NCBI RefSeq assembly: GCF_000189755.2
Contig: NZ_KI912183.1
Location: forward strand, 2,172,257 to 2,236,256
Direction: 5' to 3'
DNA from: Desulfotomaculum nigrificans DSM 574
Lineage (GTDB): Bacteria > Bacillota > Desulfotomaculia > Desulfotomaculales > Desulfotomaculaceae
DNA: 64,000 nucleotides
Shown: positions 1 to 64,000 of the stretch, in pieces
Layout of the letters: each line of letters starts with the position of its first letter
Numbering within the stretch: the first letter of the stretch is position 1
Notes under the pieces: generated by a model
What the model saw: only the letters and a program-made list of their open reading frames with translations
Databases searched by the model: none
Told to the model about the DNA's origin: nothing
Made by a program: the position numbers and the translations under genes

Positions 1-1235
<1,235 letters not shown>

Positions 1236-1268
1236 AATAGCAGCAAGCCAATTTCCCTTGTGCTTCTT

Positions 1269-2120
1269 CTATTCTAGTGCTGCGGCGCCGCCGACGATTT
1301 CGGAGATTTCCTTGGTGATAGCAGCCTGGCGGGCCCGGTTTAAGGACAGGGTTAGTTTATGGATTAATTCTTTCGCGTTCTTGGTGGCAGAATCCATGGC
1401 GGTCATGCGGGCACCCTGTTCGCCGGCTTTGGATTCCAGCATGGCCCTGAATACGGTGGTTTCCACGTAGGTGGGCAGGAGACTGGCCAGTACGGATTCG
1501 GCGTTGGGCTCAAAGATGTATTCCACCGCCGGCCCCTTTTTCTCTTCCGCCGGTGTCTCCACCGGCAACAGCTTGACTTTAACCGGGCGCTGGGTCAACA
1601 CGTTAACAAACTCGCTGAAGACCAGGTATACTTCGTCAAACTCGCCGGCCACGTATTTATCCATGACAAACTTGGCGATTTCCTTGGCCTGTGAAAATTG
1701 GATTGTTTCACCTAACCGGACAAAGGAAGCCACTACATCAAAATTGCGGCGGGTAAAGTAATCCCGGGATTTACGCCCCACAGCCACAATGGCCGGGTTG
1801 TTATCTTTTTGCAGTTCACCGGCAGCCCGCCGCAGGATGTTGGCGTTAAAGCCGCCACACAGGCCCCGGTCGGCGGTAATAACTACATAGGCGGTTCTTT
1901 TGACCTCCCGTACCTCTAACAGCGGGTGTTTGGCACCACCGCTGGCAGCAGCCACACGGCTTAAGACGTCTTTAATTTTCAGGGCAAAGGGACGGGCAGA
2001 TTCCACCGCCTCCTGGGCCCGGCGCAGTTTAGCGGCAGCCACCATTTTCATGGCTTTGGTGATTTGTTGGGTACTCTTAATACTCTTAATCCGGCGCCTA
2101 AGATCACGGGCACTGGGCAT
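1269..2120 (-). CDS. atpG: ATP synthase F1 subunit gamma
   Basis: Central rotating shaft that couples proton flow in Fo to catalysis in F1. At 283 residues it has the usual length. The N-terminal helix begins [17 protein letters not shown] and the C-terminal helix contains [20 protein letters not shown]; these two helices form the coiled coil inside the alpha3beta3 ring. The middle has the Rossmann-like part with [11 protein letters not shown]. It lies between atpA and atpD, as in nearly all bacterial atp operons. About 100 bp of repeat-rich spacer separates it from atpA, which is unusually long for this operon. Confidence 0.97.
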
Positions 2121-2140
2121 TTACTAAATCACCACCTTTT

Positions 2141-2218
2141 TTCGAAGTTCGAGGTTTCCGGTTCGCGGTTCGACTTTACTTAAACCGAACTCTGAACTAC
2201 GAAAATACGAACATCTAA
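2141..2218. repeat. Heptamer repeat block between atpA and atpG
   Basis: Forward units TTCGAAG, TTCGAGG, TTTCCGG, TTCGCGG, TTCGACT are followed by inverted-sense units built on CGAACT/CGAAAA, so the block is an imperfect inverted repeat. A more diverged member of the family of heptamer elements. Confidence 0.7.
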
Positions 2219-2223
2219 CTGTT

Positions 2224-3729
<1,506 letters not shown>

Positions 3730-3750
3730 CTACTGGTTCACCCCTATCTA

Positions 3751-4296
3751 TTAACTGGTTTTTGACATGAGGCGTGATTTGAGGGTAGCTAGACGGGTTT
3801 TGATACTGCCGTCTATAACTTTGTCGCCAATCTGTACCACCACACCGCCGATTAAAGAAGGATCCACCCGGAAGGTGGGGTTGACTTCTTTACCGGAGAT
3901 CTTAGCCAGTACTTTCAGGATGTCTTGCTTGGCTGCCTCGTCCAGTTCGATGGCCGAGGTCACTTTGGCTGTGACGGTATTACGGGCGGCGTTCGCCAGG
4001 GCCACAAATTCTTCGGCTATACCGGTAATGTATTTCTCCCTACGCTTATCCACTATAAGGTTTAAGAAATTCATGGACTCCTGGGAAATTTTATCGGCAA
4101 ACAGGGCCGCTAATAATTCTTTCTTTTGTCCAGGTAAAACCTGGGGATGGTATAATACTCTTTGGAGTTCTGCAGACCCTTCCACCGCCAGAGCAACACC
4201 CTTGATTTCTTCTTCCAGGGTTGCCAGGGTGCCTTTGGCTACGGCGATCTCATACAGGGCCTGGGCATAGCGTCTTGCCACAGCACCCTTCATCAT
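3751..4296 (-). CDS. atpH: ATP synthase F1 subunit delta
   Basis: Peripheral-stalk subunit that clamps the top of F1 to subunit b. 181 residues with the family pattern: a helical N-terminal domain (RYAQALYEIA at residues 9-18) and a C-terminal part ending DPSLIGGVVVQIGDKVIDGSI. The ATG overlaps the atpF stop in an ATGA arrangement (4 bp), typical of translational coupling inside the operon. Two adjacent ATG codons open the frame and either could be used. Confidence 0.96.
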   Translation of the reverse strand: MMKGAVARRYAQALYEIAVAKGTLATLEEEIKGVALAVEGSAELQRVLYHPQVLPGQKKELLAALFADKISQESMNFLNLIVDKRREKYITGIAEEFVALANAARNTVTAKVTSAIELDEAAKQDILKVLAKISGKEVNPTFRVDPSLIGGVVVQIGDKVIDGSIKTRLATLKSRLMSKTS

Positions 4297-4784
4297 TGTA
4301 GAACCCCTGCCTCTTTAATAAATTTGTTGACCAGATCTTTTTGCAGGTTGGCATCCAACTTCTGGTCGATAATTTTGCCAGCCACTAAAATGGAGAGAGT
4401 AGCAACCTGATCTTTTAATTCGGCCACGGCTTTTTCCTTTTCCCGCTGGATTTCGGCCAGGGCGGATTCTTTAACCCGTGCGGCTTCAGCCTTGGCTGCT
4501 TCGATAATGGCCTGGGCTTGTTCTTCGGCGTTCTTAGTGGCCCGGGCCAGTATTTCAGCGGCCTCTTCCCGTGTGTGCTTCAGTTCAGCCTGCAGGTTGG
4601 CACGCAGTTGTTCGGCCTGCTTTTTATCTTCTTCAGCCGCAGCAATGCTGCTTTCGATTAATTCCCGGCGCTTTTCCAGCATGTTCATAAAGGGCTTGTA
4701 TGCCACCGCCCGGAGCAGAATCAATAAGATCAGGAAGTTTATCATCTGGGCTAAAAGTGTCGCATTAAAACCTAAACTCTCCAC
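4293..4784 (-). CDS. atpF: ATP synthase Fo subunit b
   Basis: Membrane-anchored peripheral stalk of Fo. One N-terminal membrane helix (roughly NATLLAQMINFLILLILLRA) is followed by a long charged helix rich in Ala, Glu and Lys that forms the coiled coil. The frame stays open 10 codons further upstream to a TTG, but a strong AAGGAGGGG ribosome-binding site sits 5 bp before a GTG at 4784, so that GTG (163 residues, starting VESLGFNATL) is taken as the start. It overlaps atpH by 4 bp. Confidence 0.94.
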   Translation of the reverse strand: MESLGFNATLLAQMINFLILLILLRAVAYKPFMNMLEKRRELIESSIAAAEEDKKQAEQLRANLQAELKHTREEAAEILARATKNAEEQAQAIIEAAKAEAARVKESALAEIQREKEKAVAELKDQVATLSILVAGKIIDQKLDANLQKDLVNKFIKEAGVLQ

Positions 4785-4897
4785 AAATTCCCCTCCTTCC
4801 GTCTGGGCGGACAATAAGGAAGGCGACTAACGGGCCGGTAACAGCCTTAAGCCCGCTACATCGCCCCCCGTCCTTACTAAAAACTAACCTTTTGCCA

Positions 4898-5131
4898 TTA
4901 ACCGAGTTTACCAAACAGCATGAAGGCGATAACTACGGCAATGATGGGGATGGATTCAATTAGACCTACGGAAATAAACATGGTGGTTTGAATGGTACCT
5001 TTTGCCTCGGGTTGACGAGCGATTGATGAAATAGCATTACCGGTAGCAATACCGTCACCAATAGCAGCACCCAGGGCACCCAGACCTACAGCCAGACCGG
5101 TGGCGATAGCAGCAGCAGCTCCTACTTCCAT
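4898..5131 (-). CDS. atpE: ATP synthase Fo subunit c
   Basis: Proteolipid that forms the rotor ring. 77 residues, two hydrophobic helices joined by a polar loop with RQPE (residues 39-42). The ion-binding carboxylate is Glu59 in GLIESIP. The first helix lacks the Gln seen in sodium-type c subunits, which favours proton coupling although Ser follows the Glu; this is inference from known ring signatures. Strong AAAGGAGGGG site before the ATG. The long gap to atpB contains a small heptamer repeat. Confidence 0.96.
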   Translation of the reverse strand: MEVGAAAAIATGLAVGLGALGAAIGDGIATGNAISSIARQPEAKGTIQTTMFISVGLIESIPIIAVVIAFMLFGKLG

Positions 5132-5151
5132 TGATTTCCCCTCCTTTCACT

Positions 5152-5180
5152 TTAGCTATTAGCCTTAGCTATTAGCTATA
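5152..5180. repeat. Short heptamer repeat between atpB and atpE
   Basis: About four TTAGCTA/TTAGCCT-type units. Third site in the atp operon where this repeat family occupies a spacer. Confidence 0.7.
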
Positions 5181-5241
5181 AATTTTTTAATTGGATTTAG
5201 CAACGGGTTAATCCTGTTGCTAATGACCTGCCAATTTTTTC

Positions 5242-6009
5242 CTAGTGTTCGTCACCTGCCATTTGAGCTACATAGGCAATGGTCAGCATAGAGAATACGA
5301 ATGCCTGGACACAGCCTACGAAAACCGAGAAGGCAAGCCAGATAACTGACGGAAGGAAACCACCAAAGACATAAGCGTTGATACTGATAAGACCCAGCAA
5401 CACGGCTATCAGCACTTCACCGGCAAAGATGTTACCGTAAAGACGGAAAGCCAGGGTTACCGGTCTGGCCACTTCTTCAATCAGGTTCAGCACCACGAAG
5501 GGCTTAAATGGTTGGAAGTAGTGGCCTACGTGTTTGCCCACACCGGTGAACTTGATACCAAAATAGTGGATCAGGAAAACAACAATCAGGGCCAAGCCAA
5601 AGGTGGTGTTTTTATCCGCCGTCGGTGAGTTAAGGGTTGGTACCAGGCCAAGCAAGTTGGCAAAGAGAATAAAGATGAAGAAGGTTAAAACTATGGTTAC
5701 CATTGGGGCACCTTTTTTGTGGCCCAGGTTAGCGTATACTTGCTCACCCAGAAAATCCCACAAAAGTTCAAACAGGGCCTGGGCCTTACCGGGTTTTCTG
5801 ACATCCAGCTTTCTGGTGCAATACCAGGCAAACAGCAGTACCAGGGCCATGGTAAGCCAGGTCATAATCATGGTGCGGGGACTGATACTAAGTCCAAACA
5901 CATGCCAGTACTTGTCATATTCTGTGAATAAGGGGAGACCCCAGTAGTTAAGGGCCACTTCCACCTCGTGCAACATATCGTGGTGGCCGGCCGCAGCCGC
6001 AGCACTCAT
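5242..6009 (-). CDS. atpB: ATP synthase Fo subunit a
   Basis: Stator channel that passes protons to the c-ring. 255 residues with five to six membrane helices. The essential arginine is Arg189 in AFRLYGNIFAGE, just after the conserved EEVARPVTL segment. Its ATG overlaps the atpI stop (ATGA, 4 bp), so translation is probably coupled. The His-containing N-terminus (AAAAGHHDMLHEVEVALN) is normal for Firmicute AtpB of this group. Confidence 0.97.
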   Translation of the reverse strand: MSAAAAAGHHDMLHEVEVALNYWGLPLFTEYDKYWHVFGLSISPRTMIMTWLTMALVLLFAWYCTRKLDVRKPGKAQALFELLWDFLGEQVYANLGHKKGAPMVTIVLTFFIFILFANLLGLVPTLNSPTADKNTTFGLALIVVFLIHYFGIKFTGVGKHVGHYFQPFKPFVVLNLIEEVARPVTLAFRLYGNIFAGEVLIAVLLGLISINAYVFGGFLPSVIWLAFSVFVGCVQAFVFSMLTIAYVAQMAGDEH

Positions 6010-6479
6010 GCATTTTCACCCCCTTCACTGTTAAGTTTTTTATTGGAAGTTCGAGGCGAGCTCGAAATCCGATATCCCTTGGACAAGTGGTGCTCTTTGA
6101 CCAGGGTGATGAGAAAGTCGGCTATAGAGAGGGTTGGGGCAACAAACAAACCCACCGCTGCGGCATTCACGCTGACACCAGGAATTCTGCTGGACAACCA
6201 CAGGGTGGCTATTATTAATATGAGACGGATATAAAAGCCCCTGCGCATGTATGAAATTGCTTTACCCACATGCTTAATTGCGGAGACCTTTTTAATTCTC
6301 CGACTGAGGAAGATAGAGTTTTGCAAGCTGATCAGAGTACCGATAAAGAACCCTTTGTATACGGCATTATGCAAGTCCACCACCATGGCAACGGCCACAA
6401 CAGCTACTACAATTGATGTGTATTTAACTGTCCGCTTTAGTTGTTGTTCCAGACCGGGTATGGTTGAGGACTCCAGCAT
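6006..6479 (-). CDS. atpI: ATP synthase subunit I (AtpI-like)
   Basis: Small membrane protein with four hydrophobic segments, in the position where Firmicute atp operons carry atpI. Members of this family are thought to help assemble the c-ring or move Mg2+; sequence alone does not settle which. 157 residues. The last 25 or so residues (SKGYRISSSPRTSNKKLNSE) are hydrophilic and are encoded by DNA with TTCGAGG/CTCGAAA words resembling the intergenic repeats, so the tail may be repeat-derived. It starts 1 bp after the atpZ stop and overlaps atpB by 4 bp. Confidence 0.85.
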   Translation of the reverse strand: MLESSTIPGLEQQLKRTVKYTSIVVAVVAVAMVVDLHNAVYKGFFIGTLISLQNSIFLSRRIKKVSAIKHVGKAISYMRRGFYIRLILIIATLWLSSRIPGVSVNAAAVGLFVAPTLSIADFLITLVKEHHLSKGYRISSSPRTSNKKLNSEGGENA

Positions 6480-6713
6480 CTACTCACCCTCGTCTTTCTT
6501 GCGAAAGGTTTCCAGTGTTTGGTATACTCCCCATATCCCTGTGCCCATGCCCAGCAGCAGACCTGCCAGCATCAACCAGGGATCGGTATGCAGTTTGCTG
6601 TCCAACCAGCGGCCGCCCATGAAACCCGCCACGGTGGTGGTGGCAATCTCCACCCCGATGGTTGAGGCCAGGCCAAAGGCTCGCAGCGGGCCGCCTTTAT
6701 TTTTTTCGCTCAT
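6480..6713 (-). CDS. atpZ: AtpZ/AtpI-family small membrane protein
   Basis: 77 residues, two membrane helices (FGLASTIGVEIATTTVAGFM and WLMLAGLLLGMGTGIWGVYQ) joined by a GGRWLDSKLHTDPW loop, which is the AtpZ pattern. First gene of the atp operon; related proteins pair with AtpI in cation transport or complex assembly. A GAGGGG site lies upstream of the ATG. The AT-rich 234-bp gap behind it must hold the operon promoter, but no -35/-10 pair stands out clearly. Confidence 0.85.
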   Translation of the reverse strand: MSEKNKGGPLRAFGLASTIGVEIATTTVAGFMGGRWLDSKLHTDPWLMLAGLLLGMGTGIWGVYQTLETFRKKDEGE

Positions 6714-6947
6714 TTAAATCCCCTCTGGGGTAATCCTGGCGGTTATGTATATATTAAGGGCTTAATTCCATTATTCACAATGGTAAGGTAACCAATGAAG
6801 TTATATATAATATCATAAGCCCGATATTTTTTATATATCTTCTACAAGATTAACATTATTCCTCCATTGAAACTGGTATTTTAGCCAATTTTTTAAATAA
6901 TTTTTTAATCTGACAGTTATAATCTTCCATCACTACCAATTTTTATG

Positions 6948-8102
6948 TTACTTGCCGGGCAAAAATTCCTCCGGTTGTTTATCTGACAAATGAAACTTGT
7001 AACAAATAAAATCCGCTATGCGTTTAGCAGCCAAACCGTCACCGTAGGGGTTAACTGCTTCGGCCATAGACCGGTAAGCCTGAGGGTTATTTAATAATTC
7101 TTTTGTGACCGAAAGTACAACTTCCCGGTCCGTACCCACCAGTTTGACGGTGCCGGCCTCCACTGCTTCGGGGCGTTCGGTGGTGCTGCGCAGTACCAGG
7201 ACCGGTTTACCCAAGGACGGTGCCTCTTCCTGCATGCCCCCTGAGTCGGTCAGTACCAGGTAGCAGCGCTGCATCAGGTTGATGAAGGGTTCGTACTGCA
7301 GGGGTTCAATTAAATGCACCCGGGGCACCTGACCCAACACTTCATGGACTACCCGCCGGACGGCCGGGTTTTTATGCACCGGGAAGACTATGGCCACGTC
7401 AGGGTGGGTTTCCACAATTTCCTTGAGGGCCTGGTAAATGTGCCGCATGGGTGCACCCAGGTTTTCCCGGCGGTGGGTGGTGACCAGCAGGACACGCTGG
7501 TTGGCAAAATCTATACTGTTCAACAGGGGGTCGGAAAATACATAGTTTGGCCTAACGGTGGCCTTCAGGGCATCGATCACAGTGTTGCCGGTGACAAAAA
7601 TTTGGTCCTGGTTTACATTTTCCCTGATCAGGTTTTGCATGGCCTTTTCGGTGGGGGCAAAGTGGTACTCAGCCAGGACGCCGGTCAAATGCCGGTTCAT
7701 TTCCTCCGGGAAGGGGGAGTATTTATTGTGGGTGCGCAGTCCCGCTTCCACATGGCCCACCGGGATTTGCCGGTAGAAGGCCGCCAGGGCTGCCACAAAG
7801 GTGGTGGTGGTATCACCATGGACCAGCACCAGGTCGGGGTTGCAGTCGGCCAGTACTTCTTTCAAGCCCTGCAGGGCCCTTGAGGTTATGTCATACAGGG
7901 TCTGGCCCTGTTGCATAATGTTCAGGTCGTAGTCCGGGATGATATCAAACAGTTCCAGGACTTGGTCGAGCATTTCTCTATGTTGAGCAGTAACGGCGAC
8001 TAATGATTTTATCTTATCAGGCCGGTTACCGAGTTCTTTTACTAATGGGGCCATTTTGATGGCTTCGGGTCTTGTACCGAAGATGGTTAGTACTTTTAGC
8101 AT
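6948..8102 (-). CDS. wecB: UDP-N-acetylglucosamine 2-epimerase (non-hydrolysing)
   Basis: Converts UDP-GlcNAc to UDP-ManNAc, the precursor for wall teichoic acid linkage units or other surface glycans. 384 residues, normal length. Typical motifs: [14 protein letters not shown] near the N-terminus, [15 protein letters not shown] at about 95-110, GHVEAGLRT, and [22 protein letters not shown] stretch near residue 290-310. Good GGAGG site before the ATG. It lies directly upstream of the atp operon, as in many Clostridia. Also known as mnaA. Confidence 0.95.
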
Positions 8103-8118
8103 GGTGGTTCCTCCGGGG

Positions 8119-8168
8119 GTATTTTTGTGGTCAGCTATTCGCTTTTCGCTATTCGCTATTCGCTTTTA
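8119..8168. repeat. Heptamer repeat arm (TTCGCTN) after the S23-type gene
   Basis: GGGGTATTTTTGTGGTCAGC followed by about five TTCGCTN heptamers. The block runs into the end of the four-helix-bundle gene and supplies its TAG stop. Confidence 0.8.
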
Positions 8169-8551
8169 TAATACCTAGTCTTTCTTTTTCTATTTACCTC
8201 TTGTTTTAATAGCTGAATTAGTTTGTTTATTTGCCTTCCTAAGTGGTCGTACTCATCTTGTAATGCTATGCAGCTTTCTTTATGTATGTATCCTAGATCT
8301 TTAGTCATTTCTAACAGGACAGAAACTTCGTTACAGGAACCCATACCGGTAACAAGAAATTTGGTATAATCAAGGGCATAATTTCTCCTGCCATATCCTT
8401 CTGCTATGTTTAAAGCCACCGATATAGCCGCTCTTCTCAGTTGACTGCCTATTTCGTATAGTTCATGTTTTGGAAAAGTCAGAGAGAGCCTATGGACATC
8501 GAGAGCCAATTTGTATGCTCTTCTGTATATTTCTAAATTACGGTAGCTCAC
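8156..8551 (-). CDS. Four-helix bundle protein (S23/IVP family)
   Basis: 131 residues, mostly helical, with the family pattern [17 protein letters not shown] at the start and [20 protein letters not shown] at about 45-64. Proteins of this family were first found in intervening sequences of 23S rRNA and form pentameric rings; their cellular role is not firmly known. GTG start with a GGAGGGG site. There is no rRNA nearby. The last three codons (Lys-Ser-Glu-stop) are made of heptamer repeat, and a repeat-like arm lies on the other side too, so the gene sits inside a repeat element. Possibly acquired. Confidence 0.88.
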
Positions 8552-8577
8552 TTAGTTTTTCCCCTCCACCGCATAGC

Positions 8578-8605
8578 AATATGCGAACAGTGAATAGCCA
8601 AACTT
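8578..8605. repeat. Degenerate inverse repeat arm before the S23-type gene
   Basis: Words GCGAACAGTGAATAGCC are the inverse sense of the TTCGCTN units on the other side of the gene. Weakly conserved. Confidence 0.45.
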
Positions 8606-8614
8606 GAGACTAAC

Positions 8615-8926
8615 TTACGAGCTAAGATAGCCTTTCTCTAAAAGTTTTCTTATATGTTGTTCCCTTGCTTGTTCTATGTCTATCCCATATTGCTCTTGTA
8701 AAACGAACATCATACTTACTGCTGTTTGGGCTACGTCCAGTAGTTCTTTGGTGATTAGTTCCATTACTTCTTTTTCCTCAAACTTGGACTGTTCGCCGCT
8801 CATGCCTCTTAGTTTGCCTATGGCTTGGGCCAGTTCGCCTGCTTCTTCCATTAGTTTTAGGGCGGTGGATTCCATGGTGGGTGAGAGGTTATTTAGTTTG
8901 GGTAGGGCGATGGTTTTGGTTATCAT
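8615..8926 (-). CDS. MazG-like nucleotide pyrophosphohydrolase
   Basis: 103 residues, all-alpha. It contains MEEAGELAQAIGKL at about 26-39 and a later helix with EEKEVMELITKELLDVAQTA, matching the EExxE...ExxD Mg2+-binding pattern of MazG/dUTPase-like pyrophosphatases. Likely a house-cleaning enzyme hydrolysing non-canonical or excess NTPs/dNTPs; the substrate cannot be read from the sequence. It starts 2 bp after the dCMP deaminase stop, so the two are probably one transcript, and both act on nucleotides. Confidence 0.8.
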   Translation of the reverse strand: MITKTIALPKLNNLSPTMESTALKLMEEAGELAQAIGKLRGMSGEQSKFEEKEVMELITKELLDVAQTAVSMMFVLQEQYGIDIEQAREQHIRKLLEKGYLSS

Positions 8927-8928
8927 GT

Positions 8929-9378
8929 TTAGCCCCCCGTTTTAAATCTTACCAGTTCTACGTTAGCTTCTTTAAAGATATCTAGTGAAAGTTCGTCCGG
9001 GTAGTCGCCGGCGAAGACTACTTTTTTGATACCTGCATTGACAATCATTTTGGCGCACAGGACACAGGGTTGGTGGGTTACGTAGATGGTACTGCCCTGG
9101 ATGGCGATGCCGTGCACGGCTGCCTGCAACAGGGCGTTTTGTTCTGCGTGCAACCCCCGGCACAGTTCATGCCGTTGACCGGAGGGGATACCCATCTGCT
9201 CCCGCAGGCAGCCGATTTCCAGGCAGTGAGCCAGACCCGCCGGGGCACCGTTATAGCCGGTGGTCAGGATACGCTTGTCTTTTATAATGACCGCCCCGAC
9301 TTTGCGGCGCAGACAGGTGGACCGGGTGGCCACCACCCGGGTTATTTCCATAAAATATTCATCCCAGGATGGGCGCAT
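8929..9378 (-). CDS. comEB: dCMP deaminase (ComEB-like)
   Basis: Zinc enzyme that deaminates dCMP to dUMP for thymidylate synthesis. 149 residues from the ATG at 9378. Zinc motif: [11 protein letters not shown] (His and catalytic Glu, about residues 71-81) and [10 protein letters not shown] (two Cys, about 98-107). The open frame extends 34 codons further upstream, but that part is repeat DNA; the GGAGGTG site lies just before the internal ATG (MRPSWDEYF). Neighbour of wecB and glyA in many Clostridia. Confidence 0.93.
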
Positions 9379-9404
9379 GGGGTCACCTCCGTGGTTCTTT
9401 GGGG

Positions 9405-9608
9405 AAGGCTGTTCGCTTTTCGCCTTTCGCTGTTCGCCTTTCGCTCTCAAGCATTTCTTTGGGGTAAGTAAAGACCCCAAGAAATGCCTGAAAGTGAATA
9501 GCGGGACCCGGGAGAAATGCTTCCTTGGCCCAGGCGAATGGCGAATAGCGGGACATAAAAGGAATACCCTTTAGCCCAGGCCAACAGCCGACCCTTAAGG
9601 AATACCTA
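9405..9608. repeat. Composite heptamer repeat element downstream of glyA
   Basis: Contains TTCGCTN/TTCGCCT heptamers, a perfect hairpin (GCATTTCTTTGGGGT paired with ACCCCAAGAAATGC), inverse-sense CGAATGG/CGAATAG units and the terminal word CCCTTAAGGAATACC. Positions 9441-9540 are nearly identical to 10935-11034 on the other side of glyA. Confidence 0.9.
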
Positions 9609-10850
9609 TTAGTATAGCGGATGCTTATCGCACAGTTCCTTCACCATGGCCCGGGCTTGTTCTTTGGCGGCCGGGTTGTCTTTGCCTTTTAAGGTGATGC
9701 TGATGATTTCAGCCACCTGGTCCATTTCTGCTTCTTTAAAGCCGCGGGTGGTTACGGCCGGGGTGCCCAGTCTGATGCCGCTGGTGACGAAGGGTTTCTC
9801 CGGGTCGAAGGGGATGGCGTTTTTGTTGCAGGTTACGTTTACTTCGTCCAGCAGTTTTTCGGCTTCTTTACCGGTGATGCCGGTGCCCCGCAGGTCTACC
9901 AGCATCAGGTGGTTATCGGTGCCGCCGGAGACCAGGTTAAAGCCGCGGTTGATCAGTCCTTTGGCCAGGGCCTGGGCGTTGTTGATGATTTGTTGCTGGT
10001 AGGCTTTAAATTCCGGCTTCAGGGCCTCGCCAAAGGCCGCGGCCTTGGCGGCAATTACGTGCATCAGGGGACCGCCCTGGCTGCCGGGGAAAATGGCCTT
10101 ATCAATTAATTGCGCATATTTTTCTTTGCACAGGATCATACCGCCCCGGGGACCCCGCAGGGTTTTATGGGTGGTGGTGGTCACCACATCGGCATAGGGT
10201 ACCGGGCTCTGGTGCAGACCGGCAGCCACCAGGCCGGCAATGTGGGCCATATCTACAAAGAAGTAAGCCCCGATCTCCCGGGCGATCTCCCCGATTCTTT
10301 TGAAATCAATGGCCCGGGGATAGGCACTGGCGCCGGCCACAATCATCTTGGGTCTTTCGGTAAGGGCGATATCGCGCAGCCTGTCATAGTTGATGCGGCC
10401 GGTCTTTTCATCCACCCCGTAGGCCACCACGTTGAAGTATTTACCGGAGACATTCACCGGGCTGCCGTGGGTCAGGTGACCGCCGTGGGCCAGGTTCATG
10501 CCCAGGATTTTGTCACCGGGGTTAAGCAGGGCAAAGTAGACGGCAAAGTTAGCCTGGGCCCCTGAGTGGGGCTGCACATTAACATGGTCGGCCCCAAACA
10601 ATTCTTTAGCCCGGTTAATGGCCAGGCTTTCCACCATGTCAACAAATTCACAGCCGCCGTAGTAGCGCTTGCCGGGGTATCCTTCGGCATACTTGTTGGT
10701 CAATACCGAGCCCTGGGCTTCTAACACGGCCGGGCTGACAAAGTTTTCCGAGGCAATCAGTTCAATGTTGCGGCGCTGGCGTGCCAGTTCCTTTTCTATG
10801 GCTTTAGCCAGATCGGGGTCGGATTGGGCGAGGATGCTGCTTTTGATCAT
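9609..10850 (-). CDS. glyA: Serine hydroxymethyltransferase
   Basis: PLP enzyme that interconverts serine and glycine while loading one-carbon units on tetrahydrofolate. 413 residues, full length. Motifs: [10 protein letters not shown] type N-terminus ([10 protein letters not shown], residues 31-40), GGHLTHGS (123-130), [10 protein letters not shown] (198-207) and the PLP lysine Lys229 in [22 protein letters not shown] site before the ATG. Conserved Firmicute neighbourhood rpiB-glyA-(upp)-atp; upp is missing here. Two near-identical repeat elements flank the gene. Confidence 0.98.
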
Positions 10851-10897
10851 TGGTTTTCTCTCCTTACTCCCAGGATTTTTGGGTACGGTTATTTTTT

Positions 10898-11060
10898 AAT
10901 GGCTATTCGCCTTTCGCTGTTCGCTATTCGCTTTTCGCTCTCAAGCATTTCTTGGGGGTAAGTAAAGACCCCAAGAAATGCCTGAAAGTGAATAGCGGGA
11001 CCCAGGTGAAATGCTTCCTTGGCCCAGGCGAACGACGAACAGCCGACCCTTTAGGAAGGC
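10898..11060. repeat. Composite heptamer repeat element upstream of glyA
   Basis: Four to five TTCGCTN units, then a roughly 100-bp segment with only about three differences from the element at 9441-9540, in the same orientation. It therefore forms a direct-repeat pair with that element about 1.5 kb apart. Confidence 0.9.
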
Positions 11061-11990
11061 TTATTTGCTATACTTTTCTTCTATCTTGGTAATTTTGTTC
11101 ACCCGGTTGGCGTGGCGGCCGCCGGCGAATTCTGTTTCCATAAAGGTTTTGACGATTTCTTTGGCTTTGGCCAGGTCGATGAATCTGGCGCCCAGGGTTA
11201 GTACGTTGGCGTCGTTATGTTCTCTGGCCAGGGCGGCTATTGCCGGGTCGAAGACGTTGGCGGCCCGGACACCGGGAACTTTATTTACGGCAATGGCCAT
11301 GCCTACGCCGGTACCGCAAATGAGGATACCCCGCCGGCAGGCGCCGGAGCGGATTTTTTCTCCTACGGCCAGGGCAAAGTCCGGGTAGTCGCAGGAATCT
11401 TTGCTGTGGCAGCCCATGTCTTCCACGGTGATTCCCCGGCCCTCAAGGTAGGCCCGGATTTGTTCTTTCATTTCAAAACCGGCGTGGTCACTGCCAATTA
11501 CCACTGTCATGTTGTTCACCAATGTTACCTCCAAGTTGCTAAATTTCGCCAGGGCCAGTCGGATCAGGGACTGCAGCTCCTCGGCGCAATGTTTGTACAC
11601 TTCCAAAGGTTGTCCAAAGGGATCGGCGATATCCCCCGCCACCCCGGCATAACTGCTCAGGGTGAAGACCTTGTTCTCGGCTTCCGGCGCCATGTTAAGC
11701 ACCTGGCGGCGGTGGCCTTCGGTCATGGTCAGAACCAGATCGGCCCCGGCTATTAGTTCCGGAGTCAACTGGGTGGCCCGGTGGCCGGAGATTTCTATCC
11801 CCATTTCCGCCAGGGTGGCAATGGCGTTGTCTGCCGCCTTATCCCCGGGCCAGGCCAGGGTCCCGGCCGAGGCAAAGGTCAGTCCCCGGAGACCCAGTTC
11901 CTCCGCAATAGCCCGGGCCAGTCCTTCGGCCATACTGCTGCGGCAGGTATTTCCTGTGCATACAAAAAGGATTTTCTTTTCCATTTGCAC
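11061..11990 (-). CDS. rpiB: Low-molecular-weight phosphatase fused to ribose-5-phosphate isomerase B
   Basis: One uninterrupted frame holds two proteins that are normally separate. Residues about 1-150 are a low-molecular-weight phosphatase (YwlE-like, probably protein arginine or tyrosine phosphatase): CTGNTCRS loop at 11-18 and the acid ADPFGQP near 122-128. Residues about 161-309 are RpiB, which interconverts ribose 5-phosphate and ribulose 5-phosphate: IGSDHAGFEMK and GILICGTGVGM with Cys225. No stop lies between them, but a GGAGGT site followed by GTG (11519) and ATG (11510) marks an internal start, so free RpiB may also be made. Start GTG at 11990 or ATG at 11984. ywlE and rpiB are neighbours in Bacillus. 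Confidence 0.9.
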   Translation of the reverse strand: MQMEKKILFVCTGNTCRSSMAEGLARAIAEELGLRGLTFASAGTLAWPGDKAADNAIATLAEMGIEISGHRATQLTPELIAGADLVLTMTEGHRRQVLNMAPEAENKVFTLSSYAGVAGDIADPFGQPLEVYKHCAEELQSLIRLALAKFSNLEVTLVNNMTVVIGSDHAGFEMKEQIRAYLEGRGITVEDMGCHSKDSCDYPDFALAVGEKIRSGACRRGILICGTGVGMAIAVNKVPGVRAANVFDPAIAALAREHNDANVLTLGARFIDLAKAKEIVKTFMETEFAGGRHANRVNKITKIEEKYSK

Positions 11991-12032
11991 CCACTCCTCC
12001 GGTGCTAGTATTCCCAGGGTTGGGTTTAAGCA

Positions 12033-12063
12033 TAAATAAACTGCCCACCTTAATGGTGGACAG
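12033..12063 (-). terminator. Intrinsic terminator after mntP
   Basis: On the minus strand CTGTCCACC pairs with GGTGGGCAG (one mismatch) and is followed by TTTATTTAT. It sits between the mntP stop and the phosphatase/RpiB start. Confidence 0.65.
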
Positions 12064-12096
12064 TATTATTTTCTACAATTATATACTTTTTTCCTG

Positions 12097-12645
12097 TTAA
12101 AAAAATAGTTTTATGCCGATTGCTGCAAGGATTATTCCGCCAACCACCTGGGCCCGCTCGCCAATCCAGCCGCCCACGTATTTACCCAGGGTGAGGCCGG
12201 TGAAGGTCATGGCCCCGGCCACCAGTCCAATAACCCCGGCGGCCAGGGTTAGGGATACCCGCCGGGTACCAAGGGTGAAACCAACGCTTAAGGCATCCAT
12301 ACTTACGCTGGCAGCCAGCAAGAGTAAGCCCAAGGCGTTGGTAATGACAAACTGCGGTTCATCAGTACCCGGTTTAACAGCCTCCCAAACCATTCTAACG
12401 CCCAGGTACAGGAGCAGCAGTGCCCCGGCAACGGCAGCAGCCTTGCCTACCCGGCTCCCCAAATAGCCCCCCACGTACCAACCCAACAGGGGCATAATTA
12501 TATGAAATACCAGCACTGTGAAACTAATATAGGCAATCTGCCGCCGGTTGACCCCGGCCATGCCGATGCCTACACATAGTGAAAAGGCATCCGAGCCCAG
12601 GGCCACGGCCAGGGCCAGCAGGGTTAGGAGACTCAAGAAGATCAC
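12097..12645 (-). CDS. mntP: Manganese efflux pump MntP-like
   Basis: 182 residues with six membrane helices. The two MntP-type motifs are visible: ALGSDAFSLCVGIG near residues 16-29 and SVSMDALSVGFTLG near 113-126, each with the buried Asp expected to bind Mn2+. The family exports manganese. Start is probably GTG with a weak AGAAAGG site. Bacillus has the homologue ywlD in the same place, between ywlC (sua5) and ywlE. The Mn-sensing yybP-ykoY riboswitch found before some mntP genes was not recognised here. Confidence 0.85.
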   Translation of the reverse strand: MIFLSLLTLLALAVALGSDAFSLCVGIGMAGVNRRQIAYISFTVLVFHIIMPLLGWYVGGYLGSRVGKAAAVAGALLLLYLGVRMVWEAVKPGTDEPQFVITNALGLLLLAASVSMDALSVGFTLGTRRVSLTLAAGVIGLVAGAMTFTGLTLGKYVGGWIGERAQVVGGIILAAIGIKLFF

Positions 12646-12675
12646 GGCCTTTCTTGCTTATACTGCGATACTTTG

Positions 12676-12797
12676 GGGTCTGGCGGTTCGCCTTTCGCGG
12701 TTCGCCTTTCGCCTCTTGGGTATTCCTTTTGGGTCCTAACGAAGAGCGAAAAGCGAATAGCTTACCCTTAAGGAATGCCCCAAGCCCCTAAGGAATA
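12676..12797. repeat. Heptamer repeat element between sua5 and mntP
   Basis: Forward units GGTTCGC/CTTTCGC and inverse units GCGAAAAGCGAATAGC, bounded by GGGTATTCCTTTTGGGTCC and its inverse words CCCTTAAGGAATGCC and CCTAAGGAATAC. Confidence 0.85.
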
Positions 12798-13862
12798 CTA
12801 GAGCTGTACTATTTCCCCTGCGGCCCGGCGCAGGCGGTTCATTATGGCCAGACCGATACCCTTTGGCTCCATGCCTTCGGCCAGGATTACCTCTACTTTC
12901 AGCCGGTCGAACTGCCGGAGCAGGGCAAAGAGCATGTTGGCCGCGGTGGCGGGGTTTTTTTGTTGACCCATGGTCAGGATGACAGCTCCCCGGGGGTAGT
13001 AGGGGGCATTTTCTTCAAAGGCTAAGATGCCGACCCTGCTTCCCCGGGCCAGTTGTTCTGCTGCCCGGCGGGCGATGGCTTGAACCACCCGGGCGGGTTC
13101 ACCCTCGAACAGGGTTAACGGTGCCGCCGGGGCATAGTGGGTATATTTCATGCCCGGTGACCGGGGTGCCTGATCCCGGGATAATTTTTTACCCAGTATC
13201 GAGGGGTCAATGGTAACCCGCGGCAATAAGTCCGCCAGCTGCTCATAAGTAACCCCGCCGGGCCGGAGAATTACGGGTTGTTCGCCGCTTACATCAAGGA
13301 CCGTTGATTCCAGCCCAACCCCGGTGGGTCCGCCGTCCAGGATGGCGTCGATCCTTCCCTGCAGGTCGGCCTGTACATGGGCTGCCCTGGTGGGACTGGG
13401 CCGGCCGGACCGGTTGGCGCTGGGCGCCGCTATGGGCACCCCGGCGGCTTTAATCAGGGCCAGGGCCACCGGGTGGCTGGGCATACGAATACCCACAGTA
13501 TCCAAACCGCCGGTCACTTGTCCGGGAATATGGTTGGCTCTGGGGACCACCAGGGTTAACGGGCCGGGCCAAAATTTATCCATCAGCATTCCGGCCACCG
13601 GGGGTAAACCGGCACTGAGGGCTTCTGCCATAGCGAAATCCGCCACGTGTAAAATCAGCGGGTTATCTGAAGGGCGGCCTTTGGCCCGGTAGATGCCGGC
13701 CACGGCTGTACCGTCCAGACCGTTGGCTCCCAGGCCGTAAACCGTTTCGGTGGGGAAGGCCACCAGGCCGCCGTTTTTGATAATTTGGGCCGCCCGGTCA
13801 ATGACGTTTTGGTCCGGGTTATTTTTATCGACAGTCCATATAAGGGTAGTTTTGGTTTCCAC
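12798..13862 (-). CDS. sua5: Threonylcarbamoyl-AMP synthase (Sua5/YwlC)
   Basis: Makes threonylcarbamoyl-AMP from threonine, bicarbonate and ATP, the first step of the universal t6A37 tRNA modification. The N-terminal YrdC domain has GGLVAFPTETVYGLG and KGRPSDNPLI; PSANRSGRPSPT follows; the C-terminal Sua5 domain begins about residue 220, with SPGMKYTHYAP marking the linker. 354 residues from a GTG at 13862 with a GGAGATGA site; the frame is open to an earlier GTG at 13916. Position next to mntP and prmC/prfA matches Bacillus. Confidence 0.92.
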   Translation of the reverse strand: METKTTLIWTVDKNNPDQNVIDRAAQIIKNGGLVAFPTETVYGLGANGLDGTAVAGIYRAKGRPSDNPLILHVADFAMAEALSAGLPPVAGMLMDKFWPGPLTLVVPRANHIPGQVTGGLDTVGIRMPSHPVALALIKAAGVPIAAPSANRSGRPSPTRAAHVQADLQGRIDAILDGGPTGVGLESTVLDVSGEQPVILRPGGVTYEQLADLLPRVTIDPSILGKKLSRDQAPRSPGMKYTHYAPAAPLTLFEGEPARVVQAIARRAAEQLARGSRVGILAFEENAPYYPRGAVILTMGQQKNPATAANMLFALLRQFDRLKVEVILAEGMEPKGIGLAIMNRLRRAAGEIVQL

Positions 13863-14357
13863 GATGTCATCTCCATGTATATGTAAGGCTTGACGCCGAT
13901 AGTATATCACAGCCACTTCTTTCCAGTCCAGGGCTTTGGGGTGCTATTCGCTATTCGCTGTTCGCTGTTCGCTTTTTGTCTATGGGGTGTTTCTTTGGGG
14001 TCCTGCTATTGGACTTTGGGGTCGTCCTCTTTGGTCCGGTTGTTGGACTACCGGGTTATTCTCTGGGGTCCAGTTGTTGGTCTATTGGGTATTTCTTTGG
14101 GGTCTTGTTGTTGGCCTTTTCGGTATTTCTCCTGGGTCCTGTAATAGTTTAAGCATTCCTTTAACTCGTTAGGTATTAAGTTGACTCCCGGGTGAATACG
14201 ATTATTTAAGGTGTTCTGGAAGGTGAAGTTATTTATTAATAGTTTACGGGCCAGTATTTGCTGCAAAGTCAAAGCGTGAACGGCGAAAGGCGAATGGCGA
14301 AAGGCGAATAGCGAATGGCTGGACCCGTAAGGAATACCCCGATGGGAGGTTATTCTT
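13863..14357. repeat. Repeat-filled intergenic region with 34-bp units and heptamers
   Basis: 13935-13980 has TTCGCTN heptamers. 13985-14140 holds about four diverged copies of a 34-bp unit of the type GTTGTTGGACT + ATTGGGTATTTCTTTGGGGTC. 14275-14340 has inverse heptamers (GGCGAAAGGCGAATGGCGAA) and the closing word CCGTAAGGAATACC. A 74-codon minus-strand frame at 14048-14272 is partly repeat and has no recognisable content; I see no credible gene. Confidence 0.8.
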
Positions 14358-15065
14358 TTGGACTTTTGGTTATATTTCTGGTCTGCCCTGGGGTTGGGGG
14401 CGCTGCATGCCCTGGAGCCGGGTCATGGTAAGAGTATTATGGGGACATACCTCATTTTGTCCCGGGGGAAATCGCGGGATGCGGTACTTTTAGGTTTAAC
14501 CTCCGCCGTTACACATACTCTGGTGATTGTGGTGATGGCGGTGATGGCCCATTCGGCCACTGCCCTGGCTCTATCCAATGCCCCGCTGCCCCGGGACCGG
14601 ATGGAACTCTGGCTGCAGTTAATTTCCGGGGTCATCGTGGTGCTGGTGGGATTGCGCATGCTGCTGCGCAGGGAAGCGTCCTGCAGCTGCGGCTGCGGCG
14701 GGCACAGTCATCATCACAGCCGGTTTTCGGCCGCCGGTGCCGCCCGGCCCCAGGGCAGCTTATCGGATGTGTTGTTATTGGGGTTTACCAACGGTCTTAT
14801 GCCCTGCCCCAGCGCCCTGGCGGTCTTACTGCTGTCGGTGAGCAGCGGTGCCCTGATCAGCGGCCTGGCCCTGGTTTTTGCCTTTGGTGTGGGCGGGGCC
14901 ATTGCCCTGGTGGCGGTGGGGTTGGTGTTTGTTAAAATATCTTCTTTAGTCGGCGGATGGTTCAGCAGCGGCGCCTGGAAATACCTGACCAGGCTCAGCG
15001 GGGGATTGATTTGCGCTCTGGGGGGAGTGATGGCTTACGGGGCGGTGGTGAAGCTTTATGCTTAG
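14358..15065 (+). CDS. NicO/RcnA-type metal exporter-like membrane protein
   Basis: One of only three genes called on the plus strand. 235 residues with about six membrane helices. HALEPGHGKSIMGTYL at residues 17-32 and the cytoplasmic Cys/His stretch CSCGCGGHSHHH at about 98-109 are typical of the NicO (RcnA/HoxN-like) nickel/cobalt family; the second half has FTNGLMPCPSALAVLLL. Likely exports Ni2+, Co2+ or a related metal. TTG start with a GGGAGGT site 8 bp upstream. Repeat elements lie on both sides, so the gene is an isolated unit inserted in a minus-strand block. TauE-type transporters are a less likely reading. Confidence 0.8.
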   Translation: MDFWLYFWSALGLGALHALEPGHGKSIMGTYLILSRGKSRDAVLLGLTSAVTHTLVIVVMAVMAHSATALALSNAPLPRDRMELWLQLISGVIVVLVGLRMLLRREASCSCGCGGHSHHHSRFSAAGAARPQGSLSDVLLLGFTNGLMPCPSALAVLLLSVSSGALISGLALVFAFGVGGAIALVAVGLVFVKISSLVGGWFSSGAWKYLTRLSGGLICALGGVMAYGAVVKLYA

Positions 15066-15215
15066 GGGTATTCCTTACAGGTCGGCTATTGGCCGTTAGC
15101 TATTGGCAATGAGGTATTCCTTATGGGTCAGCTTTTGGCCGTTAGCTATTAGCTGTTGGCTTTTAAACCAAAAGCCAACAGCCAAAAGCTAATGGCCTGA
15201 CCCTTGAGAAATACC
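15066..15215. repeat. Inverted heptamer element, TTGGC/TTAGC type
   Basis: GGGGTATTCCTTACAGGTCGGC, then CTATTGG/CCGTTAG/CTATTGG units, a central TTTTAAACCAAAAG, and the inverse arm CCAACAGCCAAAAGCTAATGG ending in GACCCTTGAGAAATACCC. The arms can pair into a long imperfect hairpin. Confidence 0.85.
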
Positions 15216-16073
15216 CTACCGCTTTTCCCCTTCCACCAACCGTTCCCTGCCGGCCAGGTCTAATTCCAGCCTGGCTGTCCATGATGCGGCGGGCAGTAAT
15301 GCTTTGGCTGCCGCTCCCTGGCCGGGGCCTATCTCCATTAGCAGGTGGCCGCCGGGGTGCAGCAGGCGGTGGGCCCGGGGGATCAGTTTGCGGTACAAAG
15401 CCAGGCCGTCGGGGCCGCCGTCCAGGGCCAGGCGGGGTTCAAAGTCTTTTACGTCGGTCATCAGGCCGGAAATATCACCGCTGGGGATGTAGGGCAGGTT
15501 GGCGGTAATGACGCTCACTTTACCCTGCAGATCCGCAGGGATTGGCTCTAACAGGTTGCCTTGACAAAACTTAACCCTATCCGCCACCCCGTGCCGGGCA
15601 GCATTTTGGCGGGCCACCGCCAGGGCATCCGGGGAAATATCTATGGCGTATACCTGTAACCCCGGTACCAGGTGGGCCAGGGTTACGGCAATGGCCCCGC
15701 TGCCGGTGCCCACGTCCACTGCCGGCAGGGGGCGGGCACCGGATTGTCTCAACAGTGAAACGGCCCTTTCCACCATGAGCTCGGTATCCGGCCGGGGTAT
15801 GAGCACGGCCGGACTGACGATGAAGTCCAGGCCCATAAATTCTTTATGCCCGGTGAGGTAGGCCACCGGTTCACCGCCGGCCCGCCGTTCCAGCAGCTTT
15901 TCATACTGCTGCAGTTGTGCCGGGGTTAAAGGCTGATCTCCCCTGGTGATCAATCCCGTCCGGTCCAGGCCGGTTATGTGGGAGAGGAGGACCTGGGAGT
16001 CCAGGCTGTAGGAGGCCACGTTTTGTTGTTTAAGGTATTGCCTGCCTTTGATTAGGGCTTGGTGTATTTGCAT
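15216..16073 (-). CDS. prmC: Release-factor glutamine methyltransferase
   Basis: S-adenosylmethionine-dependent enzyme that methylates the Gln of the GGQ motif in release factors. 285 residues. SAM-binding motif VDVGTGSGAIAVTLAH at about 119-134. The substrate motif, usually NPPY, reads NLPY (ITANLPYIPS near residue 190). Motif order and length are otherwise standard. AAGAGGT site before the ATG. It follows prfA, its substrate gene, as in most bacteria. Confidence 0.95.
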   Translation of the reverse strand: MQIHQALIKGRQYLKQQNVASYSLDSQVLLSHITGLDRTGLITRGDQPLTPAQLQQYEKLLERRAGGEPVAYLTGHKEFMGLDFIVSPAVLIPRPDTELMVERAVSLLRQSGARPLPAVDVGTGSGAIAVTLAHLVPGLQVYAIDISPDALAVARQNAARHGVADRVKFCQGNLLEPIPADLQGKVSVITANLPYIPSGDISGLMTDVKDFEPRLALDGGPDGLALYRKLIPRAHRLLHPGGHLLMEIGPGQGAAAKALLPAASWTARLELDLAGRERLVEGEKR

Positions 16074-16083
16074 GGAATACCTC

Positions 16084-16210
16084 TTGTTCTTTGGGGTATT
16101 TCTTTGTGGTCGGCCTTTGGCTTTTGGCTATTGGCTTTTGGCCTTTAGCTTTAGCGCTAACAGCTAATAGCTAATAGCCAAAAGCTGACCCTTAAGGAAT
16201 ACCCTTAAGC
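16084..16210. repeat. Inverted heptamer element between prfA and prmC
   Basis: GGGGTATTTCTTTGTGGTCGGC followed by TTTGGCT/TTGGCTA units; inverse arm with GCTAATAGCCAAAAGC and CCCTTAAGGAATACCC. Splits the prfA-prmC pair by about 137 bp. Confidence 0.85.
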
Positions 16211-17281
16211 CTACCCTTCCACTGCCTTCAGCCGCTCGGCCTGGTCGGTGGTGATCAGGGCTTCGATGATTTCATCCAGATCGCCCTCCAGTACCTGGTC
16301 CAGGCGGTGCAGGGTGAGGCCGATGCGGTGGTCGGTTACCCGGTTCTGGGGGAAGTTATAGGTGCGAATCCGCTCACTGCGGTCACCGGTGCCCACCATG
16401 GACTTACGGGTGCTGGCAATGGCCTGTTGTTGTTCCTGCTGGGCTTTGTCTAATAAGCGGGCCCGCAGAACGCGCATGGCCTTATCTTTGTTTTTGTGCT
16501 GGGATTTTTCGTCCTGGCAGGAAACCACAATCCCGGTGGGGATATGGGTGATGCGTACGGCGGACTGGGTGGTGTTAACGCACTGGCCGCCGGGCCCGCT
16601 GGCACAGAACAGGTCAATACGGATGTCATTAGGGTTGATCTCAATATCCACTTCTTCCGCTTCCGGCAGTACGGCTACGGTGGCCGCAGAGGTGTGGATC
16701 CGACCGCCGCTCTCGGTGGCGGGCACCCGCTGTACCCGGTGTACCCCGCTCTCAAACTTCAAGGTGCTGTAAGCCCCTTTCCCCTCCACCACAAAGGTAA
16801 TTTCCTTAAAACCGCCCAGGTCGGTTTCGTTGGCATCAATAATTTCTGTCCGCCAACCTTTCCGCTCGGCAAAACGGGAATACATTCTAAATAAATCCCC
16901 GGCAAACAGAGCTGCTTCTTCGCCGCCGGTACCGCCGCGGATTTCCACAATAACGTTTTTCTCGTCATTGGGATCCTTGGGCAGCAGCAGGATTTTCAAC
17001 TTCTGTTCCAGTTCTTCTTTCCGCTTAGACAGTTCTTCAATCTCCAGTTCCACCATCTCACGGAAATCCGGTTCTAATTTTTCTTCCAGCATCAGCTTGG
17101 ATTCTTCCAGGTCGGACCGGACCTTTTTATACTGCCGGAAGACATCCACCACTTCGGTGAGATCGGCATGGGCCTTTACTAATTGTTTCCATTTGGCCTG
17201 GTCAGCAATGATTTCCGGATCACTGATCTGGCCTTCCAATTGTTCAAATTTATCCTCCAGCGCTTGGAGTTTAGCGAACAT
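16211..17281 (-). CDS. prfA: Peptide chain release factor 1
   Basis: Recognises UAA/UAG and triggers peptide release. 356 residues from the ATG at 17281 ([11 protein letters not shown]); the frame is open further but the extra 45 residues have no RF1 similarity and lie within the preceding gene. The codon-recognition tripeptide PAT is at 187-189 and the catalytic GGQ at 231-233 ([12 protein letters not shown]). It overlaps the end of the DUF1385 gene by 11 bp, so translation is likely coupled. Confidence 0.97.
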
Positions 17282-18152
17282 TGATGTCACCTTCCTTAAG
17301 GACTGCACCAAGTGCTTTAATGGCAACTTCCACCTGTTTGTCATCGGGTTCTCTGGTGGTGAGTTTTTGTAACCACAGGCCCGGGGCAACAAAAACACGC
17401 CACAGGCCCCGGTCATGATATTTTCCGGATAGTTTTAGCAGTTCGTAAGCTACCCCGGCCACCACCGGCAGCAGTAGGATGCGGAAAAAGATTTGGCCGA
17501 ACAGCCCGGAGGCGGTTACACCTGAAAATATAACCACTTTGATCAAAATTACAATCAGCAGAAAACTGGTACCGCAGCGGGGATGCAGGGTGGAAAACTT
17601 TTGTACTTCCTCCACCGTTAACTCTTTGCCCGCCTCGTAGGCGTTAATTACTTTGTGCTCCGCACCATGGTACATAAATACCCGCTGGATGTCCTTCATG
17701 CGGGACACCGCCAGTACATAACCCAGGAAGACAGCCAGGCGGATAGCCCCTTCAATGATGTTGCGGATGAAATTATCATGTATAGCCCGGGCTGTAAAAT
17801 AGGTTAGACTGGTGGGAATGACAATAAACAGCACAATGGCCAGACCCAGGGATAAGGCAATGGTCAGGGCTATTTGCCACTTGCTGAGCTTTTCCGTTTC
17901 TTCCTCTTCACCCAGGGCCTGCTCCGCCGAGTAGCTGAGAGCTTCAATGCCCATAATCAGGGATTCAAACAGCATTACTACACCGCGGATGAAAGGCAGT
18001 TTTAAAAAGGGCAGTTTATTGACAATGGATCCAACAGCCTTTTCATTGATGACAATGCTTTCATCAGGTCGCCGTACTGCAATGGCGCGATGCGAGGGTC
18101 CACGCATCATGACGCCTTCGATAACCGCCTGGCCTCCGTATTGAAATGACAT
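17271..18152 (-). CDS. yqhQ: DUF1385 membrane protein (YqhQ-like)
   Basis: 293 residues. Begins with the family signature [15 protein letters not shown] (residues 4-18), then three to five membrane helices and the second signature [13 protein letters not shown] at about 159-171. Function is not established. In Clostridia the gene regularly sits between rpmE and prfA, exactly as here. GAGGTAG site upstream of the ATG. The overlap with prfA suggests they share a transcript. Confidence 0.88.
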
Positions 18153-18203
18153 ATTTACTACCTCGCTTTTATCGGCTTTTGGCTGTTGCGTTGATAAAGA
18201 AAT

Positions 18204-18226
18204 AGCAGAGCTGGTTCCGCTCTGCT
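18204..18226 (-). terminator. Terminator after rpmE
   Basis: Perfect 8-bp stem AGCAGAGC/GCTCTGCT with a 7-nt loop, followed on the minus strand by ATTTCTTTAT. Just beyond the rpmE stop codon. Confidence 0.7.
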
Positions 18227-18232
18227 AGCAGG

Positions 18233-18433
18233 TTATTTCAAGCCGTATTTCTTACGGAATTTCTCGGCCCGGCCACCAACTTCAACTTGACGCTGAGCTC
18301 CGGTGAAGTAGGGGTGACAAGCGGAGCAAATTTCCACTCTAATTTCCTTCTTAGTAGAACCTGTTTTAAAGGTATTACCACAAACGCAACGAACTTCCAC
18401 TTCTTCATATTTGGGATGGATTTTTTCTTTCAT
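18233..18433 (-). CDS. rpmE: Ribosomal protein bL31, zinc type
   Basis: Protein of the large subunit that bridges to the small subunit. 66 residues from the ATG at 18433 (MKEKIHPKY), placed 7 bp after GAAGGTGAG; an upstream TTG in frame is too close to that site. Two Cys pairs (RCVCGNTF and [11 protein letters not shown]) mark the zinc-binding C+ form, so a zinc-free paralogue could exist elsewhere. Sits between rho and prfA as in other Firmicutes. Confidence 0.96.
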
Positions 18434-18902
18434 TAACAAACTCACCTTCTTTCACTGATACTAAATGCGCACGGCATTAACTTACCTATGAACACACGAT
18501 GATATTATAGCATAGGTTAGGGGAGGGGCGCAAGGATTTCGCTGTTCGCTGTTCGCTATTCGCTGTTGGCTGTTGGCTTTTGGCTGTTGGCCATTATCCT
18601 TAATTCTAACAGCTAAGAGCCAATAGCCAATGGCTGACACTTAAGGAATGCCTTTTGGGAAAAAACTTTTTAAAAAGTTTTTCCCAAAAAAAGGGATTTG
18701 ATAAGCGGTGTCGTATAGATTAATCATACCAAAAATTGGTATTAACTCCTGCTTCTGGGGACCATCGTTTTGCGGGGAAGCGATATCCCTCCGCCGGGAG
18801 CCACTGCTCCACGAATGGCCCAATTAATGATTTGCAGGACTTCCAACAACTAAATATTGTTGGTCCTTTGACAGTATCTGCCATGCAAGGGAGGCGGTTT
18901 AG
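18434..18902. other. Gene-poor stretch with heptamers and hairpins
   Basis: 18535-18655 is a repeat element (TTCGCTG units, then TTGGCTG/TTTGGCT units, then inverse CCAATAGCCAATGG). It is followed at 18656-18695 by an AT-rich perfect inverted repeat (TTGGGAAAAAACTTTTT / AAAAAGTTTTTcCCAA type). 18844-18864 has the stem CCAACAA/TTGTTGG. A TTGACA word at about 18868 has no good -10. No known RNA family was recognised. Confidence 0.5.
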
Positions 18903-19067
18903 ATGTTTAACAGCACGTGTTCCCCTGATGACATTAGAAAAAATGTATCATGGCCGCAAGGCCCGCCAAGCAGACTGATCAAAGAAGAAGGGGGGGACCC
19001 AGGTAATCCCAGGCCACCTACCGGAGCCCAGTTAATTAAATTACTAAAAGGATGTGAATTGGTTTAA
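18903..19067 (+). CDS. Candidate small protein, 54 residues
   Basis: An ATG preceded 8 bp upstream by GGGAGG opens 54 codons to a TAA. The product begins MFNSTCSPDDIRKNVSW, has a Gly/Pro-rich middle (EEGGDPGNPRPPTGA) and ends with a short amphipathic helix (QLIKLLKGCELV). It matches no family I recognise. Evidence is the ribosome-binding site and the open frame alone; a chance frame of this length is possible. It is on the plus strand, opposite its neighbours, within a stretch ending in a plus-strand terminator. Confidence 0.45.
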   Translation: MFNSTCSPDDIRKNVSWPQGPPSRLIKEEGGDPGNPRPPTGAQLIKLLKGCELV

Positions 19068-19386
19068 GGCCCCGCTTTTCATGATTTGATTTTAAACAAG
19101 TTTTTTGCCCCATTGTTTTTATTGGCCAATAAAAGTTCCTTAACTTTTAAGGTACGTACTGCACCTCCCTGGTAGCCAAGTCGTGGGAAGCAAGTGCAGT
19201 GGAAAAATTTAAGAGACGCTCCTCCCTGTAAATGACATAAGGCCAGGCCTTTTCCCCTGCTGCTTCAGGCGTCTGGTGCCGGTTGCTGTCCGGAAAGCAA
19301 CCCCACAGCGAATTAAATAATTAATGAAGAACTTGAGGGAAACACAGGGACGGCGTTACGGGAGAATTAAATAGAGAAATAAGTTA
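19068..19386 (+). other. Unassigned transcribed-looking region, possible structured RNA
   Basis: 320 bp without a credible frame. It contains self-complementary segments (CCTTAACTTTTAAGG at 19138-19152; GGTTGCT/AGCAACC stem around 19279-19302) and ends at a plus-strand terminator. It could be the 3' untranslated part of the 54-residue gene or a small RNA. It does not match tmRNA, RNase P, SRP RNA or a riboswitch that I know. Confidence 0.35.
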
Positions 19387-19415
19387 CCCCCATCGATGTG
19401 ATGGGGGATTTTTTT
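19387..19415 (+). terminator. Plus-strand intrinsic terminator
   Basis: CCCCCATC pairs with GATGGGGG around a 5-nt loop and is followed by ATTTTTTT on the plus strand. The minus strand has no T run after the stem, so this ends a plus-strand transcript from the gene-poor region and not the M23 gene, whose stop it touches. Confidence 0.75.
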
Positions 19416-20184
19416 ACGCTTTATCAGCTAAATTCTCCTTCAGGAACATCAAGGGATCCAGGGGGATGCCCTGGCGCAGGATTTCCATATGCAGGTGGGG
19501 TCCCTCCGAGCGGCCGGTATTACCCACCCTGGCAATGGGCTCTCTACGGTTAACCTGTTGCCCCTCATGAACCAGCAATTTGGAACAGTGGGCATAAAGG
19601 GAGCGAATACCGTTGCCGTGGTCGATAATCACGGTTAACCCGTAGGTGCCCCGGGGGGCGGCCCAAACAACCCTTCCCCCTTCAGGGGCGGTGACTGTGT
19701 CACCTGTAAAGGCCCCGATGTCGATACCCTTGTGCGGGCGATCACCCCGGATACCAAAGGAAGAAGTAATCGGTCCGGTCACCGGCCAGGCCCAGTCACC
19801 GATTGGCACCTTGTCGGTTTTGGCGGCGGTGGTGGTTGTCTCGGGTATGATCAGGGTCTGACCCACTAAGATTATATCACTGTTATCCAGGTTATTGGCC
19901 CGGGCCAACTGTAAGACGGTTAAACCGGATCCGGCAGCGATGCGCCACAGGGTATCACCGGGGCGTACTTTGTATTCCATTTCCACCCGGGCTCCGGTTT
20001 TTACTGCCTGTTCCCCGGGCTGCGTAACCTTAACTTCTTCAGCCAGAGGGGCCTGATAGGCTCCGTCACTGATTACTTCGTCTATACCGGCACTGGCAGG
20101 CAGCACGCCAAAGGCAGCGGTTATCATTATCACCGCAGCGGCTAAAGCCAGCAGTCTTTTTTTATTTCTCAATGTGAAAGTCAT
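19414..20184 (-). CDS. LysM-M23 peptidoglycan endopeptidase
   Basis: 256 residues. Signal peptide (KKRLLALAAAVIMITAAFGV), then a LysM domain at about residues 69-113 (EYKVRPGDTLWRIAAGSG) that binds peptidoglycan, then an M23 (LytM-type) domain at about 145-245. Zinc ligands are visible in RPHKGIDIG (His, Asp) and GPHLHMEI (HxH). Probably cuts cross-bridges during growth, sporulation or germination. Its ribosome-binding site lies in a hairpin (see separate entry). It is between rpmE and rho, where Bacillus has no such gene. Confidence 0.9.
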   Translation of the reverse strand: MTFTLRNKKRLLALAAAVIMITAAFGVLPASAGIDEVISDGAYQAPLAEEVKVTQPGEQAVKTGARVEMEYKVRPGDTLWRIAAGSGLTVLQLARANNLDNSDIILVGQTLIIPETTTTAAKTDKVPIGDWAWPVTGPITSSFGIRGDRPHKGIDIGAFTGDTVTAPEGGRVVWAAPRGTYGLTVIIDHGNGIRSLYAHCSKLLVHEGQQVNRREPIARVGNTGRSEGPHLHMEILRQGIPLDPLMFLKENLADKA

Positions 20185-20191
20185 AAAGAAT

Positions 20192-20236
20192 CACCCCAAA
20201 ATGAGCATTCGGTAACAGTATGCCCGAAATGGGGTG
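20192..20236 (-). promoter_or_regulatory. Hairpin covering the ribosome-binding site of the M23 gene
   Basis: In the transcript, CACCCCA pairs with TGGGGTG and GGGCAT pairs with ATGCTC across a symmetric internal loop. The 3' arm contains the GGGGTGA ribosome-binding site of the LysM-M23 gene. This would limit translation unless opened. No ligand-binding domain was recognised. Confidence 0.5.
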
Positions 20237-20263
20237 GTTTTATACGACCCTTAAGGAATACCC

Positions 20264-21604
20264 TTAGCTGTCGCCGGTTCTTCTCTTATACGGCCTTTTT
20301 ACTGCCGGGGTCGGCTCCAGGGGTTCTGCCGGGACCCTGGATTTGGGTTTAAAGTCGTTTAGTAATTCCTCATTGACCCTGGTGTTTTTGACCCGTTCCA
20401 CCAGGTTTTCCAGGGCCTCGACGGGGGTCATGGCGGCAATGGCCTTACGCAGGCTCCAAACGTAATCTAACTCATCTTTGGACAGCAGCAGGTCTTCTCG
20501 CCTGGTGCCCGAGCGCTGGATATCAATGGCGGGGAATATCCGCCGATCTGCTATTTTGCGGTCCAGAATCAGTTCCATATTACCGGTACCTTTGAATTCT
20601 TCAAAGATAACATCGTCCATCCGGCTGCCGGTTTCTATCAGCGCAGTAGCCAGAATGGTCAGGCTGCCGCCTTCCTCCATATTACGGGCCGCCCCAAAGA
20701 AGCGCTTGGGTTTGTGTAAGGCCGCCGGGTCTACCCCGCCGGAGAGGGTCCGCCCGCTGGGGGGGATAACCAGGTTATGCGCCCGGGCCAGCCTGGTAAT
20801 GCTGTCCAGTAAAATAACCACATCCCGGCCGCTTTCCACCAACCGTTTAGCCCGTTCCAGGACCATATCCGAAGCTTTGACGTGGTTTTCCGGCGGTTCA
20901 TCAAAGGTAGAGCTAACCACCTCGGCCTTAACCGATCTTTCAATATCGGTAACTTCTTCGGGCCGCTCGTCAATCAGCAGTATAAATAACTCTATTTCGG
21001 GATGGTTGGTGGTAATGCTGTTGGCGATTTCTTTAATCAGGATGGTTTTACCGGCTTTCGGAGGGGCTACGATGAGTCCTCTTTGGCCTTTTCCGATAGG
21101 AGCAATGAGGTCGATAATTCGGGTTGAAATCTTGTCGGGGGTTGTTTCCAATTTGATACGTTCCTGGGGATAGAGAGGTGTCAAACCTTCAAAATGCATG
21201 CGCTCCGCTGCTAACTCGGGGTTAGCACCGTTTACCTGTTCTACCCTTAACAGGCCGTAATATCGCTCGTTATCCTTTGGCTTCCTTACCTGGCCGTAAA
21301 CCAGGTCACCGGTTCGCAAATCAAAGCGTCTGATTTGGGATACGGAAACATAAATGTCATCGTTACTGGGTACGTAGGTGGAAGGCCTTAAAAATCCGTA
21401 GCCATCGGGGAGTATTTCCAGCACCCCGCCGGCTAATGATACCCCGCTTTTCTGGGTTTGCAGCTTGGATATTTCAAATATAAGTTCTTTTTTGCGCAGT
21501 TTATAGTAGCCGGGAATTTCCAGCTCACGGGCAATGGCGTATAATTCCCGCATGGTCTTGGCTTCCAGTTGTTCCTGGGTTAGAGGCTTTTCGCTTTCTA
21601 ACAA
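20264..21604 (-). CDS. rho: Transcription termination factor Rho
   Basis: Hexameric RNA helicase that ends transcription. 446 residues: N-terminal helix-extension-helix part, S1-like RNA-binding domain ([13 protein letters not shown] at 62-74), and ATPase domain with Walker A APPKAGKT at 180-187 and the Q-loop/R-loop region [14 protein letters not shown] start with an AGGTGG site. Conserved Firmicute order rpmE-rho-fsa/fba. The C-terminus has an extra basic tail ([13 protein letters not shown]). Confidence 0.97.
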
Positions 21605-21648
21605 TTACATTCCACCTTTTAAGCTTATTTAGTTTTATTATAACCACC

Positions 21649-22179
21649 TTATTTGCAGTCCAATTTAGTCTGCTTTAACCGGACCTGTTTGAGCTGCTGC
21701 TGTTCAGGGTTTTTTTTAATAGCTCTTTGGCGGGCTTTCAGGATTTTAAGGGCAACGAAGTAAACCACCAGGCTGGCCCACAGGGCATTGATGACACTAC
21801 CGACTAAAAAGGGCAGACCTAAAGCCTTCATTTCCAACAGCGCCCTTTTAATAACGGGGATACCTTCCCCCAGTTCCGGCGGGATAGGAGACGGGGCACT
21901 GCCTACCAAAGCTTTACCCACAAAAATGTTCAGGGTAAAAAATAACGGCACCGCCCATTTAAATAAAATAACTGTCAGGGTGGCAGCTACAGCATGCACC
22001 CGAATAAGCTTGGCCACTATGAAGGAGAGAGGAATACTGATGAAAGGTACCGGCAAAAAATCGAAGGCCATTCCCAGGGCAATACCCTGGGCCACCTTTT
22101 GGGGCGCTTCCGGGAGATTTAGGAGCCGGTGGTAGGCATCTTTAACTTTAAAGAACATTCCTTTGATGATATTAGCCAC
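21649..22179 (-). CDS. DUF2062 membrane protein
   Basis: 176 residues with three hydrophobic segments and the DUF2062 pattern (PEAPQKVAQGIALGMAFDFL near the N-terminus, PFISIPLSFIVAKLIRVHAV next). The role is unknown; related proteins are small inner-membrane proteins often near glycosyltransferase genes. GTG at 22179 is chosen because TAGGAGGA sits 7 bp upstream; the frame extends 11 codons further without such a site. The Lys/Gln-rich tail is soluble. Confidence 0.75.
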   Translation of the reverse strand: MANIIKGMFFKVKDAYHRLLNLPEAPQKVAQGIALGMAFDFLPVPFISIPLSFIVAKLIRVHAVAATLTVILFKWAVPLFFTLNIFVGKALVGSAPSPIPPELGEGIPVIKRALLEMKALGLPFLVGSVINALWASLVVYFVALKILKARQRAIKKNPEQQQLKQVRLKQTKLDCK

Positions 22180-22289
22180 CCAAAATCCTCCTAAAAAAAT
22201 AAACAGCCGCACCGGGGCTTAATGTATTCGGCGGCACTTGTCGAATGCCAATTTTAGTATAACTTGCCGGGGCTTGAGGGTCAAGGTGT

Positions 22290-22516
22290 TGCTTGGGGGT
22301 ATTTCTCTTTGGTCAGCTATTCGCTTTTCGCTTTTCGCTGTTCGCTTTTTGCTTCTTTGTATACTGCATTTCTTTTGGGTCTGGCTTCCGCTTTATTGGG
22401 TATTCCTTGGGTGTTAATACCCTAAAGGAATACCCAAATAAACGAATAGCGAATGGCGAATAGCGGGACCTAGGTGGAATGCCCCTTAGCCCAGGCGACC
22501 AGCGAATAGCTGACCA
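22290..22516. repeat. Heptamer repeat element between fsa and DUF2062
   Basis: Forward arm GGTATTTCTCTTTGGTCAGC with five CTNTTCG units; middle GGGTATTCCTTGGGTG / TACCCTAAAGGAATACCC; inverse arm CGAATAGCGAATGGCGAATAGC and GGCGACCAGCGAATAGCTGACC. The rest of the 337-bp gap shows nothing else. Confidence 0.88.
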
Positions 22517-23167
22517 TTAAGCCTTACCCGTGAGTTTGCCCCAATCTGCCAGGAAGGCATCTATGCCTTTATCGGTTAAGGGGTGTTTGGTCATTTGCAT
22601 CAGCACTTTGTATGGTACGGTGGCAATGTGGGCGCCGGCTTTGGCTGACTGCAGCACATGCAGCGGGTGGCGAATGCTGGCGGAGATAATTTGGGTTTCC
22701 AGGCCGTAGTTGTCGAAGATTTCTACAATGTCATAGATCAGGCCTATGCCGTCGTGACCGATATCGTCCAACCGGCCCACAAAGGGGCTGACGTAGGTTG
22801 CCCCGGCCCGGGCGGCCAGCAGGGCCTGGTTGGCTGAGAACACCAGGGTTACGTTGGTTTTAATACCCTTTTCGGCACAGGCCCTGGTGGCTTTTAAACC
22901 CTCAGCGGTCATGGGTATTTTAATGACGATATTGGGGTGAATGGCCGACAGTTGCTCGGCCTCTTTAATCATGTCCCCCGCTTCCAGGCTGATGACCTCG
23001 GCGCTGATGGGGCCGTCAACAATGGAGGCTATTTCTTTTACTACCTGGGTAAAATCCCGACCCTCTTTGGCAATCAGGGATGGGTTGGTGGTAACCCCGG
23101 AAATTACGCCCAGGGAGTAGGCAGCTTTAATTTCTTCAATATTGGCCGTGTCGATGAAGAGCAGCAT
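22517..23167 (-). CDS. fsa: Transaldolase-like protein / fructose-6-phosphate aldolase
   Basis: 216 residues from the ATG at 23167 after an AGGAGGGT site; the longer frame reads through repeat DNA. Short transaldolase family: [13 protein letters not shown] at the start, [13 protein letters not shown], the Schiff-base lysine in IVIKIPMT (about residue 83) and [13 protein letters not shown]. It transfers or cleaves dihydroxyacetone units from fructose 6-phosphate; sequence does not separate aldolase from transaldolase activity. Adjacent fba fits central sugar metabolism. Same place as tal/ywjH in Bacillus. Confidence 0.93.
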
Positions 23168-23199
23168 GGTGAACCCTCCTTGCCTATTCTGTTTTTCTT

Positions 23200-23617
23200 T
23201 GGGGTCCTGTATGTGAGGTAATCCTCTTTGGTCCTGTTGTTGGACTATTGGGTCATCCTCCGGGGTCATGTTGTTAGACTACCGGGTCATCCTCCGGGGT
23301 CATGTTGTTAGACTACTGGGTCATCCTCTGGGGTCATGTTGTTAGACTACTGGGTCATCCTCCGGGGTCATGTTGTTAGACTACTGGGTCATCCTCTGGG
23401 GTCATGTTGTTAGTATGAAAGCATTCCTCGCGGGTCTGGGAAGGTTACTCTGGTACAAACTACTAGACCTGAAAGGAATGCCCTTAAATCTAACAACAGG
23501 ACCCATAAGAAATACCCTTAAGTCTAACAACAGGACCCTTAAGAAATACCCTCAAGTCTAACAACTAGACCCTAAAGGAATACCCTTAAGGCTAACAACT
23601 GGACCCTTAAGTCCAGC
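23200..23617. repeat. Head-to-head arrays of a 34-bp tandem repeat
   Basis: Six copies of a 34-bp unit beginning GTTGTTAGACT at exact 34-bp steps (23236, 23270, 23304, 23338, 23372, 23406), then about 75 bp, then four inverse copies beginning TAACAAC at 23491, 23525, 23559 and 23593. The forward copies read ACTGGGTCATCCTCCGGGGTC, cut here to the key words GGGTCATCC and GGGGTC; the inverse copies carry CCCTTAAGAAATACCC. No unique spacers are present. Confidence 0.93.
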
Positions 23618-24472
23618 CTACGCTTTTCCCGCGCTGCCGAATACTCTTATTTTCTCACGAATTACCTGGGTGGCGGCTTCTCTGGCGGGGCCTAAAACCT
23701 TTCTGGGGTCGATTTCTTTGGGGTTTTTGCCCAGTACTTCACGGCAGGTGTTGGTGAAGGCCTCGCGGATGTTGGTGTCGATATTTACTTTACGTACGCC
23801 CAGGCGGATAGCTTCTTGAATCGCTTCATCAGGAACGCCGGAAGAACCGTGCAACACCAGGGGAATCTTAACCAGTTGGGCAATTTTCTCCAGGCGGGGG
23901 AAATCCAGCTTGGGTATCCCTTTGTATTGGCCGTGGGCGGTGCCGACAGAGGGAGCCAGGGCGTCAACGCCGGTCTTCTCTACAAAATACCTGGCCTCTT
24001 CGGGATCAGTGAAAAAGGCCTCTTTTTCGTCAACATGAATATCATCTTCGGTTCCACCGATTTTACCCAGTTCGGCTTCCACGGAAACACCGGTGGCCCG
24101 GGCAACTTCCAGTACTTTGTTGGTCAGGGCAATGTTTTCTTCCAGGGGTAGTTTGGAACCGTCAATCATTACGGAAGTAAAACCAACCCGGATACATTTC
24201 ATGCACTGTTCAAAACTGGTCCCATGGTCCAGGTGCAGGGCCACCGGTACGGTGGCCTGGCTGGCGGCTAAGCTGGCCAGGGTGTAGATGTATTCAATAC
24301 CGGCATACTTTATGGCCCCCTGGCTGGCCTGCATGATTACCGGTGCCCTTTCGGCTTCGGCGGCAGCTAAAATAGCTTGCACGATTTCCATGTTGTTAAC
24401 GTTGAAGGCACCTACAGCGTATTTCCCTTCCTCAGCTTTTTTCAATAATTCTTTCACGGGAACTAATGGCAT
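23618..24472 (-). CDS. fba: Fructose-bisphosphate aldolase class II
   Basis: Zinc aldolase that splits fructose 1,6-bisphosphate. 284 residues. Zinc-binding histidines appear in VALHLDHGTSFEQC (about 77-90) and in GTAHGQYKG and VLHGSSGVPDE (His near 178 and 206). AAGGAGGG site before the ATG. Order fsa-fba-spo0F-pyrG is the ancestral Firmicute arrangement; here a zinc-ribbon gene has entered between fba and spo0F. Confidence 0.97.
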   Translation of the reverse strand: MPLVPVKELLKKAEEGKYAVGAFNVNNMEIVQAILAAAEAERAPVIMQASQGAIKYAGIEYIYTLASLAASQATVPVALHLDHGTSFEQCMKCIRVGFTSVMIDGSKLPLEENIALTNKVLEVARATGVSVEAELGKIGGTEDDIHVDEKEAFFTDPEEARYFVEKTGVDALAPSVGTAHGQYKGIPKLDFPRLEKIAQLVKIPLVLHGSSGVPDEAIQEAIRLGVRKVNIDTNIREAFTNTCREVLGKNPKEIDPRKVLGPAREAATQVIREKIRVFGSAGKA

Positions 24473-24574
24473 ACAAAAGCCCTCCTTATTTTAGTATGTA
24501 TAAAACAAATTCTTCCTACGGAAGATTAAGGGGGAATTCTGTTATCCTATTCCACTCCTGATTTAAATTAAAAA

Positions 24575-24593
24575 GCTCGGACCGCGTCCGAGC
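24575..24593 (-). terminator. Terminator after the zinc-ribbon gene
   Basis: Perfect stem GCTCGGAC/GTCCGAGC with a 3-nt loop, followed on the minus strand by TTTTTAATTT. Separates the zinc-ribbon gene from fba. Confidence 0.8.
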
Positions 24594-24678
24594 CGATGAA
24601 ATCTACATTCCCGGCGGGAAATTTTAACGGTCACCTTTCCCAACAGTATGACCAGAGTAACCCGGAATTATTTAATGA

Positions 24679-25377
24679 TTATGTCTTACTTTGTCTGTTC
24701 CGCTTGCGCCGGGTTTTTTTGCTTGTTTTGGTGGTGGAGCTGGAAAAACTGTCTAAACATTTAAAGCCGTTTTGGGCCAGTTCTATGGTATCCACCTCTT
24801 GAATTATCTTCAGGTCTTCCTCGGTTTCCGCGTAAATAATGTTAACGCTGTCACACTCGGGACAATGAAGTTCTAACCTGTCTAAAAAGACATCCACCTC
24901 AATGCGATCATTACCGCACCGGCAAAACAGGCCGCCGTTGTCGGCAATATCTTGCAGGCGCTGCATTACCTCGTGCATCACATCGGGATTATTAAAGTCC
25001 TCATCGGAGAGCATATCTTCAATTAAGGTTTCTAAGCCGGAGTCCAGCGTCTGAGCTAATTTCTTAACCTCTTCTGCCCTACCGATAAAACCCAACTCCA
25101 GTCCCGATTCAGGGCAGGTAAGGTAAACTGTTTTACCGGACCACAGGCTGGCACCTGAGATTTCCCTAAGGTGTTTTGTTTCACAAAGCACACAGGGTAT
25201 TTGTAACCAGTAGCTGTGAGGTTTTTTCCTGACCAGGCCCAGCGAAAAACTGCCACAGGAGCATTTCACCCGGATATTTCCCCGGCCTGAAAGGGCGAAC
25301 CGTGAGAGGTTATGAAATTCTAAAGCGCCGCACTCGGGGCAACGAATGGCCAGCGTAGCGACAGTATTAAACAACAC
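24679..25377 (-). CDS. Cysteine-rich zinc-ribbon protein of unknown function
   Basis: 232 residues, not assigned to a named family. It carries three sets of Cys pairs: CPECG (13-17) with CSCG (40-43), CVLC (62-65) with a later CPE near 90, and CRCG (153-156) with CPEC (173-176), so it probably holds two or three zinc ribbons. The middle is acidic and helical (EEVKKLAQTLDSGLETLIED); the C-terminal tail is Ser/Thr/Lys-rich and basic (TTKTSKKTRRKRNRQ). No membrane segment. GTG start with AGGAGG 8 bp upstream. Its position beside spo0F may point to a regulatory role, but that is a guess. Confidence 0.75.
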   Translation of the reverse strand: MLFNTVATLAIRCPECGALEFHNLSRFALSGRGNIRVKCSCGSFSLGLVRKKPHSYWLQIPCVLCETKHLREISGASLWSGKTVYLTCPESGLELGFIGRAEEVKKLAQTLDSGLETLIEDMLSDEDFNNPDVMHEVMQRLQDIADNGGLFCRCGNDRIEVDVFLDRLELHCPECDSVNIIYAETEEDLKIIQEVDTIELAQNGFKCLDSFSSSTTKTSKKTRRKRNRQSKT

Positions 25378-25460
25378 CGCAATAACCTCCTCTTTTGCAT
25401 AAAGAGTTCGCCACCGATGGGTAAATTCCTTTTTTCTGCAGATAATTGCCGGGCCGGCAT

Positions 25461-25865
25461 TTAGCCGATATCTTTCATATAGTTTAAATTGTCATTTCCG
25501 TTCAGTAAGTCCTTAACCAGCAGGCGTACTTCATCCAGATCGAACGGTTTAATTAAATAATGCTCCACGCCAAGTTTTTTGGTTTCGGCAATAATATCCA
25601 TATCTCCATATGCGGTCATCATTACTACCGGTAGTTGGCCGTACCGCTTACGAATCTCCTGCAGGGTTTCGAAGCCCGTCATTCCCGGCATTTTAATATC
25701 TAAAAGCACCAGGGAAGGTAGCGTATGGGAGAGGATATTCAGGGCTTCGACACCTCCCCCGGCCATTTTGACCAGGTAGCCCTCATCTGCCAGTGCCTCA
25801 AATAATAACCGCCGTACACCTAATTGGTCATCCACTATGAGTATATCAACAGTGTTCTCTGCCAT
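25461..25865 (-). CDS. spo0F: Sporulation response regulator Spo0F-like
   Basis: Single-domain receiver, 134 residues, no output domain. Acidic pocket Asp12-Asp13, phospho-acceptor Asp56 in LLDIKMPGM, Thr84 and Lys106 in LIKPFDLDE. In Bacillus Spo0F carries phosphate from sporulation kinases to Spo0B; in Clostridia-type lineages without Spo0B its partner is less clear. Position beside pyrG and fba supports the name. The C-terminal extension (NGNDNLNYMKDIG) is slightly longer than in Bacillus. Confidence 0.85.
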   Translation of the reverse strand: MAENTVDILIVDDQLGVRRLLFEALADEGYLVKMAGGGVEALNILSHTLPSLVLLDIKMPGMTGFETLQEIRKRYGQLPVVMMTAYGDMDIIAETKKLGVEHYLIKPFDLDEVRLLVKDLLNGNDNLNYMKDIG

Positions 25866-25996
25866 TATATTCCGTTACCCCCCAGTTTCATTACAACCAC
25901 CACCGATGAACAAGTGTAGTTTGTAAGTTTTATTTGTTTTCGACATCAAGGGGGTAAAACCTGCCTGGCGGTCAAGCTTTTGCAATATTATTTTCA

Positions 25997-26752
25997 CTAC
26001 CAAGTATGCGGCATAAAGGAGGCCAGGGCTGACATTAGGCCCGCCAGACTGACCAGCCCCAGCACAATGACTGCCACCACCGGTGTAAAGATTACCAGCA
26101 GGGCTTTGCCGGTGGTAAAGTTGTGGGCTTCCTTTAGTCCAATGGCCAGTAAAACAATCCCCCAGATCAGGACAATGAACCCGCCTACGGTATCGATGCC
26201 GGTGGCTGCCGCGGGAACAGCCAGGGCGGCCAGCACTTTTAAAGGAATCAAGAAAACCCCTGGCAGGCTGGCCAAACCGTAAATTACAAATACTGTCTTA
26301 GCCTCACCACGGCCACCGTAAAGTTCGGCCAGCAGGTGCAGCAGGGCACTGTAAAAAAACCATTTAACAAAGTAAAAGATTACCCCAATTACTGCCAGCA
26401 CCGGGGCGGCCGCCCGGAGGGCCTCCGACAGCATCATGGCCTGCCGCAGCGGCAAGCCGGTGGTTAGACCGATATGGGCCGGCGCCGCGTGGGCAGAGGT
26501 ATACAAATCCGCCAGCAGCCCCGCCAGAGACAGCAGGGTGACAATAATCAGGGTGGCCCCCAGGGGAGGGTTTTGGGCAATCCGTTGCATAGTTTTAACC
26601 GGGTCAAACAGGATGCCATATATAATTTCGTAATAAGTTAACCGCGGAGGTGGTTCCATATTTATAGGTTCACTAATCTCGTTTTCTACCGGGGGCTGAG
26701 CTTTTGCAAAGGGCTGTGTTTCCCCCATTTCGTTATCCCTAAATTCGGTCAA
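25997..26752 (-). CDS. Yip1-family membrane protein
   Basis: 251 residues: a soluble Pro/Glu-rich N-terminus of about 40 residues (KAQPPVENEISEPINMEPPP), then about five membrane helices. The segment YYEIIYGILFDPVKTMQRIA followed by PPLGATLIIV is typical of Yip1-domain proteins in Firmicutes. Function unknown. TTG start with GAGGTGAG upstream. It lies between sppA and spo0F in the same direction. Confidence 0.75.
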   Translation of the reverse strand: MTEFRDNEMGETQPFAKAQPPVENEISEPINMEPPPRLTYYEIIYGILFDPVKTMQRIAQNPPLGATLIIVTLLSLAGLLADLYTSAHAAPAHIGLTTGLPLRQAMMLSEALRAAAPVLAVIGVIFYFVKWFFYSALLHLLAELYGGRGEAKTVFVIYGLASLPGVFLIPLKVLAALAVPAAATGIDTVGGFIVLIWGIVLLAIGLKEAHNFTTGKALLVIFTPVVAVIVLGLVSLAGLMSALASFMPHTW

Positions 26753-26807
26753 ATAATCTCACCTCTCACTTTCCGCCTTTTACTTGACAACTTCCATTTA
26801 TCACATC

Positions 26808-27746
26808 TCACTTCTGGCTTCTCATTTCTGAAAGGGCCGGGTCGGGCATTAAGAGCAGACCCTCCAGGGGCAGGGGCAGTATCTTACCCTGATTTTGCAG
26901 CCCACCCAAAAGATCACCCAGAAAATTGTCCCGCCGGCCTATTTCCACCAATTCCGGCTCCCCTTTAATATTGGCCAGGCGGGCGGTTAATTTCACCGCA
27001 TCGGTAAAGTCCCCCAGTTCATCCACCAACCCCAGAGCTTTGGCCTGTTTACCGGTGTAAACCCGGCCATCAGCCAGCTGCCTGACCCTGGCCGGATCCA
27101 TTTTCCTTCCTTCTGCCACCACATTGATAAAGTCATCATAGCTGTCCTGCACCAACCCCTGAAAAATCCGGCGTTCTTCCGGGGTGATGTCTCTGCCGGT
27201 GGCTCCCATGTCTTTATGGGGGCCGGTTTTAAAAGTTTCTACGTCCACCCCAATCTTGTTGTATAATTCTTTCATTTTAGTGACCTGCATAATTACGCCA
27301 ATACTGCCGGTGAAGGTGCCGGGATTGGCCACAATTTTATCCGCCTTGCAGGCTATCCAGTAACCACCGGAAGCAGCCATTTCCCCCATTACGGCCACTA
27401 CTTTTTTACCTGAGCGGCGCAACCGTTCCACTTCCCGGCCGATTTCATCCGAACCCACTACACTGCCCCCACCGGTATTCAAGCGCAGGATGACGGCTTT
27501 AATCTCCGGGTTTTCTCTGGCTTCCTTCAAATTCGCCACAATTTCGTCGGCGGCTGCCACCCCGCCGGCCCCAAAGCCACCCGGTGCAGAGGAAACAATG
27601 GTCCCCTCAATATGTATAACCCCCACCTTTTCACCGGTGCTTGCTTTACCGGCCATTATTTTGGTATCCCCCTTAATGGCGATGGCCGCTGCCAGGGAGA
27701 TGAGGACAAGGCCAATGACAAGCCCAACCACTAATTTTTTGCGCAA
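26808..27746 (-). CDS. sppA: Signal peptide peptidase SppA (S49)
   Basis: Membrane-bound serine protease that degrades cleaved signal peptides. 312 residues from the TTG at 27746, placed after GAGGAGGG; the open frame upstream runs through the pyrG terminator and is not used. One N-terminal membrane helix (LVVGLVIGLVLISLAAAIAI), then the catalytic Ser in GEMAASGGYWIA and the Lys about 50 residues later in TGPHKDMG. Length fits the short Gram-positive form. Confidence 0.92.
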   Translation of the reverse strand: MRKKLVVGLVIGLVLISLAAAIAIKGDTKIMAGKASTGEKVGVIHIEGTIVSSAPGGFGAGGVAAADEIVANLKEARENPEIKAVILRLNTGGGSVVGSDEIGREVERLRRSGKKVVAVMGEMAASGGYWIACKADKIVANPGTFTGSIGVIMQVTKMKELYNKIGVDVETFKTGPHKDMGATGRDITPEERRIFQGLVQDSYDDFINVVAEGRKMDPARVRQLADGRVYTGKQAKALGLVDELGDFTDAVKLTARLANIKGEPELVEIGRRDNFLGDLLGGLQNQGKILPLPLEGLLLMPDPALSEMRSQK

Positions 27747-27827
27747 AAAATTCCCTCCTCTGTCGCTTTGTTTCCTGCTTATCTTATTCCGGAGCAGCAA
27801 AATAATGCAAGGGTAATTAAAAAATAA

Positions 27828-27852
27828 AGCTTTGGTGTTATATACCAAAGCT
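27828..27852 (-). terminator. Terminator after pyrG
   Basis: Perfect stem AGCTTTGGT/ACCAAAGCT with a 7-nt loop, then TTATTTTTTAATT on the minus strand, immediately downstream of the pyrG stop. Confidence 0.85.
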
Positions 27853-27853
27853 G

Positions 27854-29521
<1,668 letters not shown>

Positions 29522-29529
29522 TCAATAGT

Positions 29530-29694
29530 TTAACGCCCCCAGCCCAACCGTTGGGCCAGTACATAACCAAGGAAAATTCCTACAATGCCCATAACGCCGG
29601 GCAGGGCAGATGGTGCGGGAACCGGTAGCCTAAGCTTTGCAAAAAGGAGGCCCACCGTGAAACCGGTAATGGTGGACAAAAGAACATCTTTCAT
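29530..29694 (-). CDS. XapX-domain small membrane protein
   Basis: 54 residues. The product starts MKDVLLSTITGFTVGLLFAK and continues with a Pro-rich turn (LRLPVPAPSALPGVMG) and a second hydrophobic helix (IVGIFLGYVLAQR), the XapX (DUF1427) pattern of two short membrane helices around a PxPAPxxxPG core. Function unknown. The ribosome-binding site is weak (GGCAGG). It lies tightly between argS, 14 bp downstream of its stop, and pyrG, so it is probably carried on the argS transcript. Confidence 0.85.
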   Translation of the reverse strand: MKDVLLSTITGFTVGLLFAKLRLPVPAPSALPGVMGIVGIFLGYVLAQRLGWGR

Positions 29695-29708
29695 ACCAAG
29701 AACCTGCC

Positions 29709-31394
29709 TTACATTTTTTCAGGCGCGGTAAGCCCTAACAGGCCCAGGGCGTTCCGCAACACAATCCGGACACAGTTTACCAGCACCAGACGGGCCTGGG
29801 AAAGTTCCTCGTTATCGGTAATTACCCGGTAACTGTTGTAGAAACTGTGGAATTGGCCGGCCAGGTCGTGCAGGTACCTGGCGATTCTATGCGGCGCCAG
29901 CAGTTCAGCGGCAGCGGCGATTTCCGTGGGGAAATCTGCCAGTTTTCTTAACAGGCCCAGCTCTGCTTCTTCCTTTAATAAGGTTAAGTCAACGTCAGCC
30001 GCCGCGGGTAATTGACGTCCTTGTTCCTGTAATTGGCGCAAAATACTGCAAATGCGGGCATGGGCATATTGAATATAGAACACCGGGTTATCATTGGTCT
30101 GGGACTTAGCCAGGTCCAGATCAAAGTCCAGATGGCTGTCCGGGCTGCGCATGACAAAGAAATACCGGGCGGCGTCGCGGCCCACTTCTTCCATGAGTTC
30201 TTCCAGGGTCACAAATTGGCCGGTCCGTTTGGACATGCGGACAATTTCGCCACCCCGGAACAGGCGAACTAATTGCATGAGAATTACTTCCAGCTTGTCC
30301 CGGCTATAACCCAATGCCTCCATGGATCCCTTCATGCGGTTGACGTGACCATGGTGGTCGGCACCCCAAATATCAATGACCCAATCAAAACCCCGCTCAA
30401 ACTTGTTGCGGTGGTAAGCAATATCAGCGGCAAAGTATGTGGGAATGCCGTTAGAACGTACGACAACTTCGTCCTTTTCATCACCAAATTCGGTGGCTTT
30501 AAACCACAGAGCATTTTCATGCTCGTAAATGTAGCCCCGTTCTCTTAATTCGTTAATGGTTCTGTCGATGGCCCCGCTGTCGTGCAGTGACTGCTCGGAA
30601 AACCACACGTCATACACCACACCGAAATCAAGCAGGGTGTTGCGGATATGAGTCAGCTTTTCTTTTAAAGCATAGGCCGCCAGGGTCTGCCGACGGGTAG
30701 CGCTGTCCACATTTACCAGCCCGTCACCGTGTTTATTAAGATACCCTTTTACTGTGTCAATAATATCTTCCCCATGGTAACCTTCTTCAGGCATGGGAAT
30801 ATCCTGACCCAGCTGCTGCAGGTAACGGACCTCCAGGGAGCGACCAAAGTTTTCAATTTGATTACCGGCATCATTGATGTAGTACTCCCGGCTCACGCGA
30901 TAACCGGCAAAATCCAGAATGGCAGCCAGACTGTCGCCCAGGGCCGCTCCCCTGGCATTACCCATATGCAACAAACCGGTGGGGTTGGCACTGACAAACT
31001 CCACCTGCACCTTACGGCCGTTACCCAATTCCACCCGGCCATAATTCCGGTCTTCTTGTACAATAAGAGGAACTACGTCATAAACCCAGCTTGGTTCTAA
31101 ATAAAAATTAATAAAGCCCGGGCCGGCAATTTCTACCCGTGCTACCCGGGTTCCTGCCAGGTCCAGGTTTTCTACCACCGCCTCGGCAATTTTGCGCGGT
31201 GCCATTTTAGCTGAACGGGCCAATTGCATAGCTAAATTTGTGGCAAAATCGCCATGTTCCTTCTCCCTGGGAACTTCTATGACAATCTCAGGTGTCTCCA
31301 CCGGATTTATGGCACCCTCGTCCACCGCTTTGGCAATGGCCTTTTCCAGAGCTGCAGCCAGGGTCGCTCTAATGGTTTCCACCAATCCTTGCAA
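29709..31394 (-). CDS. argS: Arginyl-tRNA synthetase
   Basis: Class I synthetase, 561 residues. HIGH-type signature in SANPTGLLHMGNARGAALGD (about 128-147), KMSKS-type signature in VRMSKRTGQF near residue 380, and a C-terminal DALR anticodon-binding domain from about 440. TTG start with AAGGAGGA. The upstream DUF1934 gene belongs to the same conserved Firmicute cluster (ywiB-argS). Confidence 0.97.
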   Translation of the reverse strand: MQGLVETIRATLAAALEKAIAKAVDEGAINPVETPEIVIEVPREKEHGDFATNLAMQLARSAKMAPRKIAEAVVENLDLAGTRVARVEIAGPGFINFYLEPSWVYDVVPLIVQEDRNYGRVELGNGRKVQVEFVSANPTGLLHMGNARGAALGDSLAAILDFAGYRVSREYYINDAGNQIENFGRSLEVRYLQQLGQDIPMPEEGYHGEDIIDTVKGYLNKHGDGLVNVDSATRRQTLAAYALKEKLTHIRNTLLDFGVVYDVWFSEQSLHDSGAIDRTINELRERGYIYEHENALWFKATEFGDEKDEVVVRSNGIPTYFAADIAYHRNKFERGFDWVIDIWGADHHGHVNRMKGSMEALGYSRDKLEVILMQLVRLFRGGEIVRMSKRTGQFVTLEELMEEVGRDAARYFFVMRSPDSHLDFDLDLAKSQTNDNPVFYIQYAHARICSILRQLQEQGRQLPAAADVDLTLLKEEAELGLLRKLADFPTEIAAAAELLAPHRIARYLHDLAGQFHSFYNSYRVITDNEELSQARLVLVNCVRIVLRNALGLLGLTAPEKM

Positions 31395-31414
31395 CGGGGG
31401 TCCTCCTTATCTTA

Positions 31415-31570
31415 TCGGTATTTCTTTGGGGTCAGCTATTGGCTTTTTATTTTGGGTATTTCTTTAGGGCCAGCTATTAGCTTTTGGCTAAATTTCAACA
31501 GCCAATAGCTAATAGCCAATGGCTGACCCACGAGGAATACCCCACAGCTAATGGCTGACCAACTAGGAAT
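31415..31570. repeat. Inverted heptamer element between DUF1934 gene and argS
   Basis: GGTATTTCTTTGGGGTCAGC + TATTGGCT units, a second head GGGTATTTCTTTAGGGCCAGC, then the inverse arm CCAATAGCTAATAGCCAATGG with GACCCACGAGGAATACCCC. Confidence 0.85.
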
Positions 31571-31582
31571 GCTTCCTTGGAT

Positions 31583-32005
31583 TTACTTCGGTCTTACCTT
31601 TATTTCCAAGGTATTTGTGCCTAATTTGTTGTCGTTTAGTGTCAATTCATACTCTAGCTTAATACTTCCCCCCAGGTCTGTCAAGTCAACCTCTATCTGC
31701 AAGGGAAGTACCGTCATATTCATGCTGCCAAAGGGGGTTTGGTAAACTGATCTATGTAGTTTGCCTTTTTCAAAGACTTGTCTCATATTTATATGGCCGC
31801 TGCGGACAATGGTCACCGTATCTGCCGCCACTTTAACGGAGGTGGTGGAATTCTCCGTGCCGGATATTACAGTTTCCGGGTAAAGGATATAGTAACTGTT
31901 GCCCTTTTTATGGAAGGTGCCAGGTGAAACCAGTTCTATAACTTCTGTATCGTTATCGGAATCTTTCTTGGTACTTTTTATGGTCACCAACACGTCTTTT
32001 CCCAC
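31583..32005 (-). CDS. DUF1934 beta-barrel protein (YwiB-like)
   Basis: 140 residues, beta-rich and soluble. Segments SGHINMRQVFEKG, TPFGSMNMTV and LEYELTLNDNKLGTNTLEI fit DUF1934, small calycin-like barrels found next to argS in Firmicutes (ywiB in Bacillus). Function unknown. GTG start after GGAGGGA. Confidence 0.85.
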   Translation of the reverse strand: MGKDVLVTIKSTKKDSDNDTEVIELVSPGTFHKKGNSYYILYPETVISGTENSTTSVKVAADTVTIVRSGHINMRQVFEKGKLHRSVYQTPFGSMNMTVLPLQIEVDLTDLGGSIKLEYELTLNDNKLGTNTLEIKVRPK

Positions 32006-32106
32006 TCTGTTCCCTCCATTACTATTTTAACCCAATGCCAACCTCCAAATTCTGTGTCTGCTGCTCCATCGTTCACTCCTGGCAGCGTAAGTACCAGAAA
32101 ATTACT

Positions 32107-32145
32107 ACTAAAAAAGAGCGGACGATATATCCGCTCTTTTTTAGT
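32107..32145 (-). terminator. Terminator after dsrD
   Basis: AAAAAAGAGCGGA pairs with TCCGCTCTTTTTT; symmetrical, so it could work on both strands. Just past the dsrD stop, closing the dsrABD transcript. Confidence 0.85.
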
Positions 32146-32163
32146 CCCTTTGAGTATATAGGT

Positions 32164-32382
32164 CTACTCTTCTTTAATTTTACCAGGAGTATGGTCACGA
32201 CCAGCCAGGGTAACATAGGAGGTACCAATGTAGAGGTACTCAATCTTACCCTCTTTAGCCAGTTCGGAGCAAGCCTTGTCAACTTCCTTCTTGTTAGCGC
32301 CGATTTTTTCAGCAATTACACGGGGCTTTTCTTTGCTTACGCCTGCCAAATACTCCAGGATTTTAGCTTTTAATTCTTCCAT
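32164..32382 (-). CDS. dsrD: DsrD
   Basis: Small winged-helix-like protein, 72 residues, encoded downstream of dsrAB in sulfate reducers. It contains the core EELKAKILEYLAG at the N-terminus and KEGKIEYLYIGTSYVTLAG in the wing. In the literature DsrD is an allosteric activator of DsrAB rather than a DNA-binding regulator. Its presence marks the reductive, not oxidative, Dsr pathway. A strong hairpin separates it from dsrB. The ribosome-binding site is only GGTGGTG. Confidence 0.95.
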   Translation of the reverse strand: MEELKAKILEYLAGVSKEKPRVIAEKIGANKKEVDKACSELAKEGKIEYLYIGTSYVTLAGRDHTPGKIKEE

Positions 32383-32433
32383 TTAATTACACCACCGTTT
32401 CTTACCATCCTCACGGGTGGTACATATTCAGAT

Positions 32434-32455
32434 GCCGCCGCCTGACGGCGGCGGC
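32434..32455 (-). promoter_or_regulatory. GC hairpin between dsrB and dsrD
   Basis: GCCGCCGCC pairs with GGCGGCGGC around a 4-nt loop. No T run follows on the minus strand, so it is more likely an mRNA processing or stability element that adjusts dsrD relative to dsrAB. Confidence 0.6.
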
Positions 32456-32493
32456 TCCTTTAATATTATACTCAGGCTTAAGCGGCTATATTC

Positions 32494-33558
32494 TTACCAC
32501 TTGAACTGAGTAGTGCATCTAAAGGTTGTTTGTGCCAGGGTGAAGTCGTCGATGTGCTTGTCTGTGAAGGGCAGACCGGTAATTTCGAAGAACTTCTCCC
32601 AGCTAATACGCTCGATCCACTCGGCCATACGCTCACCAGGTTGAGCATTGGCAGCCCAGACTTCAACCAGGTGCTTAACAGCCTCAACAACTTCCGGCCA
32701 GCGCGGAGGATTGTTGGGCAGGAAGGGAATGGCCAGACGAGAGAATCTGGGACCAATACGGCTGTTGGAAATTTTACCACCAACCCAAATGGACACAGCA
32801 TCGTTCTTGGGATCGATGATCTGTACTGACGGGCACATGGTGTAGCAGTTACCGCAGTACATGCAACGATCAGCCTTGATATCGATGGACTTCAGTTTAG
32901 GATTGGGACGGATAGCTGCGGTGGGGCAGCTAGCAGTCAGTGTAGGAATTTCGCACATTTTGTGCAGGTTTTCATGGTCAATCTTGGGTACAGTTCTGTG
33001 GATACCCAGGATGGCGATGTCGGAGCAGTGTACAGCACCGCACATGTTCAAGCAGCAAGCCAGAGCGATTCTCAGCTTGGCGGGCAGCTTCATGGTGGTG
33101 AAGTATTCAAACAGCTCATCCATTACAGACTTAACGATACCGGAGGCATCGGTAGCCGGGGTATGGCAGTGTACCCAACCTTGAGTGTGTACAATGTTGG
33201 TAATAGAGTTACCGGTACCGCCAACAGGAATTTTCTTGGCAGCCAGTTCGGCTAACAGGGGTTCAACGTTAGCTTCTTCGGATACCAGGAATTCAACATT
33301 GTGACGGCTGGTAAATCTCAGGTAACCACCACAGTATTTGTCTGCTAAGTCGCAGATTTCACGAATAAATTGAATGCTTACCAAACGCGGGGAACCAGCA
33401 CGTACAGTGTACAGCTTAGCCCCGGTTTCAGATACGTGTACGAGAACGCCAGGCTTTATAATTTCATGGTAGCGCCATTTGCCATAGTTTTCTTTACAAA
33501 TGGGCGGCAGCATGTCTTTATAGAGCGGCGGTCCGATATCGGTTCTTGCTTGTGCCAA
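32494..33558 (-). CDS. dsrB: Dissimilatory sulfite reductase beta subunit
   Basis: Catalytic partner of DsrA; the alpha2beta2 enzyme reduces sulfite and passes a DsrC-trisulfide product on. 354 residues. The siroheme/[4Fe-4S] region has [14 protein letters not shown] at about 167-180. A ferredoxin domain follows (CPTAAI at 211, [12 protein letters not shown] at 232-243). TTG start with GAGAGGTGA. The 76-bp gap to dsrA and same direction show one operon. Confidence 0.98.
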
Positions 33559-33634
33559 TGTGGTTCACCTCTCCCATTTTCAATTTATTTATGCGGCCAA
33601 GTCATTATGGGCTTGACCTGCATATTCTTTTAAG

Positions 33635-34831
33635 TTAGTCCTGAACAGTTTCTTCAGGCCACCAGAAGAAGAATGGGTTAGCACGCGGAGCATTAACCAT
33701 TTGCGGAACGGGCTCCAGACCAACGGCGCGCAGGAAGTTACGCATACCCAGACGCAGGATCAGTTCACCGATACGCTCACGGGTCTTACCGTTCTCATCC
33801 CACCACTCCCAAGCTTTCTCTAAGAACTCTTTCAGTTCAGTGTAGGGAGGCTCAAGCTTCATGAAGGGGATGATGACCCAACCCATCATAGCACCCTGGA
33901 GAATAGGAGCTTTACCACCGATCAGGATGGTAGCGCCGCGGTCATCGCCAGGACGCAATGCTTTGCACATTTTGTTAATGCAGTGCATGCAGCGGGTGCA
34001 GTTAGCATTATCGATGGTCAGTTCATTGCCATCCCAGCTCATGCACTTGGTGGGGCACTTATCAATTACTAAGCCTTGAATATCAAAGCCCTCAGCAACA
34101 TAGGCACGTACAGCTTCCTGGTCAATCTTGATATCATCTCTCCAGGTACCCTGGATAGAGAAGTCAGAACGGGCGATAGAAGCTACGCAGTCGTTGGGGC
34201 AGCCGGAAATCTTAATTTTAGACTTGTAAGGCCACATCGGACGGTGCAGGTAATCTTGGAATTCGTTGGTCAGATCGTGGCACAGGTCGGTGGTATCGAT
34301 CAAAGCAAACTCACAACGAGCGGGACCAGCGCAGCAGCTGGGGGTACGCAGGTTGGAACCGGAACCACCTAAGTCAAAGGGATGCTCTTCTAAGTTGGAA
34401 ACTTCATCAAAGAAGGGTTGTAAGTTTTCTGTTCTGGTACCCAGTAATACCAGGTCACCGGTGGAGCCGTGCAGGTTGGTCAGACCACTGCCATACTTCT
34501 CCCACAGATCACAAATTTGGCGCAGGGCCTTGGTGTTGTAGTACCAACCGGAAGGCTGGTTCAGACGAATGGTGTGGAACATTTCCACGTTTGGGAACTG
34601 TTCGGGAATGTCAGAGTAGCGACCGATTACACCACCGCCGTAACCCATAACACCTACGAGACCACCGTGCTTCCAGTGACCTCTTTTGTCCTCATAAGAA
34701 AGCTCCAGTTGACCGAGTAGGTCTTGGGCGGAAGGGCTGTTGGCTGCGGCCTTTTTAATTTCAGTTACGAAACTGGGCCACGGGCCTTTTTCAAGTTCGT
34801 CCAAGAGAGGAGTTTTCTTGGCTTCGGTCAT
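33635..34831 (-). CDS. dsrA: Dissimilatory sulfite reductase alpha subunit
   Basis: 398 residues from the ATG at 34831, 8 bp after GGAGG; an earlier in-frame GTG lies inside that site. Cluster and siroheme cysteines: Cys167 and Cys173 ([11 protein letters not shown]5C) and Cys211/Cys215 (GCPNDC, CX3C). The inserted ferredoxin domain has CPTKC (259-263) and [12 protein letters not shown] (278-289). DsrA reduces sulfite with electrons delivered via DsrC and DsrMK. First gene of dsrABD, preceded by a sigma-A promoter and a palindrome. Confidence 0.98.
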
Positions 34832-34985
34832 TAAGTTCACCTCCGTTTTTTTGTGAAAAAGGATAGTAATATCTATCCCGCCATAAATGGCCAGCCGCTT
34901 TTCCTAGTTAGTTAGACAAAAAAAGACAAACTTGTCCATCCTGGAAAAGCAGGCAATACGTTGTCTCAAATTGCACAATCATACT

Positions 34986-35008
34986 GATGTGAATACAACA
35001 TTCACATC
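34986..35008 (-). promoter_or_regulatory. Perfect 9-5-9 palindrome at the dsrA start site
   Basis: GATGTGAAT-ACAAC-ATTCACATC. It lies just downstream of the predicted transcription start, where it could be an operator or a 5' mRNA stem. The half-sites resemble Rex or CRP/FNR family sites (GTGAA/TTCAC), but the spacing is longer than the usual consensus of either. Confidence 0.65.
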
Positions 35009-35015
35009 CATGTAA

Positions 35016-35044
35016 AGTGTAACACCTGTCCTCTCAACTGTCAA
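35016..35044 (-). promoter_or_regulatory. Sigma-A promoter of dsrABD
   Basis: On the minus strand TTGACA (6 of 6) - 17 bp - TACACT (4 of 6), with the start about 7 bp beyond, near 35009. A second partial TTGACA lies 7 bp upstream. Confidence 0.7.
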
Positions 35045-35109
35045 CTGTCATTGGGAAGCCAGCAACAGTGAGTTTTTAACAAAATCAGAATTTTACTAAT
35101 ATTTGTGGC

Positions 35110-35427
35110 ATTTCTTTGGCTGTTGGCTTTTGGCTTTTTTCTTCCAGCGTTTCTTTGTGGTTGACCATCAGCCTTCAGCTGTTTTTTTGCTTATCTTTGG
35201 GGTCTTTTTCTTTACAAGACTTATTATAGCACGGTATTTTGTGCTTGTCTTGTTAGTTTTTTTTGTTTTATGTGGAAGGTTCTGCTTTTGGATATTTCTC
35301 AAGGGTCGGCTTTTGGCTGTTGGCCTTTGGCTTTAATGTTAACAGCCAATGGCTAATAGCCAACAGCTGACCCCTAAGGAATACCCTAAAACTAATAGCT
35401 AACAGCGGGACCCATGAGTAGAGCCGG
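35110..35427. repeat. Composite heptamer element upstream of dsrA
   Basis: TTTCTTTGGCTGTTGGCTTTTGG at the left (as TTGGCTN words), T-rich middle, then GGATATTTCTCAAGGGTCGGC with TTTTGGC/TGTTGGC units and inverse arm CCAATGGCTAATAGCCAAC with GACCCCTAAGGAATACCC and a second inverse half. Confidence 0.82.
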
Positions 35428-36003
35428 TTAGATAGAGTATCCTTCCTCAAAAGCTTTCAAGTTTACTTCTATAAATTTCTCCGGCACCCGGGCTTTCAGA
35501 GCTGCTTGCCAGGTTTCTTTGGGGATGGGCAGTCGCCTGGCTAATACACCCACCAGTACTACGTTGGCCGCTTTGGGGTTGCCGCAGGCCAGGGCAATGT
35601 TTAAAGCGTCTACCACTATGGCATGGGGAGTGGCGGCCTTAACTTTTTCCAGGCAGTCTGCGGGATACTCTGCTGCCCCGGTTAGTACCGGCACCGGGTG
35701 GATAGCCTGGTCATTGACGATTATATGACCGTCTGTTTTTAAATAGGGTAACCAGCGCCGGGCTTCCATTTTTTCAAAGGCTAAGATCACATCGGCGCCG
35801 CCTTCGGAGATCAGCGGGGAATAAACCTTTTGCCCTAAACGAACCTGTGTAACAACACTGCCGCCCCTTTGGGCCATACCTTTAATCTCTGATACTTTAA
35901 TGTCATAACCGGCATCCTGGGCCGCTTTGGCCAATACTCTGGTGGCTAAGATGGTGCCCTGTCCACCGACGCCCACAAGCAAGATATTTACCGGCTTAAG
36001 CAT
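35428..36003 (-). CDS. iorB: Indolepyruvate ferredoxin oxidoreductase beta subunit
   Basis: 191 residues from the ATG at 36003 (MLKPVNILLVGVGGQGT), preceded by GCGAGGTGA; the longer frame overlaps iorA and is not used. Nucleotide-fold gamma-type domain with GVGGQGTILATRVLAKAA (residues 11-28) and KGMAQRGGSV. With IorA it oxidatively decarboxylates aryl-pyruvates to aryl-acetyl-CoA, reducing ferredoxin. It overlaps the iorA stop by 8 bp. Confidence 0.93.
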   Translation of the reverse strand: MLKPVNILLVGVGGQGTILATRVLAKAAQDAGYDIKVSEIKGMAQRGGSVVTQVRLGQKVYSPLISEGGADVILAFEKMEARRWLPYLKTDGHIIVNDQAIHPVPVLTGAAEYPADCLEKVKAATPHAIVVDALNIALACGNPKAANVVLVGVLARRLPIPKETWQAALKARVPEKFIEVNLKAFEEGYSI

Positions 36004-37777
36004 GTTGTTCACCTCGCTTTTTAAGGGCACCTTTTTTACAAACCTGAATACAAAGCCCGCAACCATTACATTGAATGGCGGTTACGTAGGCCTTGTTTTC
36101 CCGGCGGGAGATGGCCGGGCAGCCTAAATTGAGGCAGATGCCGCAATTTATGCAGGCCTCCCGGTCCACTTCCACCGGCTCGGCCGCAGCGGATTTTTTC
36201 AGTAAGGCACAGGGACGTTTAACAATAATGACGGATGGTTCCGGAGCCGCCACTTCTTCTTTGACCGCGGCGTCCATGGCAGCTAAATCCATGGGGTCAA
36301 CGGTGCGCACCCGGTGAACCCCCAGTGCTTTAACCAGGGCCTCCAGATCCACTTCCGGGGCCGGCTTGCCCATCAGGGTTTGGCCGGTGGCCGGATTGTC
36401 CTGGTGACCGGTCATGGCGGTGGTACGGTTGTCCAGAATCAGAACGGAGGAAGTGCCGCCGTTATAGACCACATCCAGCAGCCCGGTAATACCCGAGTGC
36501 AGGAAAGTACTGTCGCCAATGACGGCTACGGTGCGGCGGGCCATTTCCGGATTGGCTTTTTCCATGCCCAGAGCGGCACCAATGCTGGCACCCATACAAA
36601 TACAGGTATCCATGGCGTTCAGGGGGCTGGCGCTGCCCAGGGTATAACAGCCAATGTCCCCGGTGACAATTAATTTTTGTTTCTTCAGGGTGTAGAATAC
36701 GCCCCGGTGCGGGCAACCCGGGCACATAACCGGCGGCCGACCAGGTAATGGGGTGGTCTCCTGAACCGGTACCCGGCTGTTAGACTCCCGGGGTAAAAAT
36801 TCATCAGCCACCTTAATTCCCGCCCCGGCCAGTGCCCTGGCAATTATGACCGGACTGAGTTCGCCGAAGGAAGGTATGAGTTCTTTGCCTTTGACTTCAA
36901 TACCCAGGGCCCGGATTTGCATTTCCAAAAATGGCTCCAGTTCTTCGATTACCAGTACCTGCTCTACCCCGGCGGCAAACTGCTTTATCAGGTTGGCCGG
37001 CAGCGGGTTGGTTAGTCCCAATTTCAATACGGAAGCCTGGGGCAAAACCTCTTTAATGTAATGATAACTTATGCCGCCGGTAATAATGCCCAGGCTGCGA
37101 TCTGCCCATTCAATAAAGTTAAGAGGACAGTTCTCACTGTATTCTTTTAATTTAGCGGTGCGCTCTTCTAAAAATACCCGGCGCATCCGACCGTTGGCCG
37201 GCACCATCACGTATTTAAGGGGATCCTTGGTATAGGGGCGAATGGTTTTCGGACCCGGCTCATTTATCTCCACAAAACTCTGGGAGTGGGAAACCCTGGT
37301 GGTAACCCGCAGCATGACGGGAGTATCAAACTGTTCACTGATTTCCAAACCCACCGCCACCATGTCTTTGGCTTCCTGGCTGTCAGCCGGTTCTAAACAT
37401 GGAATCTTATTCATCAGGGCATAATAGCGGTTATCCTGCTCATTTTGGGAACTATGCATGCCCGGATCATCGGCGGACACCAAAATCAGGCCCCCGTTAA
37501 CACCGGTGTAGGACAGGGTAAACAATGGATCTGCGGCTACGTTTACCCCGACATGTTTCATGGTGACCAGCACCCGGGCCCCGGCAATGGCAGCGCCGGC
37601 TCCCACCTCCAGGGCCACCTTTTCATTGGGTGACCACTGGGCATAAATATCAGGGTACTTAGCGAAGTTTTCCAGTATTTCGGTGCTGGGAGTCCCGGGG
37701 TAACCGGCGGCTACAGTTACGCCGGCCTCAAAGGCCCCCCGGGCAATGGCAGCATTGCCTGACAGCAGTTCTTTCAT
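35996..37777 (-). CDS. iorA: Indolepyruvate ferredoxin oxidoreductase alpha subunit
   Basis: 593 residues. N-terminal pyrimidine-binding domain (GYPGTPSTEILE near 26-37), TPP/Mg site (GDIGCYTLGSASPLNA at about 374-389 and GDSTFLHSGITG near 423), and a C-terminal 2x[4Fe-4S] ferredoxin domain (CINCGICLNLGCP and CNGCGLCIQVCK). Works on keto acids from Trp, Phe or Tyr. GGAGGGG site before the ATG. The neighbouring PaaK and symporter point to arylacetate metabolism. Confidence 0.95.
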   Translation of the reverse strand: MKELLSGNAAIARGAFEAGVTVAAGYPGTPSTEILENFAKYPDIYAQWSPNEKVALEVGAGAAIAGARVLVTMKHVGVNVAADPLFTLSYTGVNGGLILVSADDPGMHSSQNEQDNRYYALMNKIPCLEPADSQEAKDMVAVGLEISEQFDTPVMLRVTTRVSHSQSFVEINEPGPKTIRPYTKDPLKYVMVPANGRMRRVFLEERTAKLKEYSENCPLNFIEWADRSLGIITGGISYHYIKEVLPQASVLKLGLTNPLPANLIKQFAAGVEQVLVIEELEPFLEMQIRALGIEVKGKELIPSFGELSPVIIARALAGAGIKVADEFLPRESNSRVPVQETTPLPGRPPVMCPGCPHRGVFYTLKKQKLIVTGDIGCYTLGSASPLNAMDTCICMGASIGAALGMEKANPEMARRTVAVIGDSTFLHSGITGLLDVVYNGGTSSVLILDNRTTAMTGHQDNPATGQTLMGKPAPEVDLEALVKALGVHRVRTVDPMDLAAMDAAVKEEVAAPEPSVIIVKRPCALLKKSAAAEPVEVDREACINCGICLNLGCPAISRRENKAYVTAIQCNGCGLCIQVCKKGALKKRGEQHA

Positions 37778-37799
37778 GTCTTTCCCCTCCGCGATTTTA

Positions 37800-37892
37800 A
37801 GTATGTCTATGGGGTCAGGCTATTCGCTTTTCGCTTTTCGCTGTTCGCTTTTGAAGACTGAGCAAAAAGCTAATGGCGAACGGCGAATAGCT
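37800..37892. repeat. Short heptamer element between paaK and iorA
   Basis: GGGGTCAGGCTATTCGCTTTTCG heads four CTNTTCG units; the inverse arm reads AAAAAGCTAATGGCGAACGGCGAATAGC, split here as GCTAATGGCGAAC and GGCGAATAGC. Confidence 0.82.
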
Positions 37893-37894
37893 AA

Positions 37895-39190
37895 TTATTT
37901 TCTTAAATCTATCACTCGCTTGGCCTTGCCGGCAGAGCGTTCTATGGACCTGGGTTCCAGCAGTTTTACTTTGGGGTTGATGGACAGCACCGTGTGCAGG
38001 CGGGCCCGGACTGTTCTTTCCAGCTCCTCCAGGTCACGCCAGTTGCCGGTAAAGGCATCCTCGGTCATTTCCACCTGTACTTCCATGGCGTCCAGGTATC
38101 CTTTCTTGGTCAGGATGATCTGGTAATGGGGGGCCACTCCTTCTATTCTTAACAGTACGTCTTCTATTTGTGAGGGGAATACGTTAACCCCACTCACAAT
38201 GAGCATGTCATCTGTTCTACCGGTTACCTTGCGCAGGCGGGCGGTGGTTCTGCCGCAGGCGCATGGTTCGCTGTATTTGATGGTAATATCCCGGGTGCGA
38301 TAGCGAATGATGGGAAGGGCTTCTTTAGTTAGCGAGGTTATCACCAGCTCACCCTCTTGCCCATCAGGCACCGGTTCACCGTTCTCGGGATTAATTATTT
38401 CTATCAGGAAGTGGTCTTCGGAAACGTGCATACCCTTTCGTTCTCTGCACTCACCGGCCACACCAGGGCCGATTACTTCACTGAGGCCATAGTTGTCAGT
38501 GGCAAAAAGACCCCAAACTTTCTCCAATTCATCCCGCATGCTTTCGGTCCAGGCTTCGGAACCAAAAAGTCCTATCTTAAGACCCAGTGATTTGGGGTCT
38601 ATGCCCATGCCTCCGGCTACTTCGGCAATGTGCAGGGCGTAGGAAGGGGTGCCGATCAAAACGGTGGTACCAAAATCCTGCATCAACATAATTTGTTTTT
38701 CGGTGTTGCCGGTGGAGGAAGGTACCACTGTGGCCCCCACTTTCTCCAGGCCGTAATGCAGCCCAAAGGCGCCGGTAAACAACCCGTAACCAAAACTTAC
38801 CTGGGCCACATCCTCATCGGTAACCCCCGCGGCAGTAACAAAGCGGGCCACCAATTCAGACCAGGTCTCCAGATCCTGGCGGGTATAACCAACCACCGTG
38901 GGTTTTCCGGTGGTACCTGAGGAGGCGTGCAGCCGCACCACCTTTTTCATCGGCACCGCAAACATCTTAAAAGGATAATTATCCCTTAAAGCTGTTTTGG
39001 TGGTAAAGGGTAATTTAGTTACATCCTCTAAAGTTTTAATGTCACCGGGCTTTACTCCATGTTGGTCAAATAATTCCCTGTAGTATGGTACATTTTCGTA
39101 GACGTTGGCCACAGTTTGCTGCAACCGGGAGGTTTGCAGCCGGTGCAGTTCCTCCCGGTCCATGGTTTCATGTTTTACATCCCAAATCAT
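37895..39190 (-). CDS. paaK: Phenylacetate-CoA ligase
   Basis: AMP-forming ligase that activates phenylacetate or a related aryl-acetate to its CoA ester. 431 residues. P-loop-like [17 protein letters not shown] near 92-108, the adenylate motif region [12 protein letters not shown], and a C-terminal domain starting near [18 protein letters not shown]. Its ATG overlaps the symporter stop (ATGA). With IorAB and the symporter it forms a probable aromatic acid operon; paralogues of this type are common in anaerobes and substrate range is uncertain. Confidence 0.92.
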
Positions 39191-40698
39191 AGCTGTTCCA
39201 CCTTCTTGTTCTTAACTATAATGGCACCCTTGTCATAGCCCTCACCAAAGGCTCTGATGATATGCTCCTCCGGCAACTTTTCCGTTACCAGGCTTACCAC
39301 CGGGAGGACCACCAGAGGCACCAGCATGGCAGCCGATCCCACTATGGGAATTTTGCCGGCATCCAACTTGAAGTAGAAGGAAAAGATTACGGAGATGGTT
39401 AAACCGGCCAGGGCGCTGATCCAGGCCCCTTTGGCCGTGGCACCCCGCCAGTACAATCCGTAGATGTACGGCGCCAGAAAGGCCCCGGCCACAGTACCCC
39501 AGGAAATAGCCATTAGACTTAAGATAATAACCGGTTTGGCCAGCGCCAGGGTTACCGAAAGGGCAATAAACAGGGCACAAAACAGTCTCATCAGTCTAAC
39601 ATTTTGTTTTTCAGTTAGTTTAGGACATATGCTTTGAATCAAGTCAATGGATACAGCCGAGCTGGAGACCAGCACCAGGGATGCCAGAGTTGACATGGAA
39701 GCTGAAAGTACCAGCAGCAGGATCATGGTGGCCGCCCAATCCGGCAGGTGGGTCATAATGATTTGTGGCATCAGCAGGTCCGGGTTGGGCATGTTGGCGG
39801 CATCCAGGGGCATTTTGTCAAAAAATAATCGGGATAAGCCACCGGTGAAGTAGGCCCCAAAGGTGATCACCAGGGCAAACAGGGTGGCCACGATGGTGGC
39901 CGGCCTGATGGAAGATTCATCTTTAATGGCGTAGAATTTCTGGATCATCTGGGGTAATCCCCAGGCGCCCAGGCTGGTTAGCATCACCAGCGAGGCCATG
40001 GGCAGCCAGCCGGGCGGTCCCACCGGGGAAACCAACCGGGGGTCAATGGCTGCCAGTTTGGTAACGGCGGCGGTCAGTCCTCCCACCTCGGGGGCACCCA
40101 CAACAAAGTACAGCAGTACTAATACACCAAAAATCATAATCGTTCCCTGTACCGCATCAGTTACCGCCACCGCCCGGTAGCCCCCGGTAACCAGGTACAT
40201 GGCGGTCAAAAGGGCCATGGCAATGGCTGCATAGGTGTAAGGAATATTAAATACCTTTTCAAACAGGTAGCTTAGACCCATATAAACCGACGCTGAATAG
40301 GGGATTAAAAAGATGAAAATAATCAATGCGGCAAATATTTTAAGGCTGGGCGATTGATAGCGGGCTGCCAGAAACTGCGGCATGGTCATGGTATTTAATC
40401 TGATGGTCATGGCTCTGGTGCGCCTTGCTAAAACCCACCAGGCCAGCAGGCTGCCCAGCAAGGTGTTGCCCACAACAATCCACAGGCTGGCAAGGCCGAA
40501 GCCCCAGCCTACTTTACCGGCATAGCCGATAAAAATAACTGCAGAGAAATAAGTGGTGCCGTAAGCAAAGGCAGAAAGCCAGGGGCCAACGTTTCTGCCA
40601 CCCAGGAAAAAGTCATTGAGGGTTTTGGCCCGGCGCATACAGTAAAGTCCGCTAAATAAAAGAAACCCTATAAAAAGGGTCAATAATATCCCTTTCAT
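39187..40698 (-). CDS. Sodium:solute symporter (SSS family)
   Basis: 503 residues, about 13 membrane helices. SSS features include the N-terminal [19 protein letters not shown] segment, the helix with [17 protein letters not shown] and [17 protein letters not shown] near 170. It imports an organic solute with Na+; the operon context suggests an aromatic acid or carboxylate, but the substrate cannot be read from sequence. Good GGAGGA site. First gene of the symporter-paaK-iorA-iorB unit. Confidence 0.88.
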
Positions 40699-41136
40699 CC
40701 TACCGTCCTCCTGTTCTACTTTTTCTTCAGGGCATTGCTTTGGGGTCAGCTGTTCGCTGTTCGTTTTTCGCTGTTCGCCTTTGTGGTATTCCTTTGGGGT
40801 CCTGTTGTTGGACTCTTTGGTATTTCTTTGGGGTCTTGTTGTTGGACTCTGGGGTATTTTCTTTGCTGTCTTGTTGTTGGATTCTTAGGTATTTCTTTGG
40901 GGTCTTGTTGTCTTTTTTTGGAATACCTGCTTGCTCCCCTTTGGTTTGCTGTAATCATACTTTGGGCCTGCTTTTTCTGCCTGTTCTTCTTCCGTGCTGC
41001 TTTGCTGCCTTGCTTCCGTCCTGCATATCACCTCCAGGCAATATTGCGGCTTTATTTCTATTCTATATATCTATGTCATTTCCTGCTCCTAATTGACAGA
41101 TATTTTTGCCACTTCAATAATTTAATCATTTATTTA
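40699..41136. repeat. 34-bp repeat array and spacer between symporter and aminotransferase
   Basis: 40735-40795 has TTCGCTG/TTCGTTT heptamers; 40797-40925 has about four 34-bp units starting GTTGTTGGACTC with GGTATTTCTTTGGGGTC. The remainder, 40926-41136, is unique AT-rich DNA with a possible 23-codon basic frame on the minus strand after GGAGGTGAT (see findings). No inverse array is present here, so the element is one-sided. Confidence 0.8.
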
Positions 41137-42315
41137 TTAATGTTTACCTATCTTTTTTAAGAAGCGGCCCATTCTTTTGATGGCGGTGGTCAGGTCTTCC
41201 ACCGATGAAGCGTAGGAGCAGCGGATGCACTGCTCGCCGCCTGGTCCAAAGACATCTCCGGGGATCACCGCCACCTTTTCTTCTTTTAATAGCTGCTCGG
41301 CAAATTCTTCGGCGGTTAACCCGGTGTCACCAATGTAGGGGAAGGCATAGAAGGCACCCCCTGGTTCAAAACAGGGCAGGCCGATTTCCTTAAAGCCGTG
41401 CAGGACCAATCTCCGGCGCCGGTTATATTGTTCCACCATTTTGCGCATGGCGGTTTCTCCGTACCGCAGTGCCTCAATGGCCGACATTTGGGCGGTAATG
41501 GGGGCGCATAGCATGGTGTATTGATGGATTTTAGTCATGGCGGCAATGAAGTCCCCGTGGGCTGCCGCATAACCTAACCGCCAGCCGGTCATGGCGTAGG
41601 CTTTAGAAAAACCGTTCAGCAGGATGGTACGATCACGCATGCCCGGTAATGAAGCAAAGCAGGTATGCTCACCGGTATAGGTTAGCTGGTCATATATCTC
41701 ATCGGATATCACCAGTAGATCGTGTTGTTCCACCACCTGGGCTATTTTAAGCAGTTCTTCCCTGTCCATAACCGCTCCGGTGGGGTTATTGGGGAAGCAG
41801 AGCAGCAAAGCCTTGGTTTTAGGTGTAATTGCTGCTTCCAGCTTTTCGGCGGTTAGCCGGAAACCTTCATCCATACTGGTGGCCACGGTGACGGGCACCC
41901 CCCCGGCCATCAGGGTGCCCGGCATGTAGGATACATAGCAGGGGGTGGGGATGATTACCTCGTCGCCGGGACAAATAATGGCCCGCAGGGCCAAATCCAG
42001 GGCCTCACTGACACCCACCGTGACTAAAATTTCCCGCCCGGGGTGGTATTGCACCCCCTTGCGGGCCAGGTATTTTGCTATTTCTTCCCTTAGCTCCGGC
42101 AATCCATGGTTGCTGGTGTAAGCGGTGTGGCCTTGATGCAGGGAGTAGATGCAGGCTTCCCGGATATGCCAGGGTGTAACAAAATCCGGTTCACCCACCC
42201 CCAGGGAGATGACTCCTTTCATTTCGGCGGCCAGATCAAAGAAACGCCTGATGCCGGAGGGTGGGATACTTTTAACAACGGGATTGATATAATCACTCCA
42301 TTGCCTCACTGTCAT
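41137..42315 (-). CDS. Class I/II PLP aminotransferase
   Basis: 392 residues. Fold-type I aminotransferase with SLGVGEPDFVTP near 36-47, FPNNPTGAVMD at about 170-180, the PLP lysine in LNGFSKAYAMTGWRLGY (near residue 236) and a C-terminal IRCSYASS with the substrate-binding Arg. Likely acts on aromatic or neutral amino acids; the group includes Aro and Asp-type enzymes and I cannot tell them apart. ATGA overlap with the Lrp-type gene and a T-box leader upstream tie its expression to tRNA charging. Confidence 0.92.
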   Translation of the reverse strand: MTVRQWSDYINPVVKSIPPSGIRRFFDLAAEMKGVISLGVGEPDFVTPWHIREACIYSLHQGHTAYTSNHGLPELREEIAKYLARKGVQYHPGREILVTVGVSEALDLALRAIICPGDEVIIPTPCYVSYMPGTLMAGGVPVTVATSMDEGFRLTAEKLEAAITPKTKALLLCFPNNPTGAVMDREELLKIAQVVEQHDLLVISDEIYDQLTYTGEHTCFASLPGMRDRTILLNGFSKAYAMTGWRLGYAAAHGDFIAAMTKIHQYTMLCAPITAQMSAIEALRYGETAMRKMVEQYNRRRRLVLHGFKEIGLPCFEPGGAFYAFPYIGDTGLTAEEFAEQLLKEEKVAVIPGDVFGPGGEQCIRCSYASSVEDLTTAIKRMGRFLKKIGKH

Positions 42316-42791
42316 GGGGTAATCACCAACCTTTTATCGGTTTCCCGGTCTTCAAAGATAAAGCCGTCTTGTTTATAAGTTTTCAGTACAAAGTGGGTGG
42401 CGGTACTGGTTACGTTTTCTATGGTGGCCAGTTTAGTGGCCACAAACAATGCTACTTCCTTCATGGTTGCACCCTCCACCAGAACGGCCAGGTCATAGGC
42501 CCCGGACATCAGGTGCACTGTTTTAACCTCCGGGAAGCGGTAAATCCTTTCCGCCACCGCATCAAATCCCACATCTCGCTGGGGGGTAAGTTTAACTTCA
42601 ATCAAAGCGGTGACCTTTTCTACCCCCGCTTTTTCCCAGTTAACCAGGGTGAAATATTTAATAATGGTCTTATCCGCTTCCAACCGCTCAATGATAGCCT
42701 TGACTTCCGCTTCGTCCCGCCCGGTCATGACGGCTATTTGCTGCGGTGTCAACCGGCTGTTGTTTTGTAATAACTCAAGAATTTCAAGCAT
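42312..42791 (-). CDS. Lrp/AsnC-family transcription regulator
   Basis: 159 residues from the ATG at 42791 with GGAGGTG upstream; an earlier GTG lies in that site. N-terminal winged helix-turn-helix (MLEILELLQNNSRLTPQQIA, then EVKAIIERLEADKTI) and a C-terminal RAM/Lrp ligand domain (HLMSGAYDLAVLVEG). It probably senses an amino acid and controls the linked aminotransferase. It is the first gene after the T-box leader and is coupled to the aminotransferase by a 4-bp overlap. Confidence 0.9.
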   Translation of the reverse strand: MLEILELLQNNSRLTPQQIAVMTGRDEAEVKAIIERLEADKTIIKYFTLVNWEKAGVEKVTALIEVKLTPQRDVGFDAVAERIYRFPEVKTVHLMSGAYDLAVLVEGATMKEVALFVATKLATIENVTSTATHFVLKTYKQDGFIFEDRETDKRLVITP

Positions 42792-42815
42792 GCTGAGCAC
42801 CTCCGTATTGACAAG

Positions 42816-43055
42816 CTAAAATAAAAAACCCCCGCCCGTAAGGGACGGAGGTTTCGCATCCGTGGTACCACCCTAATTGGCTGCACCGGTGAATTAGCGC
42901 AACCCGCTTGGGCTTCTTTAACGGTGAAGAACCGGCCAAGCTTACTTTTTTCGGCTGGCAACTCGGGGGCGGCCCGGTAGTCTCCTTGGCCGGCTTGCAC
43001 CTGACCCGGCTCGCTGCACAATTATGATCTACCTTCTTCCCCGTCATTGAATTGG
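42816..43055 (-). promoter_or_regulatory. T-box leader with terminator/antiterminator
   Basis: The conserved T-box AGGGTGGTACCACGG (within 42860-42874) precedes a terminator (CCTCCGTCC paired with GGGCGGGGG, then TTTTTTATTTT). Upstream is a stem I with a CGGGG/CCCCG base, a GGTAG/CTACC helix and a CCGGGTCAGGTGCAAGCCGG loop. Uncharged tRNA would stabilise the antiterminator. The specifier codon is not certain: the region CTACCGGGCCGCC could present GCC (Ala), UAC (Tyr) or another triplet. Confidence 0.9.
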
Positions 43056-43111
43056 ACAGTTTTTAATTTTGATTTTTCTCATTTTAGCATTAGTGTGGTA
43101 GGAATGTCAAT

Positions 43112-44467
43112 TTACATACTTAATGTACCATCGCGACTTTGGATTAATTTTAAGACTTGATCGGTTTTTCCGGTCATGGCGTTGATGTAGACCAGGTAGC
43201 TATCACCATTTACCTGTCCGGTAAACTCGTATGAGTATCGTTCCATCCCGGAGTCCGTGGGTATAATGGCCAGCCTGGTTTTGCTAATCTGCATCTTGGG
43301 ATTTACTTTCAGCCTGGCTTGCTGCTCGGTGACCTTGGGTGATACTATCTTTCTTTCTTTGTGCGCCATTAAATAACCCCGGGCGTCAAAACCGACAATT
43401 TGCCCGTTATCCAGGGCCACGTTTACTTTGATTTGGTCCGGGTAAATGATAACTCCCTGTTGCTGAGGCGCAAAGTTAAATATAACTCTGCCATCCTGTT
43501 GCTGGTTATAGATATTAACCATATTTTTGTACCCTCTGGCGGACAGGAAGCGCTGGGCTCTGTCCAGAGCCTGCTGTACATTTAATTTAGGGTTGCCAAT
43601 GGTTCTATGGTTGAGGTACCAGATTACATGGCCGCCCGTTTCACTAACACCGGCTGATACACGGCCGGCTTGATTGTTCTTTTCCGGAATCAATTCAACC
43701 AGGTACCCGGGGATTCTTTCTTTAGTCCGACCGGTTACCTGGACCCGGTAGGAACCACCGCGGGTGTCTATAAAATCTCTGACTATACCTCTGGCGTCAT
43801 CACTGCCAATGGTTTTTCCCTTCAAGCCCACCGGCCGCACTTTCTCCATATGGTCGGAAAAAGGTCCGTCGTAAACCAGGGTGGGATAACCCTGCATGTT
43901 GCGGTCGATGCTTTGAAAATTAGCCGGCACATTGGCGGGGGCGCCCTGTTTCATTTCCTGACGGACTGCAGTGGCCAATTCACCAATATTCAGCCTGCCG
44001 TCAGATATTTTGGCTTCCATATCATGCAGGTCCTTATTTAATTGGGCCGCTTGTCTGTACAAGTTATTAAGGGTCTTGAATTCCTCTTCCGTCAGGGTCT
44101 CCCCATTGTTAATTTCTCTGGCTTTAACCCGGGCGTAATCCCCCACCTGGGCCAGGAATTTGGCAGTGCGACCCACCACCTGTGAATTCACGGGTAATTG
44201 GGTGAGGTTTTCTCTGGCCCCCTCTGATTGCAGCCAAATCTCGGAAAATAAAACAGTGTCGTCAGGTTGGCCTGCTACGGCCAGGGTCTTGCCTAAAAGA
44301 ACCTCCATATTCTGTACCCGGCCGGTAAGGTTGTAAAAGGCCAGGTGATATTTGTTGCTCAGGTAGTTTTGCAAGGCCACTCTGTCCTGGTATTGTCGGT
44401 AGCCCCAAATACTCACTGCTGCCAGTATTAATAGTCCAATCAGGACCGGTACTCCCCATCTTTTCAT
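43112..44467 (-). CDS. ypeB: Germination protein YpeB
   Basis: Partner of the cortex-lytic enzyme SleB in spores; it stabilises and localises SleB and is lost during germination. 451 residues: N-terminal membrane anchor (VPVLIGLLILAAVSIWGYRQY), a helical region, and C-terminal PepSY-like repeats (for example GKTIGSDDARGIVRDFID and PKVTEQQARLKVNPKM). It follows sleB by 36 bp, as in Bacillus. Confidence 0.92.
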   Translation of the reverse strand: MKRWGVPVLIGLLILAAVSIWGYRQYQDRVALQNYLSNKYHLAFYNLTGRVQNMEVLLGKTLAVAGQPDDTVLFSEIWLQSEGARENLTQLPVNSQVVGRTAKFLAQVGDYARVKAREINNGETLTEEEFKTLNNLYRQAAQLNKDLHDMEAKISDGRLNIGELATAVRQEMKQGAPANVPANFQSIDRNMQGYPTLVYDGPFSDHMEKVRPVGLKGKTIGSDDARGIVRDFIDTRGGSYRVQVTGRTKERIPGYLVELIPEKNNQAGRVSAGVSETGGHVIWYLNHRTIGNPKLNVQQALDRAQRFLSARGYKNMVNIYNQQQDGRVIFNFAPQQQGVIIYPDQIKVNVALDNGQIVGFDARGYLMAHKERKIVSPKVTEQQARLKVNPKMQISKTRLAIIPTDSGMERYSYEFTGQVNGDSYLVYINAMTGKTDQVLKLIQSRDGTLSM

Positions 44468-44503
44468 GTCAGGTATCCCTCCGGGTTATATGAAAATGAG
44501 CGG

Positions 44504-45223
44504 TTAGTAGGCAAAGACATGTCGCCCGATTTGTCCCACAATAGGACGTGACCAAATCCACGGGCTTACCGGCTTGCTGGGATTCCAGAAATACAACGCA
44601 CCGCCGGTGGGATCGTAACCGGCCAGGGCATCCTGAGCAGCCCTGATGGCTTCCGGATCAAGGGGCCGGTTATATTGACCGTTGGCTACTGATTCAAAGG
44701 CGCTGGGCTGGTAAATTACACCTGCCAGTGTAGATGGGAAGCCGGCATGCCTGGTTCTATTTAGTATCACTGCTCCCACAGCTACTTTACCGGTATAAGG
44801 TTCGTCTGCGGCTTCACCCATAATTACCCGGGCCAGCAGGTTAACCGCATCCCGGTTGGAAACAAAGCCCCTGGAGGACCCGGTATAGGTGTTTCTAGGG
44901 GCCGGTGTAGCCAAACCCAGGGCCTGCCAGGTCTGTTCTCCCACTACTCCATCGGCGGTTAACCCGTTATATCTTTGAAATTTTTGGACTGCCGCTGACA
45001 TTTGGCTGCCAAAGTAACCGTCCAGGGGGCCGGTATAGTAACCCCAGTCTTTGAGCCTTTTTTGCACCTGGTAGACTTTATCTCCGCTGGTTCCCCAGTA
45101 CAATACCGGGTCCTGGGCCAAAGCAAAGTTATAGATCATTAAGCTGCCCAGGAGGAGGGTACTCAGGCAAAGTATAAAAATTGTTATTTTACCCTTTCTG
45201 TTACTTTTGTCTTGCCGCTGCAT
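44504..45223 (-). CDS. sleB: Spore cortex-lytic enzyme SleB
   Basis: Lytic transglycosylase that degrades spore cortex peptidoglycan at germination. 239 residues: signal segment (ITIFILCLSTLLLGSLMIYN), a peptidoglycan-binding domain (YQVQKRLKDWGYYTGPLDGY at about 46-65) and a hydrolase-2 domain with catalytic Glu in RVIMGEAADEPYTG. Good GGGGTGA site. First gene of sleB-ypeB, placed next to the dsrN end. Confidence 0.94.
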   Translation of the reverse strand: MQRQDKSNRKGKITIFILCLSTLLLGSLMIYNFALAQDPVLYWGTSGDKVYQVQKRLKDWGYYTGPLDGYFGSQMSAAVQKFQRYNGLTADGVVGEQTWQALGLATPAPRNTYTGSSRGFVSNRDAVNLLARVIMGEAADEPYTGKVAVGAVILNRTRHAGFPSTLAGVIYQPSAFESVANGQYNRPLDPEAIRAAQDALAGYDPTGGALYFWNPSKPVSPWIWSRPIVGQIGRHVFAY

Positions 45224-45294
45224 ACAGTCACCCCGTCATTTTTTAGTTATATTTTCCCAGGGTGGCTTATATTATGTATGTTTTAGGCACAGAA

Positions 45295-45328
45295 AAAAGA
45301 GGCTGAATCAAAATGGTTAGCCTCTTTT
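45295..45328 (-). terminator. Terminator after dsrN
   Basis: AAAAGAGGCT pairs with AGCCTCTTTT; flanked by A on one side and T on the other, so possibly bidirectional. Downstream of dsrN, upstream of sleB. Confidence 0.75.
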
Positions 45329-45399
45329 AGTTTGGTTTCGAAACCCTTTTGTGGCATCCTTCAGGGTTGGCAGACAGTTCTTTTTTATTTACCTCTACT

Positions 45400-46818
45400 T
45401 TATTTACCTCTACGCCAGTTCTTAGCCAGGTTAACAAAGCGGTGGGCCCACTCTGGTTCGGCCACGGCGTGGATGTGGTTATACAGGGCCAGTACATTTT
45501 TGTGTCTGATACCGTCAAACTCACCGTTAATGCCATGGCCTCTGAGTACCCGAAAGGCAAAGTCACAATCCGGGGCCAGGTCAATTACCCGGGAATTATG
45601 GAACTCATGGCCCTTCACTATTTTTCCGGGGGGGAAGTAAGGTGTCCCCGGCAACACTTCTAAATGCATATAACCGTGACCCTGGGGTTTTTTCAGCATT
45701 TCCACTTCCAGGGGCAATGCCCCCACCATGGCATAGGATTTATCTTCCCAGTGAATATGACGGCCCAGGTACATTAACCCGCCGCACTCAGCATAGACCG
45801 GCAGGCCCTTTTCAATTTGTTCCCGCAGGTGCTGGCGGAAGGAAACGTTGGCCTCCAGTTCCGGGGCCAGTACTTCCGGGAATCCGCCGCCTATGTACAG
45901 TCCGTCGATGGGGGGTAAGTGCTGATCGGAGATGGCGCTGATTTCCACCAGTTGTGCACCGGCTTCCACCAGTGCCTCCAAATTTTCAGGATAGTAAAAA
46001 GAAAAGGAGCGGTCCCTGATAACCCCAACCACAGGACCTTTGGCCGCTGGCAGCTCATGGGGAGCCAGCCATTTTATCTCCACCGGATCAGTGACCACGG
46101 TGTCTTCTTCAATACCGGGCCAGTCAGCTGCCAGGTTAATAATACCGTCTATGTCCAGGTATTTGGCTGCGGCCTCGCCAATTTGCCTAACAGCTTCCAT
46201 CAGAGATTCATTTTCATGGGCCGGAATTAAACCCAGGTGTCGATCCGGAATGGTAAATTGAGTCCCCTTGGGCATGGCTCCTAACACAGGCACATGGCAA
46301 TATTCTGCTATGGAGGCCCGGAGCATTTTTTCATGCCGACTCCTGGCCACTTTATTTAAGATAACCCCACCAATTTTAACACCGGAATCGAAATTGGCAA
46401 AGCCATTAACCAGGGCGGCCACGCTGCGGGTCATTCTGGTGCAGTCTATAACCAGTAATACAGGTGCCCGGACAATTTTCGCAATTTCCGCCGCACTGCC
46501 GCTGCCAGCCAGATCAACCCCGTCAAACAGACCCATAGCCCCCTCAACCACAGCTATGTCTGCAGTTTTGGCATGCCGGATAAAGGAGCGGCGAATGGCC
46601 GTCCTGTCCATCAGATAGCTATCCAAATTACGGCAGGTACGCCCGGCTACTTTGGTCAACCAACTGGGGTCGATAAAATCCGGTCCCTTTTTAAAAGGTT
46701 GTACCTTTAGTCCCCTGGCCGTTAAAGCAGCAATTAACCCCACGGTAACGGTGGTTTTACCGGACCAGCCCCGGGGCGCCGCCACCAGCAGCCTTGGTAT
46801 ATTATATGTATTGGCCAA
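45400..46818 (-). CDS. dsrN: DsrN, siroheme amidase (cobyrinate a,c-diamide synthase family)
   Basis: 472 residues of the CobB/CbiA family: N-terminal ATP-binding part (LVAAPRGWSGKTTVTVGL at 11-28) and C-terminal glutamine amidotransferase (PVYAECGGLMYLG, catalytic Cys). By family alone it would be CbiA of cobalamin synthesis, but it follows dsrC in the same direction, with no other cob genes visible, so DsrN, which amidates siroheme for DsrAB, is the better call. TTG start with GAGAGGTG. Confidence 0.85.
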   Translation of the reverse strand: MANTYNIPRLLVAAPRGWSGKTTVTVGLIAALTARGLKVQPFKKGPDFIDPSWLTKVAGRTCRNLDSYLMDRTAIRRSFIRHAKTADIAVVEGAMGLFDGVDLAGSGSAAEIAKIVRAPVLLVIDCTRMTRSVAALVNGFANFDSGVKIGGVILNKVARSRHEKMLRASIAEYCHVPVLGAMPKGTQFTIPDRHLGLIPAHENESLMEAVRQIGEAAAKYLDIDGIINLAADWPGIEEDTVVTDPVEIKWLAPHELPAAKGPVVGVIRDRSFSFYYPENLEALVEAGAQLVEISAISDQHLPPIDGLYIGGGFPEVLAPELEANVSFRQHLREQIEKGLPVYAECGGLMYLGRHIHWEDKSYAMVGALPLEVEMLKKPQGHGYMHLEVLPGTPYFPPGKIVKGHEFHNSRVIDLAPDCDFAFRVLRGHGINGEFDGIRHKNVLALYNHIHAVAEPEWAHRFVNLAKNWRRGK

Positions 46819-46894
46819 GTACGAAACACCTCTCTTAGTTTGGAGTTCGGGGTTTAAGGTTAATCCGAGAGTTTTTAAAGGTTTATGGCTGTTA

Positions 46895-46975
46895 GTCTCC
46901 CGCTATTCGCTTTTCGCTATTCGCCTTTCGAATTATATGTATGCAACGAAAAGCGAATAGCGAAGGGCGAACAGT
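46895..46975. repeat. Short inverted heptamer element between dsrC and dsrN
   Basis: CTATTCGCTTTTCGCTATTCG, then CCTTTCG, a central AATTATATG, and inverse GCGAAAAGCGAATAGC / GAAGGGCGAACAG. Confidence 0.8.
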
Positions 46976-46986
46976 TAAAACAGTAA

Positions 46987-47017
46987 CACCCTCACCCGGA
47001 ATGTCCAGGTGAGGGTG
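46987..47017 (-). terminator. Hairpin after dsrC
   Basis: CACCCTCACC pairs with GGTGAGGGTG across an 11-nt loop, just past the dsrC stop. The following TTACTGTTTT is a weak U tract, so termination may be partial and dsrN may be read-through. Confidence 0.6.
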
Positions 47018-47036
47018 AACAGAAAGTTCTGTCTTA

Positions 47037-47354
47037 TTATACGCAACCGGTGGGCTTGGGAAGGCCGGCCAGTTTGCAGGCACCTTTAGCAGGGCCGGTG
47101 GGGAACAGTTCGTAGATGCCTTTCAGGCTGAAGCCGGTGTCTTTGCACAGCTTACGAACCATGGGAGCAATACCGAATTGGAAGAAATAGTCACGCAGGT
47201 ACTTAATAACTTTCCAGTGATCTTCGGTTAACTCGTCAATACCTTCTTCTTTAGCGAAGTATTTAGCTACTTCTTCATTCCAGGTGTCAGGGTTTAATAA
47301 GAAACCGTCCTCATCAACTTCGATTTGCTGGCCAGCAATCTCAACGAATGCCAT
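47037..47354 (-). CDS. dsrC: DsrC sulfur-carrier protein
   Basis: TusE/DsrC family, 105 residues. The flexible C-terminal arm carries both conserved cysteines, Cys93 (KGACKL) and Cys104 (PTGCV), eleven residues apart, which form the trisulfide with sulfite-derived sulfur during sulfite reduction. Typical N-terminus AFVEIAGQQIEVDEDGF. Its two Cys make it a true DsrC, not TusE. The 160-bp gap to dsrK has a TATAAT-like word, so it may have its own promoter. Confidence 0.97.
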   Translation of the reverse strand: MAFVEIAGQQIEVDEDGFLLNPDTWNEEVAKYFAKEEGIDELTEDHWKVIKYLRDYFFQFGIAPMVRKLCKDTGFSLKGIYELFPTGPAKGACKLAGLPKPTGCV

Positions 47355-47419
47355 TTCGAAACAGCACCTCCAAAATATTTTTGTTGAGGTACCGCACTAG
47401 CGGTCCCTTTAATACCACT

Positions 47420-47450
47420 TTATATTATAAACGTTTTTTAAGTTTTTTTG
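47420..47450 (-). promoter_or_regulatory. Possible dsrC promoter
   Basis: On the minus strand a TATAAT word lies in an A-rich tract between dsrK and dsrC. No good -35 at the usual distance (best is TACAAA at 17 bp), so support is limited to the -10 word. Confidence 0.35.
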
Positions 47451-47514
47451 TAGTAGTACAAGCACAATATTTTCAGAAAAGCTTCGTCATATAGCTTACT
47501 GTTTTGCAGTTAAC

Positions 47515-48909
47515 TTACTTGTTAACCGGAGGGTAAAGGGCAGTACCAACCAGGTCGATGAGACCTTTAACCTCTACGCCCAGTTTGTGCTCTTCAACCA
47601 TCGGGTATAGTTGGGCCTTACAGATGGAGCAGGGAGCACAGAGAATACCGTTACCATCTTTGCCTACCCCGGTGGTGCGAACCTGCTCAGCCTTTTTAGC
47701 CGAGAACTTGATGCGCAGGTCATACATTTCCGGATCGTCAAAGAGGATGGCTGAACCACCGCCGCAGCAGAAGTTGCGCTCGCGGTTGGGAGTCATTTCC
47801 ACGAAATTGGTCACACTGGCATTGATAACTGTGCGCAGGGTTTCGCTCATGTTACAAGCCCGGACAAAGTTACAGGGGTCATGCAATGTAACAGGCCTGT
47901 TGTTAACCTCTTTGTTTAGTTTAAGGGCACCATTCTTGATGTAATAAGACACTTCATCATGAATGTGCACAATGGGAATGCGCAGCGGGCGATCCAGCAT
48001 ACCTGGCAGGTACATCTTACCGGTACGCCAGCCGTGACCGCACTCACCCCAAACAACCTTCTTGCAGCCAAGTTTTAGGGCTTCGTCAATAACCCGCATA
48101 CAGTTGGCCCGCATGGTGGCCCGCTGGTCAAAGAGCAGCCCGAAGTTACCGGCCTCGGCAATGGCACTGCTCATGGTCCAGTTGATGCCCAGGTAGTGGA
48201 AGAACTTGGCCGCCCCCATCATGGTGTTGGGGTTTAACAGGAAGTCGGCGGAAGACGGGATATACAGCACATCGGAGTTTGGTTTATCAATGGGAATCTT
48301 GATTTCTACTCCGGTTTCATCCAACATTTCTTCTTCCAGGAATTCACAGGTATCTGCCAGACCCGGTTTCGGTAGACCGGTATGGTTTCCTGTTTTCTCC
48401 ATGGCCGCACCTACGGAAGCGTGCAGTTTTGGTACCATACCCAGCCAGTGCAGTAACTGGCGACCGGCCATGGTTACTTCACAGGTGTCCAGTCCAAAGG
48501 GGCATACCAGGGAGCACCGGCGGCACTCATTGCACTGGTAGTAGTATGAAAACATTTTTTCCAGGTCTTCCAGCTCCAGATCTTTAGCCCCGATAAACCG
48601 GCCCAGGAATCTTCCTTCCGGGGTGAAGTAGCGTTTATAAACCTTACGCAACAGGTCAGCCCGGTTAGTAGGAATATTGTAGGGGTCCCTGGTACCCAGA
48701 TAGGTATGGCAGTTTTCGGCACAGGCTCCACATTTGGTGCAGGACTCAAAGGTAATCATCAGGGAGCGGAACTTTTGGCCCAGTTCATTCAGGTGCTTTA
48801 AGGCTACCTCCACCTTTTGGTCATCGGGAACCGGGTTGATGTGGATTTTCAGCATATCAGCAGCACTGGCTTTAACCGGCTGCTTTAAACCAGTTTCAGT
48901 TAACGGCAT
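47515..48909 (-). CDS. dsrK: DsrK, heterodisulfide reductase-like catalytic subunit
   Basis: 464 residues, soluble. Two ferredoxin-type clusters (CTKCGACAENCHTYLG near 57-72 and CNECRRCSLVCPFGLDTCEV near 130-149), then two CCG-type domains with CNFVRACNMSET and RNFCCGGGSAILF, the likely special [4Fe-4S] site that reduces the DsrC trisulfide. The ATG immediately follows the dsrM stop. Belongs with the membrane partner DsrM and DsrC. Confidence 0.95.
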   Translation of the reverse strand: MPLTETGLKQPVKASAADMLKIHINPVPDDQKVEVALKHLNELGQKFRSLMITFESCTKCGACAENCHTYLGTRDPYNIPTNRADLLRKVYKRYFTPEGRFLGRFIGAKDLELEDLEKMFSYYYQCNECRRCSLVCPFGLDTCEVTMAGRQLLHWLGMVPKLHASVGAAMEKTGNHTGLPKPGLADTCEFLEEEMLDETGVEIKIPIDKPNSDVLYIPSSADFLLNPNTMMGAAKFFHYLGINWTMSSAIAEAGNFGLLFDQRATMRANCMRVIDEALKLGCKKVVWGECGHGWRTGKMYLPGMLDRPLRIPIVHIHDEVSYYIKNGALKLNKEVNNRPVTLHDPCNFVRACNMSETLRTVINASVTNFVEMTPNRERNFCCGGGSAILFDDPEMYDLRIKFSAKKAEQVRTTGVGKDGNGILCAPCSICKAQLYPMVEEHKLGVEVKGLIDLVGTALYPPVNK

Positions 48910-49725
48910 TTAATGCACCCCCCCTGAAGCAGATTGGCCGCCAGAAACGGCATGACCGGTACCACCCACCGGTGCACCGGGTAGACCGGGAGCAGGTTCA
49001 ACATAGGGACGATTAATGATCCACCGGTGAGCAAACATACCAAATACGTGCAGCAGTTTGCTGAAGGGGAAGATAATCATCAGAATTTGCACCAGCAGTA
49101 AGTGGAGAACAAATAAAGGCTTATGCATAACCTCCATATCCGGGGTTATGGGTGTCAGGGTTATTAAGTTGATCACATAATCCCGCACCGGTGCATATTC
49201 AATACCCCAGGCAGGAACAAAACGCATAAAGTTACCAACGGAAACAATGGCAATCAGCAGCAGCAAGTGAGCGTAATCACTGGGGGCAGAAATCTGCTTT
49301 ACTTCATTGACGGCCATACGCCGGTATAACAGGTACAGCAAACCAACCAGCAACAGCACCCCGAAAGATGTACCCAGCAAGTTAGACAGATACTCACTCA
49401 GTTCGGGCGAAGTGAGCCCAATGTAGTAAAATTGCAGACCTAAAAGACCAATACCCATGACGTGGCCGCCTAAGATGAAAAATAATGCAACGTGCATGAG
49501 CCAGGCGCCGCTCCAAAGGGGCTTATCAGCCTTATACAGGCTGCGGAAGAAAACTACTTCCTTGGCAATATCCAAAATAGCACCGGCCTGAGTTGTGGGT
49601 GCCGGGGTCAGGGTAATGTTGTGCACAATGCGGGCATTGGCCCATCTACCCAACCTGTACAGAAGTCCTATCACAAAAATCGGAAGAGCAATATAAGGCA
49701 GAATTTGTAAAATGAAGTAGGTCAC
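48910..49725 (-). CDS. dsrM: DsrM, membrane cytochrome b-like subunit
   Basis: 271 residues with five to six membrane helices, of the NarI-like diheme cytochrome b type. Candidate heme histidines: LMHVALFFILGGHVMGIG near 87-104 and the HLLLVQILMIIFPFSKLLHV helix near 213-232. It passes electrons from menaquinol to DsrK. The Gly/Ser-rich tail GGTGHAVSGGQSASGGVH is an odd soluble ending. Only DsrMK is present here; the DsrJOP subunits of Gram-negative sulfate reducers are absent, as expected in Firmicutes. GTG start after GGAGGTG. Confidence 0.94.
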   Translation of the reverse strand: MTYFILQILPYIALPIFVIGLLYRLGRWANARIVHNITLTPAPTTQAGAILDIAKEVVFFRSLYKADKPLWSGAWLMHVALFFILGGHVMGIGLLGLQFYYIGLTSPELSEYLSNLLGTSFGVLLLVGLLYLLYRRMAVNEVKQISAPSDYAHLLLLIAIVSVGNFMRFVPAWGIEYAPVRDYVINLITLTPITPDMEVMHKPLFVLHLLLVQILMIIFPFSKLLHVFGMFAHRWIINRPYVEPAPGLPGAPVGGTGHAVSGGQSASGGVH

Positions 49726-49783
49726 CGTTGCACCTCCTTTGATTTCTCAAAGCTGATTTTGTCCAGGCTTAAATTAAAAACAA

Positions 49784-49972
49784 TTACATTTCCTGCAGGG
49801 AGCATGCTTCGTTAGGGCAAGTTACAACACAGGTTTCACAGCCCATGCAATCTGTTTCTGCGCCGGTCACCTGGGCTTTGCCATCAACCATGCCGAGGAT
49901 GCCAGCCGGACAAGCATCGATGCATTCGCCACAGCCTTCGCACTTATCGGCACTGATGGAAACAACATACAT
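49784..49972 (-). CDS. Small 2x[4Fe-4S] ferredoxin-like protein
   Basis: 62 residues from the ATG at 49972, 8 bp after AAAGGAGG (the longer frame is leader). Two CxxCxxCxxxCP motifs: CEGCGECIDACPAGI (residues 12-26) and CMGCETCVVTCPNE (42-55). It is the first gene of the ferredoxin-dsrM-dsrK-dsrC-dsrN series, so it probably exchanges electrons with DsrMK. Spacing to dsrM is 58 bp. Confidence 0.9.
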   Translation of the reverse strand: MYVVSISADKCEGCGECIDACPAGILGMVDGKAQVTGAETDCMGCETCVVTCPNEACSLQEM

Positions 49973-50461
49973 TCCACATACCTCCTTTAGTGAAAATTTT
50001 AATTCTGGGGGTTGGGGTGGTTCATCACTTGCCAACTGACGAACATGCCTAAATAAAAAAGGGGTTTTAGGGCATGCCAACCCCTTGTTGGTCTTATAAT
50101 GGCTATTTCGTTACAACTAAAATTATTCCTTCTGGAAATCGTCACTTTTTTTTGAAAATGCCTACCCTATGGCCGGCACAAAAATTTCATGGTATAACTA
50201 TTCTATGCTTCAGCTTGTACTATAGAAATATAACATTTATTATTATGTTACGTAAAGATCCCCTGGCTGACTTTGTCGGACAGATTGGCTTTCTTATTTA
50301 ATTTTACTCCTTAATTATCCGTTATTCAAACATAAGAACAGTCTTTACCAGTTTATTGGTATGCACATTTTTTCAGGCATTGCGACATTATTAGCCGGTT
50401 GTGGTTTTTAAGGGTAGGATTTTTAGGCCGGCCGGAGAAACTAATTAAAGGAGGTGATTTT
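49973..50461. other. Divergent promoter region between the ferredoxin-dsr and ylbF-like transcripts
   Basis: About 490 bp of AT-rich DNA between a minus-strand and a plus-strand gene. On the minus strand TATAAG at 50093-50098 could be a -10. The plus side ends in AAAGGAGGTGATTTT, the ribosome-binding site of the next gene. Apart from the terminator-like stem reported separately, no recognised element. Confidence 0.5.
50059..50086 (-). terminator. Terminator-like hairpin in the ferredoxin-dsrMK leader
   Basis: On the minus strand AAGGGGTT pairs with AACCCCTT across a 12-nt loop, then TTTTATTT. No gene precedes it on that strand, so it lies in the leader of the dsr transcript and would act as an attenuator. 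Confidence 0.65.
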
Positions 50462-50881
50462 ATGTCGGTTTACCAAATGGCCGTAGAATTAGGCAAAAAA
50501 TTATCCACTACTCCGGAATATGCCAGGGTACAGGAAACTCAGCAGGCGGTCAGAGAAAACCAGGAAGCCCGGGCCCTGGTTAAGGATTTTCAAGATTTGC
50601 AAAAGGCCTATAACCGGATGCAAATGATGGGTCACCAGCTGACCAAAGAAAACCTGGAAAAATTAGCCGAACTGGAAAAGCGTGCATCGGCCCATCCTCT
50701 GGTTAAGGATTATCTGGATGCCCAAAACGCTTTTTATGAAGTGGTTAATATGGTTAATCTTAAGATACAAGAGGGACTCACAGGCAGGTCGTTCAGCGAA
50801 GAGGCAGAGCCGCAGGAACATGGCGGTTGCAGCTGTTCTGCCAACGACAGCGGTATCTGCGGTTCCTGTTCCGGATGTTAG
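50462..50881 (+). CDS. YlbF/YmcA-family protein with cysteine-rich tail
   Basis: 139 residues from the ATG at 50462 after AAAGGAGGTG. Residues 1-110 are helical (ELGKKLSTTPEYARVQETQQ, then NRMQMMGHQLTKENLEKLAE), the YlbF/YmcA fold. The tail is Cys-rich: CSCSANDSGICGSCSGC. In Bacillus, YlbF joins YmcA and YaaT in a complex that carries iron-sulfur clusters and steers sporulation, competence and mRNA processing. The paralogues are not in this window. Plus strand, own terminators. Confidence 0.85.
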   Translation: MSVYQMAVELGKKLSTTPEYARVQETQQAVRENQEARALVKDFQDLQKAYNRMQMMGHQLTKENLEKLAELEKRASAHPLVKDYLDAQNAFYEVVNMVNLKIQEGLTGRSFSEEAEPQEHGGCSCSANDSGICGSCSGC

Positions 50882-50885
50882 GTTT

Positions 50886-50917
50886 AAAAGAGGCTAACCC
50901 AAAGGTTGGCCTCTTTT
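50886..50917 (+). terminator. First terminator after the YlbF-like gene
   Basis: AAAAGAGGCTAACC pairs with GGTTGGCCTCTTTT (one G-T pair). Symmetric, so it may serve the opposite TRAP operon as well. Confidence 0.8.
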
Positions 50918-50939
50918 AGTTTGGCTGGCTTATCCAGCC

Positions 50940-50985
50940 GCAGGGACTTCTGTTATCCACCGTCCGGGATAACAGAAGTCCCTGC
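50940..50985 (+). terminator. Second, perfect 19-bp hairpin terminator
   Basis: GCAGGGACTTCTGTTATCC pairs perfectly with its complement across 8 nt, followed by TTGCTTTTTGCTTTT on the plus strand. Unusually long and perfect for a terminator. Confidence 0.7.
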
Positions 50986-51027
50986 TTGCTTTTTGCTTTT
51001 AAATTTTCAACTTTGTCACTCTAACCA

Positions 51028-52986
51028 TTAGTTAGCACTGACAGATGGTTGTTTTTGTTTTTGATACCTTACCCGTTGCATGATAAAGGCACAGATCAGC
51101 AGCAGCAAGCCAATCAGGTCGGTAATGGTATGCGGGTCAATTAGTAACAGCCCGCCAATGAAAAACAGAACTTGATCCAGTAAACGAGTCCTGGTTAACA
51201 GGTAACCGGAAAGGGCTGCTGCCACGGCAGTCATCCCTACCAGTGAGGTTACCGTCATCATTAATACCTTTGGCAGGGTGGTGTTAACCATCAACAGGGA
51301 TGGCGACATGACAAAAATATAAGGTATTAAAAAGGCGGCAATGGCCAGTTTGGAAGCGTTAAATGCCGTTTTCATCGGGTCGCTTCTGGCGATACCGGAA
51401 CCGGCAAAGGCTGCCAGGGCCACCGGCGGGGTAACGTCCGCAATGATACCAAAGTAGAACACAAACATATGAGCTGCCAGCACCGGTACCCCCAATTGAA
51501 CTAAGGTGGGCGCCGCAATGGTGGAGGTAATTACATAGTTAGCTGTGGTGGGTACACCCATCCCTAATATCAGGGATGTAACCATGGTAAAGACCAGGGT
51601 GGGCAGCAACTGACCATGGGCCAGATCAATCAAGGCTGAACCAAGTTTCAGGCCAAGACCTGTCTTGGTCACTACGCCGATGATGATACCGGCAGTGGCA
51701 CAGGCAATTACCACACCTACGGCAGCCCGGGCCCCCTCTTCTAATCCTTTAATGATATCCATAAAGGAAATCCGGGTGGATCTACGCAGCATGGAAGCAG
51801 CAACGGCCAGGACAATGGCCCACAGGGCAGCCATCATGGGGGTTTTACCGCTGACCAGCAAATAAATAATGGCAGCCAGGGGTAGGGCCAGGTGCCCTCT
51901 TTCTAACAGTATCTGGCCAATTTTAGGCAACTGCTCCCGGGGAATGCCTTTAAGTCCTGTTCTTTTGGCCTCCAGGTGGACACCAATCCAGATACCGGTA
52001 AAGTAAAGTACGGCCGGGATAGCAGCTGCCTTTACTATATCAATATAAGGCACACCTACAAACTCAGCCATTAAGAAGGCTGCCGCACCCATAATTGGCG
52101 GCATCAACTGGCCTCCGGTGGAAGCAGCTGCTTCTACGGCACCGGCAAATTCCGGCCGGTAACCCAGGCTTTTCATCATGGGAATGGTAAAGCTGCCGGT
52201 CCCCGCTACGTTACCTACGGAACTGCCGGAAACAGTGCCCATCAGGGCACTGGAGAGTACCGCTACTTTGGCCGGGCCTCCGCTGGCCCAACCGGCAATG
52301 GCATTGGCCAGGTCAATAAAGAACTTGCCCAGCCCGGTCTTTTCCAAATAGGCCCCAAACAAAATGAACAGGAAAATAAAGGTCGATGATACACCCAGGG
52401 GAATACCAAATATCCCTTCTGTGGTGTAGAACAGGTGCCCCACCAGTTGTTCCAGGTTGGTGCCCTGATGGGCAAAGACTCCGGGCAGGTAAGGCCCGGC
52501 AAAGGCATAGGCCACAAAGCCGGTGGCCACAATGACAATGGGCCAGCCCACTACCCGGCGGGCGGCTTCCATAATTAAAAGCACTCCCAGGGTACCCACT
52601 ACCATATCAGTGGGGGTGACCAAACCGGCTCGCAACACCAGGTCATTGTAGAACACCACAATGTACAGGGGCATGGCCACAGCAATTATAGCTAGTATAA
52701 CATCAATCCAGTGCAAATGGTTACGGGACCAGCTGCGACGGGCCGGATACAAAAGGTAGACCAGGGCCAGCGCAAAGGAAAGGTGAACCGCCCGTTGTAT
52801 TTGGGCATCTAACACCCCGAAAATGGCTGTGTAAAGTTGGAACAGGGAAAAGGCTATGGCGATAACCGCCACGATCTTGCCGTCAAGTCCGCTAAAACGC
52901 CTGTAATCAGACTCCCGGTCGTATTTGGCCATGAACTCTTCAATATTTATGCTGTCCTCCGGTGTTGTCAAATTATGCTTAGTCAA
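51028..52986 (-). CDS. TRAP transporter fused permease (TAXI type)
   Basis: 652 residues. The N-terminal part is the small DctQ-like subunit, the rest the large DctM-like subunit with about 14 further helices, fused as usual in TAXI-TRAP systems. Features: GAYLEKTGLGKFFIDLANAI, GTVSGSSVGNVAGTGSFTIP and GMGVPTTANYVITSTIAAPT. It imports organic acids driven by an ion gradient. TTG start after GGAGGGAGG. Operon: solute-binding protein, DUF1850 protein, permease. Confidence 0.92.
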   Translation of the reverse strand: MTKHNLTTPEDSINIEEFMAKYDRESDYRRFSGLDGKIVAVIAIAFSLFQLYTAIFGVLDAQIQRAVHLSFALALVYLLYPARRSWSRNHLHWIDVILAIIAVAMPLYIVVFYNDLVLRAGLVTPTDMVVGTLGVLLIMEAARRVVGWPIVIVATGFVAYAFAGPYLPGVFAHQGTNLEQLVGHLFYTTEGIFGIPLGVSSTFIFLFILFGAYLEKTGLGKFFIDLANAIAGWASGGPAKVAVLSSALMGTVSGSSVGNVAGTGSFTIPMMKSLGYRPEFAGAVEAAASTGGQLMPPIMGAAAFLMAEFVGVPYIDIVKAAAIPAVLYFTGIWIGVHLEAKRTGLKGIPREQLPKIGQILLERGHLALPLAAIIYLLVSGKTPMMAALWAIVLAVAASMLRRSTRISFMDIIKGLEEGARAAVGVVIACATAGIIIGVVTKTGLGLKLGSALIDLAHGQLLPTLVFTMVTSLILGMGVPTTANYVITSTIAAPTLVQLGVPVLAAHMFVFYFGIIADVTPPVALAAFAGSGIARSDPMKTAFNASKLAIAAFLIPYIFVMSPSLLMVNTTLPKVLMMTVTSLVGMTAVAAALSGYLLTRTRLLDQVLFFIGGLLLIDPHTITDLIGLLLLICAFIMQRVRYQKQKQPSVSAN

Positions 52987-52989
52987 TTT

Positions 52990-53508
52990 TTACCTCCCTC
53001 CCAGGGTCATCTGCCAAATGATTTTTGCTACGGTGCATGGTTTTACCTGTATTTTAACTAATGAATCGGCTTTAAAATAACTGCTAAAAGGATACTTTTT
53101 ACCCCGGTACACTAAAACTTGCTTGTTCAATGGCACAAAACCAAGGTTAATTTCTTTAAACCGGCGTTTTAGACCTGTAAGCACAAACTCCCCGTGATGG
53201 TTCTCCAGTTTGCCTTCAGAGGGCAAATACGGAGTTCCTACGCCATAGGCCTTAAAGGTGGTGGATGTCAATTGCAACTGATTCCCCGGTGCCAACACGA
53301 AGTTCTCACGCACCGGGGTCTTTAATACCGAGTGAATATATTCAAGGGAACAGGTTTTATCAAATAGCATTGGCAGCATTAAAACCGGGCTACCTGCCTG
53401 CTCACTCACCAGCAAGGTAGGCAGCGGCACCAAAAACAGGAGCAGCAGGATGATTAAGACCAATCCCGCCGCCACTGCCCTGGCCCGCTGCCTGAACCAA
53501 CCGGTCAT
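52990..53508 (-). CDS. DUF1850 protein of the TAXI-TRAP system
   Basis: 172 residues: an N-terminal membrane anchor (AVAAGLVLIILLLLFLVPLP) and an extracytoplasmic beta-rich domain. The YIHSVLKTPVRENFVL segment fits DUF1850, which is regularly encoded between TAXI solute-binding and permease genes. Its role in transport is unknown. ATG start with a weak ribosome-binding site, 14 bp after the preceding stop. Confidence 0.82.
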   Translation of the reverse strand: MTGWFRQRARAVAAGLVLIILLLLFLVPLPTLLVSEQAGSPVLMLPMLFDKTCSLEYIHSVLKTPVRENFVLAPGNQLQLTSTTFKAYGVGTPYLPSEGKLENHHGEFVLTGLKRRFKEINLGFVPLNKQVLVYRGKKYPFSSYFKADSLVKIQVKPCTVAKIIWQMTLGGR

Positions 53509-53522
53509 TTTTAAGTAATACC

Positions 53523-54509
53523 TTACTTCTCGTTAAAGTATTTCTCTGCACCAGGATGCATGGGGATGGACAGACCGTCTTTAGCAGATTCCTTGCTGAT
53601 GAATTTACCTACGGAGTGAGCGGCTTTCAGTTGTTCCAGGTTAGTAAAAATAGCCTTGGTAATGTCATAAGCAGTTTGCTCATCCATCTTATCGGTTACC
53701 ACCAGCATAGCCTTGGTACCCAGGGCTATTACATCCTGCTCCTGGTTAGGATAGGTTTTGGCCGGGATAGTTATTTTGGTGTAGTAAGGATATTTCTTAA
53801 CCAGTTGCTCAGCTTTATCATTATCAATGGACAGCAATACTACCTTATGTTGCGCCGCAATATCCTGAATGGCCGCGGTGGGGAAACCGGCGGTAACAAA
53901 GGCAGCATCAATGTTACCGTCCTTCAGACCGTTGGCTGCTTCAGCGAAGGACAGGTACTGCGGGGTGATGTCGTTAAAGGTGATGCCGTAAGCTTCTAAT
54001 ACCTGCCGGGCATTGGCAGTAACACTGCTCCCGGCGGCGCCCACGGCTACTTTTTTACCCTTCAGGTCAGCAATGCTCTTGATGCCGTTTTTCTCTAAAG
54101 TGACAATCTGTACGGTTTCGGGATAAATGGTGGCCAGGGCCTTTAACCCGTTGACCTTTTTATCTTTAAACATTTCGGTACCATTGGCGGCATAGTAAGC
54201 AATGTCGTTTTGCACAAAGGCTAATTGCACACTGCCATTGGTTAACATATTGATGTTGGCCACGGATGCACCGGTTGATTGGGCAGTGGCATTGGCCCCG
54301 GGGATATTCTTATTCAGAATTTCCGCAATGGCGCCGCCCAATGGATAATAAACCCCAGCGGTACCGCCGGTGGCGATATTGATAAACTTTTTACCGGCAG
54401 CCTTTTGATCAGCCTTTTGCTCACCGGTAGAAGAACCACAACCAGCAATTAGTGCTAACATAGCCAGTGCCACCAGTAAAGCAAGTCCACGTTTAGTTAA
54501 TTTTAACAT
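53523..54509 (-). CDS. TAXI-family TRAP solute-binding lipoprotein
   Basis: Extracytoplasmic receptor. 328 residues: lipobox LIAGC with signal peptide (GLALLVALAMLALIAGC), then the TAXI signature region FINIATGGTAGVYYPLGGAI near 42-61 and ATAQSTGASVANINML near 75-90. Binds a carboxylate substrate and delivers it to the fused permease. GGAGGC site before ATG. First gene of the TRAP operon. Confidence 0.93.
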   Translation of the reverse strand: MLKLTKRGLALLVALAMLALIAGCGSSTGEQKADQKAAGKKFINIATGGTAGVYYPLGGAIAEILNKNIPGANATAQSTGASVANINMLTNGSVQLAFVQNDIAYYAANGTEMFKDKKVNGLKALATIYPETVQIVTLEKNGIKSIADLKGKKVAVGAAGSSVTANARQVLEAYGITFNDITPQYLSFAEAANGLKDGNIDAAFVTAGFPTAAIQDIAAQHKVVLLSIDNDKAEQLVKKYPYYTKITIPAKTYPNQEQDVIALGTKAMLVVTDKMDEQTAYDITKAIFTNLEQLKAAHSVGKFISKESAKDGLSIPMHPGAEKYFNEK

Positions 54510-54651
54510 TAGTACGCCTCCTAATCTTTATTGTTTTTGGTATGGTACAAGACCTATTGCCTGCGGTTCTCCCCCCTCTGACATACAATTTATTAAATTG
54601 AGGTTTCTTCACCTTCTAATAATTTGTACAGATATAATTTATAACTAAAAG

Positions 54652-54680
54652 CAAAAAAATCCTGCTGCCGGAAGCAGCAG
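54652..54680 (-). terminator. Terminator after rsmF
   Basis: CTGCTGC pairs with GCAGCAG around 5 nt, followed by GATTTTTTT on the minus strand. Confidence 0.85.
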
Positions 54681-54747
54681 AATTAAAATTTATCGATGTA
54701 AGTTAATACCTATGCAATCATTTTTAGGTAAAGCCAAAGGCCCGGAA

Positions 54748-56094
54748 CTACAACCACCTGAGCCCCTTTGGATAATGATTTTTTAGTTGTCCCCGGACCA
54801 ATTTCCCCCAACCCAGGGGATAACCGTCCACGGTAACCACTGTCCAACCCTGTTCACCACTCTGTACCGGCAGGCTTTCTCCTTTTAGATAGCGGTAAAC
54901 CTCTTGGCTGTCCGGGTCTAAACTAATACTGCGCTGCCACCGGCCTGCCGGGAGGGCCATGGCCAGGGCGTGGGCGGGTTCAAATCTATCCTTTTTAACG
55001 GTACCCAGGTGCCAGCCGGCCCGGACAATTTTTAAGCGGTTAAGATCCGGCAAGGCATCCGGCATGATATAGAGCTGGTCACCGAACAAGACATACCGGC
55101 CCTGGGGCACAAACCCCAGTACATCCTGACTAAAGGACTCTAACAGCCGGCGCACTTCCCGGGGAATGGGCTTTTCCCTGGGCTGATTGATTTTTCCCTT
55201 AGTAGGCTCGCCGCTTTTTCGCAGGCGGGCGATGAAATGTCCTTCACCTGATATCTTATGGGGCCACAGACGCACCGTATCAGGCAGATCCCCCGGCTGA
55301 AAAAAGGAGGCCTTGGGTACCGGCTCCAGTGTGAACTCGGGGTGGTTCCCTAGAAAATTTTCAATTTGCTCCTCATTCTCGGCCCGGGAGAAGGTGCAGG
55401 TGGAATAGACCATCAGCCCGCCCGGTTTTAGCATCCGCCCGGCCAGGGGAAGAATATCCTTTTGTATGACAGCGCATTGGGCAACCTTGGCCTCGGACCA
55501 GTCCGTACAGGCTTCGGGCAGCTTACGAAACATCCCCTCCCCCGAGCATGGAGCATCCACCACAATTTTATCGAAGAAACCGGCAAACCGTCCCGCCAGT
55601 TTTTCCGGTTGCTCATTAGTCACCAGAATATGGCGGGCCCCCCAGCGTTCAAGATTTTCCGATAGGGCCCTGGCCCTTTTAGCATTTATCTCATTGGCCA
55701 CCAGCAAACCGGTATGGCCCAGGCAGCCGGCGATATGGGTGGCTTTACCCCCCGGGGCGGCACATAAGTCAAGGACTTTGTCTCCTGCCTCAGGCTGCAA
55801 TACTTCTACCACCGCCATGGCACTGGGTTCCTGGATATAGTAGAGGCCGGCAGCATGGTAGGGGTGCTTACCGGGGCGGTCTGCCTCACTGTAATAAAAA
55901 CCGGTATCACACCAGGGCACCGGGGTGAGGGAAAAGGGCATGCGGGCCACAAACTCCGCCCGGTCAATCTTGAGCGGGTTTAGCCTGAGACCTTGCCGGG
56001 GCCTTTCTTGATAGCTGGCCATAAATGAGGTAAATTCCTCTTCAGTCATGGTTTCTCTCATTCTTTGGATAAACTGCACCGGTAATTGAGTCAT
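54748..56094 (-). CDS. rsmF: rRNA cytosine-C5 methyltransferase (RsmF-like)
   Basis: 448 residues: SAM-dependent NOL1/NOP2/Sun domain with VLDLCAAPGGKATHIAG near 107-123, VVDAPCSGEGMFRK near 171-184 and the catalytic TC in MVYSTCTFSRAENEEQ near 229-244. The C-terminal PUA-like extension (DQLYIMPDALPDLNRLKI onward) matches the RsmF/YebU type. Methylates 16S rRNA; exact site (m5C1407 in E. coli) is inferred. Start ATG with AGGAAG upstream. Confidence 0.9.
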   Translation of the reverse strand: MTQLPVQFIQRMRETMTEEEFTSFMASYQERPRQGLRLNPLKIDRAEFVARMPFSLTPVPWCDTGFYYSEADRPGKHPYHAAGLYYIQEPSAMAVVEVLQPEAGDKVLDLCAAPGGKATHIAGCLGHTGLLVANEINAKRARALSENLERWGARHILVTNEQPEKLAGRFAGFFDKIVVDAPCSGEGMFRKLPEACTDWSEAKVAQCAVIQKDILPLAGRMLKPGGLMVYSTCTFSRAENEEQIENFLGNHPEFTLEPVPKASFFQPGDLPDTVRLWPHKISGEGHFIARLRKSGEPTKGKINQPREKPIPREVRRLLESFSQDVLGFVPQGRYVLFGDQLYIMPDALPDLNRLKIVRAGWHLGTVKKDRFEPAHALAMALPAGRWQRSISLDPDSQEVYRYLKGESLPVQSGEQGWTVVTVDGYPLGWGKLVRGQLKNHYPKGLRWL

Positions 56095-56209
56095 CTGGTT
56101 ACTTCCTTTTCAATGGGGTTACATCTAAATAAGGGCAGACTAACTTTTCCTTAGCCTGCCCTTATATTAACAGAAAAACCTTATTCATACCAAATTATGC
56201 TATTGGCTG

Positions 56210-56545
56210 TTAGACGGTGTTATGTGACTTACTCCTGGCCACACAGCCCAACCACCGTTTTAGCAGCGGCGGGACGACAAATAAAATAAACAACAGCCGA
56301 AACATTTGATAACCGGTGATTAAGGATACATTGGCGTGAACCGGTACGGCTGTCACTCCCATCTCGGCCATGCCACCGGGCGAAGTACTTAAAAAAGTGT
56401 CCATTAACTTTAACCCGTGCAGAAAAGCAAGCAGATAACCTACAGCTAATGAAAAGGCTACTACCGCAATATTTCCGCCCAGGGTATGCTTCTTAATTCT
56501 GTTATGCTTTAATTTTGGGTCAGCCCCTGGCGTTTGATAAACCAA
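56210..56545 (-). pseudogene. AbrB-type membrane protein, N-terminally truncated
   Basis: The frame reads the last part of an AbrB-family (membrane AbrB duplication domain) protein: LAFLHGLKLMDTFLSTSPGG, then MAEMGVTAVPVHANVSLITG and a basic terminal stretch after FILFVVPPLLKRWL. Family members are usually 150-350 residues; here only about 90 family residues remain and the frame begins inside the nudC end with no ribosome-binding site or fresh start. A deletion that removed the 5' part is likely. A short real gene is possible. Confidence 0.6.
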
Positions 56546-57297
56546 TCGATTAATTGCCTGGCGATGGTCTTTTTATTCGGTAAATCCGGCAAATTATCAG
56601 CCGTAAACCAGTGGGCCTCTAAAATTTCATGATTGTCCACGGTAATTTCACCGGCATCATATTCCGCCGTAAAGGCCATCATCAGTGAATCGGGAAAGGG
56701 CCAGGGCTGACTGCCAAAATATTTTATGTTTTTAACCTCAATGCCAACTTCCTCCCGGATTTCCCGCTTAATACATTCCTCTAATGTTTCCCCCGCTTCC
56801 ACAAAACCGGCAATAACACTGTAATAATTTGAGGTGAATTTTTTATTTCTGGCCAGCAGTATTTGGTTATCTTTAATGACAGCCACGATGACGGCGGGGG
56901 AAATACGGGGGAAACTAACCAACCCGCAGTTCGGGCATATCTTGGCCCGCTCATCTTTTTTATCCTCGTTAAGGGTACCACAGCGGCCACAAAACCGCTG
57001 CGTGCAATCCCAATTGATAATCTCATATGCCTGACCTGCTACCCGAAACAAACTTTCATCTATCGTTTCGAATAATTGGCGCATCCCGATAAAATTAAAA
57101 CCGTCCGGCAGGGGCGGCACACCGGTAACTTCTGCCACATAGCAAGGGTTGTTGTGTAGCTTTCCAATATAATGTTTCCTCTCGATCTCAATATTTAATG
57201 TTTTTAAATCATCTGTCACCGGAAATATAACCGTTTCATCAACCACTTTTATAAGCAGATTGTTGCCGTTAAACAAAAGCCAATAGGCAGATACCAT
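56509..57297 (-). CDS. nudC: NADH pyrophosphatase
   Basis: Nudix hydrolase that cuts NAD(H), also able to remove NAD caps from RNA. 262 residues. Zinc finger CGRCG...CPNC around 99-120, Nudix box GFVEAGETLEECIKREIREE with EVG (about 163-185), and the NADH motif SQPWPFPDS just after. GAGAGGA site before the ATG. Its last bases overlap the AbrB fragment. Confidence 0.95.
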   Translation of the reverse strand: MVSAYWLLFNGNNLLIKVVDETVIFPVTDDLKTLNIEIERKHYIGKLHNNPCYVAEVTGVPPLPDGFNFIGMRQLFETIDESLFRVAGQAYEIINWDCTQRFCGRCGTLNEDKKDERAKICPNCGLVSFPRISPAVIVAVIKDNQILLARNKKFTSNYYSVIAGFVEAGETLEECIKREIREEVGIEVKNIKYFGSQPWPFPDSLMMAFTAEYDAGEITVDNHEILEAHWFTADNLPDLPNKKTIARQLIDWFIKRQGLTQN

Positions 57298-57573
57298 TTA
57301 TAATCCTCTCTTTCATTGCTAACCATTTACTCTTATTGTACCATACACACTTTACAGCGCCCGCCATATACCTCGCAAAACCCGCTTACCAATCCTTTAA
57401 GGTCCTGGTAAAAGCAAAAAGCAGGCCCACCGACCTGCCTTTTAATTTATCTTAGTTACCTGTTGTTTTTAAAATATTACTCTATTTCAGAATTCTAAAC
57501 AGCCGACACTACATCCAGTAAAGTTAAAGTTTGTTTTATCGAGAAAGGGACGGTCCTCCTTGACGGGTCGGGT
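57298..57573. other. Intergenic region with a terminator
   Basis: Contains the stem GCAGG/CCTGC at 57421-57438, with TTTTTGCTTTT on the minus strand, ending the signalling operon. The rest, AT-rich, shows no gene. Confidence 0.6.
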
Positions 57574-58779
57574 TTATTCCACTTTTAATACCACAAAACT
57601 TATATCATCACCTAATTTATTGCCGCAAAAATGCATAAGTTTGTGAGCTAAACAGTCACTGATAGCCTCAGCATCATATTCAGAATAATTACGGATGGTT
57701 TCACCAATTCTTTCTACCCCAAAAGGTTTCTGCTCCGAGTTTTTAGCGTCTTTTAATCCGTCAGAATATACAATTAAAATATCTCCTTTATTAAAAGAAG
57801 TTGTATATGTCTTATAGCTGGTCGAACTCTTTCCCCCAATTACTAATCCCTTACCAAGTAAAATACCATATTGCCGGTTTTGTTTGCGAAAAATTACCGG
57901 CGGATTATGTCCTGCAACGGTATATTGAAAGGTCATATCTTCCGGATTATATATCCCATAAAAAAGGGTAACCAGCATATTTTGGGAAATCAGTTCCGGG
58001 GCCAAACAAAGATTGACTTGACTCATTAGCACATCGGGTTCCAGATTAGCTCTGACTAAAAAGCGAAAAACAGATCTGGTGGTTAACATTGTAAAAGCTC
58101 CGGGAATACCCTTTCCCAAAGCATCTCCTACCACAATCCCCAGACGTTTATCTTTTAAAGTAAATATATCTAAGTAATCTCCTCCTACCTCATTTGCCAT
58201 CAAATTTCGAAAGCCTAAAGAAATTCCCGGAATCTCCGGTAATTTTGCAGGTAGCAGACTGCTTTGCATCTTTTCTGCCGCAGTTAATTCCTTTAAAATA
58301 CGCTGGCAGTCGAAGCGGGCACACTTTAAAAGGCGGTCTGTTATTAACCCTAATTTTTCACCAAGTTCCACCCAAAAATCATAGGAAAAGTCATCCTGTG
58401 AACTTGTCTCAAACCATATACAATAGCACCCCGCCGTATCTTCGCATTGGAAAGGTTGACAACGGTAATACCATGTATTTCCAAAGCTATCTATCATTTT
58501 GTCATTAGTTGCTTCTCCGGAATAAAAAACTCTTGAAGTAACTTTGTAATCCTGTCGTCCCAGGTCTTGAGACGGTGAACTTTGGTAATAGCCTAACCTG
58601 GTCTCAGACTCCGCAACACGTATATGTTTAATCCACAAGCTGGTGGCCGATGCGTTTAAGAAAGTGGTAATCTCTTCAGTTATTTTATTAAATACTTCCA
58701 TTCCCGAAGCTCTAAAGGCTTGATCATAAATGGATAAAAACAACTGTTGCTTCAGCCTGTTTAAGGCTTCTTCTTTCAA
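57574..58779 (-). CDS. SpoIIE-type PP2C serine phosphatase (RsbU-like)
   Basis: 401 residues. The C-terminal domain (from about 185) has PP2C motifs: LPEIPGISLGFRNLMANEVGGDYLDIF, split as RNLMANEVGGDY and VVGDALGKGIPGAF, then DILIVYSDGLKDA and DDISFVVL. It would dephosphorylate a STAS anti-anti-sigma protein. The N-terminal 180 residues have no membrane segment and look like a GAF-type sensor with four Cys (RCQPFQCEDTAGCYC). TTG start after GGGAGTGATG. Last gene of the operon. Confidence 0.88.
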   Translation of the reverse strand: MKEEALNRLKQQLFLSIYDQAFRASGMEVFNKITEEITTFLNASATSLWIKHIRVAESETRLGYYQSSPSQDLGRQDYKVTSRVFYSGEATNDKMIDSFGNTWYYRCQPFQCEDTAGCYCIWFETSSQDDFSYDFWVELGEKLGLITDRLLKCARFDCQRILKELTAAEKMQSSLLPAKLPEIPGISLGFRNLMANEVGGDYLDIFTLKDKRLGIVVGDALGKGIPGAFTMLTTRSVFRFLVRANLEPDVLMSQVNLCLAPELISQNMLVTLFYGIYNPEDMTFQYTVAGHNPPVIFRKQNRQYGILLGKGLVIGGKSSTSYKTYTTSFNKGDILIVYSDGLKDAKNSEQKPFGVERIGETIRNYSEYDAEAISDCLAHKLMHFCGNKLGDDISFVVLKVE

Positions 58780-58857
58780 AAGAACATCACTCCCATAGTT
58801 TCCGGCACAGGAAAACTATTCAGTTTAACAACCTAAGACAACTTGATCTAATTTTTT

Positions 58858-59922
58858 CTAATCTTCAATAACTCTGGTAATGAACAGGGTCTTTTTATCT
58901 AATAAATCAACTTCATAACTGTGATCAATTTTTATTCCGAACGGGTTTCTGATTATCCGTATTACCGGTCGGGTAGGGTAATTTTTATATACCTTCACCA
59001 CAATTCCGCTGTCGCCGGTGTTTAATTGTACTTGAGTACCAACGGGATAAATAGCTACACTACTTAAAAAGGTACGTACTACTTCCGGGTCAAACATGCT
59101 GCCAGAGCAAGCCATTAAATATTCAACAGCTTCTGACGTTGAATATCTGGCTCGCTGCGGCGTGTCAGAGGTAAGAAAGTCGTAGGTTTGGGTAACACTG
59201 ACGATACGGGCGAAATGATGTATTTCTTCACCCTTTAACCCGCGGGGATAACCGTTTCCGTCAAACCATTCATGATGCTGGTAAGCCACATGAGCAGACA
59301 AAAGGCTAATATCCGGATTACTGCGTAAAATGTCAAAACCAAAATCCGGATGCTTTTTAAGATCAGCTTTTTCTTCCGGCGTAAGAGGACCTGTCTTATG
59401 CAGGATTTCCGGATTGATTTTTATCTTGCCGATATCGTGAAATAACGCCCCGACAGCCAGGTTGTACAGCTTAGTTTGATTATAACCAAAAGCAACTCCC
59501 ACCAGGGTTGACAAGACTGCTGCATTAACGCTATGGCCAAACAAGTAATCATCAGCAGAACGAATGTCTACCAGGTTGATTACCAGGTTCGGGTTTTTAA
59601 GTATATCATTTATTATATTATCAATTATTAATTTTACCTCTTTAGCATCAATGCCGGAACCAACTTTTATTTTATCAACAATCTTTCTTGTTGTATTTAA
59701 AGCTAACAAACGGGTTTTTTCACTGACTATATCATCTATTACAATGTCATCATCGGGGCTGTTTTTGATATAGAGCGAACTGACGCCATAGTTTGCTAAG
59801 AGGGATAAGTACTTTTCAGTTAATTTAACTCCTTCATTTAAAAGGACTTGTCCACTCGTTCCATATATATTTTTTCCCAAGATCATACCAACCCGTGCCT
59901 TCTCGATAGGTATTAACCGCAT
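58858..59922 (-). CDS. HD-GYP domain protein (c-di-GMP phosphodiesterase-like)
   Basis: 354 residues from the ATG at 59922 with GTAGGTGA. An N-terminal domain of about 110 residues is followed by HD-GYP: SADDYLFGHSVNAAVLSTL, metal-binding GALFHDIGKIKINPEIL (His162, Asp163), then QHHEWFDGNGYPRG with the intact GYP. All diagnostic residues are present, so it can be expected to hydrolyse c-di-GMP to GMP or pGpG. Lies in the riboswitch-controlled operon, giving a feedback link. A C-terminal extension (VQLNTGDSGIVVKVYKN) resembles a small beta domain. Confidence 0.93.
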   Translation of the reverse strand: MRLIPIEKARVGMILGKNIYGTSGQVLLNEGVKLTEKYLSLLANYGVSSLYIKNSPDDDIVIDDIVSEKTRLLALNTTRKIVDKIKVGSGIDAKEVKLIIDNIINDILKNPNLVINLVDIRSADDYLFGHSVNAAVLSTLVGVAFGYNQTKLYNLAVGALFHDIGKIKINPEILHKTGPLTPEEKADLKKHPDFGFDILRSNPDISLLSAHVAYQHHEWFDGNGYPRGLKGEEIHHFARIVSVTQTYDFLTSDTPQRARYSTSEAVEYLMACSGSMFDPEVVRTFLSSVAIYPVGTQVQLNTGDSGIVVKVYKNYPTRPVIRIIRNPFGIKIDHSYEVDLLDKKTLFITRVIED

Positions 59923-60020
59923 TACGTTCACCTACCCATCTTTACATTCAGTTTTAGTAAGCTTATCAGGGAGGTTTTTAAAATTTGTTATTTTCCGGAG
60001 AAGCTTCAATTTGCCGGTTT

Positions 60021-60326
60021 TTAATTTTCCGCCATTATTTCCCTTACTCCTATCAGTTCTAATACTTCCTCAATTTCAGGATTTTCATTAATTAATTCCA
60101 TGGTGATGCCCTGACAGGCAAACTTACGGTAATACTTAATAAGTTCTCCAATTCCCGTGGAATCAATAAATTCCAGTTTACTTAATACAAAGGCAATGCT
60201 TTGTACCCCAGTTAAGTCTTCCTTTTCCACCGCATCCTCCAGTATATCAGCGGTTCCCATATCAAATTGTCCGGATAAACTGAAACTTATTTTACCCTTT
60301 TGACGTTCGGTTTTAATATTTAACAT
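60021..60326 (-). CDS. STAS-domain anti-anti-sigma factor
   Basis: 101 residues from the ATG at 60326; an in-frame GTG at 60341 overlaps the fapA stop. STAS fold with the phosphorylatable serine at Ser56 in LEFIDSTGIGELI. It would be phosphorylated by the RsbW-like kinase and dephosphorylated by the SpoIIE-like phosphatase in the same operon, like RsbV/SpoIIAA. Its sigma factor or other target is not visible. Confidence 0.93.
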   Translation of the reverse strand: MLNIKTERQKGKISFSLSGQFDMGTADILEDAVEKEDLTGVQSIAFVLSKLEFIDSTGIGELIKYYRKFACQGITMELINENPEIEEVLELIGVREIMAEN

Positions 60327-60340
60327 ATTGAATTCCCCCA

Positions 60341-62236
60341 CTAATATAACTTTTTAACTAACTCACCTTCATATGAAAAAATGACGTTTGATAAATAATC
60401 CTGATTTTTACGTATAACCGGCCCAACATTGACGGTAACGTTCGGATAAATCTGGGCGGCCTTAATTTTTCCCGACTCTCCTACTCCTACCAATGTCTGA
60501 GGACATTTTGCGGAACCCAATTCCCCGGCAACTATTTCATCTGTAGCAAAAAGTTCCCCTCCACGGCAAAACCCTTTAAGATAAATTTTACTGCCGGCAT
60601 AAATCCAAGAGTGGAAAATTCCCTCCCCTGTAATCTTCACGTTCCCACTGGCTGTTACATGGGCATTTTGACAGTAACCAACGCTTACATCAGCCGGGGA
60701 ATCTATACTTTCCTCGATTACGTTAATTATCTTACCTAAAAGAACTTGATATTTTATCACTTCATCAATAGAAGCAATTTTTAAAGGCCCCAGGCCAACG
60801 AGTCTGCTTATTAATAGCTGGAACAGCTTCTCTAACTCCTGTTTTTCATCATTTTTTGACATTATTTCCTGCAGTTCCTGCAAGTTTTTGCCCAGATTTG
60901 GATAACGCATGTCCAAAATCAGTTTAATAAGGGTACCATCCCCTTTCAAACGCAGGTCACTGGTAGAAAATCGAGGGTTGTTTTTTAACTGCATAAATGC
61001 TTTAATAAGTCCTTGTAAATCGTATTCAACTTTATGTAATAAATGCAGCATCGGACGATACCGAGCAGCTTCACCGCCGGCACAAACTACACCGCCAATC
61101 ACTTGCTTTTCTATTATTACGTCTGAATCTGCATAAATTTTGCCATAAATTACGCTACCGGCCACATGAACCTGTCCACCGGCTTTAACCACCAAACCCT
61201 CCATCACATTACCAAAAATTTTTACATTACCTATAAAATTAATGTGGCCGGTATTTATATCTACGTCATTATAAATCACCAGTTCAGGTATTACTTTGAT
61301 TATCCCCTGCTTACCCAGTACAGGCCGGCCATTTTGGGCGGCCACAGCCATCTGCCCGTTATTAACCAGGGACGCCCCCGCCCCTACTTTAATTTCGGGA
61401 ACTTTAGGTTCCGGTGGCAGAATAGTTTGACCGGTAACTGTCAAACCGGGTTGGCCGGGGATGGGTGGATTAAGAATGGCCAGTATTTCTCCGGCTTTTA
61501 CCGAAGTAATTTTCCCTTTATCAAAAAAATCTACCGGTTCATCTTCAGAGTAGGAAGTTAATATACGTTCTTTAGTTTCAAACATATATTCAATCCAGCC
61601 ATCTTTCGGGGGGATCATTGCCTGGCCGCAGGCAATTACATATCTGGCATCTTTTATTGAGTTGCAAGCTACTGTAATAATCTCCTTCCGAATACCTACT
61701 GTTACCCCCAGGGATCGCAGTTCATCATATACCATTTTCTCATCAATTGGTTGAGGAGAAATCTCTTCATAGGGCTCAGCCTTTACGGTAAGTATGAACA
61801 TGGGATCCGTATCTATCAATCGAAATCTGTTTCCGGGAGTAAACTTTGTTTCCATTACTACTTCAGTCAAGTCAGGGGACATATGCAGGGTAAAATTATT
61901 TTTAGGTGGTTGTTGCCTGACTTCAATAAAAATACCCTGCGTATCTTTGACCTGTGCCGCCCCATTAATTTCTTTACCATTGATTTTGACAGATACATTT
62001 TCCCCGGCCATAATCAGCGGCCAGCGGCCTCCTGATTTGGGAGGAATTAATTGCAATTGACCGTTATGAATAGCCAGCAGGCCATCTTTATCATTTAGAG
62101 AAACGTTTTTCTCTTTTAAAGTTGGACTAATAGAGTTAAGAGAGGAATCACTTTCTTGTCGTGCCAATTGGTCCGTATCATTTAATAATTCAGCAATAAT
62201 TTTACTTAACAAATCCTCGTCAGTATATTTACCCAT
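60341..62236 (-). CDS. fapA: FapA-family protein (DUF342)
   Basis: 631 residues, soluble. It shows the long DUF342 region: PPKDGWIEYMFETKERILTS, EILAILNPPIPGQPGLTVTG, then beta-helix repeats (NDVDINTGHINFIGNVKIFG, GNVKITGEGIFHSWIYAGSK). The FapA family is found near flagellar genes, with proposed roles in cell-surface localisation or polymer formation; here it sits in a signalling operon. An N-terminal extension of about 190 residues precedes the family core. ATG with GGGTGAG upstream, 31 bp after the kinase gene. Confidence 0.88.
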   Translation of the reverse strand: MGKYTDEDLLSKIIAELLNDTDQLARQESDSSLNSISPTLKEKNVSLNDKDGLLAIHNGQLQLIPPKSGGRWPLIMAGENVSVKINGKEINGAAQVKDTQGIFIEVRQQPPKNNFTLHMSPDLTEVVMETKFTPGNRFRLIDTDPMFILTVKAEPYEEISPQPIDEKMVYDELRSLGVTVGIRKEIITVACNSIKDARYVIACGQAMIPPKDGWIEYMFETKERILTSYSEDEPVDFFDKGKITSVKAGEILAILNPPIPGQPGLTVTGQTILPPEPKVPEIKVGAGASLVNNGQMAVAAQNGRPVLGKQGIIKVIPELVIYNDVDINTGHINFIGNVKIFGNVMEGLVVKAGGQVHVAGSVIYGKIYADSDVIIEKQVIGGVVCAGGEAARYRPMLHLLHKVEYDLQGLIKAFMQLKNNPRFSTSDLRLKGDGTLIKLILDMRYPNLGKNLQELQEIMSKNDEKQELEKLFQLLISRLVGLGPLKIASIDEVIKYQVLLGKIINVIEESIDSPADVSVGYCQNAHVTASGNVKITGEGIFHSWIYAGSKIYLKGFCRGGELFATDEIVAGELGSAKCPQTLVGVGESGKIKAAQIYPNVTVNVGPVIRKNQDYLSNVIFSYEGELVKKLY

Positions 62237-62267
62237 TCATCTCACCCGTTGATTGGTTTTAAAAACT

Positions 62268-63629
62268 TCAACACTTGGATTTAGATAAACTAATTTCCAA
62301 TGCTAACCGGGTCCCACTTTCCGATGTGCTTAATATTAATTTATCCAGATAACGAAACATTATAGAAAAGCCAAAACCCATAGATGTCTTGGTTGAAAAA
62401 CCTTTAAGAAATACCATAAAGGGAAGTTTAGCCAACTCCATACCCGGCCCTTGATCAAGAACATAGAAAACAATCCGATTATCATTCAATGCTAACAAAA
62501 CCTCTCCGCTACCGGCGTGTTTAATTACATTAGTCATGGCCTCAGAGAGGCAAAGGAGCGCTTTATGTCTCCTTGGACTTTGCCAGCTGGAACAAACTTT
62601 GGTCAAATATTGGTCTATTTCCATTCGACACCTGGTAATATCGTGAGGGGAGTTTAGTTTAAAGTTTAAAACCGGCACTTCTTGTTGAATTATTTGAGAA
62701 AATTCTGCAGGTGATGTTAAGTAAACCTTCTCCTGGGTGATCGCTCTGATAACATCCCGGTAAACCCGAAACATCTTATCTTTTTCATCCAGTACCTCAT
62801 TTGATAACAATTCCATCCTTTGCTTCAAAGCATGATTTGTATCTAAAAACCGGTTAAAATTATTAGGCGTCAATCCTAAGTCAGCGGCTGCTCCCTCCGG
62901 CAAATGAATGGAACTATAGTCTTTTTCTATTTCTGTCAGGCGATTGGTCATAACCCTTATTGGTTTAAGTAGGGAATAAACCATAACAAAACAGAGGGTT
63001 ACTATTATAACTGGTAAAATTAGTAATATAATTAGATTATATTTAAGCGAGCGGCCATCAAAATTTACAGTATCAGCTACGTTCATATGCAAACCTAAAA
63101 CAGCGGTGACTTTTCCTTTACTGCTCAATATAGGAATGCAGGATGATATCATCTTATTATCATTCACCGTAAAATAAGCACTAACTACCTCGCCTGAATA
63201 AGCTTGCCTTATTTTAGATTGTGGTAAACGGATTTCATTCTTATTGGCTTTTCCGGTGTAACTAATGTTAACCGCAAACTGCCAGGTATTAGCCCTATCA
63301 GTCGGCACCAGGATATATATCTGACTGATTTCCGGAAACTTTTGTCGGTAACTGATCAGAAGATTTTTTAACTTACCATCAATGTTTTTATCCCCATCTT
63401 TTCCCAATTTTATGGCAGGATTTTCATAAACATCTCCATCTATCTGTTCTGCAATTAATTTACCTATCGTTATTAAGTGTTCAGTTTTAGACTTTAAAAC
63501 GTATTCATTAAATTTTTTATTAAAAGTAAAATAGGTTATTAAAGAAAAGGAAATCATTCCAATAATTAACAGGAAAAATACTAACCTGTAAATTTTTTCT
63601 CCTTTAAGCCTGCTAATGATTACTTCCAT
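62268..63629 (-). CDS. Membrane sensor with RsbW-like ATPase domain
   Basis: About 453 residues from the ATG at 63629 (an upstream GTG at 63668 is also open). A membrane helix (VFFLLIIGMISFSLITYF), an extracytoplasmic sensor domain of about 150 residues (RQKFPEISQIYILVPTDR, then GLHMNVADTV), a second membrane helix (LIILLILPVIIVTLCFVM), a HAMP-like linker and a C-terminal HATPase: N-box LSEAMTNVIKHAG, DQGPGMEL and TSMGFGFSIM. No phospho-accepting His region. It resembles an anti-sigma kinase of the RsbW/SpoIIAB type fused to a Cache-like sensor. First gene after the c-di-GMP riboswitch. Confidence 0.88.
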   Translation of the reverse strand: MEVIISRLKGEKIYRLVFFLLIIGMISFSLITYFTFNKKFNEYVLKSKTEHLITIGKLIAEQIDGDVYENPAIKLGKDGDKNIDGKLKNLLISYRQKFPEISQIYILVPTDRANTWQFAVNISYTGKANKNEIRLPQSKIRQAYSGEVVSAYFTVNDNKMISSCIPILSSKGKVTAVLGLHMNVADTVNFDGRSLKYNLIILLILPVIIVTLCFVMVYSLLKPIRVMTNRLTEIEKDYSSIHLPEGAAADLGLTPNNFNRFLDTNHALKQRMELLSNEVLDEKDKMFRVYRDVIRAITQEKVYLTSPAEFSQIIQQEVPVLNFKLNSPHDITRCRMEIDQYLTKVCSSWQSPRRHKALLCLSEAMTNVIKHAGSGEVLLALNDNRIVFYVLDQGPGMELAKLPFMVFLKGFSTKTSMGFGFSIMFRYLDKLILSTSESGTRLALEISLSKSKC

Positions 63630-63675
63630 CACCCCTTGCGTAATATTGGCACATAATTCTTGGTACACAAACTTT

Positions 63676-63724
63676 AAAAAACAAGAAAAACTACTTGCTT
63701 ATAGAAAAGCCTTGTTGCAAGTAG
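63676..63724 (-). terminator. Riboswitch expression-platform terminator
   Basis: CTACTTGC pairs with GCAAGTAG across 18 nt, then TTTTTCTTGTTTTTT. It lies between the c-di-GMP aptamer and the sensor gene, so ligand binding can decide read-through. Confidence 0.88.
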
Positions 63725-63734
63725 CTTTAAAAAA

Positions 63735-63830
63735 TTATCAGCAACCGGCTGTCATGGTTTATTTAAACTTTAGACCCCGGCTTTGCGTCCTTGCCTTTCG
63801 ACAAGTTTGCCCTTTTTAACTCAGATATTC
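63735..63830 (-). promoter_or_regulatory. Cyclic di-GMP class I (GEMM-I) riboswitch aptamer
   Basis: On the minus strand the conserved order GGGCAAAC, GTCGAAAGGC (P2 with GAAA loop), GGACGCAAAGCC, GGGTCTAAAG, ACCATGACAGCC and GGTTGC matches the GEMM-I consensus, including the tetraloop and the receptor region. The 3' strand GGTTGC can also pair with GCAAC in the terminator, so the two structures probably exclude each other; from this the ligand would favour termination (inference). Aptamer begins about 40 bp after the EAL gene stop. Confidence 0.93.
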
Positions 63831-63870
63831 AATTTTCAATATTTTTTATTTCTCTTTAAACCGAAATAAT

Positions 63871-64000
63871 TTACTTATCTTCACATTGATTTTTCCATGG
63901 TTTCGGTTTACCCAGTAAAAAACCTTGCCCATAATTTATCCCCATCTCAACTGCTGTTTTTAAATCTTCAGGTCTTTCTATTCCTTCTAAAATAAGTTGG
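63871..64000 (-). CDS. EAL-domain protein, C-terminal end only
   Basis: The last 42 codons of a gene that starts beyond the window. The product reads LILEGIERPEDLKTAVEMGI and then NYGQGFLLGKPKPW before a short tail (KNQCEDK) and TAA. This is the C-terminal E(G/T)-xx-DL...G-x-x-YGQGF signature of EAL c-di-GMP phosphodiesterases. It lies upstream of the riboswitch in the same direction. Catalytic EAL residues are outside the window, so activity cannot be judged. Confidence 0.85.
   Translation of the reverse strand, partial: QLILEGIERPEDLKTAVEMGINYGQGFLLGKPKPWKNQCEDK

Follow-up and report, generated by a model that had tools for sequence, protein, structure and literature searches.

The closest described system is the IVS of 23S rRNA that carries an S23p/IVP open reading frame (PF05635, TIGR02436). 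The elements described below share with it inverted arms of 7-mers around an IVP gene. The Coxiella IVS contains tandem heptameric repeats in variable number and is cleaved by RNase III in its stem, according to the accessible part of PMC4990558. The same part reports ideas from 1990-1993 that rRNA IVS are remnants of transposition, or else mobile elements with an open reading frame that aids their mobility. The locus studied here, between the genes fsa and fba, has the stem of inverted arms. It differs from an IVS in that it lies between protein genes and not in 23S rRNA, has no open reading frame (thus no PF05635 frame in the loop), and is built of 34-bp units.

Other intergenic repeats resemble it in part. 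REP/REPIN-RAYT systems comprise many intergenic palindromes of paired short repeats, which is the point of likeness, whereas the units differ. BrickBuilt of Porphyromonas gingivalis is a MITE containing a minisatellite (PMC4596501). As far as the accessible part of that paper goes, it is similarly dispersed, intergenic and MITE-like, with an internal variable tandem array and inverted-repeat ends, but its 23-nt units run in one direction between a leader and a tail, and no link to IVP is found there (PMC4596501). The heptamer-derived bacterial satellites are likewise short-period intergenic tandem arrays, with neither inverted pairing nor a protein partner described in the accessible text (PMC6749651). 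A literature search conducted mostly outside subscription journals found no paper that links PF05635 to dispersed hairpins or to target duplications.

The facing arrays between fsa and fba

The window is the whole stretch of 64,000 nucleotides analysed here, G000:C1:2172257-2236256, G000 being the genome that holds it (3,052,787 bp). The features at the locus are as follows.

22517-23167, minus strand: fsa, fructose-6-phosphate aldolase (TIGR00875)
23189-23215, plus strand: outermost unit, degenerate and cut after 27 bp (21.0 bits)
23216-23419, plus strand: left array, six 34-bp units, each starting exactly 34 bp after the previous one
23420-23449, no strand: 30-bp spacer separating the left and right arrays
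23450-23619, minus strand: right array, composed of five inverse 34-bp units with a weak one at each end
23618-24472, minus strand: fba, class II fructose-bisphosphate aldolase, the stop codon of which overlaps the final base pairs of the array

The array thus extends from just upstream of the ribosome-binding site of fsa to the stop codon of fba, and the gap has no gene of its own. A previous reading of this DNA, made from the sequence only, described six forward copies at exact 34-bp steps. These are borne out, with starts at 23216, 23250, 23284, 23318, 23352 and 23386, and the degenerate seventh at 23189 is added to them. The same sequence-only reading placed four inverse copies across a short spacer. 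Their inverse orientation and the spacer of 30 bp are correct, but there are five copies and not four, starting at 23450, 23484, 23518, 23552 and 23586, with the two outer units weaker than the rest.

Each unit consists of an 18-bp core, GGGTATTYCTYWDGGGTC, and a variable 16-bp tail. The pattern of the array is far beyond chance: with up to two mismatches, the core pattern has 31 matches in the window, and shuffled sequences have a mean of 0.14 and a largest value of 2. The two arms use different consensus words, GGGTCATCC in the left and GGGTATTTC in the right. The mean identity between units is 0.766 left-left and 0.715 right-right, versus 0.620 left-right, in agreement with the previous proposal that the two arrays were homogenised separately. 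A CRISPR array is ruled out, as had also been concluded, because the units follow head-to-tail at exact 34-bp steps with no unique spacers.

At the array itself, no Rfam family reaches its gathering score. Elsewhere in the window, on the minus strand, Rfam identifies a T-box leader (RF00230, 100.4 bits) at 42838-43056 and a c-di-GMP-I riboswitch (RF01051, 77.5 bits) at 63737-63821.

A dispersed family of head-to-head elements

The unit had been reported at two further places in the window, 13985-14140 and 40797-40925, and both are recovered, now placed at 13980-14142 and 40784-40911. The previous interpretation holds as regards the recurrence of the unit, the difference between the arms and the rejection of CRISPR. 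It was incomplete in that the unit holds the core of a palindromic family found across the genome. Three further members illustrate its range.

13943-14339, no strand: composite element, a 7-mer arm and five 34-bp units, followed by 7-mers and a single core in inverse orientation
16094-16204, no strand: compact example, core and 7-mers versus facing inverse 7-mers and core
40730-40920, plus strand: core, 7-mers and four 34-bp units; an inverse core unit was not found

Allowing at most one mismatch, the core is matched 111 times in G000, and the pattern read backwards not once. The corresponding counts are 51 in G001, 34 in each of G004 and G009, 29 in G010 and 63 in G036. At least one match is present in 28 of the 60 genomes overall, many of these being single matches that may be due to chance.

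Units were sampled from the window and from 27 of the 30 stretches that had been retrieved by position (L018, L019 and L029 were left out), the clusters being chosen by similarity to the fsa-fba array. The sample contains 182 units in 52 clusters. Both strands are represented in 36 clusters, and all 36 have the same head-to-head arrangement, with plus units to the left of minus units. The identity between left and right arms is 0.596 within the same element and 0.594 between different elements. This equality gives no support to a recent inverted duplication, or to a hairpin-templated correction that keeps the arms alike.

Many of the core elements carry a second module, consisting of tandem 7-mers in the arms. 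In the window there are 26 runs of period 7 above threshold, whereas each of seven other periods yields 0 to 3. Most of the period-7 runs (23) are intergenic, and the other three were judged to lie within the ends of spurious open reading frames. The association extends beyond the genus, where a strong 7-mer run is found near 15 of 36 core loci versus 3 of 71 control positions. At L176, L178, L179, L182 and L188 (in G036 and G010), the core was seen by eye to adjoin CAGGATT-type repeats of another period.

Gaps with a hairpin are flanked by same-strand gene pairs in 36 cases out of 42, by convergent pairs in 4 and by divergent pairs in 2, and the 48 gaps lacking a hairpin by 45, 0 and 3, respectively; these numbers are too small to use. 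A preference of hairpins for convergent genes (4/42 vs 0/48) is accordingly set aside, there being too few gaps.

The elements have several features of a MITE, being short, dispersed, mostly intergenic and devoid of a transposase open reading frame. Terminal inverted repeats are represented by the inward core at both ends, whose consensuses agree, the exact ends being unclear. We call them MITE-like, because no target duplications were seen: among 58 core-ended elements, whose exact ends are unclear, none was detected, the best offset having 13 and permutations 10 to 16.

IVP genes and inserting elements of similar build

The window also contains an IVP gene, which is the single PF05635 match in G000.

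8115-8167, plus strand: left arm of the IVP gene, a weak core-like stretch (10.8 bits) and 7-mers
8156-8551, minus strand: IVP gene, four-helix-bundle protein (PF05635, TIGR02436), 131 aa
8570-8598, minus strand: right arm, inverted to the left arm and poor in the 7-mer period

In the genus there are 17 PF05635 matches, in five of nine genomes. Twelve of these are inside 23S rRNA, six as identified by Rfam and six by near-identical flanks. One gap of G008 has arms around a gene that scores 114.7 bits to PF05635. The genome G004 has core elements, yet PF05635 finds no match in it, and 80 kb of its sequence contain no 7-mer run. Weak PF05635 matches at L086 and L098 lie beside RT-14 RNAs and do not have inverted 7-mer arms. 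Their neighbourhood suggests diversity-generating retroelements, of which they are probably the Avd genes.

Inverted arms are present at most of the IVP loci tested. For the genus and order, 35 of 43 loci were used, the near-identical 23S copies L087-L089, L091 and L093-L096 being left out, with some residual redundancy (for example L082 and L092). Inverted arms scoring at least 26 are present at 32 of the 35, and the maximum in 32 shifted controls is 22. Mean run scores for the same loci are 13.5 at lag 7 and 11.3 at lag 14, and lie between 4.0 and 5.1 for other lags. Because 7-mer arrays are common in these genomes, strong runs occur in part of the control stretches too: in the order set, six of 64 score 13.5 or more. 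Among 29 further loci from the phylum, 26 have an arm score of at least 26; a single control out of 28 reaches it. Visual inspection assigns 7-mer arms to 22 of the 29 loci, 11-nt repeats to two, short arms of 7-8 nt to another two and no arms to three. The IVP genes at L147 and L150 have arms of 11-nt repeats, with about five units per arm in L147 and more in L150. A sample of eight genomes with IVP genes, taken from the order and the phylum, shows few dispersed 7-mer runs.

The 7-mer letters follow the identity of the IVP protein among close relatives only. A code between the protein and the letters was considered and rejected: there is a correlation over all pairs, and none below 55% protein identity. 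The left arm of the IVP gene in G000 is matched at 46 or more places of that genome, counting the arm itself, and at one place in G008; G001, G004, G006, G016 and G040 lack any match. Likewise, the G008 IVP arm has at least 40 matches in G008, 11 weak ones in G001, and none in the five other genomes compared. The large own-genome counts are lower bounds, because about 40 candidates were scored per genome, and two arm matches may belong to one element. On this sequence evidence, many gene-less hairpins carry the arm letters of their own genome's IVP gene in the two genomes tested.

Elements of similar build are found in genomes of another family in the order. In G050, an IVP element with GTWACTAYTCAGG ends was located at no fewer than 20 contig ends, next to flanking sequence that is unique. 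It has a sharp boundary at GTTACTACTCAGG on the side of the gene end, and a GTAACTATTCAGG boundary on the opposite side at six contig ends. No full G050 copy with these ends is assembled, because the contigs stop within the gene. In G090, an element of 270-370 bp that includes an IVP fragment is present in about nine copies. A search of the fetched loci for exact ends produced 9 complete elements, all distinct, in G050, G090 and relatives; seven of the nine have no stop-free stretch over 61 codons. In six of the nine, 7 or 8 of the 8 flanking bases are duplicated, compared to one of 72 cross-pairs. Mean flank identity for the nine reaches 0.78 when the width is 8, and lies between 0.37 and 0.49 for six other widths. 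For G090 alone, with looser ends, duplications are seen in 4 of 7 cases versus 0 of 42 cross-pairs. Head-to-head pairing of exact ends is seen at 8 sites of G050 and at 23 of G090, and tail-to-tail pairing at none; in G090, one neighbouring pair lies on the same strand. The flanks indicate that these IVP elements insert as units, with 8-bp target duplications.

Members of the PF05635 family thus occur away from rRNA, within elements that are present in many copies, have inverted ends and are flanked by 8-bp target duplications. This, together with the own-genome arm letters of the gene-less hairpins, makes both the mobility of the elements and the function of the IVP protein directly testable. 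A class of bacterial intergenic repeats is thereby given a family, in place of a listing as unrelated satellites.

Origin and turnover of the array

Our preferred reading, held with moderate confidence, is that the fsa-fba array belongs to a dispersed, intergenic, palindromic and MITE-like family that is kin to the PF05635 IVP elements, and that its arms were multiplied by local tandem duplication. An element of this family would have an inward 18-bp core at both ends, and often arms of short tandem repeats. At fsa-fba, the core with its 16-bp tail (34 bp) would have been multiplied locally within each arm, as suggested by the arm-specific variants. Because the layout is the same, and because in two genomes the arm letters are those of the genome's own IVP element, the family is probably kin to the IVP elements. 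Several observations go against this reading: an IVP gene is absent from the fsa-fba element, the IVP gene of the window has a weak core-like stretch beside it, the 58 core-ended elements showed no target duplication, G004 combines core elements with a lack of PF05635 matches and of 7-mer runs, and dispersed 7-mer hairpins are few in most of the IVP genomes sampled. Copies in Desulforamulus may have spread in the same way as the inserting IVP elements of the other family, with the IVP protein acting in trans on the arms.

We know of no catalytic role for IVP, and it may be a passenger in the elements. A more speculative proposal, which we regard as tentative, is that IVP pentamers are the trans-acting factors of widespread tiny DNA elements, docking on arms of five repeats with one repeat per subunit, and that the fsa-fba array descends from such an element by amplification of the end core. 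S23p of Xanthomonas is described as a homopentamer in the accessible part of PMC4990558, and PDB entries 2gsc and 2rld have five chains each, the match to 2rld being weak (E 0.82). Docking of a pentamer would explain why five is the commonest number of repeats, both in distinct IVP-gene arms (52 of 95; next is six, with 12) and in the 7-mer runs of stretches from four Desulforamulus genomes (41 of 86; next is four, with 17). It would also explain the five-unit arms of 11-nt repeats at L147, and a trans-acting IVP would account for the own-genome letters in gene-less hairpins.

The strongest rival explanation is that these are ordinary MITEs moved by some DDE transposase, the IVP gene having been trapped between the ends as a passenger. 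Insertion sequences typically have inverted ends and 8-bp duplications, and both were seen in the elements of G050, G090 and relatives; draft genomes may moreover miss a transposase. IS66, the one transposase family searched (in six genomes), is present in G000, G008, G090 and G022, but has a single sub-threshold match in G050 and none in G058, so that IS66 as the mover is unsupported in the latter two. With that one family searched, IVP is the only gene found with arms of this kind and the sole gene found between such ends. Against this explanation, the genes lying in two wider G090 spans between ends are housekeeping-like, by our reading only. We consider this explanation possible and rather doubtful.

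An effect at the RNA level, in which the palindrome is kept as a hairpin in the fba-fsa mRNA that processes or stabilises the transcript, appears improbable. The gap does lie between two same-strand genes, and the array strand folds far better than shuffled sequences, as RNA (z -12.3) and also as DNA (z -7.5). RNase III cuts the stems of IVS in rRNA, in the accessible account (PMC4990558). Against this, the 36 of 42 hairpins that lie between same-strand genes show no wobble bias, with 95 transitions that keep a G-U pair and 116 that break one (P 0.17), which leaves RNA-level selection without support. In addition, the arms of one element are no more alike than those of different elements, and the gap is free of such elements in three of the eight congeners. 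Least probable of all is a plain satellite or VNTR that arose by local slippage without mobility: same-arm units are somewhat more alike than units of different elements (P 0.019) and the number of 7-mers differs between near-identical G050 copies, but the units are dispersed to 52 sampled clusters in a strictly head-to-head manner, and the core is found in more than one bacterial family.

The preferred reading, of a dispersed family with IVP kinship, can be set beside the fba-fsa gap of other species. A comparison of the units between genomes had been suggested by the sequence-only reading. Run here between species, with one genome for each, it finds the core in all eight congeners and a gap that varies both in the presence of an element and in its modules. 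Judged by eye, four congeners have other modules: a hairpin of core and 7-mers in G001, a short element of the 34-bp type in G004, a short hairpin with like letters in G006 and a 7-mer hairpin in G008. G007 is unclear, with a short core-like stretch beside a broken reading of fsa, and no element was seen in G002, G003 or G005. Similar turnover of modules between species occurs at other gaps.

Three rRNA-linked loci likewise have elements in the 23S-5S spacer, and the only one of them to include the 16S-23S spacer has an element there too. In the fourth rRNA locus, a partial one, the 7-mers take up about 35 bases more than in the other three. L017, L018, L019 and L029 were rejected as independent insertions, being near-identical rRNA-linked copies. 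At 1450-1826 of L029 there is a partial and apparently broken rRNA locus, in which the 3' end of 23S is joined to an internal 16S fragment (RF00177 positions 1041-1198). Finally, window positions 2141-2172 hold a TTCGA-type 7-mer arm resembling the 23S IVS arm of G003, G006 and G008, and similar stretches are present in the orthologous gap of G001, G006 and G008.
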